Source of the DNA: Trachythela sp. YZ-2020
Lineage: Eukaryota; Cnidaria; Anthozoa; Malacalcyonacea; Clavulariidae
Assembly: GCA_016169945.1 (NCBI GenBank)
Contig: JADLSH010000076.1
Span: 1,431,001 to 1,495,000, forward strand
Reading direction: 5' to 3'
Length of the DNA: 64,000 nt
Shown: positions 1-64,000 of the stretch, piece after piece
How positions within the stretch are numbered: position 1 is the first letter of the stretch
Layout of the letters: every line of letters begins with the position of its first letter
Program-made: the position numbers and the translations under genes
Notes under the pieces: model-generated
Seen by the model: the letters and a program-made list of their open reading frames with translations, nothing else
Database searches by the model: none
Told to the model about the DNA's origin: nothing

Positions 1-1080
1 AAGCATGCAACTCATAACACTACACCAGACAATGATTACTATATTCATGCATATATAGGATCATATTACAGCTATAACTTGAAGTTGAGATCGCTAGAAC
101 ATGAGACTCGTATAACCACTAGACCAGACAAGAGTATATTCAAATATAGGATCATATTAAAGATTATAAATTCAAGTTGAGATAATTGGCATAAAAAACG
201 CAGAAAATCCTAAATGTGAGACCCATAGTACCAGGCCTGGCAAGAGTATATACATGTATTGTATATATTATGTAAACATTGTGATCTAAATGAGATTGGG
301 AATGAACAGCATTACCTAATGTCATGTAGTAATAATATAAAGCTTGTTGATCTCAGAACAAATTTTATTGCTAATCTTTGTAAAATAAATAATTCTTTTT
401 CTTCATTCGCTTATCAAGATATATTTAAATATGTTCTTTCTATGCAAGACAAAACAATAATGTCTTTAGTTGCAAAATACTGCTTTGACATACTAACAGT
501 ATATTAAATGTTATAATAACTCTTGTAGTTTTAAGTATGAAGTAATGTAATTATGTATGTGTAGTTTTCCTATATGCCAATGATGGTATTTTTGTAGATT
601 AAATATATATGTGTAGCATCATATTATAAAAGCTAGAAATTCGAGTTGCGTTAGCACTATACCCGACAAGAGTATATAGTCAGGTATAGGATCCTATTGA
701 AAGCTAGTGAAGCTAGACAATTTGAGTCACTAAACATGAAAACATCCTAAAACTAAACATGAGACTCGTATAGCACTGTACCAGACAAGAGTATATATTC
801 ATGTATATATAAGATCATATTATTCAGGTATAGGATCATGTTAAAAGCTAGAAATTCGAGTTTAGATAAGTGTAGGATAATGCACTAAACGTACTAAACA
901 TGGGATTCACAACACTAGAGTATATATTCAGGTATAGTGCAATATTAAAAGCTAGAAGTTCGAGTTGAGATAAGTATAAATAGCGCTAGACATGACAACA
1001 GTATATTACTATGTTCATGTAGAGGATCATATTAAAACTTTTAGTCAAGACGAGATAAATAGCATACTGTAACACTCTAA
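1..1080. repeat. Degenerate tandem repeat, ~90-140 bp units
   Basis: About eight imperfect units repeat the phrases 'catgagactcgtat', 'accagacaagagtatat', 'ataggatcatatta' and 'gctagaaattcgagtt', for example near 25, 120, 235, 660, 780, 905 and 990. Unit length drifts between about 90 and 140 bp. One unit is split by the LINE fragment at about 255-610, so the array predates that insertion. No coding potential was seen. It looks like an old satellite or minisatellite. Confidence 0.75.
259..507 (+). pseudogene. LINE ORF2 C-terminal fragment
   Basis: An 82-residue frame begins with a CKHCDLNEIGNEQHYLMSC stretch, a C-x2-C...H-x4-C zinc-knuckle-like motif. Motifs of this type sit at the extreme C-terminus of many CR1/L2/RTE-like non-LTR retrotransposon polymerases, just before the stop and 3' UTR. 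No reverse-transcriptase core precedes it, so this is a 5'-truncated copy, as normal target-primed reverse transcription produces. It interrupts the surrounding tandem repeat, which resumes near 610. The family assignment rests on the motif alone. An intact gene is very unlikely. Confidence 0.55.
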
Positions 1081-2635
1081 AAGTACACATATATAGTTAT
1101 AACAATAAGAAACGAACTCACTCGGTTTTAGTGTCCCAGAGATAAGATAAGGAGCGCCAGCAATTTCCCAGGTTCAGAACAGAGGGGGCTTGTACATCTG
1201 AGGAAAAACCAATCTCGTACCAAGAGGAAACTACGTCGGCCATTCTTGAGTAGGTAAACATATATTGTTTGTGACTGGTCCATTTATCCCGGGCCAAGGT
1301 TTGATACCTTGAAACAAACTTTTAAAAAAAAATTCACCAGCACTGTTTACACTTTACACACTGAAGGAAATCTTGCGAATGAGCAGCACACACATAAACT
1401 GTACCCAAATGCCTTTAGTACAAAGAGGGCCATTGTGTGCATGATGGGAGAACTCTTTGATTGGTTAGACCCAAGTTTGCATTGTTCACATGCAAAGTTT
1501 CCAAAGTCCAAGTTCTTATCATATTTTATATTTATTAACAGGACACGAGAATAAACGCCTTGTTCTAACAAGGTGCTTGAGTTTTCCTTGAGCTATAATT
1601 GTTGGCGCATGCACTAATTGTGCTGACAGACTGGCAAGGCCTTAGGGCAAATGTAATCTTCTTGAACATATTACTTCATTAACCACAATTTTTAGCTTTG
1701 CACTCTGTCTACATCAGACAATTTTACTCATTGAGAGAAGAGTGCTGGGCATCAATATGGTTTCTCTAATTCGCATAACACTGGGGGGTGAAGGAGATGG
1801 TTGCAATGCCCTTTGAGTGTTTTGTATATGTAAGATACTGCTAAACTAAGTAACTAATAGAGTTGTAACAAGGTTTTTTCAACCATGATAACTTGATATC
1901 ATCATCATTCATCAAGTATATTTGCAATAAATTTGAGCCAAACGAGACTGAAAAACAGAACATTACTGCAATAGAAGCTAACTAGAAGGGTCAAAATATG
2001 CAAGTAGACCATATTTGCACCTACAATATTTTACAAAATGTCTGTCACTGCTTAATATTGCCTTTATTCGCATAATATCTTTCTGTTGACATTTTGATTA
2101 CAAATTTTGACCGCCATCTTGAAAGCATTTTCTCCCAGGCGCTTCCCGCCAAATTGTCTGTTTCTCCCCACATGTGTTGTCCTGCGCGCTCTTCACGTAA
2201 CCGTGTAGCAAGCTAAGCGCCTGGGTACGAAATGCGCGCCAAATTTCGCGATTAGTGTATTCCGTGCCTCTAGTGTCGGCAACCGATTTTAATGAAGGAT
2301 CTTTCATTTGTGTTTTCTTAAATATAATTCAATTTAAAGTAATATGTAAAATAAAATCATAGAATTTACTTTATAAAAACACGTTGTAATATTGTAATAA
2401 ATATCTACATATCTAATATATCCAATAAATACAATCTAATTTTATACGAGATCAGATAGGAAAAGATAAAATTGTTCTAATCAATGGAAAAAATGTGTTA
2501 TCCAGTGGTCCAGTACCCATATAGAAAAATGTTAGTGAACATTACCGCATAGAAAAATCAATGTCAAGAAAAAGGTGCCCTTTTTAAATGGCTGCCCCAG
2601 CCGCTTCAGGTAGCTTCCGGTGCCCCTGCATCTGT
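1081..2635. other. Intergenic stretch, no gene recognised
   Basis: Short open frames near 1309-1571 (both strands) and 2098-2307 (minus) have no recognisable domain and no splice context. A GC-richer patch at 2100-2300 is unexplained. I see nothing else here. Confidence 0.5.
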
Positions 2636-2753
2636 AGGTTCAAGTAATATCACAATTTGTTAAGGATACCAGTGTTTTTAGATATTTTGCTTTTTATGTG
2701 ATTTATTTGCTGGCTCCACTTTAGGTGTTTATCAATATAAACTCCTAGGTATA

Positions 2754-2890
2754 CACTCTTTCGATAATTACGTCACATCCGCCTATTTGGCCTGGGAACC
2801 TCGCTTTCGTGCATCAAGACGAAACGTGATTGGCCCACTCTTCGTGGGAGTGAGGCTCCCAGGCCAAATGACGTAATTATCGAAAGAGTC
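2754..2890. mobile_element. 137 bp MITE with TA target duplication
   Basis: The ends read CACTCTTTCGATAATTACGT and, in reverse complement, GACTCTTTCGATAATTACGT, so they form a nearly perfect terminal inverted repeat of more than 20 bp. TA dinucleotides flank both sides (2752-2753 and 2891-2892), as for Tc1/mariner-type insertion. On the minus strand, removing the element and one TA restores the LINE reading frame into the YLGVYID motif, so it landed inside the LINE. Confidence 0.85.
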
Positions 2891-2899
2891 TATTTGATG

Positions 2900-3760
2900 C
2901 AGTCTTTTTGTTCAATCTCATGAATTCTAACATTTGATTTTTATGTGAACATTGATCATGTAATTAGTTTTTTTAAAGTTAATAGCTAGTTTGTTAGCTG
3001 AACAAATTCTTCGTTCATAACTTTAGTTACATCTTGAGCATTGTCACTGGAGTAGAAGACTTTCCTGTCATCAGAAAAATGTCTGAATGAGAGTTTCGTA
3101 GAACAGTTTGGCATGTCATTAATATAAATCAGAAATAGTAGTGGAGCAAGAGTTGATCCTTGAGGTAAACCGCATGTTAAAGTTAGCATGTTAGAATCGG
3201 TGTTATCGATATGTACATACTGCTTTCGGTTGCTTAGGAAATCTCTAAACCAGCTTAGCGAGCCTCAGCGAATTCCGTATTTGTTTAGTTAATCCAATAA
3301 ATGGTTCACAGTGTCAAATGCTTTGGATAAGTCCAGAAATAAACCACAAGTAATTATTTTCCCATTTATTTTGTTTTTTAAGTAGTCGGTTGCTCGGTTG
3401 AGTGGCCCTTATGAAAGCCAAATTGGCGACTAAGGGGTAAAGAATGCTTTTCAAGAAATGATTCTAACTGTTCATGGACTAATTTTTCCAGTACTTTTGC
3501 AAAGGGAGAGAGTATAGAGATAGGACGGTAGTTTGTGGGGTCAGTAGTTTCTCCACTTTTGTAGATTGGCGTAACTTGGGCACAATGCCCTCTGAAATAG
3601 ATTCATTGTATAAGTTTGTGATAATTGGAGTGATGATGGAAGCGCCAGTTTTTATCATTTGATTAGGTATATGGATGGAGGCTTTATTAGGGTCAAGAGA
3701 AGAGAGTATGTCATAAACTTGTGTTTCAATAACGTAAGACATTGCAAAACTAGATTCTGG
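2900..3760 (-). pseudogene. LINE reverse transcriptase, broken
   Basis: Two frames cover the palm. 3479-3742 includes the N-terminal RT region (LDPNKASIHIPNQMIK). 2986-3189 carries CGLPQGSTLAPLLFLIYIND followed by HFSDD, where the family normally has a F/YADD catalytic box. The A-to-S change and the frame shifts between the pieces indicate an inactive polymerase. Motif-A sequence lies between the two frames in yet another frame. The reading continues across the MITE into the thumb region. An L2/CR1 affinity is likely but not proven. Confidence 0.75.
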
Positions 3761-3948
3761 GGAAGTTAATATATTCCAGGGGATTTCTGTTTACAGTATT
3801 GGGAATTGAGTTGGCTAGAGCTGGGCCAGCATTTATAAAATGCTCATTAAATTGGTTTGCTATGTCAATTCCTATGAGTTACTTTTGTTCTTTTCAAATT
3901 GGCCGGTATAATAATTGACTTTGCTGATAGATTTGTTTATTTAATTTA

Positions 3949-4167
3949 TTAGCATATGTCTTCTCGGATTTTGCTCAAAAAATGGGTATGGTAGGTTTTT
4001 TGTTTTGTTTTAATGGATTTAAGAATACCATTAGTTAACCAAGGCTTAGAGAGTTGTTTGTGTTTACTGTGCGGTAATTGTTTAATGGGTGCATGAATGT
4101 CAGCTATTTGGTTGATATTCTCGATTATTTCAGTTGTACGCGTATTTAGATTATCATTGTTTTCCAA
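3949..4167 (-). pseudogene. LINE endonuclease-RT linker
   Basis: This 72-residue frame contains ADIHAPIKQL and SKPWLTNGILKSIK, which match the conserved linker downstream of the apurinic endonuclease in L2/CR1-like ORF2 proteins; the same pattern recurs in the second LINE at about 33.4 kb. The endonuclease itself (4200-4550) survives only as short patches in different frames, so there was internal deletion or heavy decay. It belongs to the LINE at 2636-5400. Confidence 0.7.
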
Positions 4168-4556
4168 AATGAAATTCCAATCTGTTTGCTTCAGGTCATT
4201 TAGAAATAACTCCTTGTTGAAGTGTTTGTAGTCTCTATAGAATTGTTTTTTGTGATTTTTTTTAGTAGATGTGTTGTATAGACAAAGACAGGTAGGTCGT
4301 CTGAGATATTATACAAGGCAATCCCAGAGGCTACATGCGTAGACGAGGCATTAGTGTAAATATGATCAATTGGAGTTTCAGAGTGTTCGGTTATTCAATT
4401 GCAGTTTTTGAATCAGTGTGATAAAAGTTATAATTGTATCAACATTCTCAACAGACTGTTGGTTGAGTCTAGTTTCGGTTATGGCTAGAATATCAGGTGT
4501 TTTGGTTGGAGAGAATAATAGCTCATTTACTAGATTAATATTTTTCGGCAGGCTTC

Positions 4557-5323
4557 TTATATTACAATGAAAAAAAAAGTGAGGGCTTTGTTATTGTTTT
4601 GTTGGTTTAACAAAGAATTTAAGTCAGGCACAGCATAATACTGAGAGACGACATTATTTAGCATAATGTCAGGGTCATTTTCATCAAACTTATCTGGGTT
4701 CGGTAAAATGTCATATAAATCAGATTTGATATCGGTATATCTCCACTTGTTTGTTCTTTTGAACTTGTTTATTTGCCCAAAGAGTCTTTTCCTGTATTTA
4801 GTTAGTGATTCTTTGATAAAGATCTTGGAGACTCCGATGGTGTTTGTCTCGCTGATTAAAGGAATATCGTTTGCTAATTTACTGAAGAGCTTGCCTCGGC
4901 TGTTGTAAAATTTTTCTTGCGTGTCACGGCGGGCAAATTTCACAATTATTCTATCTTTACTTCTCTTGGTTGGTGGTAGTCTATGTGCTGTGGAAATGTT
5001 GTGTTCTTGAATATCCTCAATCCCCAAAGTTCTCCTACTTCTACGACAATTCGCTTCGGGTCATCTTGCATTGGGGCGGGAATACCATTTATTTCAATGC
5101 AGTCCCTTCTAGAGTATTGTTGTAGGTTGTCCAAAGCCGTTTGAAGACTGTATATATCATCCTCTCCGCTTCTTAATCTATCGTCTAGTTTTTTGATCGA
5201 TTTGTTTGTGTCTGCAGCCTGTTTCTTAGTCGTTTGAGTAGCCATCTTGATGTTTTCATATTCACTCAATAGCCATTGTTGTGAGCTTTCGATTTCATCA
5301 ATTTTTGTAGACAGTTTCTTCAT
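4557..5323 (-). pseudogene. LINE ORF1 (coiled coil + RRM-like), frameshifted
   Basis: Two overlapping frames (5323-4946 and 5027-4557) form one ORF1. The first has a charged coiled coil ending in a YSRRDCIEINGIP stretch. The second has ISTAHRLP, IIVKFARRD and IFIKESLTKYRKRLF, the order seen in the RRM-like and C-terminal domains of LINE ORF1 nucleic-acid chaperones. A frameshift within the 80 bp overlap separates them. The frame can be followed upstream to about 5390 without a clear earlier start. Confidence 0.7.
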
Positions 5324-5400
5324 TTCAGCACGTAGAATAGCGAAATCAGATTTAAGGTAGTAGTTTAGACTCCCAGAGTTTTGTGAAGGAATCGACAGTT

Positions 5401-5816
5401 AAACTGCTCTAATTAGACATTATTTTGGCAGCGGCACAAAACACGTCCGTTCACGGCGTAAATCATACCCAGGAAGAGAAACATGTAAGTTGAATGAGCT
5501 AGAGTTAAATAAAAGTTGAACTAGTACGTTTACTATGTTTATATAATTCTAAGTTGATCAGTGAAAACAGTAATTGCATTTCGAGCACAATTCAAATTTT
5601 ATTAAATGAAATACAATGATTTTACTTTATATGTTTACAACTTTCTATACCTCATTAAATGGGCAGGATCGCCCTTAAGGCTGCTTTCCAGGCATGCACG
5701 GACAAGTTTAAATCCTTCTAAGTTTTTAATATTTTACAAATAAGTTAACAAATGCATACTAAAACTTACAGAACACTAAATTCTGTTCATTTGGTTATTT
5801 CATAAGTAACATTTAA
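5401..5816. other. AT-rich upstream region of the 5.8 kb gene
   Basis: Noncoding. It would hold the promoter of the two-exon gene that starts at 5817. I see no convincing TATA box or other site. Confidence 0.4.
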
Positions 5817-6405
5817 ATGGATCTAAACTTTTCCGAGCTGTACGTGCATAATAAAAAAAAACGCACAACTGGAATGCAGCCTTTAGAATCGAGCACTTGG
5901 GAACCATCTGTGAACTTGTCTACTGATTTATTAAGGTGAGTTGACTGGTTGAGCTACAGTATTACTGTAGGTGTTTAATAATTACAGATCATACATGTAT
6001 CTTGAAAGCATTTTTAGATTTTGTAATTCAAGTATTTTTCATGTTCTATATCTATCTAGGGGTTATGAAAGACCACCAAGGCCAACTATCACCCGACTGG
6101 AACATGCTGCTAGAGCCTTTGTTAATGGTATTTTAAGCGTGTTAAAATCAAAAGCAGTGGGGACAGGGCACATTCAAATGGGTTTAGATATCTGGAGATA
6201 TATTGTTCAAGGGAAAGGAGTGCCATGTGAACATAGGGGTTGTATTTTGTACAACAAAGATGATTTTAATCGTATACCAATGCTTCCATCAGACTGGTGG
6301 TATTATCTGACAGAACATGGTGAAGGAAGGCAAATAAAGTTCCCATTAAAAGCTAAACCAGTTCTTCTTTGGTTGCCTAAGAAACATGCTCTCTATAACA
6401 GATAA
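5817..6405 (+). CDS. Two-exon gene of unknown function, ~154 aa
   Basis: Exon 1 runs from the ATG at 5817 to 5935 (start MDLNFSELYVHNKKKRTT, a basic KKKR patch) and ends at a good donor, AG|GTGAGT. Exon 2 starts at 6060 after a pyrimidine-rich acceptor (ctatctag|g) and runs to the stop at 6403-6405. Phases match: exon 1 leaves two bases and exon 2 supplies one, giving an arginine codon, so the join keeps frame. The body contains RPPRPTITRLEHAARAFVNG, GVPCEHRGCILYNKDDF and a Trp-rich SDWWYYL stretch; I recognise no family. It lies between a dead LINE and HECT-like debris, so it could be a host gene or part of a mobile element. Unusually for this window it has no internal stop or frameshift. 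Confidence 0.6.
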
Positions 6406-6804
6406 CAATAAGTTTTCAAGTCTTTTAACCTTTCGGACAATCTTAAGTCGAATTTACCTCCCCCCTTTGGACATCCTAAAACACCCTTCCTCTCCTCCGG
6501 ACAGCACAAATTTCCTCCATGGGTGGGGTATGGATTTTTTCTGGAACGACCCATTGGCAAAAGGTTTTTTAACCCGGCCATAATAAGGCACAATGCACCC
6601 TGGTGGTGGCAGTGGTGTACAATCAGTAGATGACAAATGAAGATGGGTTGACCAGGGGGGAGTATTCATGAATGAAATGCATGTAGGAGATAAATTATTA
6701 AAATAGAGTAACAAGAAAGTGCATCATATGACAAATTTCTATCTACATACACTATGCTACATGAATGTCCAACAGTAATAATTATTAATTTTTGTTCTGC
6801 CCAC
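6406..6804. other. No gene recognised; C-rich patch
   Basis: Short frames on both strands near 6386-6714 overlap a GC-rich patch and have no domain. This is probably intronic or 3' sequence of the decayed HECT-like gene on the minus strand. Confidence 0.4.
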
Positions 6805-7345
6805 CTGGCTTGCTGTTACTTTGTAACCTGTATCAGGTATATCTTCAATGGATAATTTCTGGTTTGATATGAAGTTAAACACAGCTGGATGTAAAAATGC
6901 TATGGCAGGTCCACATTGCAATATTGACATGACCATCACCTCTCCTGCAAGCTTGAAATCCTCATTTTGAAGGGCACCTATTGAGTTTATTGGCTTTCCA
7001 TTGCTGAATAGTTTTGCCTCAACATACTATGCACAATAATACTATGAATTATTAAAAAGACTAACATATTAGATTAACTAGAAATAATACTTCCCCTTTA
7101 ACCCATTAAGGTGCAATGCGCACTGGTTCATCCTATTTTATTATTTTACTCTGTTGAATGCCAGACACTTTGCTGCTCAAGGGAAGGCTCTTGCCTCTTA
7201 ATGGGATAAGACATACTTATAAGTGGACAAAAGTAAACAAAATCTCCCTGTTGACATGTTGTATCTGTGACAGTTAAGTTTGCTGGTGAAAAAGTTACCT
7301 GAAAAGAATTATCTCTTTGGTCCTCCATTATCTACTGCAGGTTCA
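6805..7345 (-). pseudogene. HECT-type E3-like gene, two decayed exons
   Basis: On the minus strand, one exon near 7345-7275 encodes an EPAVDNGGPKR-like stretch with an in-frame stop, then a donor CAG|GTAACT. A second exon, 7026-6805, lies between an acceptor (GCATAG) and a donor (CAG|GTGGGC). It encodes a segment with ALQNEDFKLAGEVMVMSILQ, CGPAIAFLHPAVFNFI and LSIEDIPD. These line up, by my reading, with the N-lobe of HECT-like proteins such as the one at 51.4-54.3 kb: GGP-R-E-FF, then an AG-x(4)-M/S-h-GP-FL/S-P motif. Phases do not match across the intron and a stop is present, so this is a relic. It is probably a diverged copy of the same transposon-borne gene family. Confidence 0.6.
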
Positions 7346-7523
7346 CTGACCCTGCCCTAGTTGGTGAAGCTAAATAAATAAAATAAATAAGAAAACAACT
7401 CGAATCGGTGTACCTCCAGTAAGGTACTTCCACTTCTCCGGGCGCATGTTCCCCCTGGAAATTTTTGAATTTTGGGCCTCTGAAATGGCATTTCCAGCAT
7501 TCTGAGAACACATTTTGGAAAAT

Positions 7524-7639
7524 TTTTAGACTTTCAAAACAAGATTTTAAGGGTGCATTTCGCGATAAGGCACAACGTTTAATTTTAGACTCTCAAAACA
7601 AGATTTTAAGGGTGCATTTCGCGATAAGGCACAATGTTT
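7524..7639 (+). repeat. 59 bp tandem duplication
   Basis: Two nearly identical units start at 7524 and 7583 (tttagactttcaaaacaag / tttagactctcaaaacaag). Each continues through 'ttttaagggtgcatttcgcg' to 'gcacaa'. There are only a few mismatches, so the duplication is recent. Confidence 0.85.
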
Positions 7640-7990
7640 CACAGGCACAGACTGCACAGTGAACGTAAAATGCTTATGCACATACAATAGTAAACCATAG
7701 AGAGTAAAAAAACCCAACATAATTCCAAGAGAAAATATTGTATTAATATCATTCAATTTACAAATATTGTTAACTAGCTTTAAATAGTTACAGAAGCCGT
7801 AATCGGATAACGGATAGCATTATGCAATAGCACTCGAGTAATTACACAGGTAATCAGGCAATGAAAAAAAGTTAAGATGTAATTAACACAATAAAATTAA
7901 TGCCAAATAATGACAATTTACAAGTTATAATTACTGAACATGCTATGCCACTTTTCAAGTATACTACCAGACTTATTAGGTCTTAGCACT
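7640..7990. other. AT-rich spacer
   Basis: Noncoding sequence between the tandem duplication and the 3' end of the hAT transposase. Nothing recognised. Confidence 0.4.
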
Positions 7991-9981
7991 TATACATCGC
8001 ACTGGCCATAGTGGCCATAGGGAACTGTAAGAAGAATTCGAAGTAGCCTGTCGACTTGTTGTAGCATGATTTTACTGTAGCGACAGGTATTGAAGAGTTG
8101 CACAATGGTACCTATGGAAGTGACCTTTTTCACACCCAGTTGGTGTTCTACATTTGCAGTCCGCAGTAAGTCTGGAAGCATGCACACCTGAATCCTCAAT
8201 CTGTCAAGGTCGAGGTCTTTTGCATATAATGCTTGGATTGTGACGCCATTACAAGACTTCAATAGCAAAATCTAAATTTCTTTCAAAATTGCAAAAGAAG
8301 GTTGGTTGAATCCGCGCCCCAGCTCATTTATCAGCAGATCCAATACTTCAAAATACTGATGATGAAAAAAACCTTCTGGTGACGTAAATGTGTAATTGGG
8401 AGAACCGTCATCAAGACGTTTAGGTATGGCTGTAGGTCGGCAAAGTTTGGGGTCTCTGTCAGATTCTTTGATTTGCTAACGGTCGCTTGAAAGAATTCAG
8501 AAAATGCTGGGTCAGAGTGTTGCCTGGTAAGGAATGATACTGCTTGAGAGACACCCATCGCAGCATCCTGGGCATTAAGGTCATCATGCCCCTGTAATGT
8601 TCTGGAGAGTTCCTCAGCAACACTGAACACCAAGTGTTCAGTTGCCAAGTGTAGCCCAAAGAAAGTTTGAAACCATTCCATTAAAGCAACGTAACCAGAT
8701 GCATTTGGAGCTGAAGCTCCAGAATCCTTACTCACTTGTTCTAGTTCTTTACAGATGATTTCATAGTTCTTCAAGATGGCGTCAATCGCACCTGTTCGCA
8801 CAATCCAGCGGGTTGGACATAGTGGTTTCAATCCTGGAGCATCCACGTTGAATTCTTCTTGTAAGTGTCCAAAAATTGCAAGATGCTTTGGCGATGCACA
8901 TAAGAGCTTCTTTTACTGCATCACACTGGCGCCCGCAATCCTGCAGACACAAATTGAGATTATGTGCCAAGCAATGAACAAAGAGTGCAGACGGCTCGTC
9001 CTCCTGAAGACGCTTTGCAACACCGCTGAGGCACCCTACCATGTTGGCAGCCCCATTGTATGCTTGTCCACGACACTGAGTAAGCGGAAGAACACAAGTG
9101 TCCTTAACTGCCAATGTTAGGTTTTCTGCAGTTGTGCTCTCTACTTCAACCATCCCAATCAGATCTTCGGAAATGTTGTACTCCGAGTCTACCCAACGTA
9201 TGGAAACTGAAAACTGTTCAGCACCGCTTAGGTCTCGGGTTTCATCAGCAATGATTGAATACCATTCAGCATCCCGAATTTCTGCAAGTAGTTTTCTCAA
9301 GACCTTCATATACATCAATTGAATCAATTTGTTGACTATGTCATGTGATCTCTCCCTTTCTTAGCCATGCTTCAAGGCCAGGCACATCTTCACCCCTGCA
9401 TTTAAGAACCTGGTAAAGGTTTCCTTCTTCTTCAGTGTGTCCGCGAATGGCAACACCCTGTCGCAGAAGTAATTTCAGGGATGATAACAACTTCATGAGC
9501 ATATTTCGGTGCTCAGCTTGATCTTTGCGTACTTGATTGGAAAGCAGACAAGCTACTGAGCCTTTTACTGATGCTTGCCTTGTCTGATAAGTAAAGCCTG
9601 TTTTGCCTTCTTCCAGTTACTGAAACCCTCATCAGTAAAAGCGGGTTCAGCTCTCTTATTAAATACTGATGGAGATGCTTTTCGGCAATAGAAGCAGAAC
9701 ACTCTATTCCTTGAGGTGCAAAACATTAACCAGTCATATTCCTGGAACCAGTTGGAAGAAAATGACCGAGTTTGCTGTCCTTGTCTCTTGCTGGTTGAAC
9801 GAAAGTGAATATTTGGATGGTACGGATTTGGGAGATCATGTTTGCAACATTCACATGTACAATCTTGCCCTAGTTCACGTTGTTCAGTAACTTCATTTGC
9901 TCCTATCTCATCAGCCTCATCTGACAGTGGATGGTCCATTGTCTGTATCTCAACAGCCTCATCTGACTGTGGACGTTTCAT
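7990..9981 (-). pseudogene. hAT-type transposase with TTF zinc finger
   Basis: Read from 9981 down: an acidic N-terminus; a TTF-type zinc-finger region (residues ~45-125: CTCECC, then FSSNWFQEYDWLMFC, FCFYCRK, GFSNWKKA); a frameshift near 9570; a GVAIRGHTEEEGNLYQVLK segment; then the DDE fold with IIADETRDLSGAEQFSV, CRGQAYNGAANM and HCLAHNLNLCLQD. C-terminal parts continue to 7990 in other frames (NVEHQLGVKKVTS, LLRILLTVP). In this class the CRGQ-Y-x-G motif normally has Asp before Gly; here it is Asn, so a catalytic residue is lost. The reading ends at LTVP, before the hAT C-terminal dimerisation block. It is an inactive copy. No terminal repeats were located. Confidence 0.85.
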
Positions 9982-10900
9982 TGTTTCTATCTCAACAGCA
10001 TCTTTAGAGGGAGGATCACAAGTTTGATTTTCTCTAAGTTATACAAATAGGATTTTAGGTAACATTGGGTGACATTTGCAAAGCCAAGTCAAATAATTGT
10101 ATAGAATTACACAATATTTTTTCTACTGTAAAGCATCTTTTGTTGTATAATTGAATACTGATTAAACATATTTCCTATATAATATCATGGTTACCACAAA
10201 ATCCTTAACCCAACTATAATAGCTAAATAACCTGATGTATATACATTAGATACTTATTATTATCCATTTTTATTAAAATGCATTAGGTATGATTAGTAAC
10301 AAATCATACCTAATCTTTATGCAAAATACTTATTATTTATGTTCAAGTCAGAAAGGACCACACATTAATTCATTTCTATTCACAATATTTACATATCAAT
10401 GCTAAACCACTCTAAAAATTTCAATTGAATAGCTAATGAAGACATGAAGTAAACATTACCTCATTATCGAATTCGCAACTGAACCATTAGGCATTAATAA
10501 CAATTCACAAAGTTTTATTCCATATTTTCACTTGTTGAACCAATAAAAACGTTCCTATTGTCTCGGTACCATAATGTAATACAAAGTGATAGAATGACAT
10601 TTCGTTTAATTAGTGATTAAGTGTCCCTCAAGGCTCAAGCCTCGAGAGGTGTAGTAAAAGCACAGAATAGGAAATGACCAGAAAGGCCACTCAGCAGTGC
10701 AACGTGACTCCCTATTTTTATGCAGTTATCTTGTATGTACTAAAGCCTAGCGCGCACCGGTGCACTTAGCACGCACACATGTCACTCGTGACAATTGTGA
10801 CCTACACATATTCCTAGTCTGCTGGGACCAAATTGAGATATTTTGACATTCGTGTCGTAAAATCCAATTATCAAACATGTTTGATATTTTCTATCACACG
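9982..10900. other. Noncoding, between hAT and Harbinger remnants
   Basis: AT-rich. Possible terminal parts of either element, but I could not pair inverted repeats. 'aatcatacctaatctttatg' lies near its partial inverse at 10283-10320. A CG-rich phrase (tagcgcgcaccggtgcac) sits at about 10748. A 22 bp direct repeat (ttcatgcagcaagaaat) begins just downstream, at about 10905-10945. Confidence 0.4.
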
Positions 10901-10986
10901 TGATAATTCATGCAGCAAGAAATGCGATTAATTCATGCAGCAAGAAATATGTAAATGCGAACTACAATAAAAAAAAACTTAGAAAT

Positions 10987-11427
10987 ATGGAGGAACAACG
11001 CAGTGAACTGGTTGCAGAAGCAATTTTAGAAGATAAACTCGTAGATATATGGCCCGAATATCCATGTATTTATAATGTACGCTCGCATGATTTCAAAAAC
11101 AGAGATCTACAAGAACAAGCATTTGAAGAAATCGCCGAAAAGCCGAGACAACCCGGTAAGTGTTTACACAAATCATGCATCCAAATTTCATGCTTGTTTC
11201 ATGTGCTATATGTATATCACAATTTCATGTCATCATCTCTTATTCAAGCGGGCTGGGTGAAAGCAAAAATGAAATCACTGAGAACCAGCTACACAAGGAT
11301 AAAAAAGCCTGTGCCGAGTGGCAGTTCTAGAAAAAACCTCTCCAAATGAGCAAGTTGGCTTGCTGAAAAGTTACAATTTCTTGAGCCTTTCGTTGCAATT
11401 CAAGCACCGATCTCAAGCATGGATTCG
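10987..11427 (+). pseudogene. MADF-domain protein of a Harbinger element
   Basis: The start at ATG 10987 gives MEEQRSELVAEAILEDKLVD. A donor G|GTAAGT ends exon 1 at 11155, and exon 2 begins at 11249 after TTCAAG. The spliced reading runs YPCIYNVRSHDFKNRDLQEQ ... EEIAEK ... GWVKAKMKSLRTSYTRIKK, which is the MADF (Myb/SANT-like) DNA-binding fold: D-x(6)-P-x-h-Y, K/N-R-x(4)-A, W-V-x-K...LR-x-x-Y. A TGA at 11347-11349 interrupts it, after which the same frame continues (ASWLAEKLQFLEPF) to a donor at 11427. In Harbinger transposons such proteins bind element ends and partner the nuclease; the nuclease remnant lies about 160 bp downstream on the other strand. Confidence 0.7.
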
Positions 11428-11574
11428 GTACGTATTTGTTTTACATTGACATTTACAACTGATAAAAAGCAGCAAATTAGGTATACGCTAGAGTTTTAAA
11501 TCAAGTATTAAAAGCATTTTGAAACTACGAAATACATTACAGAGACTACTCGTGTCCTGACCAGATTCATATAC

Positions 11575-11960
11575 AAATTAGCAAATGGTTATGATCTGTG
11601 TTGTATGGTGGAAGAGGTAATTCCAGGAAGAGAAGTAGGTGGTGGCAAATTTAGCTGGTTTTCATCGACAGCTTTCTTCAGGTTGGAGTCATTGTATACA
11701 CCAGCATCTCCTGCTCGTCCTGCTGCACCAACATTTACGTAAGATTTGGCGTCAGTCAAAGCCAACAACAGAACGCTAAAGAAGTGTTTGTAGTTAAAAA
11801 ATTCCGATCCAATTCCACTAGGCTGCTGTATCGCAATATGCTTTCCGTCAATGGCCCCAATACAGCAGGGATAATTTCATTTTTTCTTAAATTTTTCAGC
11901 TATATTCAACCACTCCAATATGGTTGAAGGTGTCTGAAATAAAACATTTCTAAATATTAA
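11575..11960 (-). pseudogene. Harbinger/PIF DDE nuclease fragment
   Basis: The minus strand reads IAEKFKKK-stop-NYPCCIGAIDGKHIAIQ, then SGIGSEFFNYKHFFSV, LLALTDAK, YVNVGAAGRAGDAGVYNDS. GAIDGKHI and NYKxFFS are hallmarks of the DDE_4 domain of Harbinger/PIF nucleases and contain the first catalytic Asp. The second Asp, expected in a VDVG-like motif, is Asn (YVNVG). An in-frame TGA replaces a codon that is usually Trp. The reading degenerates after LNLPPP, before the region that should hold the third acidic residue. It is a dead fragment, convergent with the MADF gene. Confidence 0.8.
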
Positions 11961-12454
11961 ATTCCAATATTTTATTTATTTTAAGGAGACATGTGATGCA
12001 CAAACTAGTGGGATAGACAAATAACTCGTCGAAGTAGACGACAGTAACGGTCAGAAGGACTGGTGTAAAGCCTTCAATGAAAGGGAGTCTATACTTGTTT
12101 CATCACATGATGAACAGCAATAACACATACTGGAATGATTCATATGTTATGAAGACGTGTAGCATGTGGTAACTCATGTCAAATATCATTGTTATTAACA
12201 TGCAGAAAGTTGTAAGCGTTGTGTAGTTTAAAGTGATAGTCACCTTCATATATTGTTGTTTAAGTGTGATGTAAAGTGCCTGACAAGTCTTTTCGACAAC
12301 TTCCGATTTTAAATGAGTCTCGTATTAAATGAGTCTCGTGTTAAGAATCCAAACGTTTCCGTGTATCCATAGAAACTGTTGCGATGCAACCATTTAGGGA
12401 TGAAAACCCTCTCCTTTGCCAAGTTCCATCACACGACACTGCACAATCCACAAC
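11961..12454. other. Noncoding spacer
   Basis: No domain recognised. 'aaatgagtctcgt' occurs twice in a row near 12310-12345. Confidence 0.4.
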
Positions 12455-12862
12455 TTAATTTGATGGTATTTGCTTCAGATCATGAATTTTTTTGGCAGCA
12501 TCTTTTCTTGTTCCTCCACGCACAGTTTTAGCACTTTGGAGCAAAGCTTTGTTGTGCAAAGAATATGGAGTAGGTTGTGGTGGTGGCATGTTCATAAGTC
12601 CACTGAATCGTTTAGCTCCTGCATGTCCACAACCAATGGATCTCATGGCATAAACCATCCTTCTGTTTACTTCATAGAAGTTTTTGGTAAGTTTTGAGGT
12701 ATAAAATTCCTTTTTCCAATCACAGGAATAACACTTCAAGTAAAGATAGCTTGCACATCCGATCTGCTTGTCATTATCCTCAGGAAATTCGAGGCTAAAT
12801 TCCTGACAATTTGAACACGGCAAAAGCTCAATTAGAGTTTGACTAAATGAACCCAGAAACAC
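12455..12862 (-). pseudogene. Mutator-like transposase, N-terminal fragment
   Basis: A 135-residue frame has two CxxC pairs (PCSNCQEF and KCYSCDWKKEFYTS), then YEVNRRMVYAMRSIGCGHAG and FSGLMNMPPPQPTPYS. This order (zinc ribbon, 'EVNRR-x-VYAMRSIG-x-GH', 'F-x-x-hMNhPPP') is typical of the N-terminal third of a widespread animal Mutator-like transposase family. The catalytic core that should follow is absent: after KIHDLKQIPSN there is a stop and unrelated sequence. Upstream, a frameshift near 12865 joins a short acidic/Ser-rich stretch. It is a truncated relic. Confidence 0.65.
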
Positions 12863-14985
12863 TCTCCTTTATCGTCTCTGTATCTGCGGTCGAAATCCTT
12901 GTAGAAATTGTTCGAGCAGAAGATGAAGTACTCACTTTGGTCATCTCACTTCGATCAGGAGTTTTGGGTTTTTTAGTGGCAGTTTGAAACTGGTTGCCAG
13001 AAAATTTACTGTTTATTTACCGTAAAAAACTGTGCTAAGGCATACAGTACTTCAAAGCGTTGTGAAAACCTTTAATGAAAAACGTATATAATGACACTGA
13101 AATAAACAGTTCAAATTAAGCCCTTTCAATTTCATTCTGGCCTTTTTTCTAGGTTGGGTATCCGGGACAAGTTGGCCCCCCTCTTGGTGGCCCTGATAAC
13201 TATTGTAAGTTACCTAAAATGTAGTAAATGCTGCCTTTTTAGCATAATATCAAGCGTTTCATGAATCATAAACTTTAGATTTTCTTCGTACACACGCCAA
13301 CCAACCTATCCAGGGGACCCCCTACACAACTTCCGCAACGTTTACATTCCAACTTGTTTATCAATTAAATAATACTGTATAAATTTCCTCATTGCTTATA
13401 TAGTCCGTATTTCCTGTTACTCCCCAGTTTCATAAATGTTCCAGATTACTTATATTTCATAACCAGTTTTGCAAGGAAAATTCATTGGCACTATATATAG
13501 TACATGGTTGCTTCAACTGTCAACATCATTTAAATAATCGTAACATCACCGAAATTTTGCAATAATATGACTAATATTTATTATTTGTGTGATCGAACTC
13601 CTGACACGCCATGGTAACACACAATTATATTTCTTCTATTTTTTGTACAAAATGGTAAAATACTGATACCGATTTGTACTTTTAACTATAAAATTATCAA
13701 TTGCCCAAATATATAAAGTAGGTATGTTATTATGTACTCTTTTAGCTTTAATTTACTGTAAAGTTCAACCTTAGATGTCTCACAAAACGTTTCGAAATTT
13801 TCATAAAACTTCAACTGTTTTTGATCAGTATTTTTATACTTCGCACTTGTTTTTTAAATAATGTTTTTGAGATTTAATATGTTGTCTCTTAGACTACGAC
13901 GTATTTGAATTTATACCAAAATACTTTTTAAGATTAATCAATGTTGTATTGACCTCACAGGATGACGCATTTTCAAATCCACAAATTATGCTGCATGATA
14001 ATAGAGCAAAAGCAAGTATGTAAAATAGACACTGGCCTGTTTAAAACACTTTAAACTCGAAAATCTTGTCCTTTTCAGTCTTTTGACTGTTTTTCCCTGC
14101 TGTTGACTTTAACAAATGTCTCCTTTTGGAGACTTTATTTGTTTGTATTTATGTCCTGCCGCCTGCCGAGTACAAAACTTTTTTTGAAAAAGGTTGCAAA
14201 ATGACCGTTAAGTTTCTGATGTAACATTAAAAAACAAATTCTTTGTTTTAGCCAATCATGAGGTTGCTAGTTACCAGTTTTCTCTCGGCCTAAAATCGCG
14301 CATGTGCATAATGTAGAAAACCACCGAAAAAAAGTCCAACGTCCATGGACATGGTAGACGACTTTGCATTCCACTATATTTTCACATACCTGGGTGTAAA
14401 TATCCCAGTGGAATTAGTACGCGCGCACTGCGCTTCAGGCCGGCTCGGGGACAAGGACATGTCACTCACAAATGACCACCATATTTCATTTGAAACTCCA
14501 TGACAATGGTGCGCATCCCACATGAATATCAAACTAACACGTCATAATTGAATATTAAAAGTCTAGTATTATTTCACATACTATGTATGGAGGTTGGATT
14601 TAACAATATTACTGTTACATTTTTTCCGCTTTAAATATCTTTTGTATTTAAGGAAAAAGTATTAATAGTTTATTAGGGCTTTGGTTAAGGCGGAGTAATA
14701 CGAGCAACAAAATTACTGCTACTTGCTACAAAAAATTATTTCAATACATGTTAAGGTGGCTTGATATAGTAATCAGGAAATCCTATATGCAAGAATCGCG
14801 AAAATAGAGCTTTATGCTATAATTATGAATAAACACACATGACAATTTGTGTGCCTGGGAATATAGAGAAAGAACTTCCAAACTGACCTGAAGTGAGTAG
14901 TTGCTCACGCCATCTTGCATCATTCACATGTTCTATAGCATTTTCATGTCAATGGTGAAGTCATTAAAAAATTCCATTTTTTTTG
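12863..14985. other. 2.1 kb without recognisable genes
   Basis: AT-rich, with no open frame of note on either strand. There is a short C/G-rich phrase at about 13150-13190 and paired A/T tracts. I see no transposase motif or terminal repeat. Confidence 0.5.
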
Positions 14986-14990
14986 TCCAG

Positions 14991-15500
14991 TGACCTATGT
15001 TCGGGCGTTTTGATAAAACGTATAAAATGCGTGTAACGACTAAGTTAGTCCGTGCCCGTGGTTAGTCTACGGCTTGATCTCAGAAGTATGCTTCAGCTTA
15101 CTTTCCATGAAGTTGTTCATTTTCCGCCGCGTCGGCGTTTTGATGAACGTATAGTATAAATGCCGTGTTGCGACTAAATTAGTCTAAGGCTAAATCTCAG
15201 TTTGGTTTCAATGAAGTTGTTCATTTTTCGCCGCATCGGCGTTTGACTGATGAACATATAGTATAAATGCTGTGTTGCGACTAAATTAGTCTACGGCTCA
15301 ATCTCAGCTGCTTCAGTTTGATTTAAATGAAGTTGTTCATTTTCCGTCGCATCGGTGTTTGACTGATGAACGTATAGTATAAATGCAATGTTGCGACTAA
15401 CTTAGTCTACGGCTTAATCTCAGCTGCTTCAGTTTGATTTCAATGAAGTTGTTCATTTTCCGCTGCATCGGCGTTTTGATGAACGTATAGACTATAGTAT
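14991..15500 (+). repeat. ~105-115 bp tandem repeat with TATA-like boxes
   Basis: Four to five units share 'gaagttgttcattttccg', 'gtcggcgttttgatgaacg', 'tatagtataaatgc', 'ttgcgactaaattagtct' and 'aatctcag'. Units begin near 14995, 15106, 15205, 15325 and 15445. Each carries an A/T box (cgtatagtataaatgc or cgtataaaatgcg). The array ends about 160 bp before the MACPF gene region. It could be a promoter array, or a tandem repeat that merely contains TATA-like words. Confidence 0.8.
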
Positions 15501-15519
15501 AAATATTTCCGCACAATGT

Positions 15520-16237
15520 TGACCGTTCGGTCGCTGCATCCATTGGCACTGTCATCATACGCCGGTTCGGCAAGATCCCATGTTCAGGTCTGAAACTGAG
15601 TCAGTTTATCGACCTTTATACGGCCGGTTCGGCGAGATCTTTTTATAAACTTTGTCGTTTAATATGGCAGTCTTGCTCGTCGTGTTTACCAGGCAATCTC
15701 AATAGATTTCAGCCTACAGGCAACAAAGGCGGTTTGTGATTGGACTTTGGAGTAATATGCCAATCTTTTCCCCATCAGAGATGTTGTGCGAAGTCCATAT
15801 TCTTGTTGACGGTTGTAGCATGGTCAGCCATCGAGCACAAGGCTGCATTTCTTTCACCGTTTTGTCGACTAAAGAGTACCAATGTACCCTGAAAATCCTA
15901 CATAGTGAAAATCTACCCAAATACTATGTTAGGAACAATCAACTCGTCTACTTTGAAGTAGGAAACGTAAAATATACTTACATATTTTCTTCCCGCTTAA
16001 AAATAATATTCGAACACTCTGCATCCTTGCTTGCAAATTGAATACTCTATCTGCACGCGCATATCTTTTGAAATATTTTACGTTCAAATTCAAATTGTTC
16101 AATGAGAAAGATAAAAAATCTGGGACGATCTTTAACATATCATTTATAGAGCTTCTGCTAGGCTATGGGGATTGCAGCCTATTTGATTGAAAGTATCTTG
16201 TTATCCGTAACTGCACATTAAATTTTGATATTTTTAG
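15520..16237 (+). other. Upstream region / possible first exon of MACPF gene
   Basis: Contains 'gccggttcggc' twice (15560s and 15620s), a 'tttttataaac' TATA-like box at about 15640, and an ATG at about 15664 followed by a short hydrophobic run (MAVLLVVFT) that stops soon after. A longer frame at 15736-16041 is open but has no recognised domain. The first exon and signal peptide of the MACPF gene should lie here, but I cannot assign them with confidence. Confidence 0.35.
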
Positions 16238-17640
16238 GCACTAGTGACATCCGTCAATGTCGGAAAGAGGAATCTGCGATTACAGATTTACGAAGAACAT
16301 TCCCGGACGTTGACTATGCCATGTTAGGCTATATCATAAAAGGCTTCCCAGAATCCAACAGTCATGATCCTGGTTTTACTCACCGCATCTTTGTAGTTGA
16401 CTACGGGAAAGACTCCCTCACTGCAGATTGTCGCTACAGTGTGCCAAAAGGATTTTTGATCATTCCGGATGTATCCTGCGTTACTTCATTTAAATCATCC
16501 ATCATATCATCATACACAAAAAAAACTGAAAAATCGCTTGCAGTATCAGTTCGAACAGCGGGGTAATTTCAGTTTTTCTGCAAGTTCCTCTTATAAGACA
16601 ACATCTAGTCAAGTCTCAACCGGAGAGAAAGTCTTCATAACATCATCAGCAAAGTGTAGCTACTACTTCAGTGAGATTGATGCAACGCAACGACCTTCTC
16701 TGAATCCAGGATTTTTGCACTGGGCAAGGGATCTACAGAAGAATGTTAGTGATGAACGCTTAGTCAAATTTGTCAAATATTATGGTACGCATTTCCCCAC
16801 AAGTATTGTATTTGGCGCACATTGTATACCAAAGCATAGAATGACAACTGAGACTTTCAAAACAGCTTCTTCTAGAGAGATCAGCGTTTCGGTTCAGGCA
16901 AGTTACTCCGGTCTGTTCAGTTTTAGCGGCGGTTTTAGCATGGACAAAAGGGAGTGCGAAGCTGCTTCACAGTTCGCCCAAGACGTAGAGACAACGACAG
17001 TGAGTGTAGGTTCTTCACCGCCTCCTACTGGAGATGCTATGTTGTGGGCATCTTCAGTGAAAGATAACCCAGTACCAATATCCTATAAGCTTAAACCAAT
17101 CTCCGAGTTGTTCTCACCTCTGTACATGAAGGATAGTGGAATCAATTACAATTACCTGAGAAGAAAACTAGCGGGAATTGAAAAAAATACTGCAAGCAAT
17201 TGTTGAACGAGGGCTCAATGAATACCTGTGATGATACTATTCGTATTGGATTACGGATAACTAATCATTGGATTACGGATAACTACTCTACGGTAGTAAC
17301 CCACACACGCTAAAAGTGCCAGAGTCATCTTGTATATCTCAATGTTTCGATGACCAGTTTTGTCAAGCTGTCACATATGTTCCTAGAGATTCCACTTGCT
17401 CTTTTCATAATGGTCAAACCAAACTTATTCCTGTTGAAGAATCCAAAACAACCCTCGCGTGATTATCCTTCCTTCCCGAATTAAACACCTTAAAAAAGAA
17501 CTTGTAGTTCGTGGTCTTGAAATTGGCGATAGAGCGAGAGATTACAGCACAAAAGTGAACAGTGAAGCTGCTTGTAGAAATATTTGTGTCAAAGCTTCAG
17601 TGTGTGATATTTTTACCTTCGTAAAAAGTGTTTTGTAAAC
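16238..17640 (+). pseudogene. MACPF-domain gene with PAN/apple-like C-terminus, broken
   Basis: An exon begins after the acceptor tttttag at 16238. The first frame (to 16566) has DIRQCRKEE, ADCRYSVPKG and a Cys-containing segment typical of the N-terminal part of membrane-attack-complex/perforin domains. A frame change in a short G run near 16556-16562 leads to the second frame (to 17206), with FSFSASSSYK, KYYGTHFP...FGAH (the MACPF signature, with G-A where G-G is usual) and VKDNPVPISYKL near the end of the fold. Another frame change occurs in an A run near 17180. Then two cysteine-patterned segments follow in separate frames, 17313-17460 and 17480-17637, resembling PAN/apple domains. MACPF proteins form pores and act in immunity, development or venom; nothing here says which. 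With three frame changes this is a pseudogene or error-prone sequence. Confidence 0.7.
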
Positions 17641-19920
17641 TGTACGCATCGAAAGCAGTGAAAATCTTGAGAGAATCTTCAGTTAAAGATATGGTGACGC
17701 ACTTTATCGATAGGGGGCAAAATTCAACCATAAATACTCGAGGATGAGTTGTGAGTCATTCAGTGAGGCACGCATCGTTTGCAAATCTAAGGATAGTGAC
17801 AGTGCATTGGATTCACTAAAGGTGGGAAACTCTTCAAAGTAGGCGGGAACATCATACTTGTAAACTAGTTGAGAAATGTATGGATGGTAATTGTCCACAA
17901 TTTTTTAATAATTATTTCAGTGTTACTAAAAATGTATCTCTGCGTGTCACTAGAAGCAGTGATCTGCTTTATTTGCCTAAGGTCAGAACAGAGACAGCGA
18001 AGCGAAGTTTTTACTACAATGGTTGTAAAATTTATAACAAATTCAAACAATGATTTTTAGAACTTCTAGTAAGTATACCTTAATTTAACTATGACTATTA
18101 TAATGTATTAATTGTTCTATAAATGTTTACTTACCTGTCGAGTGGCAATTTCTTGTCTTATATGTAGTTTTTTATAAGCTTCCTGATGACAATCAGAAAT
18201 CGGTAAGCTTGAAGTAAGATCGGTAAGATCGAATCTTTGTAAGTTTAGTCTTAATATCTCAAAAGATAAAGGTATTAGGGTTGGTTGTATAGTATACACT
18301 ATACCATACATGAACCCAACACAAAAACCCTAGGGAGCCACCTTAAGAGACTAAAAAGAATTACATAAAAATACAAATCATGCAGATAAAACTATTATAT
18401 TAAATAATATGTATATAAATAACTATTCTTTCTATATTCAACGCCAACCAGCCAGAGGCTAGATCAAATGTAAGATCAAAGGCTGATGTAAGATCTTTTC
18501 CAAAATGGAAAATTCTGGAGATAAAATATAGTCCTGTTTGCCTGTTAGGTTTTCGATTTTTCGGTTAATTCTAAAGAATTATTTCTATATAATACCCGTG
18601 TTAATTAATTTCCATAAATCTTATTGTATGATGTCTGATCACTTATATAGTCAGGGCGCCAGAGGTAATTTTACTTACCTGTCGAGTGGCAATTTCATTT
18701 TAGCTTGATATTGTACCTTGAGACCTAATGAATGTATTTCTGCATGTTGGACGTGTTCAAATTTCTTTTACAGTTAATAAGAAAGAATAATTTCTATGAC
18801 CTTTATTATTCCACTGACTGTAGGTTTTTTATTTGATACATCCCGTACCACCGTACCATGAATACAATACCTTGCTCTTGGAATTATGAGTTTGCTTTTT
18901 TTTGTCATCAGGCTCACTTCCGAGTTTCTGACTGGTAAAAAAGAAAGAAAACCAAGATTAATCTTCCAGAGGTAAAATGAAAGAATAATTTGCTTCTCAA
19001 TTTGCGTAACTTCGTTCTTGAAATAGTTCAGTTTACGACATCTTATACATTTTTAATATAAAATACAAATTTTTATTCAACAAGGAAGCGAGTGCATGGG
19101 TTATACTGCGAAAGTGATCTTTGAACGCTGCATGAGATATTCAAATATTCAAATTGTAACATAACCTTAGGATAGCCATTAACTTAAATTTATACTTTGA
19201 TATAAATTGGCTTTGTAAAATTTAGCAATATTTCATGCTATTTTTATTCTGGCCTGAATGTTTTCTGTGAAGACATATTATATTGGCTTTTACGGTCAAT
19301 GTGCGCAACTTGTTATATCTGTCCCTAATACCTTGCATGTATAAAATAGTCAGTATACCGCTACCGCTAGGGAATAGCACGACTGCTTTTCCGAAAATAC
19401 TGATTCCTAAAACGTTAGGTCGCGTGTTGAATACTTGAGTAAGCTTTCATGATTATGTTGATGTTGCATTCCGAATTGTTGTGAACTTGTATCTAAGTAC
19501 TATTTTTATTGTGGCCTTTATTGTTCCCAGTTAATCCAGTACTCGCTATGTATTGTCGCTATTTTATGGTGGATGTTTCCAGGACGTCCTAGATTGTGCA
19601 TTTTATTAGCGAAATAATGGGAATGGGCACAAGGTCTTAGGTCAAAAAAATAAAGTATATGATTCTAAAGTATATGATAAAAATATATGATTTTATGGGA
19701 AAATAATGCTTAATTCGTCTGTTACTTTTCGTTTGTTTATGCGCTATTTGTCTCGATTTTTATAAGAAATTAGCCTCGCACGCAGGGACTGTTGACGAAA
19801 ACTGGCACTAGTGCCTCCTACGCAGGTCTACGACATCAGTTACCGCCAAATTCGAACTCTTTGTACAATTTGGCGCATTTTGATACTAAATTTTTGTATA
19901 TTCATGGCGATTTAAGTCTG
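17641..19920. other. 2.3 kb without recognisable genes
   Basis: Only short unsupported frames. A 24 bp segment (acttacctgtcgagtggcaa + tttc) is duplicated at about 18130 and 18672; see findings. 'agtatatgattctaaagtatatgat' is a local duplication at about 19655. Confidence 0.45.
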
Positions 19921-19925
19921 TCAAA

Positions 19926-20051
19926 ATGAGCGCAAACTTGTGGGTTTCGCTTGTGTTTACGAGCGCATTAATAATTCATTTTGTCTCGGCTGCAGCAGAT
20001 GATAGCGAAGCGAAATCTCTGCCTCAATCCCTGCCATTCTGTAGTGTTTAA
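19926..20051 (+). CDS. Small ORF with signal peptide (41 aa) or first exon
   Basis: ATG at 19926. The first residues are MSANLWVSLVFTSALIIHF, a short n-region, a hydrophobic core, then VSAAADDSEAK, which reads as a classical signal peptide with an AxA-like cleavage site around residues 22-25. About 17 mature residues with one Cys precede TAA at 20049-20051. It may be a tiny secreted peptide, the first exon of a secreted protein with an internal donor I cannot place, or chance. No family recognised and no clear promoter. Confidence 0.35.
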   Translation: MSANLWVSLVFTSALIIHFVSAAADDSEAKSLPQSLPFCSV

Positions 20052-20390
20052 TGTTGAAATGCTAAAAATTTTGCTGTTTACTGTCATAGAAGACTTAGCA
20101 GTTAAGTGGTGTTGTTATTTGTAAAAGGCCTCACATATTCCAAAAAATACCATCTAAAGGCCTTAAGGATACTAAATTTCAGACAAAAGAAATAAGAAAC
20201 TATAACTAGTGATCCAAGGATAGTGCAAAGTTTTAAAAGACAAACGCTGTTACATGGTTTATAGTGCGTACGTAATTGTTGTGCATCCATGTTGTTGTGT
20301 TGTGTTGATATTTGCATATTACGTATTTACGTGCGCAATTTTATTTGGCAATTATTTATACCTTTACTATTTTTATTTGGCATTGAAAAT

Positions 20391-20462
20391 TGATGAAATG
20401 TGACAAGCTTTTGAAAAGCTAGCATGCCAGTTTTTCAATGAAAAGCTTGTCACATTTCATCA
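20391..20462. repeat. Perfect 22 bp inverted repeat (hairpin)
   Basis: The arm 20391-20412 (TGATGAAATGTGACAAGCTT + TT) is matched exactly by its reverse complement at 20441-20462, with a 28 nt spacer. It could be a short foldback element or an RNA hairpin. No coding context. Confidence 0.9.
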
Positions 20463-23400
20463 TTTGTAATTCTAAATTCGCGATGAGTGATTTATGTTTT
20501 TGCCAATATATTATATAGTAAGAAGATAAAATTGTCTTTTGTTTACGGTTGCAATATTTGATTACTTTTATTTTTATTTAATAGTTCAAACGATATGTTA
20601 TAATAAAACAAATATGTCAACTCAACCTCGATTATTTCAAATTTTATTTATTTATTATTATTTCATTGTGTATATAAAATTTCGAGAGTACGGTTGTTCG
20701 CATTTGTAAACAACTGGATCGTCAACAGATGTGAAGAATTTTAAAATGCAAATTGCCCAATACCTTTATACCAGAGGTTCAGAACGAAGAATTATAAAAG
20801 AAATATAATTTGTTTGTTCTATTAATATTGCATAACAAATGTCATATTTCAAAATTATGCAGTTCATACTACACTCTGGCGACTCTACAAATTACACTCT
20901 ACGAGTCTACGGACAGAGTATAGCAAATTCTACTATCTATAAAATTCGCTAGAAACAGTACAGTACATGTGTATAAATTGTATGCAAGTCGACTTACTTT
21001 AGATCGCTTGTAAAACCAATGCTGTATACTATAACTAACATATTCAATATTTACGGTATTAAAGGCCAAAGGGATCTCAACATCTCATCGGGTCTTGACT
21101 CTTGAATCTTGTATATGTGACATTTTTGAGGCGAAAATTACGCTTCGGAATTTATAAAAATATTGAAATAATGAATATTCGACCCATTCAGTATTGTCTA
21201 TTGAATATATAAATGACAAAACGCACTACTAATCCAAAAGGCCAAAATGAAACGTTTATTTATAAATTTGATCGTATTTCCATCACACTCCCAGCTGCCA
21301 CCATTGTGCGGTAAATATTTCGTATTTTCGTTCCGTCATATTATTAGATCGCACGTGTTCATAGCTACCGGGGGAGTTGCACCCAATATTATATATAAAA
21401 CGATTGTTATGATGCAGATACTGTATTAATAGAGAATCTTCGCAAACACCCCTCGGAAAGTTTACACTATGATGTATCTATCTATGTATCGCTCGTGTGA
21501 ATTTTCGCCCCTCGTCACAATATTGCAAAGTTAAAAACTTTGCACTAAAAAGCACTGTCAGAGTGAGTTTACAGACGTTTACATGTTACATCATTTGTGT
21601 GCTTGACCTAGTAGACCTTAGGGGCTGTTTACATGATCCCGCAGTACCACCTTCGCCCGCTTAGCAGTACCACCTTGAGCCTGCACTTTCCTTTTATTGA
21701 GTGGTGAACATGTTACTGTACCATTATATTCTGACGGAAATTACATGGTTCTTTTACGTTTTTGGGAAGTTGGCAAAATTTTATTGTTATGTCAGATTTT
21801 TAACTGTTACTGTTAATTTGCTAAAAAATGTAATACCCCCCATCTAGACCCTCGACTATGGCATCAAAATGCAACTGAGTAGAGGGTCAAGTTTCTTGAG
21901 ATTTACGTGATACCACACTGGATTTATAAGCCAAACGGTCTGGCGCTCGAAGTGTGCGCTTTGGACTATAGTATAGTGCGCTTTGGTCTTTCTGCCATAT
22001 TGCTTTAAATGGTGCGTCACTAATTGCACAATAAGCAACTGGGCACTAGTGTGAGCAAATGTTCATTTATATAGACGGAACGTTTGATAGTTTAAAGAAA
22101 CGTAAACAGCCAATCAGCGCTATTTTCTTTTTAACAGGCAGCATTGATGTGAACGTGAAGGAAATACTAACGAGGAAAGAGTCACAGGTTTGTGCGTTGT
22201 AAACAAGTCAAATTTAAGTTGGCCGATGGGTAGTCAAAGGCAAAAGTTAAACTGTTAATTAAAGTCCTCTTGACTTTCTTTCTTGAATGTTTTTAGGCTG
22301 ACCTCGCTTCTGTCCTATTGATGAGTTCTATATTTTAAAGCGAGTTCTATTTTTTTATCAAATATGTTTATGGAACCATGTCGCTTTAACAGCAGATATA
22401 GAGAATGATTTCCCCTTTTCATCCATTGAATCACAGGGCCAATATCAGCGTCATCTTCCCGCTTTTCTGCAGTCTCCTTGACTTGGCCCGATGTTTGGAA
22501 AGTCTTCGACTGTAGGTTCTAAGTTAGAGACACTAGTAGCATAGACTTTTTTCAGACTCAAGTCCCTGGTTGACCATTTCAGCTGTGAATTATTTTGACT
22601 TGGCTCAATCACATGGACGACAATGTTGTTGAAGACAAGGTCTTCTTGACAAGGAATCAGTGTTTTGGTGTTTCTTTCCATGTCTATGCTGCACTCAGTG
22701 CTATTAAGTCATGGCTCCAAAAAAGCAAAATTACCCCCCTGCAGCGCACCTTCATTTCTCTGCTTGATTGCATGGGTTTTGTGTGGATTGTACGTGTCTT
22801 TTGCATGGTCCTTACAAGATTTCTGCTTTAATTATGCTGGCATTCCATAAAATACATTTAAAAGCAAAATTAAATTTTGAAATAATAGTTAGGAGTCCAC
22901 AGCATGATTCTGGAAAGGATCACTGTTGTGTACAATATTTTATACAATTTATAGTGTGAAAATCTATGGATAATATTAGGAGAGGTGTTAAAAAAATGTT
23001 TATATTGCTATGTGTAGGGATGATTATCTACTGCAATATAATCAAATGTAAGATATAGATTCTTAATTTATATTTTACTGCTGTCTTAAACCATTTAATA
23101 TAGGCACACAAACTAATCGTAATCATAAACTGATCTTGTTCCCACTCTGCGGTGAAATATTGTATATATATATATACTGTAAAATATGTAAAATAGCTGA
23201 TAAGATATGACTGACAATTTGTTCCTTCATATAGAAGAACACTAGTCACCAGATTTTTCAACAGAAAATCGATTCTTATATCAGTGAAATCTTCATATTC
23301 TAAACTTCATATTTATAACAAAAATACATTCCATCATTGTACCTGTTCTTTGGCGTAAAACTGGAGTGATTTTTAATAATTATTTTTCCATTTTTGCATC

Positions 23401-24000
23401 AAAAAACTCCATTTTAAAAAAAACGCAAAACAAACTTTGAAATCCCTGAAGTTTTTGCTGTGTTCGCTGTTTCCATGGAGACAAGAATAATTAAGTCAAA
23501 ATGGCGGTCAATAATTTACATTTAACAATTGAGAATAAAGCCTATTTACCAGTGAAATTACAACTTGAAACAAAACCTTTTAAGAAAAAAATGTCTAGAT
23601 TAAGATACAATTTCATCTGCTAAGCTAAAAATTGTGTACTGTAGATGAAAATGGTAAAAAAAGCTATGAGAAACACTAATTTTGAAAACAATTTTCTTTT
23701 GCTCCTTAACTTTTTATTTGAGACGCCCATTCCAGTTGGACTCAATAACTTCAATAAAAACGCTTACTAATTCAGACAATCTCAATCTGTGACATTGCTT
23801 CCAGACCCATCTCCTGATGGCTTAAAGATGAGCTGTGCAATATTACAATTTGCAGGGTCACATGACAGTTGCTATGGCAGCCAATGTGTCATAATTGTTA
23901 ACATTAGGCTGATCTAACAACTTGCCAAGTTTGGTGAAGAATGCTCAAATGAGCTTTGTGTAATTCAGATTTTTGTATATTTTTTGCAAGATGAGCTGGA
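20463..24000. other. 3.5 kb without recognisable genes
   Basis: AT-rich. Open frames at 22451-22681 (minus) and 22595-22831 (plus) overlap each other and show no known domain. 'gtgcgctttgg' is locally duplicated at 21955-21980. A (TA)n run is at 23165-23177. The phrase 'gaaagtttacactatgatg' at about 21456 recurs inverted at about 45185, so it belongs to a dispersed repeat. Confidence 0.45.
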
Positions 24001-24009
24001 GCCATGACT

Positions 24010-25315
24010 TAAGTGCACTGAGGAAGTGAAAATCATATTGCTGGATCTTTTGCAACCAGCGAGCCACTTGTCCCTCTGGACATTTAAAGTTCAACAACCA
24101 ACAAAGGGAAGAATTGGAGGACTTATCAGAGCCACTTTAGGTTTTGAAATGCTTCTTCATCTACACCCCAGACAAATGGTTGATTATTTTCCATTAATCG
24201 ATTGAGGGCTTTGCGATATCTGCTAAACTTCTTATAAATCTGCAATAGTACGAGCACAAACCCAGGAATGTGGCCAGGACTTCACCATTTGGGTTTTGGC
24301 GGATCAGTTGAAACACCATCTTTGCTTATCAAATGACTAATATATCTCACTTCTTCATGGAATAGATAGCATTTGCTTGGGGAAAGTTTTAATCCAGCCT
24401 TTTCAAGAGAATCCAGCACTTGCTGCAAACTCTTCAACTTCTCGTTGAATGGCTGGAACAGTACACAGGCCAAATGTCATGACCCGAAATTGCCACAGTC
24501 CTCCAACGGTGAAAGCTATTTCTGCCAGTAACCACTTTTGAGGTCAAGTGTAGAAAACCATCGGGAGCCACTCAGTGCATCCAATGTGTCATCAATGTGT
24601 AATCTAAGCAAAATCGAGGGATGGGGGGGGATGACCTCGGGCTTGATGATGGCTATTATTTCCTGCTGCTATATATTCAAACAACTTCCAAGAAGACTAC
24701 CGGTTGCCAAACCAGACGTCATGAACCAGGCAGTCTTCTTGGAAGTTGTTTGATTGGCTTTCTCGACCCAATGTCGATCTGATATCTCACCACATCTGTT
24801 CCACGTAAGTCTTCAGGTCTTCTTGAAAATACATCTGCATTTTTACAAAGGAGGTCATAGATTTTGTGCTTCAGTATTCAAATCATTGGTATAGAGCCTT
24901 TGTCAAGTGGGCAGGGATTTATTTGGAAGCTGTTTCTTCAACCACTGCTGCAATTGTCTCACATTTCGCCAAGTGTGTTCCTGCTATCTTCAGACACATA
25001 GGCCATTCTCACGGGAACTATTTGAACATCTTTAGATAAACTTGTCAGAACTTTACCCACCAATACATCAGGGATTGTTTGTCTATCTGGTGGCTCGATA
25101 ATTCCTAGATTCTTTCCTCTTGAATACCCCAACACATTGATTCAAAAGATGACTTTCAGAGCTGCAGTTCCAACACTTCCTTTTCATTCTCGAAAGATTC
25201 TCTGGAGGAGACTTAGACCATCTCCCTCATCGATTCATATCCCTCACAAACTTGCAAATCTCGTTCGTAATCTGTTTCAACTCCTTCAGCAAATCTGGAG
25301 ATGGGTCAACAGCTG
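24010..25315 (-). pseudogene. Ty3/Gypsy pol remnant (RT region)
   Basis: On the minus strand, a pre-RT stretch (DLLCKNADVFSRRPEDLRGT at about 24850-24800) leads to DVVRYQIDIGSRKPIKQLPR, then a palm fragment (DTLDALSGSRWFSTLDLKSG spread over frames near 24580-24520). Next comes a 64-residue frame at 24473-24282 (SLEKAGLKLSPSKCYLF, EVRYISHLISKDGVSTDP), then KKFSRYRKALNRLMENNQPF-like sequence near 24200. This is the order of a Ty3/Gypsy RT up to the RNase H connection. The YxDD box is not intact, and stops and frame changes are frequent. No integrase was found. It abuts the dispersed repeat at 25324. Confidence 0.75.
24677..24753. repeat. 22 bp inverted repeat inside Gypsy pol
   Basis: Arms 24677-24698 and 24732-24753 are exact reverse complements (TCAAACAACTTCCAAGAAGA + CT). 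The right copy, read on the minus strand, is pol coding sequence (QTTSKKT / KQLPRRL region). The left copy is an inverted duplicate of the same bases, so this is a local fold-back rearrangement inside the retroelement. Confidence 0.85.
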
Positions 25316-25323
25316 AAGAATAG

Positions 25324-25765
25324 TACAAAGGATGAATAGTTAGCACGCTTGTCTGATGAAAATTAGACAAAATTGTTGTTGCCTGTCCTTTTTGTATCTG
25401 CGTAGCAGATATAATGCTATCGACTTGTTAATGTTAATGTTTAAGTGTGTTAGCTTTTTGCCATTCAGCGATGAGCTTATATAAAATAGGCAACGTTAGC
25501 CAATCAGCAATTGGCTTACAACTAACAGTGATGTAATGTTTCACAAGGAATTACATCATTCAATTTGCCTGTTCGCAGGCTAGATCTTAAATTCAACATG
25601 GCGCATATCAGTTGAAATGCAAAAATATATTGACAAAACGTCGTTAATTCATATAAAAACGTGGAAATACAAAGGTTTTCAATACGTATCGACTAGAACG
25701 AATGCTTTAAAATATGTGGCCAATTTCAAATGTAGTTCTATTTCTGAAGGAGAAACTAAACAGTT
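25324..25765. repeat. Dispersed ~430 bp repeat, copy 1 (LTR-like)
   Basis: It matches 37131-37552 over its whole length with small indels. Shared landmarks are 'tacaaaggatgaatagttag', 'gtatctgcgtagcagatata', 'gcttatataaaatagg', 'cagtgatgtaatgtttcaca', 'caacatggcgcatatcag' and 'ggagaaactaaacagtt'. It contains a TATA-like box on either strand. Copy 1 abuts Gypsy pol and copy 2 abuts Gypsy gag, both on the minus strand, so it may be the LTR or leader of that family. Confidence 0.8.
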
Positions 25766-26033
25766 TAAAGTATGCATCAAATCAACAGCATCTTTATGTT
25801 CTATACTATTTTTTAACATAGCAAACGTGACCTGACCTGCTGAATATCAATAACATTTGAGCATAGTTAATAGAGACAGGGTTTGGAAGCTGGGGGTGTG
25901 GCCAAATTATGTTATTGTTCTATGTCACGTGACAATACGAGTGCATTGAAATTCGAGAAGTATAAAAGGGAAACCTTACTCTATGGCTATAGCTCACTTA
26001 AAAAGCATGTTTTTTTGAAAGATCTTTTGGAAG
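25766..26033 (+). promoter_or_regulatory. Possible promoter with E-box palindrome and TATA
   Basis: Contains 'catagttaatagagacaggg', a perfect palindrome 'gtcacgtgac' (E-box) at about 25925 and 'agtataaaaggg' at about 25960, then a THAP-like exon at 26034. A related block lies inverted at about 41585-41675. The promoter role is inferred. Confidence 0.4.
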
Positions 26034-26180
26034 GCAGGAGCTAATTGCTCAATTTATGGTTGCGGAACTAGTAGAAAGCATGTAGGTGTTGGTATTTTTC
26101 GAATTCCAACAAAATACGATGATTTATCGACGAAAACTCACGAAGCGTGGGTGCGCCTAGCCCGAGTGCAGGCCCACTGA
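26034..26180 (+). pseudogene. THAP-like (C2CH) exon fragment
   Basis: The frame reads GANCSIYGCGTSRKHVGVGI then FRIPTKYDDL...THEAWVRLAR. C-x(4)-C with 'GI-x-IF-x-IP' and a later W resembles the N-terminal half of THAP-type C2CH DNA-binding domains found in many cnidarian transposase-like genes. It ends at a TGA at 26178 without the second half of the finger. There is an in-frame stop just upstream, so it would need an upstream exon. The adjacent minus-strand frame (26140-26479) may be the other piece of a rearranged gene. Confidence 0.5.
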
Positions 26181-26479
26181 TGGAGAAGAATAGTGGACCT
26201 GCACGGAAGACCGGGTATTTTATGTTTTCCGCGATCATACACAAATGCAGCATTCTGATTGGCTGTTTGAAATTGCCGTTTGGAACGAGCGGGACTCTCA
26301 ACATTCTTTTCGCTTGTCGTGTTCTTTACCAAATTGAATAATTGATACAAATTTCGTACTTTCCGCCCACAAGCATTGCACACATGATCTGATAAACGTG
26401 ACGATTTATTTATAACAATGCTCATGGAAGCGCAAATCAATGCTAATGTGGTACCACGGCTTCCCTCACGTTTTGACAT
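26140..26479 (-). pseudogene. Zinc-finger-like fragment (CNACGRK motif)
   Basis: A 113-residue frame contains SSRLSDHVCNACGRKVRNLY followed by FNLVKN, ESPARSKRQFQT. One CxxC pair with a basic GRK and a helical stretch resembles the N-terminal zinc-binding module of unclassified cnidarian transposon proteins. Its last ~30 residues read antisense through the THAP-like exon and are probably not native. An inverted repeat (gtgcaggcccact / agtggacctgcac, 26166-26204) sits at the junction. The function is unknown. Confidence 0.35.
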
Positions 26480-27667
26480 TTTAAGTATATTTTCTGTCTA
26501 AATTTGTCCTAACTTGCCTGTTCCGAATTTAGTTGAGAATGAGCACTTGCAAATTTGGCAAAAGTTATTTAAATAGACTTGCTTGCTTGCTTTTTTGGAG
26601 TTGATATATCCATTCATACTTTATTTTTATTTTGGATACTCAGAGAAAATCCCGCAATGTTTTCATGCGAGTTTGTTTATTTTTTGCTTTGCTGTAATTG
26701 GTTATTTTTTGACACTTGACTCGCTCGAGTTATCCCTCGTTGAGAGAAGCTTGTATAATTAAATATGGTGTTTCAATTGTAGGGCATATGTAAATTTAAT
26801 ACTGATTTACATAATATATACGCTTCAGTAATTATGCATGGGGTTCAAACCATATGCTCAAATCTACTGGAATACAGAAATTCAGGATAAATCCCACTAA
26901 ATCATACTTTTCTTTAACATGTATTATAATATAAGCAAAAGTGCAATTTCAGAGAGTTATATCATTTAATATATGCCCAATTGCTTATGGATTGATATGA
27001 GCTAGCTGATATAAGCACTTAATCAGAATATAAGATCTACAAGATAATTTTTATTTTCGTATATACAATTCAGTGAAATGGTGGTAGACTGGTAGTACTT
27101 GTGTAAAATATACTTGTATATTAACAAGGTTTTTGGTCATGTTTATAGTTCCCACCTGCAAAAGACTTGTGCCTGGAGCTGTTCTTTCCCTAAATTTACC
27201 AGAGAAAAGCATACCCTCCACCTCCATAACTGCACCCAGAAGTAAACTTGTTCGACACAAGCCCAAATAAAAACAATACCATTCAAGCCTCGAATATTTT
27301 AAAAAGGTTGAGAAATTTGTGGTTGTAGGACTTGGAATTATTAACCTCAAATGTGACTGAAAAAGCCCCCTCCTGGCTTAATAGAAGATTTATGGTTATT
27401 TATTCTGTGCAAGACAGAATATCTGTAAAGATGAACTATACAGATCAAGCAAGCATTGGATAAACTATAAGACTACAACATTATATCAAGAAACACAGTA
27501 TTTATATTTGTTTGGGATTGTATTGTTGAAATAATTTTAAATTGATTTCATAATTTTTTTATTGAACAAAAGTCTATATCTACAAAAACCACTATCAGAT
27601 ACAATTTTGGTCGACTCCTTCAAGAAAGAGAACAAATAATATGCATAAATTAGTATTTACATTGTGG
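26480..27667. other. No gene recognised
   Basis: AT-rich. A 99-residue minus-strand frame at 27051-27350 has no domain I recognise. Nothing else of note. Confidence 0.45.
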
Positions 27668-27750
27668 GTAGGCTCAGATTCAAGCTGTTGGGGTTCTCTG
27701 TGCATGCTATGGTGCATGCAAGAGCCCCAACATATGGAATCTGAGCTTAC
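27668..27750. ncRNA. Pre-miRNA-like hairpin or short foldback
   Basis: The 5' arm GTAGGCTCAGATTCAAGCTG... pairs with the 3' arm, whose reverse complement is GTAAGCTCAGATTCCATATG..., over about 36-38 positions with few mismatches. The terminal loop is short and lies around 'tgcatgctatggtgcatgca'. The size (83 nt), stem length and small loop fit a microRNA precursor. A very short foldback transposon would look the same. No expression evidence is available. Confidence 0.45.
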
Positions 27751-27793
27751 ATTGAAGAATAGTGTAGATACTATTTACAGCTGAAGTTCACTG

Positions 27794-28054
27794 TCAACCT
27801 TTAACTGTTTCCAAGTAATTATACTTGTTAAGGATATCTCGTGCAAAGGAGAATCCTCTGACAGTTGCGTATAGTTTGATAATGTTTTCAAAACATAAGT
27901 TTTGACACTCCTTTGACACTGCAACATCGCATTGTTCAACCATATTGTTCCACAAACTTTTTGCTAATGGAGAAGCTTGGACCTCCTCAACAACTTTATC
28001 CACAATGTAATGGGGTATGTTTGCCAATTCTTGTGTGCTTTCTAAGGGGCTGTT
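27794..28054 (-). pseudogene. Unknown 86-residue tail fused to LINE ORF2
   Basis: The minus-strand frame 28231-27794 starts as LINE polymerase C-terminus. After TRTNFGI (about 28055) it turns into unrelated sequence: ANIPHYIVDKVVEEVQASPL, LWNNMVEQCDVAVSKE, LCFENIIKLYATVRGFSFAR, ending ETVKG. The latter half is amphipathic and looks like a conserved helical domain. I do not recognise the family; it resembles C-terminal segments of uncharacterised transposon proteins. The frame is open without a stop across the junction, so the fusion may be recent. Confidence 0.4.
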
Positions 28055-28417
28055 AATTCCAAAGTTTGTTCTGGTTTTTGGCAATGAATATGATTCTTTA
28101 GATGCGAGTCTGGTGTTATAACTATGTATTTTTTTAACTGGGACAAACAGGTCATTGAAAACAAATGGCAATTTATCATTGTGATATTTATGCATAAAAA
28201 TGGTTGTAGGTAATGTAAATAGATCTGACAATTGGATGATATTAAGGAGTTTGAAGATTGGACTAGAGTGAGAGTCGAATTTAGAGAAAGTAATTATACG
28301 TACAGCCTTTCTTTGTAGAACATAGAGAGAGTTCAGGGATGTGGGATACGTTTAGCCCCAAGCAATCACACCATAGGTTAAGAAAGGATATATTAAAGCA
28401 TAATATAATTTAATTAA
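28055..28417 (-). pseudogene. LINE ORF2 C-terminal part (3' of nested insertion)
   Basis: The minus strand reads LIKLYYALIYPFLTYGVIAW, QRKAVRIITFSKFDSHSSP, then LFTLPTTIFMHKYHNDKLPF and SYNTRLASKESYSLPKTRT. This is the conserved region downstream of the RT thumb in L2/CR1-like ORF2. It continues directly, in frame, the LINE at 31819-33905 once the 3.4 kb TTAA element (28418-31818) and one TTAA are removed. Confidence 0.8.
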
Positions 28418-28560
28418 AGGTAGGTTACAGTCGATTCTGCGCATGCGCGGTGAGTTTGTTACGAGTAGCCTACTCATATTACAAACATAACACGTTTCCA
28501 GTCCTAAAGCATAATAAACACACGCGCGGCCGCCTTATAATCAATATTCATTCGACTGTC

Positions 28561-28912
28561 GCCATTGGAAGGAGTGATAGTCCTTCAAATATAAGCCATC
28601 GTAGCAGATCTGAGGCTAGAAAAGAATACGACAAGAAAAGAGACGCATCTAAAGTGTCGTTATTTGATGCTATCGAGAGGTGGAGAGCGTTCAAAGAAGA
28701 TCACAACGTCAAAACCGATCAGCATGTCGCAGAGTTTCTGCTTTTACGCTTTTTATTTACTTTCTGTTACATATTCTGTAATGTTTTAGCAACGTAGAAA
28801 CTCAAACAGAGAGCACAACGACAATGTGGCCATTGTCTGGCACTGAAGGAGAACAATGTACCCCACATCTAACTAGAAGACGCTCAAAAAGCAGCATGTG
28901 TTCGCCAGGTAA
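28561..28912 (+). pseudogene. Unknown transposon gene, 5' exon(s)
   Basis: The frame from about 28550 reads SPSNISHRSRSEARKEYDKK, then SLFDAIERWRAFKEDHNVKT and DQHVAEFLLL. The 'A-x-x-RWR-x-h-K-x(6)-T-x-x-x-VA-x-hLL' pattern resembles a short helical module at the start of uncharacterised fish and cnidarian transposon proteins. After an AT-rich stretch, coding-like sequence resumes (TQTESTTTMWPLSGTEGEQC) and ends at a plausible donor, CCAG|GTAATG, at 28909. An open frame at about 29145-29339 may be a later exon. Its orientation is opposite to the ballast gene. No catalytic motif was seen. Confidence 0.35.
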
Positions 28913-29339
28913 TGAAGTTGTTGAATCTTTGAGTTTTTTTTATTTGATCTTGTTTTTATTTTATTCAATATATTCTTTTTTCTCTATTAAATAAATCCGT
29001 ATGCAGTGACATCCTCAACACCGGCGTATATTAACTGTCTAATTAATTGAATTGTCTTAATTATGGTAATTCACTTGGTAATTGGAATTATAAAGTTGAA
29101 TTTGTTATTAGGTTTGGACGCAAGTTCGGTAAGAGAACACAACGATGGTGCCATGTTCGTGTTCTGGAGCCAATCAGTACAACTACATCCTGGAACTTTT
29201 GCTTAAGCTGTTCGAGAAGAGAATCAGTTCTGGGGGAACTGTAGATAGACGAATTGGTTTACTAAGCGAAGACCCAAGAAAGAAGGATTGCCCCAAACAT
29301 AGCTGCTATTCACCCACCTTCAGTAAAAGCACTAGTTGA

Positions 29340-30590
29340 AGCCCATCAATGATCAATCAAGATTTTGATGAGATTACTGTGGGTAGGCAGTCTATCAGGC
29401 AGGCAGTCTATCTAGGAGAAGGAAAACTCTGATTTAAAACCTCCAGACCCCACTTTCGGGTCAGGCTGTCCATGTAGGACTGATTGATGCAAATCAAAAT
29501 TTTGTCAGTGTGTCCTAGGCATGCTGATGAGCTCTGATATGGAGCAAAACAGCCATACATTCAGCCATAGACATATTTTCTAGGGGGGGCACCCACCCCA
29601 GAAAATTTTCCCACATCTAAATGAAATTTGCACCCCCACCTCCCAGAAAATGAAATGCTAAATGACAGTAGTGATGTAGTATGATTTAAATATAAAGTGA
29701 CAGATTTCGTTTGCACACACCCCCTCCCCCCCCCCCCCATCTATGCATTTACCGACTCTTTTCCATCTGGAAGAAATGTGATTGATGAACTGATTTAATT
29801 AATTTTGTACCAAGAATATGAAATATTATACAATTAATAATTAATATGTAAATAGAACAAGGTTATTTTGCTGATACATGTACCAAGAACTTGGTGGCCA
29901 ATAAAATACAGTCGATGACCAGGAATTTATTGAAGAATTTGTTTTAGGCTACAGCAAATCATGACCAGCAAAGTAACCTTTAGCAATAACTGCACACTGA
30001 CTGTGACTTGTCTATGGTTAAACTGAGAGTAGAAATTACAATGTAGGGCTCCAGGCACAACCCAATAAGTTAATTGTTCCCATACTATTTTTAGTATTGA
30101 ACTCCACTAGTAAATAACAAAAAACAAAACTGCCTGCTAGAACTTCTTGTTAATAACCACATGCAAGAATTTGTTAACACATTAAAAGGCTCTACTCTTA
30201 TTTATAATTCCATATCCAGCAAATAATGGAAGTAAACCCTAACCATATAGCCTGTGAACAGTCTACATAAATTTTGTTACCTGTATGTATTGACTGTGAA
30301 TCAGCAAACAATAACGTGTTCTGATCATGCGAGAATCAGGGAGAAATTGTGATAGGCTAAACAATAATTATATAGAATAATATGACACGATAGACTATAA
30401 AAACCGTAATTATGCACAAATAATATGAAGATGTGACAGAACAATCTTTTGTTTGTCGATTCGCAGTCTATACACAGGAAACAAAATTTCTGTGTACACT
30501 GTGCACAGGCTACTAATTCCATAATGCAGGCAATTAAATTGTCTGCTTTTAGACAAAATAGAACATAAATAAAGGATCATATGCTTAATA
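29340..30590. other. Noncoding interior of the TTAA element
   Basis: Holds a C-rich tract (29718-29741, ending in about 14 consecutive C) and a 'ggggggggcacccacccc' phrase at about 29583. No domain in any frame. Confidence 0.5.
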
Positions 30591-30591
30591 T

Positions 30592-31084
30592 CTACAAGCG
30601 TGCAGGCCTATATCCTGTGTACACACCATTGGGTGAAGGCTAACGAGCATGTATGGCAACAACACAGCAGCTTGGAACAACCCTTCTGTTACCCCTTCCC
30701 AACCTTCCATGTTGCCATAGTACATATTGTCTATATGCTGCATGGCAAAAATTGTGATTATCTCTGACATTGTTCAGAACGAGAACATCCTCCCTGTATC
30801 TCATTGCAATCTCCGGAACATTGCCATCAGTAACTACTTGTCTAAATACATTTGTTCTGGAAATGCATGGATGTCTTGCTGTTGCACAGCATTTGTTCTC
30901 ATCCTGCGTTGGCATAATGCAGTGGCCACAATTGCACCACTCAGGGGTTTCGTTGTCGGGATCTGGGCTTGGTGGTTGTGGTTGATCCGTGCCTGCCAAC
31001 TCACCATTCACCACATCAGCAAATGCTGCTGGCTGTCTTTCTTAGAAGCTCTAAAGCAAATCTTCTAAGGGCATCGATTTCCAT
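30592..31084 (-). pseudogene. P2X7 'ballast'-like protein gene
   Basis: ATG at 31084 gives MEIDALRRFALELLRK; a one-base frame change near 31030 leads into the main frame, which ends at TAG 30592-30594. The main frame has PEWCNCGHCIMP, NKCC, RHPCISR, then AYRQYVLWQHGRLGRGNRRV and VPSCCVVAIHARYPSPNGVY, ending GYRP. This Cys order (W-C-x-CG-x-C...CC...C...H/Y..YRQ...G-x-RVhPSC-x-h-x-I) is the zinc- and nucleotide-binding cytoplasmic 'ballast' domain known from the C-terminus of vertebrate P2X7 receptors and from many stand-alone genes in aquatic animals. No P2X channel precedes it. Here it is cargo of a TTAA transposon; the role is unknown. Confidence 0.75.
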
Positions 31085-31325
31085 TGCTTCTATTAGGTTC
31101 TAAAAAGATAATTAGCAAAGGGACTGTTCACACTGTTGCACTGGTAACACTAACATTATGTCAATGAGTAAAATCAACTGAAGACAGAGTGAAATAATAA
31201 AGCAGGCCACATTTCAATAGGTGGGGGGGGGAAAACTTTATCTTTTTACTCTGTAGATAAATATTGTCAGATGATTTTAGTCATAAAAGAAAGAGCTTCA
31301 AAAGGCAGGTTTGTGCTCTCAGATG

Positions 31326-31607
31326 CTAGAATGTTGGGAACCACATAGAACCGCTAGAACAAAAGCTGTTTACGCTTTTACACGGACAATAATTCTGCCC
31401 TTTTTCGCGAAGACAGGCGCCGCGACAAGAACATGTAGTGATATTGTTGTCTACATTGGGCACTGCAGCAACACTTTCGATCACACTTGTTTCGAATTCG
31501 TCAAGCGAGAGGCCTTCTTCCAGTGCTTCTGCCATGACTGCAACAACAACTCTGGCAACATGTTTCGAACGAGAGATACCACATGAAATATTTTCATGAT
31601 TATACAC
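31326..31607 (-). pseudogene. Cys-rich (CXC-like) exon upstream of ballast gene
   Basis: The frame starts MYNHENISCGISRSKHVARV and ends after TTCSCRGACLREKGQNYCPC + KSVNSFCSSG. The C-x-C-x(3)-C-x(7)-C-x-C-x(6)-C spacing resembles CXC/tesmin-type zinc-binding repeats. It lies 240 bp upstream of the ballast-like start on the same strand, and an acceptor-like TTTTTAG precedes that start, so the two could be exons of one transcript. The assignment is tentative. Confidence 0.4.
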
Positions 31608-31822
31608 ATTTATAACACTTCCAAGTCATTAAATTCCAAAAGTAAACACAAATTATCTTTCAATGATCGAACTCGCACTTTCGGGATTTCGCCGAATGTA
31701 CTAATCGTGTTCCGAACACCTGTCATATACTTCGTGTTATATAGTCAATGTGGTTCAAAACAAAAACAAAAAATGTAAACACAGCCCGCGCATGCGCAGA
31801 ATCGACTGTAACCTACCTTTAA

Positions 31823-33096
31823 AGTGTTGATATCCGTAAGATAACGCATTTTAGAAAGAATACCTATACTTCGTTTTATTTTTTTACCAATATAGTCAAT
31901 GTAACTCTTCCAATTCAAATGAGAGTCAATAAAAACTCCAAGATACCTTGTACTATATACTCTTTTTAGTTCAATACTATTAATTTCTAGCTTAATGTCA
32001 TAAGTGATCTTTTTTTGTACAGGATGGAACAAGATAAAATTTGATTTATCTATATTCAGAGACAATTTATTAGCACAAAGCCATGTATGAATGTTAAATA
32101 ATTCTTTATTCATATCCGAATTGAGAGTCACAAGATTTTTATGTTTATAAAATAAGTTTGAATCATCTGCGAAAAGGTGGAAATCCATATATAAAAGTCA
32201 TTGATATATAAGAGGAAAAGTAGTGGGCCAAGCACTGATCCTTGGGGTACACCACAATTTACTGAACTGAAATCTGAGGATATGTTATCCAAAGTCACAA
32301 AATGTTGTCGATTGCTAAGATACGAGACAAACCATTCCTTGGCAATACCTCGAATGCCATACTTTTCCATTTTTCCGATCAGAATATTATGATCAATGGT
32401 ATCAAATGCCTTGCTAAAATCAAGAAATATTCCACATGAATAGTTTCTATCCTCTATTGCTTGTTGAATTTTGTCAATAATGCATAATACAGCATGGCTA
32501 GTTGAATGCTGAGTTCGAAAACCAAATTGCTTTTCATATAGAATATCATATTTAAGAAAGTTCATAACTCTCTTATACATGAGTTTTTCTAATATTTTAT
32601 TAAACACTGTTAATAGAGAAATTGGTCAATAGTTGTTTGGGGAACTTTGCATACCCTTTTTAAAAATTGGAATAACTTGAGCTATTTTTAGATTACTAGG
32701 TACTATTCCTTGAGATAAAGAAGCATTGAATACTATTTCCAGGCGCTTACGAATTACATGCTTCAGGATCTTCATTACTCTTATTGGTACACTAAATGGT
32801 CCACAGGCCTTACCAAGTTTTAGACTTGAAATTTCAGTTTCAATTTCTGTAGGTGTTACTGGATAAATGTAAAAGCTATCAGAATATGTTTTGTCTAGAT
32901 AATCAAGTGGAGAATGGTTTACATTTGGAATGGAGTTTGCTAAGTTGCTACCAATATTAGCAAAATAATTTGAAAAATAATTAGCCATTTCCTTAATTTC
33001 ATTAGCCATTTCCCATATTTCATAACTTCCATCTTGGATTTTAGCTGGGACATGATTGGATTTTGTTTTTAGATGTATAATTTGCTTGATTCCTTT
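31823..33096 (-). pseudogene. LINE reverse transcriptase
   Basis: Three collinear frames: 33009-32626 (RT fingers, KACGPFSVPIRVMKILKHVI ... IAQVIPIFKKG), 32607-32128 (FGFRTQHSTSHAV, IFLDFSKAFDTIDH motif A, CGVPQGSVLGPLLFLLYIND motif B), and 32188-31823 (HLFADDSNLFY motif C, WLCANKLSLNIDKSN, YLGVFIDSHLNWKSYI). All catalytic Asp residues (FSKAFD and FADD) remain. The polymerase copies LINE RNA at the nicked target. Only one stop, one frameshift and the TTAA insertion disable it. Confidence 0.85.
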
Positions 33097-33215
33097 CAGT
33101 AGCGTAGCCAGCCCGCCGATTTAGTCCCGCTATGCAAATTTCTAAATAAATGAATAATGATAATGATTTGAAATTTGCATAGCGGGACCAAATCGGCGGG
33201 CTGGCTATGCCACTG
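33097..33215. mobile_element. 119 bp hAT-type MITE
   Basis: The ends are CAGTAGCGTAGCCAGCCCGC and, in reverse complement, CAGTGGCATAGCCAGCCCGC, forming an almost complete palindrome with a short A/T centre. The 8 bp duplication ATTCCTTT flanks it exactly (33089-33096 and 33216-33223). Eight-base duplications and CAGTG-type ends are typical of hAT non-autonomous elements. The LINE frame is restored on removal. Confidence 0.92.
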
Positions 33216-33901
33216 ATTCCTTTCCGTATTAATTTACTATTATTAACATTTTTTTCAAAGTAATTATTATAATATTGTCTTTTTCTGATTCGCAAAAGAT
33301 GATTTACTTTATTTCGATAAAATTTAAATCTATTATAGTAGTAAGGTGACTTTGTTTTTAGAAATTTTTTATATAGCCTATTTTTTACTTTAATAGAATT
33401 CTTAATTCCATTTGTTACCCAAGGTTTAGACTGGGTTTTGATCTCTCTTTTAGATAATTGTTTGATTGGTATATGCTTATCAACAATTTCAGTTATTTTA
33501 TCATAAAATGAGTGAAACAATTCTGAAGGATTTTGTTCATTAGGCAGAAGTTGCGAGTACCAGTCAATTGACAGAACCTCAGCTATTAATGCGGATTCAT
33601 TTAATTTTGAATAATCCCTTTTAAATATTTTTACATTATTTGGTAGTGTTGAATATTTATTAATTATTAGAAAATTAGGTAAATGGTCTGTAAGATCATC
33701 AATTAAGTTGCCACTAATGGCAAAATGTTCAAGTGAGTTAAAAAAGATATTATCAATTAAAGTTGCAGTATGATCAGTTATTCGAGTTGGTTGCAGAATA
33801 TATGGTTGGAAAAAAGAGGTTCCTAATATATTAATGAATTCATCAGTTTTGGGGTGAGATTCATAATTTAGAAGATCCAGATTAAAGTCACCCATAATCA
33901 T
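33216..33901 (-). pseudogene. LINE endonuclease C-terminus and linker
   Basis: The frame begins MIMGDFNLDLLN, the conserved GDFN box of apurinic-type endonucleases. It continues TRITDHTATLIDNIFFN and DLTDHLPNFLII (the SDH-like histidine box is here TDHLP), then the linker IPIKQLSKREIKTQSKPWVT. The N-terminal catalytic residues upstream of GDFN are missing because of 5' truncation. The apparent C-terminal tail of the open frame reads into the MITE at 33097-33215 and is not native. Confidence 0.8.
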
Positions 33902-33954
33902 GCAATACTTTCAACTTGTTTCTCTGGATAAACCTTGATTGGTGAGACTTTTCC

Positions 33955-34650
33955 CTATTTTTCGGATGATAGACAAAACCTTCTCGCGATGCAGTTATGA
34001 CGTTCAAATGTGTGGTTGGAGCAGCATCTCGCTATCTTTCCCGCCATTTTGTCAAAAGATCAGACATAAGTGGTCGTTGTACCAGAAATTGCGAGTCATT
34101 CAACATTCCCCTCTATAAAAGTGCTACTGGACAACGAACATTTATCTATCGCGCCATCTCTCTGTGGAACGAACTTCCAGAGGAAATAAAAACGTCTACG
34201 TCTGTCAATATTTTTAAGCATAAAGTACTCAAGTATCTATTAGAAAGACATATCCGCGACTGCACATGATACACGGGTCATAATTTTTAATTACTAATTA
34301 CTAATTACTTCGACAGGCATATCACTTAACTTTAGTGCGTCCGGTTAAAACCAAAGTATTACTTTCTAAATCTTTGGTCAATTTATAGTTTCAACCAGAT
34401 CCTTAGTCTCTAGTATTTTCGGTTTAAATTTCTCCTCTCTCGTTTCTTTAATTTATGTCTCTGAAGTGATACACCTGTCGAATTTAAATTAAAAATAAAA
34501 ATAAAAATAAATAATACCTTAGCAACGTTTGTAAAAGTTATATAGGGGTAGGGATATTATAAAGTAATGTTATGTATATACTGTATGTTTGTAATTGACT
34601 CTGAAAAGCCTCTTTGGGGAGAGTTAAATAAAGATTGTATTGTATTGTAA
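33955..34650 (+). mobile_element. LINE 3' end fragment with repeat tail
   Basis: A plus-strand frame, 33997-34269, reads TFKCVVGAASRYLSRHF, SDISGRCTRNCESFNIPLYK, GQRTFIYRAISLWNELPEEI, which is the conserved C-terminus of L2/CR1-like ORF2 with its 'h-W-N-x-LP' box. About 370 bp of 3' UTR follows, ending in aataaag and a short (ATTGT)n tail at 34635-34649. It is a 5'-truncated insertion from a different LINE family, head to head with the LINE at 31.8-33.9 kb. An (AAAAT)n run lies at 34485-34510. Confidence 0.8.
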
Positions 34651-35418
34651 AGCCTTTGAAGTTTGCTGGCCTTCCAAACACGATGGTCAGTTTGCCTCGA
34701 AATACTACCATTAACGCAGGCTCACATTGTCAGTGGGATTTCTAAAAATAATGTAACTTCATCTTATCTGTAATCATATGCTCTTATCCAAATCTAAAAA
34801 GATTCACGCTTGATCGAGTATAAATCGAGATATAAATAGTATAATTTTGAAATAATGACTGCTTCGACTTTGGATTTTAAATCGTCTGGGAGTGACACAG
34901 ATCGAGGGACTAATTTTTGGAATTCGTCTGTGGTCGAAATTAAATTTTCTGTAGAGGCAGAATGGATTCGGAATGTGAGGGCAGCAAAACGTAAACCAAA
35001 CTATGGCACAGGAAACATGGATGGTTTGCTTGAAGAAGTTGTGGGAAACAAATTTGAGATGGCTGGGCCACTTATTGACTCATACCTGAAGCAGGTTGGT
35101 ATGGGAATGAAAAATAAACTTTCCAGATCAAAGGCCACAGGATTAATGAATCCCATTACTATGTTCATACCATGGGCTGCATATCGCCATATTTTGACGA
35201 TATGCAGTCCAATAAACTTGGCTCAAAGCATTATGTGACTTTGACGGAAATGGACAGCCTGTCGAAGCTTTTTTGTCCCACAAGGTTTGGTGGGAAGAGC
35301 TATCTTGGCTACCGGCACTTCAAGAAAGTACCCACAAAGGACAGTATTATGAAAGGCCTGGTGTCTGTTTACAATGGCAAAAGTGTTGTAGTCATTACCA
35401 GCTTGACTCCACTTCAGA

Positions 35419-36200
35419 GTCCGAATTAGCGCTTCGCAAATCGCAAATTGCGAAGCGATTTAAATATTGCGAAAAATTGCAAAGCAATTTTTGTAAAAGT
35501 TGCGAAGCTCATTTAGCGATGCTTGATATCCAGCTGTTTTCCGTTTCACTGGAATGTCTCAGACATTCGTGCAAAGTATCTCTCACTTTTTATGACCGCT
35601 GCGTGTTTCTCAGACATTGGAATGTCTCAGTCACTCAGACATTCGAGTCCGGCGTGTTAAGAAATGCGTTCTGCGTTGCGATTTGTCGGGCCGATTTCAG
35701 ATGCACGTTAATGATATTTGAAAAATACGTGGCAAACGTCATCTGGTGACATCATCAACTGAAAATATTCGTCATTAACGTTCAGCAAAACGTAAAATCG
35801 GCCGGACAAATCGCTGTGTGTGAACGTACCTTTAGGTAGACATCACAGCTTTCAACTCGCAAGATAGCGAGATGGCTTCGATAATCACTTGTCATGCATC
35901 GCCCATATGTTTATACAAAGGTGAGAGCATGCATATTTTTAGAATTTTAACACTGAAGAGTGAAAACTAAAGCTTAATTTTAGAACTAGTGTTTAGAACA
36001 GACCTGGAAGAAGAGGACGAAAGTGAAGAATGCTATGAATTGTAAAATGAAATAGTACAAAGCCTTAAAAAACTATTAAACATTACTGTTAGATATCAAA
36101 TTACCTTTAGATATTAATTATTAAACTTTACCTTTCGTTTTTTGTCTTTATCCAACGCGAAATTACTACTGCGAAGCTGTTTCTTAGTGATAATTCGGAC
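35419..36200. mobile_element. 782 bp TIR element (MITE), with nested foldback
   Basis: Ends are GTCCGAATTA (35419-35428) and its exact inverse TAATTCGGAC (36191-36200). Subterminal 'gcgaagc'/'gcttcgc' motifs recur at both ends (aattgcgaagcgatttaaat; actgcgaagctg). No convincing target duplication was seen. It interrupts the 34.9-36.3 kb ORF. Confidence 0.55.
35665..35830. mobile_element. Foldback MITE nested in the 35.4 kb element
   Basis: The left arm 'gttgcgatttgtcgggccga' and the right arm (reverse complement 'acagcgatttgtccggccga') continue with 'cgttaatga' on both sides. The same left arm appears at 63939-64000, so this is a dispersed family. Spacing between arms is about 60 bp. Confidence 0.6.
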
Positions 36201-36770
36201 CCTGCACTTTCCTTAGATACTGTCAAGGAACTTCTAACCATTACATTTTATGTTCAGCATTATACTGCTGAAGATTTTGTTGTAGATGCATGCTTGCAGG
36301 CACTTATGAACCAACAAATTCTGTAAATGTATTTTGCACAAAATTTAAGTAAATCTATACAGATTTTGCTGGTTCATAGTGGCTGGCTCAAGCAACACTT
36401 GATATATTGAACATTGTGCAGTTTAGTATACTGTTTATAGTCGCTGTTTATATGAGTTTGGGTTGTCTGGTTTAACAGGTTACTATTTTTGTATGAGGCT
36501 AGCCGGGCTATTTATTGCATAAATATGTGTAATAGTGCCCAGCGCCGCTCAGCTAGGTTTTCTTTATCTAAAAAAACCAACCCATGTTACAGATGAATTA
36601 ACCCAATTAATGCTAAGAGAGATTTAAGTTAGTAGCTCTCCATATATTAAGTGTATTATGTTTCTGGGAAAAATTGGACATAGCTAGCTAAGCGGGTCTG
36701 CCTGCCTCGTATAAACAGCTACTAGTTAGTATAAATTAAATGCAATTTTAGACATCTCGCTCGAGGTAAC
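36201..36770. other. Unknown ORF tail and spacer
   Basis: The first 125 bp hold the end of the interrupted ORF. 36330-36770 is noncoding with nothing recognised. Confidence 0.4.
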
Positions 36771-36775
36771 TTAAA

Positions 36776-37135
36776 GTTTAAGGGTATGTGTAGGTGGAAA
36801 TTTTGGAGGCATTCGTTACTTGCTGAAGGCTGGTCTACATCATCAATAGGACCTTCAACGACTCGTACAGGTTTTGTCCTCCGCCATGCGACGACCAGAC
36901 TAGATGACTCTAGCTCTAAGGGGGTGCGGAGAGAGATTGGTCTGGATTGTGCCACACACAGTCGGAGTTCATCATCTGCCAATGCATCTATGAACTGATC
37001 TTTGGTTAATGTCTCGGGCAGCAGGCAAAGGTTCAGGGTATGCCAGGGGAGAATGTGAAACTCTACTTCTTAATTTCATCCTATGGAGTTCTGCTTGTCT
37101 CCATTTGCCAAAACGACTCTCTAGTGTGGTTACAA
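36776..37135 (-). pseudogene. Ty3/Gypsy gag fragment
   Basis: The minus strand reads YSSFVTTLESRFGKWRQAEL, HRMKLRSRV, LAYPEPLP, then after a frame change TKDQFIDALADDELRLCVAQ + SRPISLRTPLELESSSLV. This matches the capsid C-terminal region of Ty3/Gypsy gag proteins in cnidarian elements: 'F-x-x-LE-x-RFG', 'LA-x-x-AYPE', 'KDQFIDAL-x-D-x-x-R-h-x-h-x-Q-x-RP-x-x-h'. No zinc knuckle or protease follows. It abuts the 430 bp repeat at 37131, whose edge coincides with the YSSFV codons. Confidence 0.65.
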
Positions 37136-37552
37136 AGGATGAATAGTTAGCACGGTTGTCTGGTGAAAATTAGACAAAATTGTTGTTGCCTGTCCTTTTT
37201 GTATCTGCGTAGCAGATATAATGCTATCAACTTGTTAATGTTTAAGTGTGTTAGCTTTTAGCCATTCAGCGATGAGCTTATATAAAATAGGCAACGTTAG
37301 CCAATCAGCAATTGGCTTACAACTAACAGTGATGTAATGTTTCACAAGGAATTACATAATTCAATTTGCCTGTTCGCAGGCTAGATCTTAAATTCAACAT
37401 GGCGCATATCAGTTGAAATGCAAAAATATATTGACAAAACGTGGAAATACGAAGGTTTTCAACACGAAAGTATCGACTAGAACGAATGCTTTATAATATG
37501 TGGCCAATTTCAAATGTAGTTGTTCTATTTCTGAAGGAGAAACTAAACAGTT
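37131..37552. repeat. Dispersed ~430 bp repeat, copy 2 (LTR-like)
   Basis: Second copy of the repeat at 25324-25765, in the same orientation. Differences include loss of a 17-20 bp segment after 'tgacaaaacg' and a small insertion after 'ttttcaacac'. Confidence 0.8.
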
Positions 37553-38215
37553 AAACAGTCAAACTGTCGAAGATTAAGCCATTAAGGTATAAGATATACT
37601 ACAACATAGTAAAAATAAAACATTGTATTGTAATAGCATCTTGTTTATATACAAGGGTGCAATTACAGCTCAGCAAAGGTGCAATTAATGCTCAAATCAC
37701 ACTGCTTTAAACCAATCAAATTGTAGCATTTGGCCTTGATTACAGAAGAGTATATAATTAATGCAGTTATAGTTCTTGACAAATTTTGACACAATAAATT
37801 GACAACTATACACAGTTGGTTGCAATATTTAATACCGCAGTATTTTTATATTACAAAATAACACACTTTTAAAAATTGTATATACAGTAGTAATATTATA
37901 CATATAGTAGAATAGTAGATTGTCTGTTCAAAACATATGAGACAGAACTAAGATGTAAATTGGATAAAAACACTTTAGATACAATAATTATAATTTATTA
38001 CTTATCTTAATTTTAGCTTAATTTTTTGCTTTAATTACACTATATAATATAGTATTTTCATATGAATTATAATGTTCCTGAAAAGCCCATTAATGAGAGT
38101 CATCAATAACACATACTCACAGGAGAACCTGTAGAAAACCATATTGTTAACTAGTCAAACTAACATTAACAACACCAATTATAACACCATTATTCATAAT
38201 CATCTTTTAAATTAT
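37553..38215. other. AT-rich spacer
   Basis: No gene. Nothing recognised beyond A/T runs. Confidence 0.5.
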
Positions 38216-38219
38216 ACAG

Positions 38220-40530
38220 CTAAACTCCAACTAAAGCACCAGAAAGTCTTATAGCGAGAATTGCCTTTTGTTCTGTTGTGCTCAATCCCCGCTCCTTTAA
38301 TGCATCCCATAATTGCAAAACAGACATTTGTCTTGGGTCAAGATGAGCTGAAGTACTGACCTTAGGTCCATGAACAAGTTTCTCATGTGCCGAACAAGTT
38401 TGACAATAGAATGGTTTCAAGGTGATCAACACTTGATTGCTTAGTCTACCCAATTGTCCACATTGTACAACATCCTCACAACTTTCACAAAAACTACACT
38501 CTGTCGCATCATTATCTTCCTTTACCCGCCCACATTCACAAATGGAGGGTTGTTTTAAATGTGCAGGGTGTCTAGATTCATGATGGGAAATGTATGCAGA
38601 AGGCACTGGATTGTGTTTTGGCAAGTAAAATGCTCTCACATAATTGGCACGCATGACTTGCCACCATTTACCCACAGAACCAGTGGACTTGGACCTGTTG
38701 GTTAAGCTCAAGTCAATTTTCACTCCAGCATGTTGGACTCCTTTGCTTGCAGAGAAATAATCCCATATCCAATTCTGTAATTGTTATACAACAAAGCAGC
38801 ATGATATGGTAAAGCATATGCCATGGTCCAAATAGTAATATTTATTGACAAGGGGGAAAAAAGAGACAGAAGATTAAAATAGTTTGTCAAATTCTCCTTA
38901 AGTTGGGCTATCTCAACTGAATTTGTATTCACCTTATTGAATAGAGTCCCAGCATTCCTTAAATACTGAATTGCTTTTGCCAAAGCCTTCTCAGTTTGGA
39001 AACTGGGGACTCATTAGCCATCTCCAAACAATCAACCAATCTGTACCCATACCTGGCCAAAGCAATGGCTTGTCGACCAATTAGCCGTGTTGCTAGATTG
39101 TTGGCCCTGTGGTTGGAGTCATCATAATGCTTCTTTACAGATTTAGCAACAAAAGATATACCACAACCAGATACAGACTCACCAGAGGTAATGGGACTCC
39201 TTAATACCTTCAAAAATTTATCATTACCCCCCCTTTCCAGGGCTTCCTTGTAAGCAAGATTGAGCAAATGCTGCCAGCTATTAATTTCATTGTGTAAAGG
39301 CTCCGGTCGTTGACGATTAGCAAATATCCCAATGCGGGGAGGGCCATTTGTCTTAGACCATTACCTGCCATAAATTCAAGCTCCTTACTGTGTACTTGGG
39401 CAGGTGTAAGATTTTTCGGGAGCTTTTTTCGAAAGCGATCCAACTTTAGTATTGCTTCCTGCCTATTCTGTGAATTTGGGGGTTGCCAGTTATCAGTTTG
39501 GGAATTCCCAATTGTACCTCCTATTCTATTTAAATCACCCTTGCAAACATTAGCATACGGGGATGGAGAAGTGGCTGCCTGGTTGAGCTCATTATTAGCC
39601 CAGCTTTGCCAGGACTGATCAGCACTGGGCTAGAATTCCACAGTGCACTGATGCCCGCACACTGTTAAAATGTTCCCCTCTAGCATTTGCATTTCATCAG
39701 TGTGCTGTTGCCAAAGATCTTCCATCACTGGATCGTTCTCTGATACACTGAGACAGTGAAGCAAGTAGTGGCAATCCCTACTCCTAACCATTCCTCCAAA
39801 ATTCCAACAAGTGAGGGAGCCTATTGACATACCTAACTCACTTGTTTCTGGGGCACCATCATCCAAAAACTGAATAACAAAGTGGTCAATATTTTCATTG
39901 AACCATATCAGTTTCTCATAAAGTCCCTCGGTATCTCTATATCCAAATTGAGGAGCATATACACCAAGCCAGTGACAGTACGGGATAACCCAGAGTAATT
40001 GGTGTTAGGAGAAATAACACCAATGTCAAGACTTTTAACAAATCTATCCACCTTGAAGTCACTAACTATTTTAGGCAAAGATATATCAGCATCACAGAAA
40101 GAAAATTCTGGAATTTCATAGCAACGGCTTGCTTTAATGCCTGCTCTGACTTGATATAATCAGTAACAGCTTTCCCAAAGACCCGTTCTATGTATTTACC
40201 TCATTTATAACTACTTATTAACTTGTCAACAGTTGCTTGTGAAGCAGTTGAGGTAATTAAATCCCATGCGCCAAAACATGCCCCTTCCTCACTGCCATGG
40301 ATATAGGTGAGGAGATCATTGGTTTCTTTTCGCCGCCTAAATCTTCTGGTACTACCTGGATCAAAGATGACTTCAAACGTGGTGGCGTTGTTGGCTCTTC
40401 TTGACCTAGCCTTTTGGGTCTGTTCTAGCAATATTTTCATGTTGTTGAACTCGTTTTTAAGTTGCTCCAGCCTCTTTTCTTCAACATCTACTTGCTCCTT
40501 TGCGACTAATAAGGCTGTTTCTAAATACAA
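38220..40530 (-). pseudogene. Large transposase-like gene, family A
   Basis: Collinear minus-strand frames from 40530 to 38220 make one long protein. First comes a coiled coil (EEKRLEQLKNEFNNMKILLE) with RRRKETNDLLTYIHGSEEGA. Then RDTEGLYEKLIWFNENIDHF, SELGMSIGSLTCWNFGGMVR and MLEGNILTVCGHQCTVEF, with a TAG where the next codon is expected to be Gln, then WQSWANNELNQAATSPSPYA, ATRLIGRQAIALARYGYRLV and FNLLSLFSPLSINITIWTMA + YALPYHAALLYNNYRIGYG. Next are SLQAKES (frame change), LTNRSKSTGSVGKWWQVMRA and a Cys-rich C-terminus (CECGR, CSFCESCEDVVQCG, CQTC). I know similar proteins only as uncharacterised cnidarian repeats. The W-x(5)-P-x-H ... G-x-G ... Q-x-K-E block resembles the last catalytic segment of a DDE transposase, but that is inference. 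Confidence 0.6.
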
Positions 40531-41747
40531 ATATATATAGTGTAATTAATATATTAGAGTGCTGAGGAGCATCCTCAAGCACATCCGGCTTTGCAGCTTA
40601 AATAATGGTTTAGCCAGAATCAATGGCAGATGGTGCAGTTATACAACGTATAACTCAGGACTCTCTTTGTTAAGTAAAATCATCTGGTGTTAATAGACTC
40701 AGTAATATATTTTACCATGAGCATTGCGGCTTTAAAGGAAAATAGTTTTTAAAGATAAATCATAACTGCAAATATAAATGGAACAATAAATATATTTTGA
40801 TACTATTAGCTGCGCAGTTTAATAAAGTTTGTCAGTAGTTTGAAATTTACACAGATTTTGTATGACATGACTATGCAGTTTTTTAATTTATATGATCTAT
40901 GTACTATAGAATGTTGACATGCACTCATATAATTTATAAATACCATATCAGTTACATGAACCTACTACATAGTCAATCATAGTCATTGACTATATGTACA
41001 TTGTGTTGGATATTTATACACACTGTGATTTATTACATCTTCCATCATGTCTGTCTTGCTTTGAACATCAGCGACTCTTACCGCAAAATTTTTCATTTCT
41101 AAAGTATAGATTTTACCACATTAGGAAGGAACTTGAACTGACTTGCTCTAAGACAACAACAGATAATTCAAGATGGCATCATACGTTAAAATGCCTTTCA
41201 AAACATGGGGTTATAGCGTTTCTACTTACATTTTCTCATTCGCTTTGTGAAGCCATGATGTCGAACTTTCATATGAATTATGGATGCTTATGTTTTAATG
41301 CAATATGACGCAAATATTTACCAAATAGGGGTCCCTAAAGCCCAATTTGAGGCATTTTTTGCATTTTACGGGCAAAGTTTTTAGAATAACCTGGGACATC
41401 ATAATTAATTTTGTTCAAAATCAAGTAAGCTACACAAAAATATCAGAACAAGTGTCTCGGGGGCTTCTCTTTAAACACAGACAACATAATTTATGCTAAA
41501 ACGGGAATTATTATGAAAACCGAAATTGCATGCAAATATATGCAGTTTTGCAGTTTTCCTTCTCCAACATGCTTCATATTGTCACGTGACATGCTAGAAT
41601 ATATAATCCTGAGTGGGAGTATTTCGAGACAAACTGACCATTGTGAAACCTTGTCTCTATTAACTATGATTTGAGTCAGGAGGCAAAGTAAGAACTGGCA
41701 AGTAGCATATTGTCCTAAAACCTATAGAGTTTAAATTTTGCTATATA
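40531..41747. other. Spacer; possible inverted promoter block
   Basis: Noncoding apart from an unsupported 104-residue plus-strand frame at 40994-41308. 41585-41675 carries, inverted, the 'gtcacgtgac' palindrome and 'ttgtctctattaactatg' shared with the 25.8-25.9 kb block. On the minus strand it would lie upstream of the family-A gene. Confidence 0.4.
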
Positions 41748-41930
41748 TATAGACCACTTTCATAATTCAGATGAGTTTAAATATTCTTTTATGTGCATCT
41801 TAATAAGCCTCATCGACCTCGTTCAGGTTAATAAATTCTATTAAATTTCAGAGAAACGAGGCTGATAAAGCTTACTAAGATGCACATAAAATAATATTTA
41901 AACTCATCTGAATGATGAAAGTGGTCTATA
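41748..41930. mobile_element. 183 bp MITE with ~55 bp TIRs
   Basis: The left end TATAGACCACTTTCATAATT and the right end (reverse complement TATAGACCACTTTCATCATT) pair for about 55 bp (through 'atgtgcatcttaataagc'). The interior is short. It is probably TA-flanked, hence Tc1/mariner-like, but the boundary within the (TA)n context is ambiguous. Confidence 0.85.
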
Positions 41931-42340
41931 CTGTAGGATACTATATTGCTTATATCATTTGGATGGGTCTGCCAACGTTTGACCAAATGTCTTGCATATA
42001 ATATTCCACTGTTGTCGTGAGGAATGCATCTCGCTCAATACTTAGACTGTTCAAGCATTTGGGTCAAATCGAAGTATAATAAATAGGAACAATATGATCA
42101 TCTTAAAATATTGCAAGATGTAGGGAGAACTAAGGTCTTCGGTTTTCTTATAACAACTTGACCTGTTTACAGTGTAATAATTATCAAGAATATGTGATAC
42201 TGACCCTTGAACTCTTGAGCGCAATGTGTGTTGTTGGAAATATAATACCCTCATATAGACTGAAATATGTCGAATATTTTACATAGTGTTTGACGAATAG
42301 TAGCATGATTTGTACGTTTCTCGTTCGTATTGCACTTATC

Positions 42341-42642
42341 GTATCATTCCCTTGATGCATTATTGATCTGGTTAAAACACAAGTACGTAACTGAAAATGC
42401 GCAAGTATTCTAAGATGCACAGAAGAACATTTTTGTGCGGGTGACTTGGGTGACCGTGGAAGTGCAAGTTTGTGACACTCCCAAAAAGCCACAAAGAGGA
42501 AGAAGAAAACAGACAAGGGATATTAAACCTACGGTTTGGCTCTGCCAGCCGTAGTAACTATATACACCTCGTCCCAATGGGAATACTTGTCCCTAGAGTC
42601 ATGCTATTGATCCAGATCAATAATGCATCAAGGGAATGATAC
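42341..42642. repeat. 31 bp inverted repeat flanking ~240 bp
   Basis: The arm 42341-42371 (GTATCATTCCCTTGATGCAT + TATTGATCTGG) is exactly inverted at 42612-42642. The 240 bp interior has no gene. This is likely a foldback or MITE just upstream of the family-B pseudogene; its right arm overlaps an ATG that is therefore unlikely to be the native start. Confidence 0.85.
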
Positions 42643-43989
42643 ATCATGTGCTTGGCTTGTCGGTTTTCGCAATATTGGCAGAGGTATTCTGAGCAGTAGT
42701 GAGAACTACTTACTTTTCGCGGCTAATTGTCCTGAAAACTGTATACCTGTGCAGTGGTATGTAAAAATGTTGATGTCTGATATACAAAAAATTGAAAAAA
42801 ACACTTTCCGATGCACTTATACTAATTCTGTTGGCACGGTTACTGTCGATGTGAAATTTAAGATTGGTGAGCTCCCAAATGACATGAAGATGTTGGCTTT
42901 CTTGTCAGGGGAGCTCAGCAACAGTGCTAAGTATTTCTCTTCTTTTGCTAATGTATCTAGTGATAATGCAAATGACGTTAATGCATCTTTTGGCATTGAG
43001 AAAGATAATACCTGGCAACCTTGGCAATATTCTGAAAGGCTGAGTGTTGCAGAAAGTAAAGGCAAATCTTGCTAAGCAAAAGTTGAGCGATTCTACAAAG
43101 AGATCTATAATCACAACTTTTATTTCAAGTAAGGGGAGTAGGCAAGAGTTTGTTCCTCCCCTTAGAGCTTTGGTAGATAAGATACATGTAGAACCTCTCC
43201 ATCTGAAAAACAATGTGTGTGCTCTAGCACATCGATATCTTTTGGATGAAGTTATGCTTCTGTCAAATTTACCATGTTCCGTAAAAACGTTTTTGCAGGT
43301 TTCAAGCACTTCGCCTTTTGCAAAGTATATATGTACCATGAAGACTAAATGCCACCTCTCAAGACTTGCCAACAGGATTGTGAGGTGGTTTAATGAAAGT
43401 CGAGCCGAGGGAAAAAAGTTTGATTACCGGTTCACCGGTAAGGACTCCAGGACTTTCTTGCATAACTTCATGATGCTTATTGCTGCTGTTGAGTCATCTG
43501 CTCGGTCAGGTACAAAGGTGCACTATACTCTACATGTGCTTGCCTATACATGTCTTACTTTGCGAAATTGTGTTTCACTATTCAGTCGTGTTGAAATCAG
43601 TGATGAACAATTGGCTGATCTTGAGAAACACTGCAGAACCTATTTTCTTCTTCATTGCCTTTTCTTCACCCACCATCCTTCTTCGTGGACTTTGGGCAAT
43701 GTTGTGCCTGTCCACACTAAGCAAATGAAGGAAAAATATGGCTTGGGGCTTTCTCAATTCTATGGAGGGTAGGGAAGCTAAGCACATATCTATCTCCCGG
43801 TACTGCAGAAATACAAACTACAAGTCCAGGTGGGAACAGGTATTCCTTCATGAATACGTTTCACTTTTGTGGCTAAGAGAAAGAGGCTACATTGTGACAA
43901 AGCCACCTTCTACTTCTGTAAGTTATATTCCTAAGCGTGTTGACGATGATCCTAACTTTTGCTTTTGTGGGCGGAAACTGAAGCTGTAG
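42643..43989 (+). pseudogene. Large transposase-like gene, family B
   Basis: Three plus-strand frames. 42643-43075 has WYVKMLMSDIQKIEKNTFRC, ELPNDMKMLAFLSGELSNSA, KYFSSFANVSSDNAND and NTWQPWQYSERL. After a frame change, 43044-43772 has FVPPLRALVDKIHVEPLHLK, RLANRIVRWFNESR, FDYRFTGKDSRTFLHNFM, then SWTLGNVVPVHTKQMKEKYG and LGLS. After a second change, 43738-43989 has GREAKHISISRYCRNTNYKS + RWEQVFLHEYV, ending NFCFCGRKLKL. I do not know a named superfamily. The 'ELPND-x-KMLA-hL-x-GELSN' and 'W-x-LGN-hVP-x-H ... G-x-GL ... REAKH' blocks suggest a transposase. The latter block aligns with family A. Two frameshifts make it non-functional. Confidence 0.6.
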
Positions 43990-46715
43990 GGTGTCTTTTG
44001 CTGTCACCAGTTGCGTGCTGATGTTATTGAAAAAGTTAGCAAGGCAGATAGCAGACGTTGAGGATTTTGTTAAGAATGTGTATGTTTGGTTTCTGAGAAA
44101 GAAGTGCACTTAATTTTTATGTAGCAGAGAATGCTTAATATGCCCCACATGTTTACTCAAGGCAACCACAGCATAGTAAATTGTCATCAATAAATTTCTA
44201 GTTACAGAAAAATTAAAGTTTGCATGTGTGGCGAAAGGTGAAATTGAGTTTTTAGGTCGTTAATTGAAGTTACTGATTGTTGAAAGTGCCATTTTCTGCA
44301 TGATATAGACATACTCATTACAAACAAGCTTCCAGGCTTCAATAGTCTGTAAACAGATTTGAACCATCCATATGTTACATATGCATGGTAACAATTTGGC
44401 TATTCTGCTGTGGCCCTTTGGTAAACATTTTACTGTAATTTACCTAATTACCTTTACAATGAGGAATTTTAGAAACTGTTAGTATGAATATGTGTTTTAA
44501 TATTCTAAAACTTATTTTAACTATTTATAAAATTTTGACTCTATTTATAGAATTTTTAACATGTTATAATTTGCAATCACATAAAATATTTAAAGGTTTT
44601 ATGATTTTAATTGTTTTCATTTTATTTATGCATCTGTGCAAACAAATTAGTACTGTTACTGAAGTAGAAAGAAACCTCCCAACTTGGATTGCGCACATTA
44701 TTGATCGTGTTGAAAGTCTTTTGAATTTGTTTCCTGATCAAAAAATCAATGAACTGAGACATAGAGAAATAGAGAATAAAGGGAAGTCATAAAAATTCCT
44801 TTGAAACAGACACAAAAATCTGTAAATTTAATGATATAATACAAGGGGGGTCGTATACTTCAATCCGAATATTTGTTATTGAAGTATACGACCCCATTGG
44901 CATAGGGGGGTCGTTAACTTCAATTGATCCTAAATTTTTCCCTGCGAAAACGTTTTGGGGGGGTGCAAAATATTTTTTGGGGGGTGCGCACCCCCCGCAC
45001 CCCCCCAGAAAATCCGCCTATGATTGCTCATGCAACTTTGTTGCCCAAATCGTCTGGTGTTTGAGAAAAATACAAAAAAGTCAGGGCGCTTAAGGGAGCG
45101 TACTGTGGCTCAATGAATTAATATGTTTAAGGCCCTTCATGCAGTATTGTGATGAGTGGCGAAAATTCATATCAGTCAGGCATCATAGTGTAAACTTTCC
45201 GGGGGGTGATACAATTTATGTTTCTTTTTAAATTTCATTAACATTTAGTGATTTAGTGCTTCAAGACAGGGCTTCACATTTTTCTTTAAATATTATTTTG
45301 ATCTTATGGCGATTTTACACAAACTATGCTGAATTAGAGTCTTTATATTGAACTTGAAACATTTGCTGAAGACGTTGAATTGACATTAAATTGGCGACCT
45401 TTCCCCCGGAACACCCAATTTGTTGTGCAATCTCAAATGCGGTGATTGAACATTATCATTTATATTATTTGACATTTGCTTTCGAGAATATGGTTATGAC
45501 AAAAATATTTAAAGACTATCTCAAATGCGAGTTTGCAGATTATATAAATGATAAGGAAGGTAAATGTGGTAGCAGTTTAAAGGCTATATTATTTCAAATA
45601 CAACTATAGCCTTATGAACTAAAGGGGCAATGCCAATGTGGCAATGTCAATAAACTTGTGCAAGTCGATGGCTGGATATATATAGTATACTGCGTGTATT
45701 CGATCTGTATTATGAACTATCAAAACAGTGTATACTATAGTATCCGATTTATATTATAACCTCCATGGTATAAAACGGAATCATATAAACGTGCTGCAAA
45801 GCCTGCAGTCCCAATAGTCGTGTTAATTTAAACTTTACAGAATACCTTGAATTGATGGGATATAATTGTATTGGGATGTATAATATTTTAAAATAAAATG
45901 TAAATTCTGATTTTCTGTGATATAAATAATTACGTTTGAAGTGTGATATATTAGATATGCATTGTCATTGACATTGTTAGGAAAACGAAAGTTACACAGT
46001 ATTTCCGCTTTGAAAAAAATCCCCTTAAAAATTGTGTCGGTGTTCTAGTTGAAGGCAGTGGCCGACTATACACCCTTAGTTTTTATACTATTTCACCAAA
46101 CAATTCAGATTTCCGACTTGGACTTACTTAACTTGGGCTAATATATAATAGCCGCCCATGTGCAAAATTTGAAGTGACAGTCCGGAATTATAGAGTACAA
46201 ACATATAAAGTAGTCATATTACTGTAAACAAAATTTTCAACACAACATTTAATAATAATATGAACCCTGTAATATTTACAAAACTAAACTATATCATACA
46301 TGTAACTACTCTTTACTCTTTGTCCTTCTATAACTTAATACTGAGTATAAGTCATAAACATAACGATTAACAAATGTTTTTCTTTCAACACAACGACAAC
46401 GTAATATTTACTGTAACTATTCATCCACAACATTCATTGAAGTTAAAAATAGGCCTTCGAAAAACAAATGTCATGAGAACTTGACAATCTTGACATATAA
46501 ATACTGCTACTAGCTATAATTCCATGCATGACTCATCTATTTACGTCAGCAATAAATACGCATACACTTCCCACGGCGAGTTGTGAAATATTCTTTATCT
46601 GTAGGATCAAGGAGAGATTTTCCTGAAACAATTACTTGCATTACTTGTAAATTATGGTGTTACAGGATCCAAATTCCAAAATTCAACAAAAATATGTCTT
46701 AGTGCTTCCATATTA
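43990..46715. other. 2.7 kb with foldback and G/C tracts, no gene
   Basis: Open frames at 44484-44792 (hydrophobic, AT-rich) and 45391-45609 have no domain. Contains the hairpin at 44847-44895, a G/C-run block at 44952-45010, and 'catcatagtgtaaactttcc' at 45183, which recurs inverted at about 21455. Confidence 0.45.
44847..44895. repeat. 18 bp inverted repeat hairpin
   Basis: GGGGTCGTATACTTCAAT (44847-44864) is exactly inverted at 44878-44895, with a 13 nt loop. A third related copy, 'ggggtcgttaacttcaatt', follows at about 44908. It could be the end of a dispersed element. Confidence 0.85.
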
Positions 46716-46916
46716 GGCCCCGTTTACACTATACCGGATCCACATCGTCACGACATCAATTTAAGCCGCTTTACGGCATCCCTGACCCTAGGCTTTTGCC
46801 AGTTTGCTGATTTTGTTTAATCGATCATACTATTATAATTTTGGGGCTAAACTCGCTTTGATATGGCTCAATTTGATGTCGTGACCATGCGTATCCGGTA
46901 TAGTGTAAACGGGGCC
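46716..46916. mobile_element. 201 bp MITE with TTA duplication (Harbinger-type)
   Basis: Ends are GGCCCCGTTTACACTATACC and its inverse, and the match continues through 'ggat' with a few mismatches to 'cgacatcaa' (~45 bp). TTA flanks both sides (46713-46715 and 46917-46919). A three-base T-A-rich duplication and GGCC-type ends are usual for Harbinger MITEs. Confidence 0.85.
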
Positions 46917-47853
46917 TTAATCTTTCGTTTTTCTTACTGAATTTCCCCCCATTTTCACTCCCATTTTCCTCAAAACGTATGGCTCTTTGAAACTTTGCAC
47001 AATCCTTGGATCCCTAGTTGAATTTGTTGTTCGTAAAGTCTGACATGCCTGAAAAAGTTGTGAAACTTGATAACGAACAGAAGAATGGATTTGTGTGTCG
47101 GCAAACTGGCTGTGACGTTGTGTTCAAATTACACTCTGCAAGAGTCCGGTGGTAACCATTACTGTAATTTCAAAGGTATCACTTAAATGTATTGATGCCT
47201 TATCTTATACCCTAAGTAATTCTCCTTTGTATATGGAAATGTCTGTTATTGAGCACAAATGGATGCATCAGGGTTGTAATACGTTGATGTATATCCCACC
47301 CTTAAGGCAGCCCTTGTTCCTCGTGTCTGCTATCATGCATTTTTAATCGTGCTTCTATGGCCTTGAAGGTAAAGCCAAGTCTGACAGCGTAATTTATTGA
47401 GCTTTTTTAATATTCTTAATCAAACAGGTTGAATGCTACCATTTCAAAAGATGTTTGCCAGTATTTACTGTGGTTAAGTTAGCACAAGATTCGCCACCCA
47501 GCGAAGTGTCACATTCAATACCCTATATTGAATTCGTCTACGATATCAAAATGATACAGTGTTTCTTGGCCTCTGGAAATTATTGAAAATTTTGTTTAAG
47601 GGCGATATATTGCACGCTGTGATATGGAAGGCAACAAAATTTTCCTCCGAAACAAAATATACGTTATTTTCTTATATATTGCTCTCCGAGCTTTGAAAAG
47701 TAAATGGCATAAATAGACAAGTCTATTTCTTCAAATTAACTACATTAAACTGCCTTTCCTAGCGAGCTTTCCGTGCGAGCTATGCGCGTGACTGAACACA
47801 CTTGTGTAAGGTGAGTAATTATCATATTTATATTTTCTTTGTACGTTTATACA
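46917..47853. other. Upstream region of hAT-2
   Basis: No domain recognised. A possible short 5' exon and donor (tgtgtaaggtgagta at about 47803) precede the hAT start. Confidence 0.35.
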
Positions 47854-48427
47854 ATGGCTTCAGCAAGTGTCATGAATCCTACTTCTATTGAAGCGGATAT
47901 TATAAGTGATTTGCTGAGATATTTTTCTGCTCGACCAACTGCCGAACAAAATGCAATAGTTAAGCATCGACCAACACCACAATTGACCGTTACGACAAGG
48001 GGGAGAGCGTTTCAGTAGGCTTGGTATGAGAGGAAAGATTGGCTTTGTGGCACCTCTGTGTTGGGAAAGTTATTTTCCTGGCCTTGTCTTTTGTTTTGCC
48101 GTGGAAACCTTGCCAACGTGGATGAAGAATGGCTTCGTGAATATGCAAGGCTTCCTCTCCGATTGCAAAAAGCATGAAGAGCCAAAGTCACACATGAGTG
48201 CTTTTAAGACCTGGAAGACGTTTGGAGCCGGTGTGCGAGTGGATTCTCTGCTCTCTCAAGCAAGACAAGATGAAATTCAGCGCCACAATGAAGAGGTAAG
48301 GCAAAATAGAGAAATATTAAAAACTATTACCGAAGCTGTTTTGTACTTGTCTAGACAAGAGCTGGCATTCAGAGGCCATGATGAATCGGAAGGTAGCCTG
48401 AATAGAGGTAATTATAGGCAGTTACTT
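47854..48427 (+). pseudogene. hAT-2 transposase, 5' half (split by DDE/HECT element)
   Basis: ATG at 47854 gives MASASVMNPTSIEADIISDL, then TPQLTVTTRGRAFQ with TAG where Gln or Arg is expected, then AWYERKDWLCG (TTF-type zinc-finger region) in that frame. After a frame change the frame from 48026 gives FVNMQGFLSDCKKHEEPKSH, VRQNREILKTITEAVLYLSR and QELAFRGHDESEGSLNRGNY, as in TTF/DUF4371-type hAT transposases. The reading stops at codons Gln-Leu-Leu, exactly at the 8 bp duplication AGTTACTT. It resumes at 54758 with the same codons. Confidence 0.8.
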
Positions 48428-48938
48428 ATGGGGTGCCATATCCGCCAGAATTATATAAATACGATATTATCATCCATTTTTTATAATTAGCTACCTTATT
48501 TTTATTATTATTCAGATTATTTTTGTTATTATTCAGCCTATTTATTATTATTCAGCTTATTTTTATTATTATTCAGCTTATTTTTAATATTATTCAGCTT
48601 ATTTTTATTATTATTCAGCCAATATTTTTAATTATTCAGCTCATTTTTAATTATTCAGCTTATTTTTATTATTATTCAGCTTATTTTTATTATTATTCAG
48701 CTTATTTTTATTATTATTCAACTTATTTTTTATTATTCAGCTTATTTTATTATTATTCAGCTTATTTTTATTATTATTCAGCTTATTTTTTATTATTCAG
48801 CTTATTTTTTATCATTCAGCTTATTTTTATTATGCAGCTTATTTTTTATTATTCAGCTTTTTTATTATGCAGCTTATTTTTATTATTCAGCTCCAATTTT
48901 CATTAGCCAGAGGTCTGGGACTAGCGCGGCCATGTGGA
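48428..48938 (+). repeat. Left TIR (511 bp) with tandem subterminal units
   Basis: Unique tip at 48428-48525, then about 20 units around 'ttattattcagcttattttt' to 48890, then an inner block 'ttcattagccagaggtctgg' to 48938. A long open frame through the array encodes only Leu/Ile/Phe/Tyr and is an artefact of the repeat. Confidence 0.92.
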
Positions 48939-48967
48939 CCGGAATTCATTGAAAATTCACTTTCAAA

Positions 48968-50444
48968 ATGGCGGAAAACAATGTTGGTGACAATTTTAAT
49001 TTGAGAGAAATGGTGTATAGAAAACTACGTTCTGTAGAGCAACTACTTACACAGCAAACCAATAATAACTTGTTAGATATACCTAGTTTTTTAGAAACAA
49101 TTGAAACATTGATGCAATGCGTTGTTTTGTTGGACTCTTTTGAATCGGTTTCCGAAAATGTTATGCGTTGTTTAATGCAAGCATATAACCTGCTGTCGAG
49201 GAACACTAACGATATCAGAAGAAACAACAATCAAGCACAGCTCAATAATGGCACTGGTTCAGTTGGTCGTCCTTCGTTAATTATCTCAAGGGAGCAAGTC
49301 GAGTATTTGATGGAATGCAATTTCATGGTCAAAGAGATGAGTGACATACTCGGCGTATCCAAAAGAACAGTTGAAAGAAGAATGAATCAATATGAGCTAA
49401 CAAACATGAATAGGTTCACCGCAATAAATGATGAGCGATTGGATGCCACAGTGAATGAAATCAAAAGTTTGTCACCAGATTGTGGTTCCAAATTATTATC
49501 TGGATATCTTCGAGCAAGAAATATCCATGTTCAAAGAAGACGTGTCAGGGAATCCCTTACTAGGGTTGATCCATTGGGTATTCAAGCTCGGCGTTGTAGA
49601 ACAGTTCATCGAAGGGTCTATAACGTTTCACATCCTCTTGCTTTATCGCACTTTGACGGAAATCATAAACTTATACGCTGGCGCTTGGTTGTGCATGGAT
49701 GTGTTGATGGGTATACCCGCATACCTGTGTACTTACAGTGCAGAAACAACAATAAGGCAAACACTGTTCTAGCGCTTTTTATGAAGGCTGTAGATGATTG
49801 GGGTAGTGCGATGTGACAAGGGCGGAGAGAATGTCGATGTTACTCGTTATATGCTTGGTCATCCAATGCGAGGGCCGGATCGTGGGTCTGCAATAACTGG
49901 CAAGAGTGTACATAATCAGCGCATAGAGCGGCTGTGGCGTGATGTCTTTCAAGGAGTGTTGAAACCGTTTTACATTCTTTTCTATTTAATGGAAGATTAT
50001 GGCATACTAGATCCTTGTGATGAAACTGACCTATGGTGTCTATATTATGTATTTTTGAAGGAAATAAATGATTGTTTATCTCGTTGGGTTGAAGCATGGA
50101 TACGACATCCACTAAGAACTGAGCACAATCGAAGCCCTTTGCAGCAATGGATCACTGGTATGCGCTGGAGTAGTATAAATGTCCCTCAACCAGAGAACAA
50201 TAACTGGGACCTTTTTGGTATCGATTGGACTGGTCCTATACCCATGGATGGTGAAGCAATTGCAACTACACTGGAAGTCCCAGAAACACTATTTCCAGTT
50301 GCTGATGAAAGGAGAATTGAGTTGAATGAAACTTTAATCGAAATAAGCAGCCATCACGGAGATGACATTATGGAGCAATACTACGTTGTACGAAATAGTG
50401 TTAGAGCAAAACTTTCAGACCAACGTGGACAAACAACATACTAG
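48968..50444 (+). pseudogene. DDE integrase-like transposase
   Basis: ATG at 48968, 30 bp inside the left TIR, gives MAENNVGDNFNLREMVYRKL. Residues ~110-145 look like a helix-turn-helix (EQVEYLMECNFMVKEMSDIL, GVSKRTVERRM). The catalytic core follows: first Asp in SHFDGNHKLIRWRLVVHGCV, second in [15 protein letters not shown], Glu in [13 protein letters not shown], then [13 protein letters not shown] and [10 protein letters not shown], typical of rve-like integrase domains of unclassified cnidarian and fish transposons. A small deletion near 49803-49810 shifts frame between the first and second Asp, so this copy is dead although the D, D and E codons all remain. Stop at 50442-50444. It should bind the TIRs and perform strand transfer. 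Confidence 0.85.
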
Positions 50445-51423
50445 GGCTGTTCGGTGTGCAGATATATGGAAAATATCAGTATGAAATCCAATATCAGTAC
50501 AACTGTACAATATACATAGGAGCACATAATGAAATTGCAATGGGAAACAGTTTCATAAAAGTTTATTAACAATAGTACAGTACATTATATATATATATAG
50601 CTAATTCAATAAAGGTTGTCCTTTGCAATAGGGATGAATTTACTGGGGGTGCACACCCCCTCCCTAGTCCTGGCCCAGAGGGGGTGCTATTTTTCATGGT
50701 AAAGCATAAACATATTAGAGACAAAATGAGATACAGTAATTTGAGTAATAACATGATGATAAGTGAACTGTGCACAATTTATCAACAAAGCATCATTTAA
50801 TCAGTTTACTCACTCGCGAATAGCTACAATATTCAATTACTAAGCTTGAAATGTCCGATCCCACTAAACTTTGCACGCTTAGAGTTTAAGGTTTGCAAAG
50901 GACAACTTTTTTGAATTAGCTGTAATTATATAACATGTTTTAAAACAAAAGTAATGCTATTAAAACACAACAAATTTTAATTATAAAAATAGTTATAAGA
51001 TAAACAAAAATACTGCGTATATTAAGTTAAAGTAAAATTGACACTTAGTATGGTAAGAGTTCAAAAAAAATGTGGATAGACAAACAATTTTGTTAATTTC
51101 AATTGTTTACCAGTTTCAACAACCGCTAATAGTAACTACTCTAATAAATTATTTACTTTAATCTTAATAATAAATGATTAAAGGTTAAAGGGTTCAATAA
51201 GAGAAGAAAAAGAGAGCCTAAGTTCAACCAAACGTGAGCCAAATGGTGATGAGGGCCAAAATGTTTGTGGGAGTTGAAAGCAATCAACAACAAGAAAACA
51301 TGTTCATGGGCACCCTAGCAAGTGTGGTAATCCAACTGGAACAATATCAAAGTAAAGTATACTAATATACAATCAACTCAGTCACTTGAGTTTCTCCTAA
51401 TAAACTTACATTCTTGTGTTCAA
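50445..51423. other. Spacer between convergent genes
   Basis: The 3' ends of integrase and HECT gene face each other here. AT-rich, with a (TA)n run at 50588 and a G/C phrase (gggggtgcacaccccctccc) at about 50644. No gene. Confidence 0.55.
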
Positions 51424-54266
51424 CTAAGGTATACCAAAACCCTTAGCATTTCTAACAGCAAATTGAAAATCAGATTTGAAGTCAACATACTTAGTGTGAA
51501 CAATAGGAAGATGGAGTATGCAAGAGCAAGTGTTTGCTTTAGGGAACTTTGAGAGAAGACCATTTTTTTCTGGTTCATGCAAGAATTGTAACTGCATTAA
51601 AATGCTTCGACAAGAATGAATCAGAACTTAAAACTTGTGGATAGAAACAAAACACTCTTCGGAACACAGAATTCTCAACAACAGCATCAAGCAAACCTAA
51701 GCATGTTATTCCACTTTTAAAGCTCTCATAGGCTGCCCTAGTCCTATCAAGGACATACCAGTGAGCAATTTCACAAACCACATCTTTAACATCGCTTATG
51801 CTTCGCAGAACTCTTAGGGTGCCAGAAAGCTCTTGAATTTACTCTAATTTCGTATCTACTATCAACCTATTGGCTTCATCGACCGATTCAACAGACATCA
51901 AATTTTTAAGAGTCGACTGCAACTCCAGATCATACACATCGTCAATAGAAACATGAACTTTTGCATGGCCTTTAATAAGAGAATCAAATAACACAGGGCT
52001 AAAACAACAAGGACCTATTCCAGCATGAACTAGAGCCATTGAAATTAACTGACCAGCCATGACATACTCGTCATGTTTCAGAGCCTTGGCATCATAAGAC
52101 AACAACCTTGAATGTTCTTGCCCACAAAAAAGTTTGCTTGATAATATTGCTTCAAGGGATAAAGTAAAAAATTCCCTCATTGGCCCCCCCATATCCACTG
52201 CACCTTCAGAGAGACCAACATCATCAGTAAATTTTACTGATAAATAACTTCTTGTTTGGAGAAAAAGACTTCCTGGTCATTCCTTGAAAAATGCCATCGC
52301 AAATATTACTGCGGCATATATTGAATTTGGAAATTTTTTCATTTTCGATGTTGGCAGATGCAAGCTGTTGTAAAATATCACTAATATCTATAACAACTTC
52401 ATCAACCTTTGGACAATTTTCATCATCCTTTTCTTCAATTAGTTCAGTATCTTCATCTGATTTTCAGCATTAATCTCATGGAACAGAAGAGAGGCATACA
52501 GAAAATCATCACTTTCTTGTGTGTCCTGCATCTTGGTAGACTCTGGGTTGCCACCAACCTATATGAACAAACTTAGTGATTGGTTGTTCATTATAACAAT
52601 AAAAGACAATTAATTATAGAAATCATCTTTCTAAGGAAGTTTAATATTTATTTAATATTTTATTTTTTTATTTAATTTTTTTTTAATTGTTTAATATTTT
52701 CATGTTACCATGGCAACCACAGAACCACTATTGTTTTTAATCATCAAATACTTCATGTGGAAATTCTATACTTCATCTGTTAAGAAAGACTTCATCTGTT
52801 GCTGCATGCATGTATTTCTAGTTTTAAGTTGGTATTTACCCAGGTCTCTGGATTGTCTGTTCCACTCGGTTTATGAAGGAAGGCAACCTCAGGTAGTATT
52901 TCCTCTTCATCAGCACCATAAGCATCATCAACTTCAATAACACTTATATTCTGATCCCTATGATTTCATATTTATTACATGATTAATTAAGCATTGAAAT
53001 TCAAATGAGGAAATATCTAGTTCATAGGAACTCAATATAATTTAGACAGGTGGCAGATAGAGACAGGTGGCAGCGGGTTATTCACTATTGGCAAATTAAA
53101 AATTAGAGCAAGGGAGGGGGGTGGAATTAAACAAGTGTTTCAACTCATTGCAATTTTGTTGCCAGAAGAAATTTTGGCATTTCCAAGGAAATGTGCTGGG
53201 AGCCTAGGAAAAATACATTACAAATAAATAGCAAGGAAATTTTGTTGTCACAAAGGAAATAGGAAGGAAGTTGCCTTATTTCTAATAAATCCTAAGAATA
53301 CAGCAATTTCCAAGAAAATCCACTTCAGAAACTGCCAAAAATCCTGTCATGCAGAAACTGAAAATCTGAAAATGTTCTGGGGGAGTGCCCCCAAATCCCC
53401 TATTAATTCTACTTTGAGTAAACTCTCATTTTGACCAGTGGCATGGGAAGCAATTTGATATGGGGTGGGGGGGGGCATCTTCCTAAAGTAGTGTATAAAG
53501 CTTACCTGGTATTTGTAGGGGTAGTTGCCGTATTCTTTGCAGGACATAAGTAAAGATGTTCCCTCAACTTATTCATAGGGAATATATTCATACAATGATT
53601 ACAGCTCTCTTCTATGATTTCTCCTTGATCTTTGGCTTTAACGATAGCTTTTAAGTCAAGGTTGCATTGTATTGGGCGAATATATGCTCGTCCTTGTCCG
53701 ACAAACCGTTTGAGAAACTCAATGGTATACCCATTTTCTCCCTCAGCTATAACGGAAAGTTGACGAGAACTAGCCTTTGCGTGCATAAATTCATATCCAC
53801 CACTATCGGTCAACTTTGGGTATGTTTCCTTTAGTGCAGCCACAACATCAAAGGAAGTTGAGTCTGCTTGTAGGGTTACCTTCTTTTCGCCAAGTCCACC
53901 GACGAGCAACTGTTGCTTTTCATCATTATTAGGAACATCTCGCTGAGTGGTGCTCGCAAGACAGAAAAACTTTATTGATATTTCTTTCACTGATTTTCTT
54001 CTTTTTGGGGCCTTTGCATGATGATTTGTAGCTGCTCTTCGTTGGGGCGTATTGCCATTGGACGCATTTGTTTGAGTATACGGTGTAAACAGCCGCCGAA
54101 ATTCATCCCTCGCTCTCGCCGGCCTGTTGTTTGTCTCCGGCTGATTGGTGACTTCTGAAGCTTCTGTACTTCTACTTGTTGAAGGCTGTGAGCTTTGATT
54201 TATAAGGCTAGATGCCGCTTGTGACAATAGACGTGCAGCTTCGGCCAGGTCTGATTTTTTGGCCAT
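51424..54266 (-). pseudogene. HECT-type E3 ubiquitin ligase-like gene
   Basis: Minus strand. Exon 1, 54266-53506: MAKKSDLAEAARLLSQAASS, a basic linker (HHAKAPKRRKS), a SIKFFCLAS ... KLTDSGGYEFMHAK ... YIRPIQ module, and a C-x2-C-x12-H-x4-C finger (CNHCMNIFPMNKLREHLYLC), ending at donor CAG|GTAAGC. Exon 2, 52957-52840: VIEVDDAYGADEEEILPE. From about 52550: SDEDTELIEEKDDENCPK, ISKFNICRSNIW, then the HECT fold VKFTDDVGLSEGAVDMGGPM + REFF, YVMAGQLISMALVHAGIGPC, HWYVLDRTRAAYESF, and the catalytic-Cys loop NTCSCILHLPIVHTKYVDF at about 51520. Frame changes occur near 52460, 51840 and 51585. It resembles G2E3-like HECT proteins common in cnidarian and fish repeats. The role in transposition is unknown. 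Confidence 0.8.
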
Positions 54267-54360
54267 TTAAATAAAAGTTTTTTCGATAAAAATCAGTATT
54301 AGTCATGCGACATACGAAGTAAACAACGACATTCACGCTGAAAAGTGAATAATTTTCAAT

Positions 54361-54757
54361 TCCACATGGCCGCGCTAGTCCCAGACCTCTGGCTAATGAA
54401 AAATTGGAGCTGAATAATAAAAATAAGCTGAAAGCTGAATAATTAAAAATCTTGGCTGAATAATAAAAATAAGCTGAATAATAAAAATAAGCTGAATAAT
54501 AAAAATCAGCTGAATAATAAAAAATAAGCTGAATAATAAAAAATAAGCTGAATAATAATAAAAATAAGCTGAATAATAATAAAAATAAGCTGAATAATAA
54601 AAAATAAGCTGAATAATTAAAAATATTGGCTGAATAATAATAAATAGGCTGAATAATAACAAAAATAATCTGAATAATAATAAAAATAAGGTAGCTAATT
54701 ATAAAAAATGAATGATAATATCGTATTTATATAATTCTGGTGGATATGGCACCCCAT
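54361..54757 (-). repeat. Right TIR (397 bp) with tandem subterminal units
   Basis: Mirror of the left TIR: inner block from 54361 (tccacatggccgcgctagtc), about 13-14 units around 'gctgaataataaaaataa', then the unique tip to 54757. It is shorter than the left TIR because it has fewer repeat units. Confidence 0.92.
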
Positions 54758-55294
54758 AGTTACTTGAGTCTTTTGCTAAGTTTGATTCTGTTTTTGAACG
54801 GAGATTGCATGGTAGACTAGCTGATTCGGACAGGGGTGGTGATGCACGATTTACTGGGGTTTCCCCTGAGATCCAAAATGATTTCATTACTTGTCTGGAT
54901 TCAATTATTGAGGATTGTACTTTCATAAGTGTGCAGGTTGATGAGACATCTGATGTTTCCACCAAAGAGCAGGTAAGTATGATTGCCCATATAGATAAAG
55001 GTTGTGAGGTTGTTGAACTACAATTGGGATTTGTACATGTCAGTACAAATAGAGATGCTCCTGCTGTATCCCAGATTGTCAAAGACAAACTTAGTCAGCA
55101 TTCCAGGATCAAGGACAAACTGAACATGCAAAACTATATGATGGTGCTGCTGTAATGTCGGCCATATAAGTGGTGTCCAGGCTTGAGTTCATGAACAGTA
55201 TCCTTTTGCATATTTTGTCCATTGTGCAGCTCACAGATTAAATCTTGTTTTGTGTCAGTCTGCCTTCTCCTGTTAAAATTTTCTTTGTTAATGT
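54758..55294 (+). pseudogene. hAT-2 transposase, 3' part
   Basis: Resumes the hAT-2 frame at the duplicated codons and reads ESFAKFDSVFERRL, PEIQNDFITCLDSIIEDC, SVQVDETSDVSTKEQVSMIA (first catalytic Asp) and RDAPAVSQIVKDKLSQ. After a frame change it reads AKLYDGAAVMS (second Asp intact), then PFAYFVHCAAHRLNLVLCQS-like sequence across two more frames to about 55290. The C-terminal half, with the Glu and dimerisation domain, is missing and is replaced by the foldback at 55295. The catalytic Asp in YDGAA is kept, unlike in the hAT at 8-10 kb. Confidence 0.75.
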
Positions 55295-55535
55295 ACAATC
55301 TTTGCCATAATACTTTGGGACAATATAGCTTCAATTAAGAAATATAGTTATTATAACATGTTTTAGCATAATTACTCCCCCCACCTGTTTCAATGTTGCG
55401 CTCGTGTCAGGAGGTGTCTTGTTTGTGATGTTTTACTTTTTCTGATACCAACATTGAACAGGGTCACAGGAGAACTGAACATAAGATGTGTGATGGAATT
55501 TCAATATTTGTCCCATAGTTTCTGGCAAAGATTGT
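55295..55535. mobile_element. 241 bp foldback/MITE, long form
   Basis: Begins ACAATCTTTGCCATAATACT and ends TTTCTGGCAAAGATTGT; ACAATCTTTGCCA is a 13 bp TIR. It shares both ends, including the inner 'ctttgggacaatatag', with the short form at 56880-56930. Confidence 0.7.
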
Positions 55536-56580
55536 CTGAGGTTTGCACACTTACATACATAGTGATGTCAAAGAATTTTCTTAGTCAGATTATTTCACTT
55601 AAAAAGTATATTTATTACTTTAGAAACTAAGAACAGGTATTTTTCCTTTCAGAGGAGCTTGTGTGGTCTATATGTAGGTCATTTTTCGGGGAGGGTGGGC
55701 ATTTTTATAGTATTTTTACTTGTTAGTAAAATTGCGCTATAAACTTCATATTTCGGACATGTTTATAAGAGATGGATTACAATTGTTTGTGCAAAATGTG
55801 GAACTTCATGAAAAAAGTTATTGTTCTAGAGAAGGATATGCCGTTTTTTTCGCGACTATTGACGCCCCTCTTGCCTTAGTGGATGGGGCAAGTGTGGATC
55901 TGGTCAAAACTGAAATGATGGATGTCAGACAGCGTATGTTCAAATTACATCGTCAAATACCAAAAGATGAGCAAAAACAAGTCGAACCTTGTGGTCCTTG
56001 CTTTGCGAAGCTTATTTTTAAGAATGCAAACATTAGCAAACAATAATATGCTGATAGGATAAGATTATTAGCGATAATCATATGCTTGTCTGTCAACAAA
56101 CAATTTAGTGAATGAAGCTCACTCAGCTCATACACATATCTCACTATTAAATTTTTTTTTTCTCCGGTTTTTAAGCACATACATTTTATATTTGCTAATT
56201 TCTATAACACAATGTGTACAAAAATAATGTTATATTAAAACTATTTTAGTATAGTTAAAATATATGGGAAATAATGGTCTATTTTGAATGGTTCTCACCA
56301 GAAAACAGTAAATGAATTTGATATCTCACTGTTTACTTTATAACGGAAGGGAGAATCGTTGCTCAAAAATCATCTCTCACTTGGTTATATCGTCCTTAAA
56401 AGTTATGAAATTATGCTGGCATATCTGATATGCATGATGTAAGTCCTCCATAGCGACTTTGTTAAATATAAGTTGCTAAGTCATTTACAGCGCATATAAG
56501 GCATAAATATTTAGGCGAGATTCATAGTGAGAACCATCTCGTAGTGAGCTCAATGTCAATGTCACATGTTTGATCAATAA
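55536..56580. other. Spacer with one unrecognised ORF
   Basis: A 108-residue plus-strand frame at 55720-56046 (MLVKLRYKLHISDMFIRDGL ... LVKTEMMDVRQRMFKLHRQI) has coding-like composition but no domain I recognise. The rest is AT-rich. Confidence 0.35.
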
Positions 56581-56581
56581 A

Positions 56582-56815
56582 CTAGTATTTTGTTCTGTAG
56601 CCCTTTCCAGGAATCACTGCGCCGACGCGTCTAGGCATACTTAATAGTAAATTATTGACAAATCTACAGAAGTATCTAGCAATGTTTTAGAAACTCTATC
56701 CTTGAACTCCATCCATGCTTCATGATTGATTCCCTGTGTGTCGAACCTGCATCTGTAGATTGCTCTTAACTATGTGGAAAACATTTTCGACTGGATTGAG
56801 GTCGGTCAATGAATA
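56582..56815 (-). pseudogene. Tc1/mariner transposase C-terminal fragment
   Basis: The minus strand reads SLTDLNPVENVFHIVKSNLQ, then after a frame change AWMEFKDRVSKTLLDTS, and LLLSMPRRVGAVI...KGYRTKY before a stop at 56582. DLNPVEN is the third catalytic box of Tc1-like transposases (D/E-LNPIEN), and 'SM-x-x-R-x-x-x-VI-x-x-x-G-x-x-TKY' is their usual C-terminus. The DNA-binding paired-like domain and the first two Asp residues are absent. It is a short relic, unrelated in orientation to its neighbours. Confidence 0.8.
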
Positions 56816-56879
56816 AATCACATAGAGTTACTATGTACATGACTGGTATGTGAAATGGATAATGGTGATGCGTTTACAG

Positions 56880-56930
56880 ACAATCTTTGCCATAATACTT
56901 TGGGACAATATAGTTTCTGGCAAAGATTGT
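56880..56930. mobile_element. 51 bp foldback, deletion form of 55295-55535
   Basis: ACAATCTTTGCCATAATACT + TTGGGACAATATAG followed directly by TTTCTGGCAAAGATTGT. Both ends match the 241 bp copy, and about 190 bp of the interior is missing. Confidence 0.75.
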
Positions 56931-58270
56931 AGGTGCCTTTTGTACCTTTACTAGCAATGCCCCTAAAAGAAAAGCATTTCTCACTTCCCATAAGGTTGAG
57001 TTCCCAACTCTGGTGATACCAGATGTTACTATCGAGCTGGAGTCATTAGTGTGTTATATAAGAACTATGAGAAACTTTTAGAGATTTTTTAAGGAGTAGT
57101 TGACATTGGAAAAGGTAAGTGGCTTGCTACACTTTCTTAATATTCACTTTATCTATTTATTTGTGTTATATCTTTACTTGCAATGGCTGGATGAGAGTAA
57201 GTATCTGTAAGTATCTTGACATTTTGTTCATTTATGGTGTGAGTTATTTTTTACTGCATTGGTTTTTTATTCATCATTGTTAGTTTTGTATGATCAGTCC
57301 TTGATTTTATTATGCTCTTGCATTTTAGGAAACATCATATGTAATATTCAGAAATATTTTTGGCCCTAGGGGAAATATCCACATAGATACAGCTATTTCA
57401 ATTAAGGTTGTCCCCGAGCAAAGCGGAAAAGTCGAATACGAGCGCGAAAGGCTTGCTGGGAATCGCTAAAATATTAATGGCCCAAGAATTTGACAAACCT
57501 CAGTGGATTCCTAAGGAATTAGCAATCAAACGTATTAAATGTTTTGTGGGCTGTTCTTTGTGGATAATTCCTTTGAGACGTTTTTATGCATCAGTGGCTC
57601 AGAGCTGTGAATGAATCAAGGTGGCATTCCCCATTCTGTATATTCATATGTGATTGTGTATTTATGTGAACGACGTCAGTCCTCGTGATAAGTTTCCTTC
57701 ATTTCTGGCTCTTTGCTGCTAACTGCTTTGCTAGCACATTTGGGCTGTGATGAGTGCAAGAGTGCTTGACGTTAATAGCAAAAAAGCAGTCTGAGGTTTC
57801 AATGTTTTGAATAATTCAAAAGTGCTTTATTTGATATTTCAGGAAGAACCTTGCGAGAGTCAGTGATGCTGAAAATTGTCATAATTTTGGTGTTTTTATG
57901 AGGTTAATTTTGCATTGAAATGTCCCTCAGAATGCAGCAAATAGCATTTCGAAGCTTTAAAAAAATACTAAATACAAAATTATGAAATACAGCCAGAAGA
58001 CTCTGAAAATGCGCACGAGTAAGGAGCAGTGATGGGAGGCAAGAAATTTGCATATATTTAACATTTTAGACACATGTCGAATACTATATCATACAATGAA
58101 TAAATTACAATATATTTTTGGGTAGATGTGCAAACCTCTACACCATTGAGAGCTAGAGTTACCCTACCTGAAGTGACAGAATCTCCGATAATAGATTTTG
58201 AATGTGTGTCAGAAAACAGCGACATTTTAAATGTAAACACAGTCGCTGTCTATGTATTCAAAGTGTAATT
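56931..58270. other. Spacer, no recognised gene
   Basis: Short frames at 57408-57614 (plus; KAEKSNTSAKGLLGIAKILM) and 58058-58240 (minus) lack known domains. AT-rich otherwise. Confidence 0.4.
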
Positions 58271-59993
58271 CACAGGGGGCCCAACTACGGTTTATGTCTG
58301 TAAAAAGTGTAAAATAATAAACTTACTTGGAAAAGAATCTGAAAGATTTCCATGAACAATATATATATTAATATTTTGCGGAGAAAGAACAGCAAAGTTT
58401 AGTCTATATGAAGTACTTCACAATCGTAAGCAACTGACTAATGCGGGCGCATGTGGAATTAGCCCGCACTGCCTGTCCCGCCCCTTGCAGGCGTTATAAT
58501 AAGTAGAAGAAAGAAAGGGATGAAACAAAAATCATGTGACATTTTTAAATGCTTCTAACTTAACCGTTTCAACTTAATTTGATTATTTTACTACGTGTTT
58601 AGTGTTCTCTTTGATGAACAAAGATAGCCAGTAAAGAAAAAACATAAATAAACTTGTTACTAAATGATTTTTAACAGCAAGCATTCTTCTCCATTTTCGC
58701 GATATGTGTATCACGACTAGCCTATCCACGCTGACGTCATGAATTCCCGAAGCCACCGTTCGGATGAAGTTCGGCGCTCGTGAGAAGTTCGGATTGCATC
58801 CCGACTTTAAAAATAGCTGTGATTTCTCAGTCCTGTGATCGGTATTGCACCATCTTCGCGCAATTTGCCAAATTTAATTTATTGGAACAAAGCAGTGGAA
58901 CAAAGCCACAAAGGCAGATCTTCTGTATTATATATATTAAAACGCTTTCAGAAACAAAAAATTTCAAAGTTTGTGTAGATTTTGAAATGTAAGTATTTGG
59001 TTTAACCATCATATTGCGTTTGTTTACATAATTTGAGTTATTGTAAACTCACCGTACATTTATGTAAATTTTGTTATAGGAATTGCATGTTTTAAATGCG
59101 GAGGAAATTACTGTTATGGACCTTGTCATGAGCGGTCATAATGTGTTCGTTGGAGGCAAACCTGGCACTGGAAAGACATATGCAGTAAAACGTGTTGAGC
59201 AGAGCTTGAAGCAAACCAGACATGTTAAAGTAACCTGTACAACTGGGATGGCATGTTCGCTTTATGACGAAGCTATGACCATTCATTCGTTCGCTGGGAT
59301 TAAAAACTCAAAATTATGGCATTGATTGTTCTTTATTTACTAGTAGAATACAGATGTTAAATTTTTCAACGGCCGTTTCAAATTTCATAGGTACAGTATT
59401 CAAATTACATGCACGTCATATGTTCTATAAATTGATAACAGAATAGCGCATACCATTTTGTAATTGATACTTCAGGTTTATCTATCTTATTCGTAGTATT
59501 CGTTAACCTATCCTAGCGCAATCCGTGTTGTCATATTGCTAATAATGCTAAAACTTTTTAGTTTGTCCCCTTTTTTTTAATTGTATGTTTGTTTATGATA
59601 TAATTGAATATTTGAATTACATGTTAACTTTATTATATATTAACCGATAAACCCGTAGCGTGAAGTAGCCAAAAATAGCTTTGAGATGCATTTCCGAACT
59701 GTGATCGGAATTCTCCATGTGGACAGGCTAGTCGTGGTACACATAGAACGATCATGTGACCCGTGTTTCAACCCTTCTATTAATTATACTTATTTTATTA
59801 TTAATTCCATATACGCCCGCATTACTTACCGGTTGAATACTCTACAGTACTTCATATAGACTAAACTTTGCTGTTCTTTCTCTGCAAAATATTAATATAT
59901 ATATTGTTCATGGAAATCTTTCGGATTCTTTTCCAAGTAAGTTTATTATTTTACACTTTTTTACAGACATAAACCGTAGTTGGGCCCCCTGTG
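58271..59993. mobile_element. 1.72 kb TIR element carrying Pif1-like exon
   Basis: Ends are CACAGGGGGCCCAACTACGG and its inverse. The inverted match is close for about 150 bp (through 'ttagtctatatgaagtact') and continues, diverged, for roughly 500 bp in total, including an 'acgactagcct' block at both sides. TGTAATT flanks both ends (58264-58270 and 59994-60000), a 7 bp duplication. The interior holds a helicase-like P-loop exon. CAGGG-type ends suggest a hAT relative, but the duplication length is unusual, so it is left unclassified. Confidence 0.85.
59080..59325 (+). pseudogene. Pif1-like helicase N-terminal exon
   Basis: After an acceptor (ttgttatag) at 59079 the frame reads ELHVLNAEEITVMDLVMSGH, NVFVGGKPGTGKTYAVKRVE and VTCTTGMACSLYDEAMTIHS + FAGI, stopping at TGA (59323-59325). 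GKPGTGKT is a Walker A P-loop. 'LNAEQ-x-x-V', 'VTCTTG-x-A' and 'A-x-TIHSFAGI' are the order of motifs Q, I and Ia in Pif1/RecD-family superfamily-1B helicases. Walker B and later motifs are missing, so this is an isolated N-terminal exon. A plus-strand frame at 58780-58992 ends at a donor (aaat|gtaagt) but does not join in frame. It lies wholly inside the TIR element. Confidence 0.7.
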
Positions 59994-60000
59994 TGTAATT

Positions 60001-60404
60001 GTGTAAATTATTTTATGCTTCTTTAATAATTCTCAAATAATTTGTGAATCTGACAGCTATATGAGATTGGACACTTCTTTGTTCACCGGTGATGAGGGAA
60101 ACAGCAGTGATGATCCAGGTAGTCTTGCTGAACAGGAATATAGAAAATCCTGTTACTTTGCCATATTATATTGATGGTTAACAGTTAATTTTATGGAACG
60201 TTATTGAGCCTATGTATGTCAATGCAGTTTACTACTTAAAAATATTTTGGTAGTGCATGTTGCTTTATAATTGATCACTGTATACAATTTACCTATTTTC
60301 CAGTCAGCATGACATATCACAGGCCCTGGAGGAGTTGAATGAAGATAAAGAGCTTGAAGGAAACAACTCAGATGCTGATACAGTACTGCCTAGAAGTAAC
60401 TTAA
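60001..60404 (+). other. Possible exons of an acidic protein
   Basis: 60055-60116 reads MRLDTSLFTGDEGNSSDDP before a donor-like CCAG|GTAGTC. After 'tattttccag' at 60303, QHDISQALEELNEDKELEGN + NSDADTVLPRS is coding-like. The pieces look like Asp/Glu/Ser-rich exons of one gene, but no family is recognised and the reading then runs into the G-rich minisatellite. Confidence 0.3.
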
Positions 60405-60407
60405 CAC

Positions 60408-60545
60408 TGCGGTTCGGTTGCGGTTTGTGGGTTAGCGTGTGCGGTTTTGTGCGGTTAGCAGGTGCGGTTTGTGCAGTTAGCAGGTCGGTGTGTGCGGTTA
60501 GCGGGTGCTGTGAGTGTGGTTAGCGGGTGAGCTGTGTGCGGTTCA
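60408..60545 (+). repeat. G/T-rich minisatellite
   Basis: About six variants of 'gtgcggttagcgggt' spaced 18-30 bp apart, strongly G+T biased on the plus strand. The open frame across it (Cys/Val/Gly-rich) is a repeat artefact. Confidence 0.8.
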
Positions 60546-60589
60546 GAATTTCGAATCGCTGCAAAGTGAATCTTCATCATTCGCGATCA

Positions 60590-61106
60590 AAGGTGGTGCA
60601 ATTGTTCCCATAACTAAAGTTTCGAACATGCGCAAGCAACACGTTTTAGATATCTTGACGTGGGTAGAATGTTTCACCAGTTATATGACAGTGGTCACGG
60701 CATATTTTCCCAATCGCTTGTGTGACTTACTATCATACATGGCGTTAATAATACGTATGGCAAACGCTACAGTGGTAATTGCTGGCTTAAGTATGATCGT
60801 GCTTTTCGTCTTGAAGCCGCGGCATCGAGTTTACGCGACTGGAGTCTGCTGAAACCTGACTTATACAGTTACCATACATCGGTCTCCCAAACAGAGGATT
60901 GTTCCATTTTGCAGAGCAATAATCGTCGTGAACCGCGAGGCATTCAGAGTACAGCTGAGATCTGCCGCTCGTGGAATTTGGGCACATGTAGTAGTCCTCA
61001 GGAAACATGTAGATTTCGGCACTGCTGTAACCGACCAGGGTGCGGTGGCCTTCATTGCAGAATCAATTGTCGAGAAGCACGAGACCGGTCACCACGAAGT
61101 CAGTAG
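60590..61106 (+). pseudogene. DIRS-like gag with zinc knuckles
   Basis: The first frame (to 60852) includes MRKQHVLDILTWVECFTSYM, TVVTAYFPNRLCDLLSYMAL and IIRMANATV. After a frame change near 60775 it reads WLKYDRAFRLEAAASSLRDW + SLLKPDLYSYHT, then ICRSWNLGTCSSPQETCRFR + HCCNRPGCGGLHCRINC. The hydrophobic 'h-x-DILTW-x-ECF', 'KYDR-x-FR-x-x-AA', and a CCCH-type finger followed by Cys/His residues are typical of gag-like ORFs of cnidarian DIRS-related retroelements. It would package element RNA. It is directly followed, on the same strand, by the RT region. Confidence 0.65.
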
Positions 61107-61127
61107 ATGCAGAGCAGAGTCTAGATA

Positions 61128-62597
61128 AAGAACAATTATCATTTACTAACAATTTATTACCTTTTTCATGTACTGTTTTAGCTCATTTTCCTCAAACAAT
61201 ATCACCGATTAAATTAAACAATTTTGAAATGCAATTAGTCTCGCATCCAGATCGACAAACTGTTAATTACGTTTTAAATGGCTTGCGTTTTGGCTTCACA
61301 CTTGATTTTCAACCGCAATTATGTAAATTGAAATCGGCAACATCTAATTGTCCATCTGCGTACGAACATCCGTCAGTTATTGATGAATATTTAGCTAAAG
61401 AGGTTAGTCTTGGCAGAGTTTTTGGCCCTACGGATGCTACCCCACTTAAGGATTTACACATTAGTCGTTTTGGCATATGATCCCCAAAAAAGGAGCTGGC
61501 TGGCGTGTTCTTTTGGACTTATCTTTCCCATTTGAACATAGTGTTAACGACGGCATAGACAAAGATTATTTTTCTTTGGCTTTACCATTTGGTTTGGCTT
61601 TACCATTTGGCTTGCGATCTGCGCCTGGCATCTTTAACACTGTCGCTGATCTGTTTGAGTGGATGTTGATCCATAATTGGAGCGTTGAGGACTTATTGCA
61701 TTATTTAGACGATTATTTTACTTTAGACGCGGCTCGTACGAACATCTGTGCCATCCGCCTTGCTGCCATTCATCAGGTCGCTCAGCATGTTGGTATTCCA
61801 TTATTGCCTGAAAAATGTGAGGGTCCTAACAACCCGCATTATTCTTAGGGGATGAATTAAACTCTATCGAAATTTCAGCGCGACTCCCTGCAGACAAGCT
61901 CACAGAACTGATTGATCTCCTTCGTGCATGGGGAACCAAGAAGTCATGCAAACCGAAAGAACTTCAATCACTTATAGGCAAATTACATCATGCATGCTCT
62001 GTTATTCCTTGTGGTCGAACTTTTATACGACGTCTAATCGATTTATTGAAGGGCGCCCAGCGTTTTCGACCGTTTTTGCAGCTCAACAAAGAATGTCAGT
62101 TTAGACATTGCGTGGTGGCAAGAATTTCTACCTACGTGGGACGGCGTTTATTTTTCGATCTACCAGAGTGGACACCTCCGGATTTTTCGCTGTCCTCGGT
62201 CGCTTCTGGTAGCCTTGGTTTGGGGTGTACTGTAACAGAGAATGGTTTAACTGTTCATGGTTCCCATCGCAGCAATCCTTGTTCATCGCGTACAAGGAGT
62301 TGTTCCCAATTGTTCTTGCCTGCCATGTTTGGGGTGCTAGCTGGGCACGTAAACGCATAATTATGTCTGGCACATCTAAGGACGAACAATTAATGCATCT
62401 TCTACGTGAATTGTATCTCGTATGTACACGCTACAACTTAAAAGTCACAGCAACACGTGCCAGGTAAAGCTAATCGATTGGCAGATGTATTATCCCGTTT
62501 TCAAATGCAGGAATTCTTCAGATTGGCACCTCAAGCGAAGCCAACACAGGAGCAGGTCTCGCAGGAGTTACTAGTTCGTTTGACTGCACCGCTTTAG
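61128..62597 (+). pseudogene. DIRS-like reverse transcriptase-RNase H, deleted
   Basis: Frame 1 (to 61480): LAKEVSLGRVFGPTDATPLK, LHISRFGI. After a frame change at 61480: IPKKGAGWRVLLDLSFPFEH, SVNDGIDKDYFSLALPFGLA + LPFGLRSAPGIFNTVADLFE, LLHYLDDYFTLDAA (YLDD box). Then ARLPADKLTELIDLLRAWGT, ELQSLIGKLHHACSV, and an RNase H-like part ending AYKELFPIVLACHVWGASWA and ADVLSRFQMQEFFRLAP, with TAG at 62595. About 60 residues that normally contain motif A (catalytic Asp) are missing between FSL and ALPFGL, where ALPFGL is duplicated. No tyrosine recombinase or split direct repeats were found downstream, so DIRS versus a relative is unresolved. Confidence 0.7.
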
Positions 62598-62693
62598 TTA
62601 TCTTATTAACTGCATGCCTAATTTCGTTTTTTAAATAAGTTTAGAGTTGTTAAAGGGTATAATTAGTTTTCTATTGGTTGAAAAATATAATAC

Positions 62694-63117
62694 AGTAGAA
62701 CCTGAGAATATATCGGCGACCGAACTTTTTGCAGGATTCAAAAAATGAGATTTACTTTTAATACAGCCTTCTTGCGTTTCATAAATGGGGTCTTTTTCTC
62801 TAACTTCACATAAAAACACATTCCCAATATTGTCTCTTACTCTCGAAATTCGTTTCGAAGTTCGTTCTGATCATTTACCATAAACAAGCATTGTAAGTGT
62901 TCAATAATCGTAAATCATCGGAACGAACTTTCGAAATGAATTTCGTAACTTTGCAACAAACAATTCGAAGTATTGTGACGGTTTTAGCATTTAAAACACT
63001 TGTTTGATAATTTTTGAGAATTGATGACATCATTTACAAACATGTGTTAACGACCACCTGTCATTTACAACCGTTTTTACGAGAACCAAGGGTGGTCACA
63101 AAACTCAGGTTCTACTG
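62694..63117. mobile_element. 424 bp pogo/Tigger-like MITE
   Basis: Ends are CAGTAGAACCTGAG and its inverse CTCAGGTTCTACTG, with TA on both sides (62692-62693 and 63118-63119). CAGTRRAACC ends and a TA duplication are characteristic of pogo/Tigger elements. The interior has a second inverted pair, 'cgaaattcgtttcgaagttc' near 62846 against 'gaacgaactttcgaaatgaa' near 62920. Confidence 0.85.
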
Positions 63118-63179
63118 TAATGCAAAACAATGAATGCGTGTGTATCTAATATGCCTTTGCAATAAACCTTTCGTTGTAC

Positions 63180-63485
63180 ATCAAGTCGCATGCTGTTGAT
63201 GTCGGGTAGTTCAGCATTGTTTAGGCACAGCATAGCATACCTGGTTATGACATCGAGTAAATAAGCATTGTTTCGCCACAGCATACCTGGTTGTGACATC
63301 GGGTAACTAAGCATTGTTTCAGCACAGCATACCTGGTTGTGACATCGGGTAACTAAGCATTGTTTCGCCACAGCATACCTGGTTGTGACATCGGGTAACT
63401 AAGCATTGTTTCAGCACAGCATACCTGGTTGTCACATCGGGTAACTAAGCATTGTTTCAACACAGCATACCTGGTTGTGACAAAA
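63180..63485 (+). repeat. 46 bp minisatellite, ~6 copies
   Basis: Units of 'gcattgtttcagcacagcat' + 'acctggttgtgacatcgggtaactaa' repeat from about 63210 to 63482. The later copies are nearly identical and the first two are diverged (one has an internal 'agcat' duplication). Confidence 0.9.
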
Positions 63486-63682
63486 TGAAAGTGACCCAGC
63501 TATAATTGCCCCAACCATTGCACACATTGCACCATGCACCCCCTCTGAATGAGATTATAAAAAGGAGCAGGTTTTTAAAGGAATAACTTGAAAAGGACAT
63601 AATTTAAAAGAGTTTTAGCTTACTGTAAAGTGTGATGTAAATAAGAAATACAACTTTATAATATTTCCAATAATAAAATTAC
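63486..63682. other. AT-rich spacer
   Basis: No gene. 3' flank of the minus-strand ballast-like exon. Confidence 0.4.
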
Positions 63683-63798
63683 TTAATGTTCCCTGTATGC
63701 TGCAGTGACTGAAGGATAACGTTTTCTGATTTCCAAAACAACACAAGATGGGCATACTCGCCTATTGCCCATTATGCATTGGTAACCATGTACAGAGC
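63683..63798 (-). pseudogene. P2X7 ballast-like last exon, second copy
   Basis: After a minus-strand acceptor (cattatttcag) at 63799, the frame reads GSVHGYQCIMGNRRVCPSCV + VLEIRKRYPS and ends YREH at TAA 63683-63685. GNRRV-x-PSC-x-V-x-x-I-x-x-RYPS matches the C-terminal block of the ballast-like gene at 30.6-31.1 kb (GNRRVVPSCCVVAIHARYPS) at most positions but is clearly diverged. The upstream exons would lie at higher coordinates and were not recognised before the window ends. Whether it sits in another TTAA element cannot be seen from here. Confidence 0.6.
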
Positions 63799-63938
63799 CT
63801 GAAATAATGGTCACAATTGTATGGAAAAAATGTCTTACCAAAATGAAATTTGATTGGACATTTTCGGATTTGGTCAGACATTTTTTAATTTCATTTTGGT
63901 TCCCAGCCTCCCTACCTGTCACGCACGCTTTCAGCTAT

Positions 63939-64000
63939 GTTTACACACTGTGATTTATCGGGACTGAGCCGATTTCAGAAAGCATTAATGATATTTGTAT
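63939..64000. mobile_element. Left part of a MITE cut by the window end
   Basis: 'ttacacactgtgatttatcg' followed by 'gccgatttcaga' and 'attaatgatatttg' matches the left arm of the foldback at 35665-35830. The right arm would lie beyond 64000. Confidence 0.5.

Follow-up and report, generated by a model that had tools for sequence, protein, structure and literature searches.

IS3EU/GingerRoot transposons are described, in the passages of two papers used here (PMC10045372, PMC12730594), as elements with TA..TA termini (TAYGG..CCRTA), a 6-bp target-site duplication (TSD) and terminal inverted repeats (TIRs) of more than 30 bp. According to the same passages, the TET+ fungal IS3EU families carry an alpha-kinase as second gene, in the orientation opposite to the transposase; the pair is characterized there as opposite-oriented, not as convergent or otherwise. 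The window analyzed in this work is a stretch of 64,000 nucleotides from Trachythela sp. YZ-2020 (contig JADLSH010000076.1, positions 1,431,001 to 1,495,000). It contains an element of 6332 bp with TA..TA termini (48427-54758). Compared with IS3EU by description, the element is probably a decayed cut-and-paste transposon of this superfamily, whose own family and related families carry a convergent DDE transposase and HECT E3 ligase. Its anatomy and TSD length were read directly, and the two genes occur together recurrently in one convergent layout.

Element boundaries and superfamily assignment

The tips of the element are perfect, as the preliminary description of this DNA had stated, although their length is 17 bp and not 16 bp. 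With up to 3 mismatches allowed, the tip sequence TATGGGGTGCCATATCC has just two sites in the window, 48427 (+) and 54742-54758 (-), for a chance mean of 0.11. A search of viral contigs returned two with a match to this tip. The left TIR (48427..48937, +; ~511 bp, inner end set by hand) consists of the 17-bp tip, a tandem array of 21-bp A/T units (48495..48887, +) and a GC-rich inner block. The right TIR (54362..54758, -; ~397 bp) has its own tandem A/T array (54432..54690, -), so the long array-bearing repeats of the preliminary description were found as claimed. Both TIRs exceed the 30 bp given for IS3EU.

The TSD is the 6-mer GTTACT, present at 48421..48426 and 54759..54764. A duplication of 8 bp had been proposed, which is apparent only because the host bases flanking the 6-mer (A on the left, T on the right) match the terminal bases of the element. 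The 8-bp length is ruled out by the copies with two tips recovered among 20 fetched loci of the same genome: in 7/7 the duplication extends over exactly 6 bp, each with a different sequence. Four further loci have a 6-bp TSD with the length preset to 6. The ends are TATGG in the window and in the seven two-tip copies, and TATGG or TACGG in the four additional loci. TIR and TSD together were first found at 12 of 25 loci, compared with 0 of 100 shuffles; one of these, L026, is part of an inverted duplication whose flanks are palindromic and was not counted, which leaves 11 of 25. The element interrupts a hAT-type DUF4371 reading frame that flanks it on both sides (48026..55155, +). When the flanks are fused with a single copy of the duplication the frame is open and the domain is recognized (E 1.1e-12), which bears out the description of the insertion as frame-exact.

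Two convergent genes lie inside the element, as first described. The transposase gene (48968..50444, +) encodes an integrase core of Pfam type rva_4 and retains all three catalytic codons D, D and E, as had been noted. Its frame is broken, with ~11 bp missing near 49805, judging from a comparison by hand with its relatives. Pfam gave the rva_4 match, weak HTH matches and no HHCC family. It is thus an rve-like DDE transposase without the N-terminal HHCC, as in IS3EU/GingerRoot. The D-E spacing is 36 or 34 in 113 of 120 cases. No match to the transposase was found among phage records, none of its relatives was confirmed in prokaryote genomes, and no relative of either the transposase or the HECT protein was confirmed in viral contigs.

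The preliminary description could name no fitting superfamily. We place the element in IS3EU because its TATGG..CCATA termini, 6-bp TSD and transposase type match the published description. A new superfamily, related to IS3EU yet distinct, is very unlikely. It would accommodate the great length of the array-bearing TIRs and the lack of any mention of HECT in the IS3EU literature passages used here, the comparison with IS3EU being one of published features. Nevertheless, the description in those passages fits the element in its termini, in the length of its TSD and in its type of integrase, and other families of this genome end in TACGG and TATGGA.

The HECT gene

The HECT gene lies on the minus strand and has three predicted exons, with GT..AG splice sites chosen by eye. 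Exon 1 (53506..54266) encodes a conserved N-terminal domain with a C2HC-like finger, exon 2 spans 52840..52957, and exon 3 (51424..52558) encodes the HECT domain with its catalytic-Cys motif. In the window, exon 3 is damaged by two frameshifts, a single in-frame stop and the loss of ~56 codons at 51612-51614, which also changes the frame, so that both genes of this copy are broken. The C-lobe motif NTCSCILHLP keeps the Cys reported in the preliminary description; shuffled sequences yield the Cys pattern at 0.12 per locus. A further HECT remnant is present in the window outside every IS3EU element seen there.

The whole HECT domain was recovered by profile (5hpk, E 3.7e-10) and by fold (best E 3.4e-13), with the catalytic Cys aligned, and Pfam detected HECT in one protein (P0122, E 7.7e-9). 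Among the database proteins of this gene that reach the site, 57/58 have the Cys, misses being read by eye; P0149 has a Trp at the expected position and stops there. A second, highly diverged HECT type (L035) scores 20.9 bits, under the Pfam cut-off of 23.9, and keeps the motif HTCGCTLELP. Among named sequences, the HECT exon comes closest to gene models of corals and fish labelled G2/M phase-specific E3 ligase-like (G2E3-like).

Co-occurrence and conservation of the two genes

The pairing proposed from the window extends well beyond it. In the same 578-Mb genome, a convergent HECT gene lies within 8 kb of 9 of the 10 close-family transposase loci listed. The wider counts rest on the best ~70-100 candidates for each gene, after manual merging had reduced 92 transposase rows to 83 loci and 103 HECT rows of the window's type to 74, and after 11 rows matching the N-terminal exon alone were removed from the 69 of the second type, leaving 58. 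A listed transposase was found within 8 kb of 14/74 listed loci of the window's HECT type and of 16/58 of the second type, with ~0.2 expected in each case. Pooled, there are 30 paired HECT loci, 29 of them convergent, for ~0.36 expected on the crude assumption that loci are spread evenly. Four HECT loci without a listed transposase were fetched and all four face an rva_4-type transposase; two of them sit within TACGG-ended TIRs with 6-bp duplications. The preliminary description proposed a check for TIR copies lacking HECT, and all eight two-tip copies (seven fetched plus the window) contain HECT-gene sequence. In the protein database, the two genes share 4 contigs against 0.35 by chance.

There are also unpaired or differently arranged loci. 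No listed HECT was found within 8 kb of 53/83 transposase loci, again among the best ~70-100 candidates per list, and for C217, a HECT locus of the close family, the transposase list has no entry within 25 kb. The HECT of transposase C379 is 19 kb away, HECT sequence was not found at L024 nor inside the stretch fetched for L019, and at L026 the HECT is on the same strand as the transposase.

Adjacency by chance, for instance through nested insertions, might be suspected in a repeat-rich genome where the element itself sits inside a hAT gene, and the chance figure is crude. Even so, the 30 pairs, 29 of them convergent, against ~0.36 expected rule it out for practical purposes, as does the HECT-gene sequence in all eight two-tip copies.

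The HECT gene is under long-term purifying selection and its thioester Cys is conserved. Between families, with the window's frameshifted copy excluded, change affects ~36% of nonsilent and ~76% of silent sites; no exact dN/dS ratio is claimed because the silent sites are saturated. Two values (0.20 and 0.25) were set aside, both having relied on the window's copy. These data bear on the idea, unlikely in our view, that the HECT gene was at one time acquired from the host and has since been carried as a passive passenger with no function. The transposase dN/dS of ~0.8 between copies inside one family, the badly broken HECT of the window and the remnant outside any IS3EU element seen would fit such a passenger. 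However, the excess of silent over nonsilent change, the persistence of the Cys motif and the repetition of the convergent layout with two very diverged HECT types speak against it.

Possible role of the ligase and likeness to known systems

The ubiquitin-ligase gene retained in relatives hints that the element may promote its own movement by acting on protein turnover. The HECT ligase would be made in trans, take ubiquitin from a host E2 and modify some protein that keeps transposition in check or regulates it. The likeliest target, at about an even chance, is a host silencing or restriction factor; the transposase itself comes next, as a possible but less probable target.

A rival model, which we hold as possible although tentative, has the ligase acting on the element's own transposase, setting its amount or helping to dismantle the complex after strand transfer. 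The ligase would then serve copy-number regulation rather than opposition to the host. In favor of this model, the two genes were neighbours wherever a pair was seen, and their rates of divergence are similar (identities for transposase/HECT of 87/86, 68/62, 67/59, 68/63, 68/60 and 71/72); nothing specific counts against it. A broader reading, about evenly balanced between true and false, is that animal IS3EU are standing two-gene transposons in which transposase and HECT ligase work as partners. The slot on the opposite strand would be reserved for an enzyme that modifies proteins, HECT in the present families and alpha-kinase in the TET+ fungal ones, and this enzyme would either disarm silencing by the host or tune the transposase; the type of HECT would have diverged or been replaced with the slot itself conserved. 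If this is true, a transposon-encoded ubiquitin ligase under selection would give a DNA transposon a direct route into protein turnover, and many G2/M phase-specific E3 ligase-like gene models of corals and fish may be transposon genes.

No description of HECT in a DNA transposon was found in the literature covered, Repbase reports and most subscription journals being outside its scope. The G2E3-like models of corals and fish, to which the HECT exon is closest among named sequences, are annotated as host genes; in Cottus, according to the part of one report used here, the repeats that are expanding and unclassified include a G2E3 match (PMC5638112). NEDD4/Smurf-type ligases share the whole HECT domain and the aligned catalytic Cys, whereas identity is 13-18% among the structure matches listed (query TM-scores 0.37-0.49) and the N-terminal region differs. 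Helitrons with VTD/OTU deubiquitinases likewise encode an enzyme of the ubiquitin system. In the passages used, however, that enzyme removes ubiquitin instead of attaching it, the element is of the rolling-circle type and the domain is fused to RepHel (PMC9741609). With IS3EU/GingerRoot, as far as the passages used describe them, the present element has in common the TA..TA (TAYGG..CCRTA) ends, the 6-bp TSD, TIRs above 30 bp and an rve-like transposase in which no HHCC motif was seen. It differs in its second gene, a HECT E3 ligase, and in TIRs with long 21-bp A/T arrays.

Ends, target site and superfamily of the element

The element occupies 48427-54758 (6332 bp), and a perfect 17-bp tip, TATGGGGTGCCATATCC, is common to both ends; no other match to this tip was found in the window at up to 3 mismatches (chance mean 0.11). 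The TIRs, of about 511 and 397 bp, consist of the tip, a 21-bp A/T array (48495-48887 and 54432-54690) and a GC-rich inner block. With the ends taken as TA tips, both flanks share 6 bp, GTTACT. The 8-bp duplication of the preliminary description, AGTTACTT, takes in one extra host base per side, identical to the element's terminal base, and is replaced here by the 6-bp reading. Both tips were kept in 7 of 20 loci fetched from the same genome, and in all seven the TSD is exactly 6 bp (AAAATC, TCAACG, GGTTGT, CATATG, GATAAG, CTTTTC and GCTGTC). The insertion interrupts a DUF4371 (hAT-type) frame, which becomes continuous again once the flanks are put together with a single copy of the duplication. 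A further DUF4371 piece lies at 8782-9327 (-).

IS3EU elements are described with TA..TA ends and a 6-bp TSD in PMC10045372, and with TAYGG..CCRTA ends and TIRs over 30 bp in PMC12730594. The element matches IS3EU as described in all four features, its membership resting on structure and not on a tree; the preliminary description had named no superfamily with confidence.

The transposase and HECT genes

Both halves of the window's transposase match Pfam rva_4 (PF24764), and the integrase D, D and E are all kept, as first reported. The gene lacks about 11 bp near 49805; 60 of the 64 invariant positions of a 20-protein alignment are retained, and two of the four lost sit inside the break itself. 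The protein search gave 2273 homologues. Among the best 120, the DDE pattern fits 113, with a D-E spacing of 36 in 88 and 34 in 25, and those named (most rows are unnamed) come from corals, octocorals, a sea anemone, sponges and a jellyfish. The rest of the window, outside 48427-54758, gave no match to this type of transposase.

The HECT gene (54266 to 51424, minus strand) was predicted by eye with three exons: exon 1 encodes a conserved domain containing a C2HC-like finger and exon 3 the HECT domain, damaged here by two frameshifts, one stop and the loss of about 56 codons. Relatives are complete, the database protein P0122 matching Pfam HECT over positions 12-305 of 306 (7.7e-9). The family profile matches NEDD4L (3.7e-10), and an AlphaFold model (mean pLDDT 79) matches structures of HECT domains, with a best E of 3.4e-13 and query TM-scores of 0.37-0.49. 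The C-lobe Cys is present in 57/67 database proteins (53 by pattern; the 14 pattern misses were inspected by eye), while 9/67 end before the site and P0149 carries Trp there and stops. A TACGG-ended family has a different upstream exon (L031:8205-8819, -), whose match to a zinc ribbon is weak (E 1.9e-4) and falls below cut-off; the N-terminal module thus seems to vary between families.

Between the two genes, two inverted 47-bp repeats, 85% identical and about 265 bp apart (50582-50938), perhaps form a nested small element. Elsewhere the window holds a degenerate second HECT remnant (6790-7370, -; best tblastn E 1.1e-5) with the open piece RLEHAARAFVNGILSVLKSKAVGTGHIQMGLDIWRY (6000-6400, +) next to it, a reverse-transcriptase-like stretch (32027-32844, -) matching the RT part of the database protein P0132, and an open frame encoding a MAC/perforin (MACPF) domain (16469-17206, +; E 1e-28), likely a piece of a host gene.

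Association of the two genes

The partnership was corroborated by several approaches. In the protein database, four contig sizes (5401, 8881, 196594 and 236584) are common to a transposase and a HECT match, where chance would give a mean of 0.35 in all and of 0.02 for sizes from 5 kb upwards, and the identities of the two proteins drop in parallel. The genome (578 Mb, 396 contigs) has at least 83 transposase and at least 74 HECT loci, rows being merged by hand. Among the matches listed, 14/74 HECT loci have a transposase no more than 8 kb away, where evenly spread loci would give 0.2; 13 of these 14 pairs are convergent. Within the close family, 9/10 listed transposases have a HECT within 8 kb (the tenth has a convergent one 19 kb off), and 9/11 listed HECT loci have a transposase within 8 kb. 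One close-family HECT exon (G000:C217:854399-855672), with an N-terminal exon (852686-853396), has no listed transposase within 25 kb.

Only 1/61 listed transposases at 50% identity or less is paired with the HECT type of these 74 loci. For a second, highly diverged HECT lineage (query P0149), 16/58 listed loci are within 8 kb of a transposase (0.16 expected), all 16 convergent with partners of 37-49% identity, which indicates that many distant transposases also have a partner, of another HECT type. Four of the 60 HECT loci of the first type without a listed transposase within 8 kb, picked for high identity, were fetched; all face an rva_4-type transposase, weakly matched (E 1.7e-7) in L033. 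Two of the four are bounded by complete TACGG-ended TIRs and 6-bp duplications. Fifteen of the 20 loci L011-L030 carry the catalytic-Cys motif on the strand that faces the transposase. In this check L019 had no HECT nearby and L024 no HECT sequence; L025 has an N-terminal HECT-gene fragment without a facing motif, L026 is rearranged with both genes on the same strand, and L030 has a convergent N-lobe lacking the motif.

Selection and possible function

Transposase copies within the family are near-identical (mean dN 0.009, dS 0.013), and dN/dS in pairs with the window copy is mostly 0.6-1.1, as expected for copies decaying after a recent burst. Between this family and a 68%-identical one, dN is about 0.22 and dS near 2. 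HECT differences between families affect 34-38% of nonsilent against 76-78% of silent sites in 15/15 pairs, the window's copy left out; silent sites are saturated, and these are site fractions, not an exact ratio. HECT was accordingly maintained by selection. Open frames are present among the genome's transposase and HECT copies.

The mode of action is probably the following. The transposase would bind the TIRs, whose A/T arrays may serve as repeated binding sites, then cut and reinsert the element. The ligase, produced from the opposite end and charged with ubiquitin on its Cys, would modify a protein limiting or controlling transposition. Its likeliest target, at roughly even chances, is in our view a host factor that silences or restricts transposition; the transposase itself comes next, as a less probable candidate.

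None of the papers listed by the literature searches describes a DNA transposon with a HECT gene; Repbase, outside the search, may have such entries. For a transposon ligase, Helitron deubiquitinases (PMC9741609) offer one analogy and the TET/JBP genes of fungal transposons (PMC12730594) a second. As PMC12730594 describes them, TET+ fungal IS3EU families carry an alpha-kinase gene oriented opposite to the transposase, an arrangement that resembles the HECT/transposase layout of our element.
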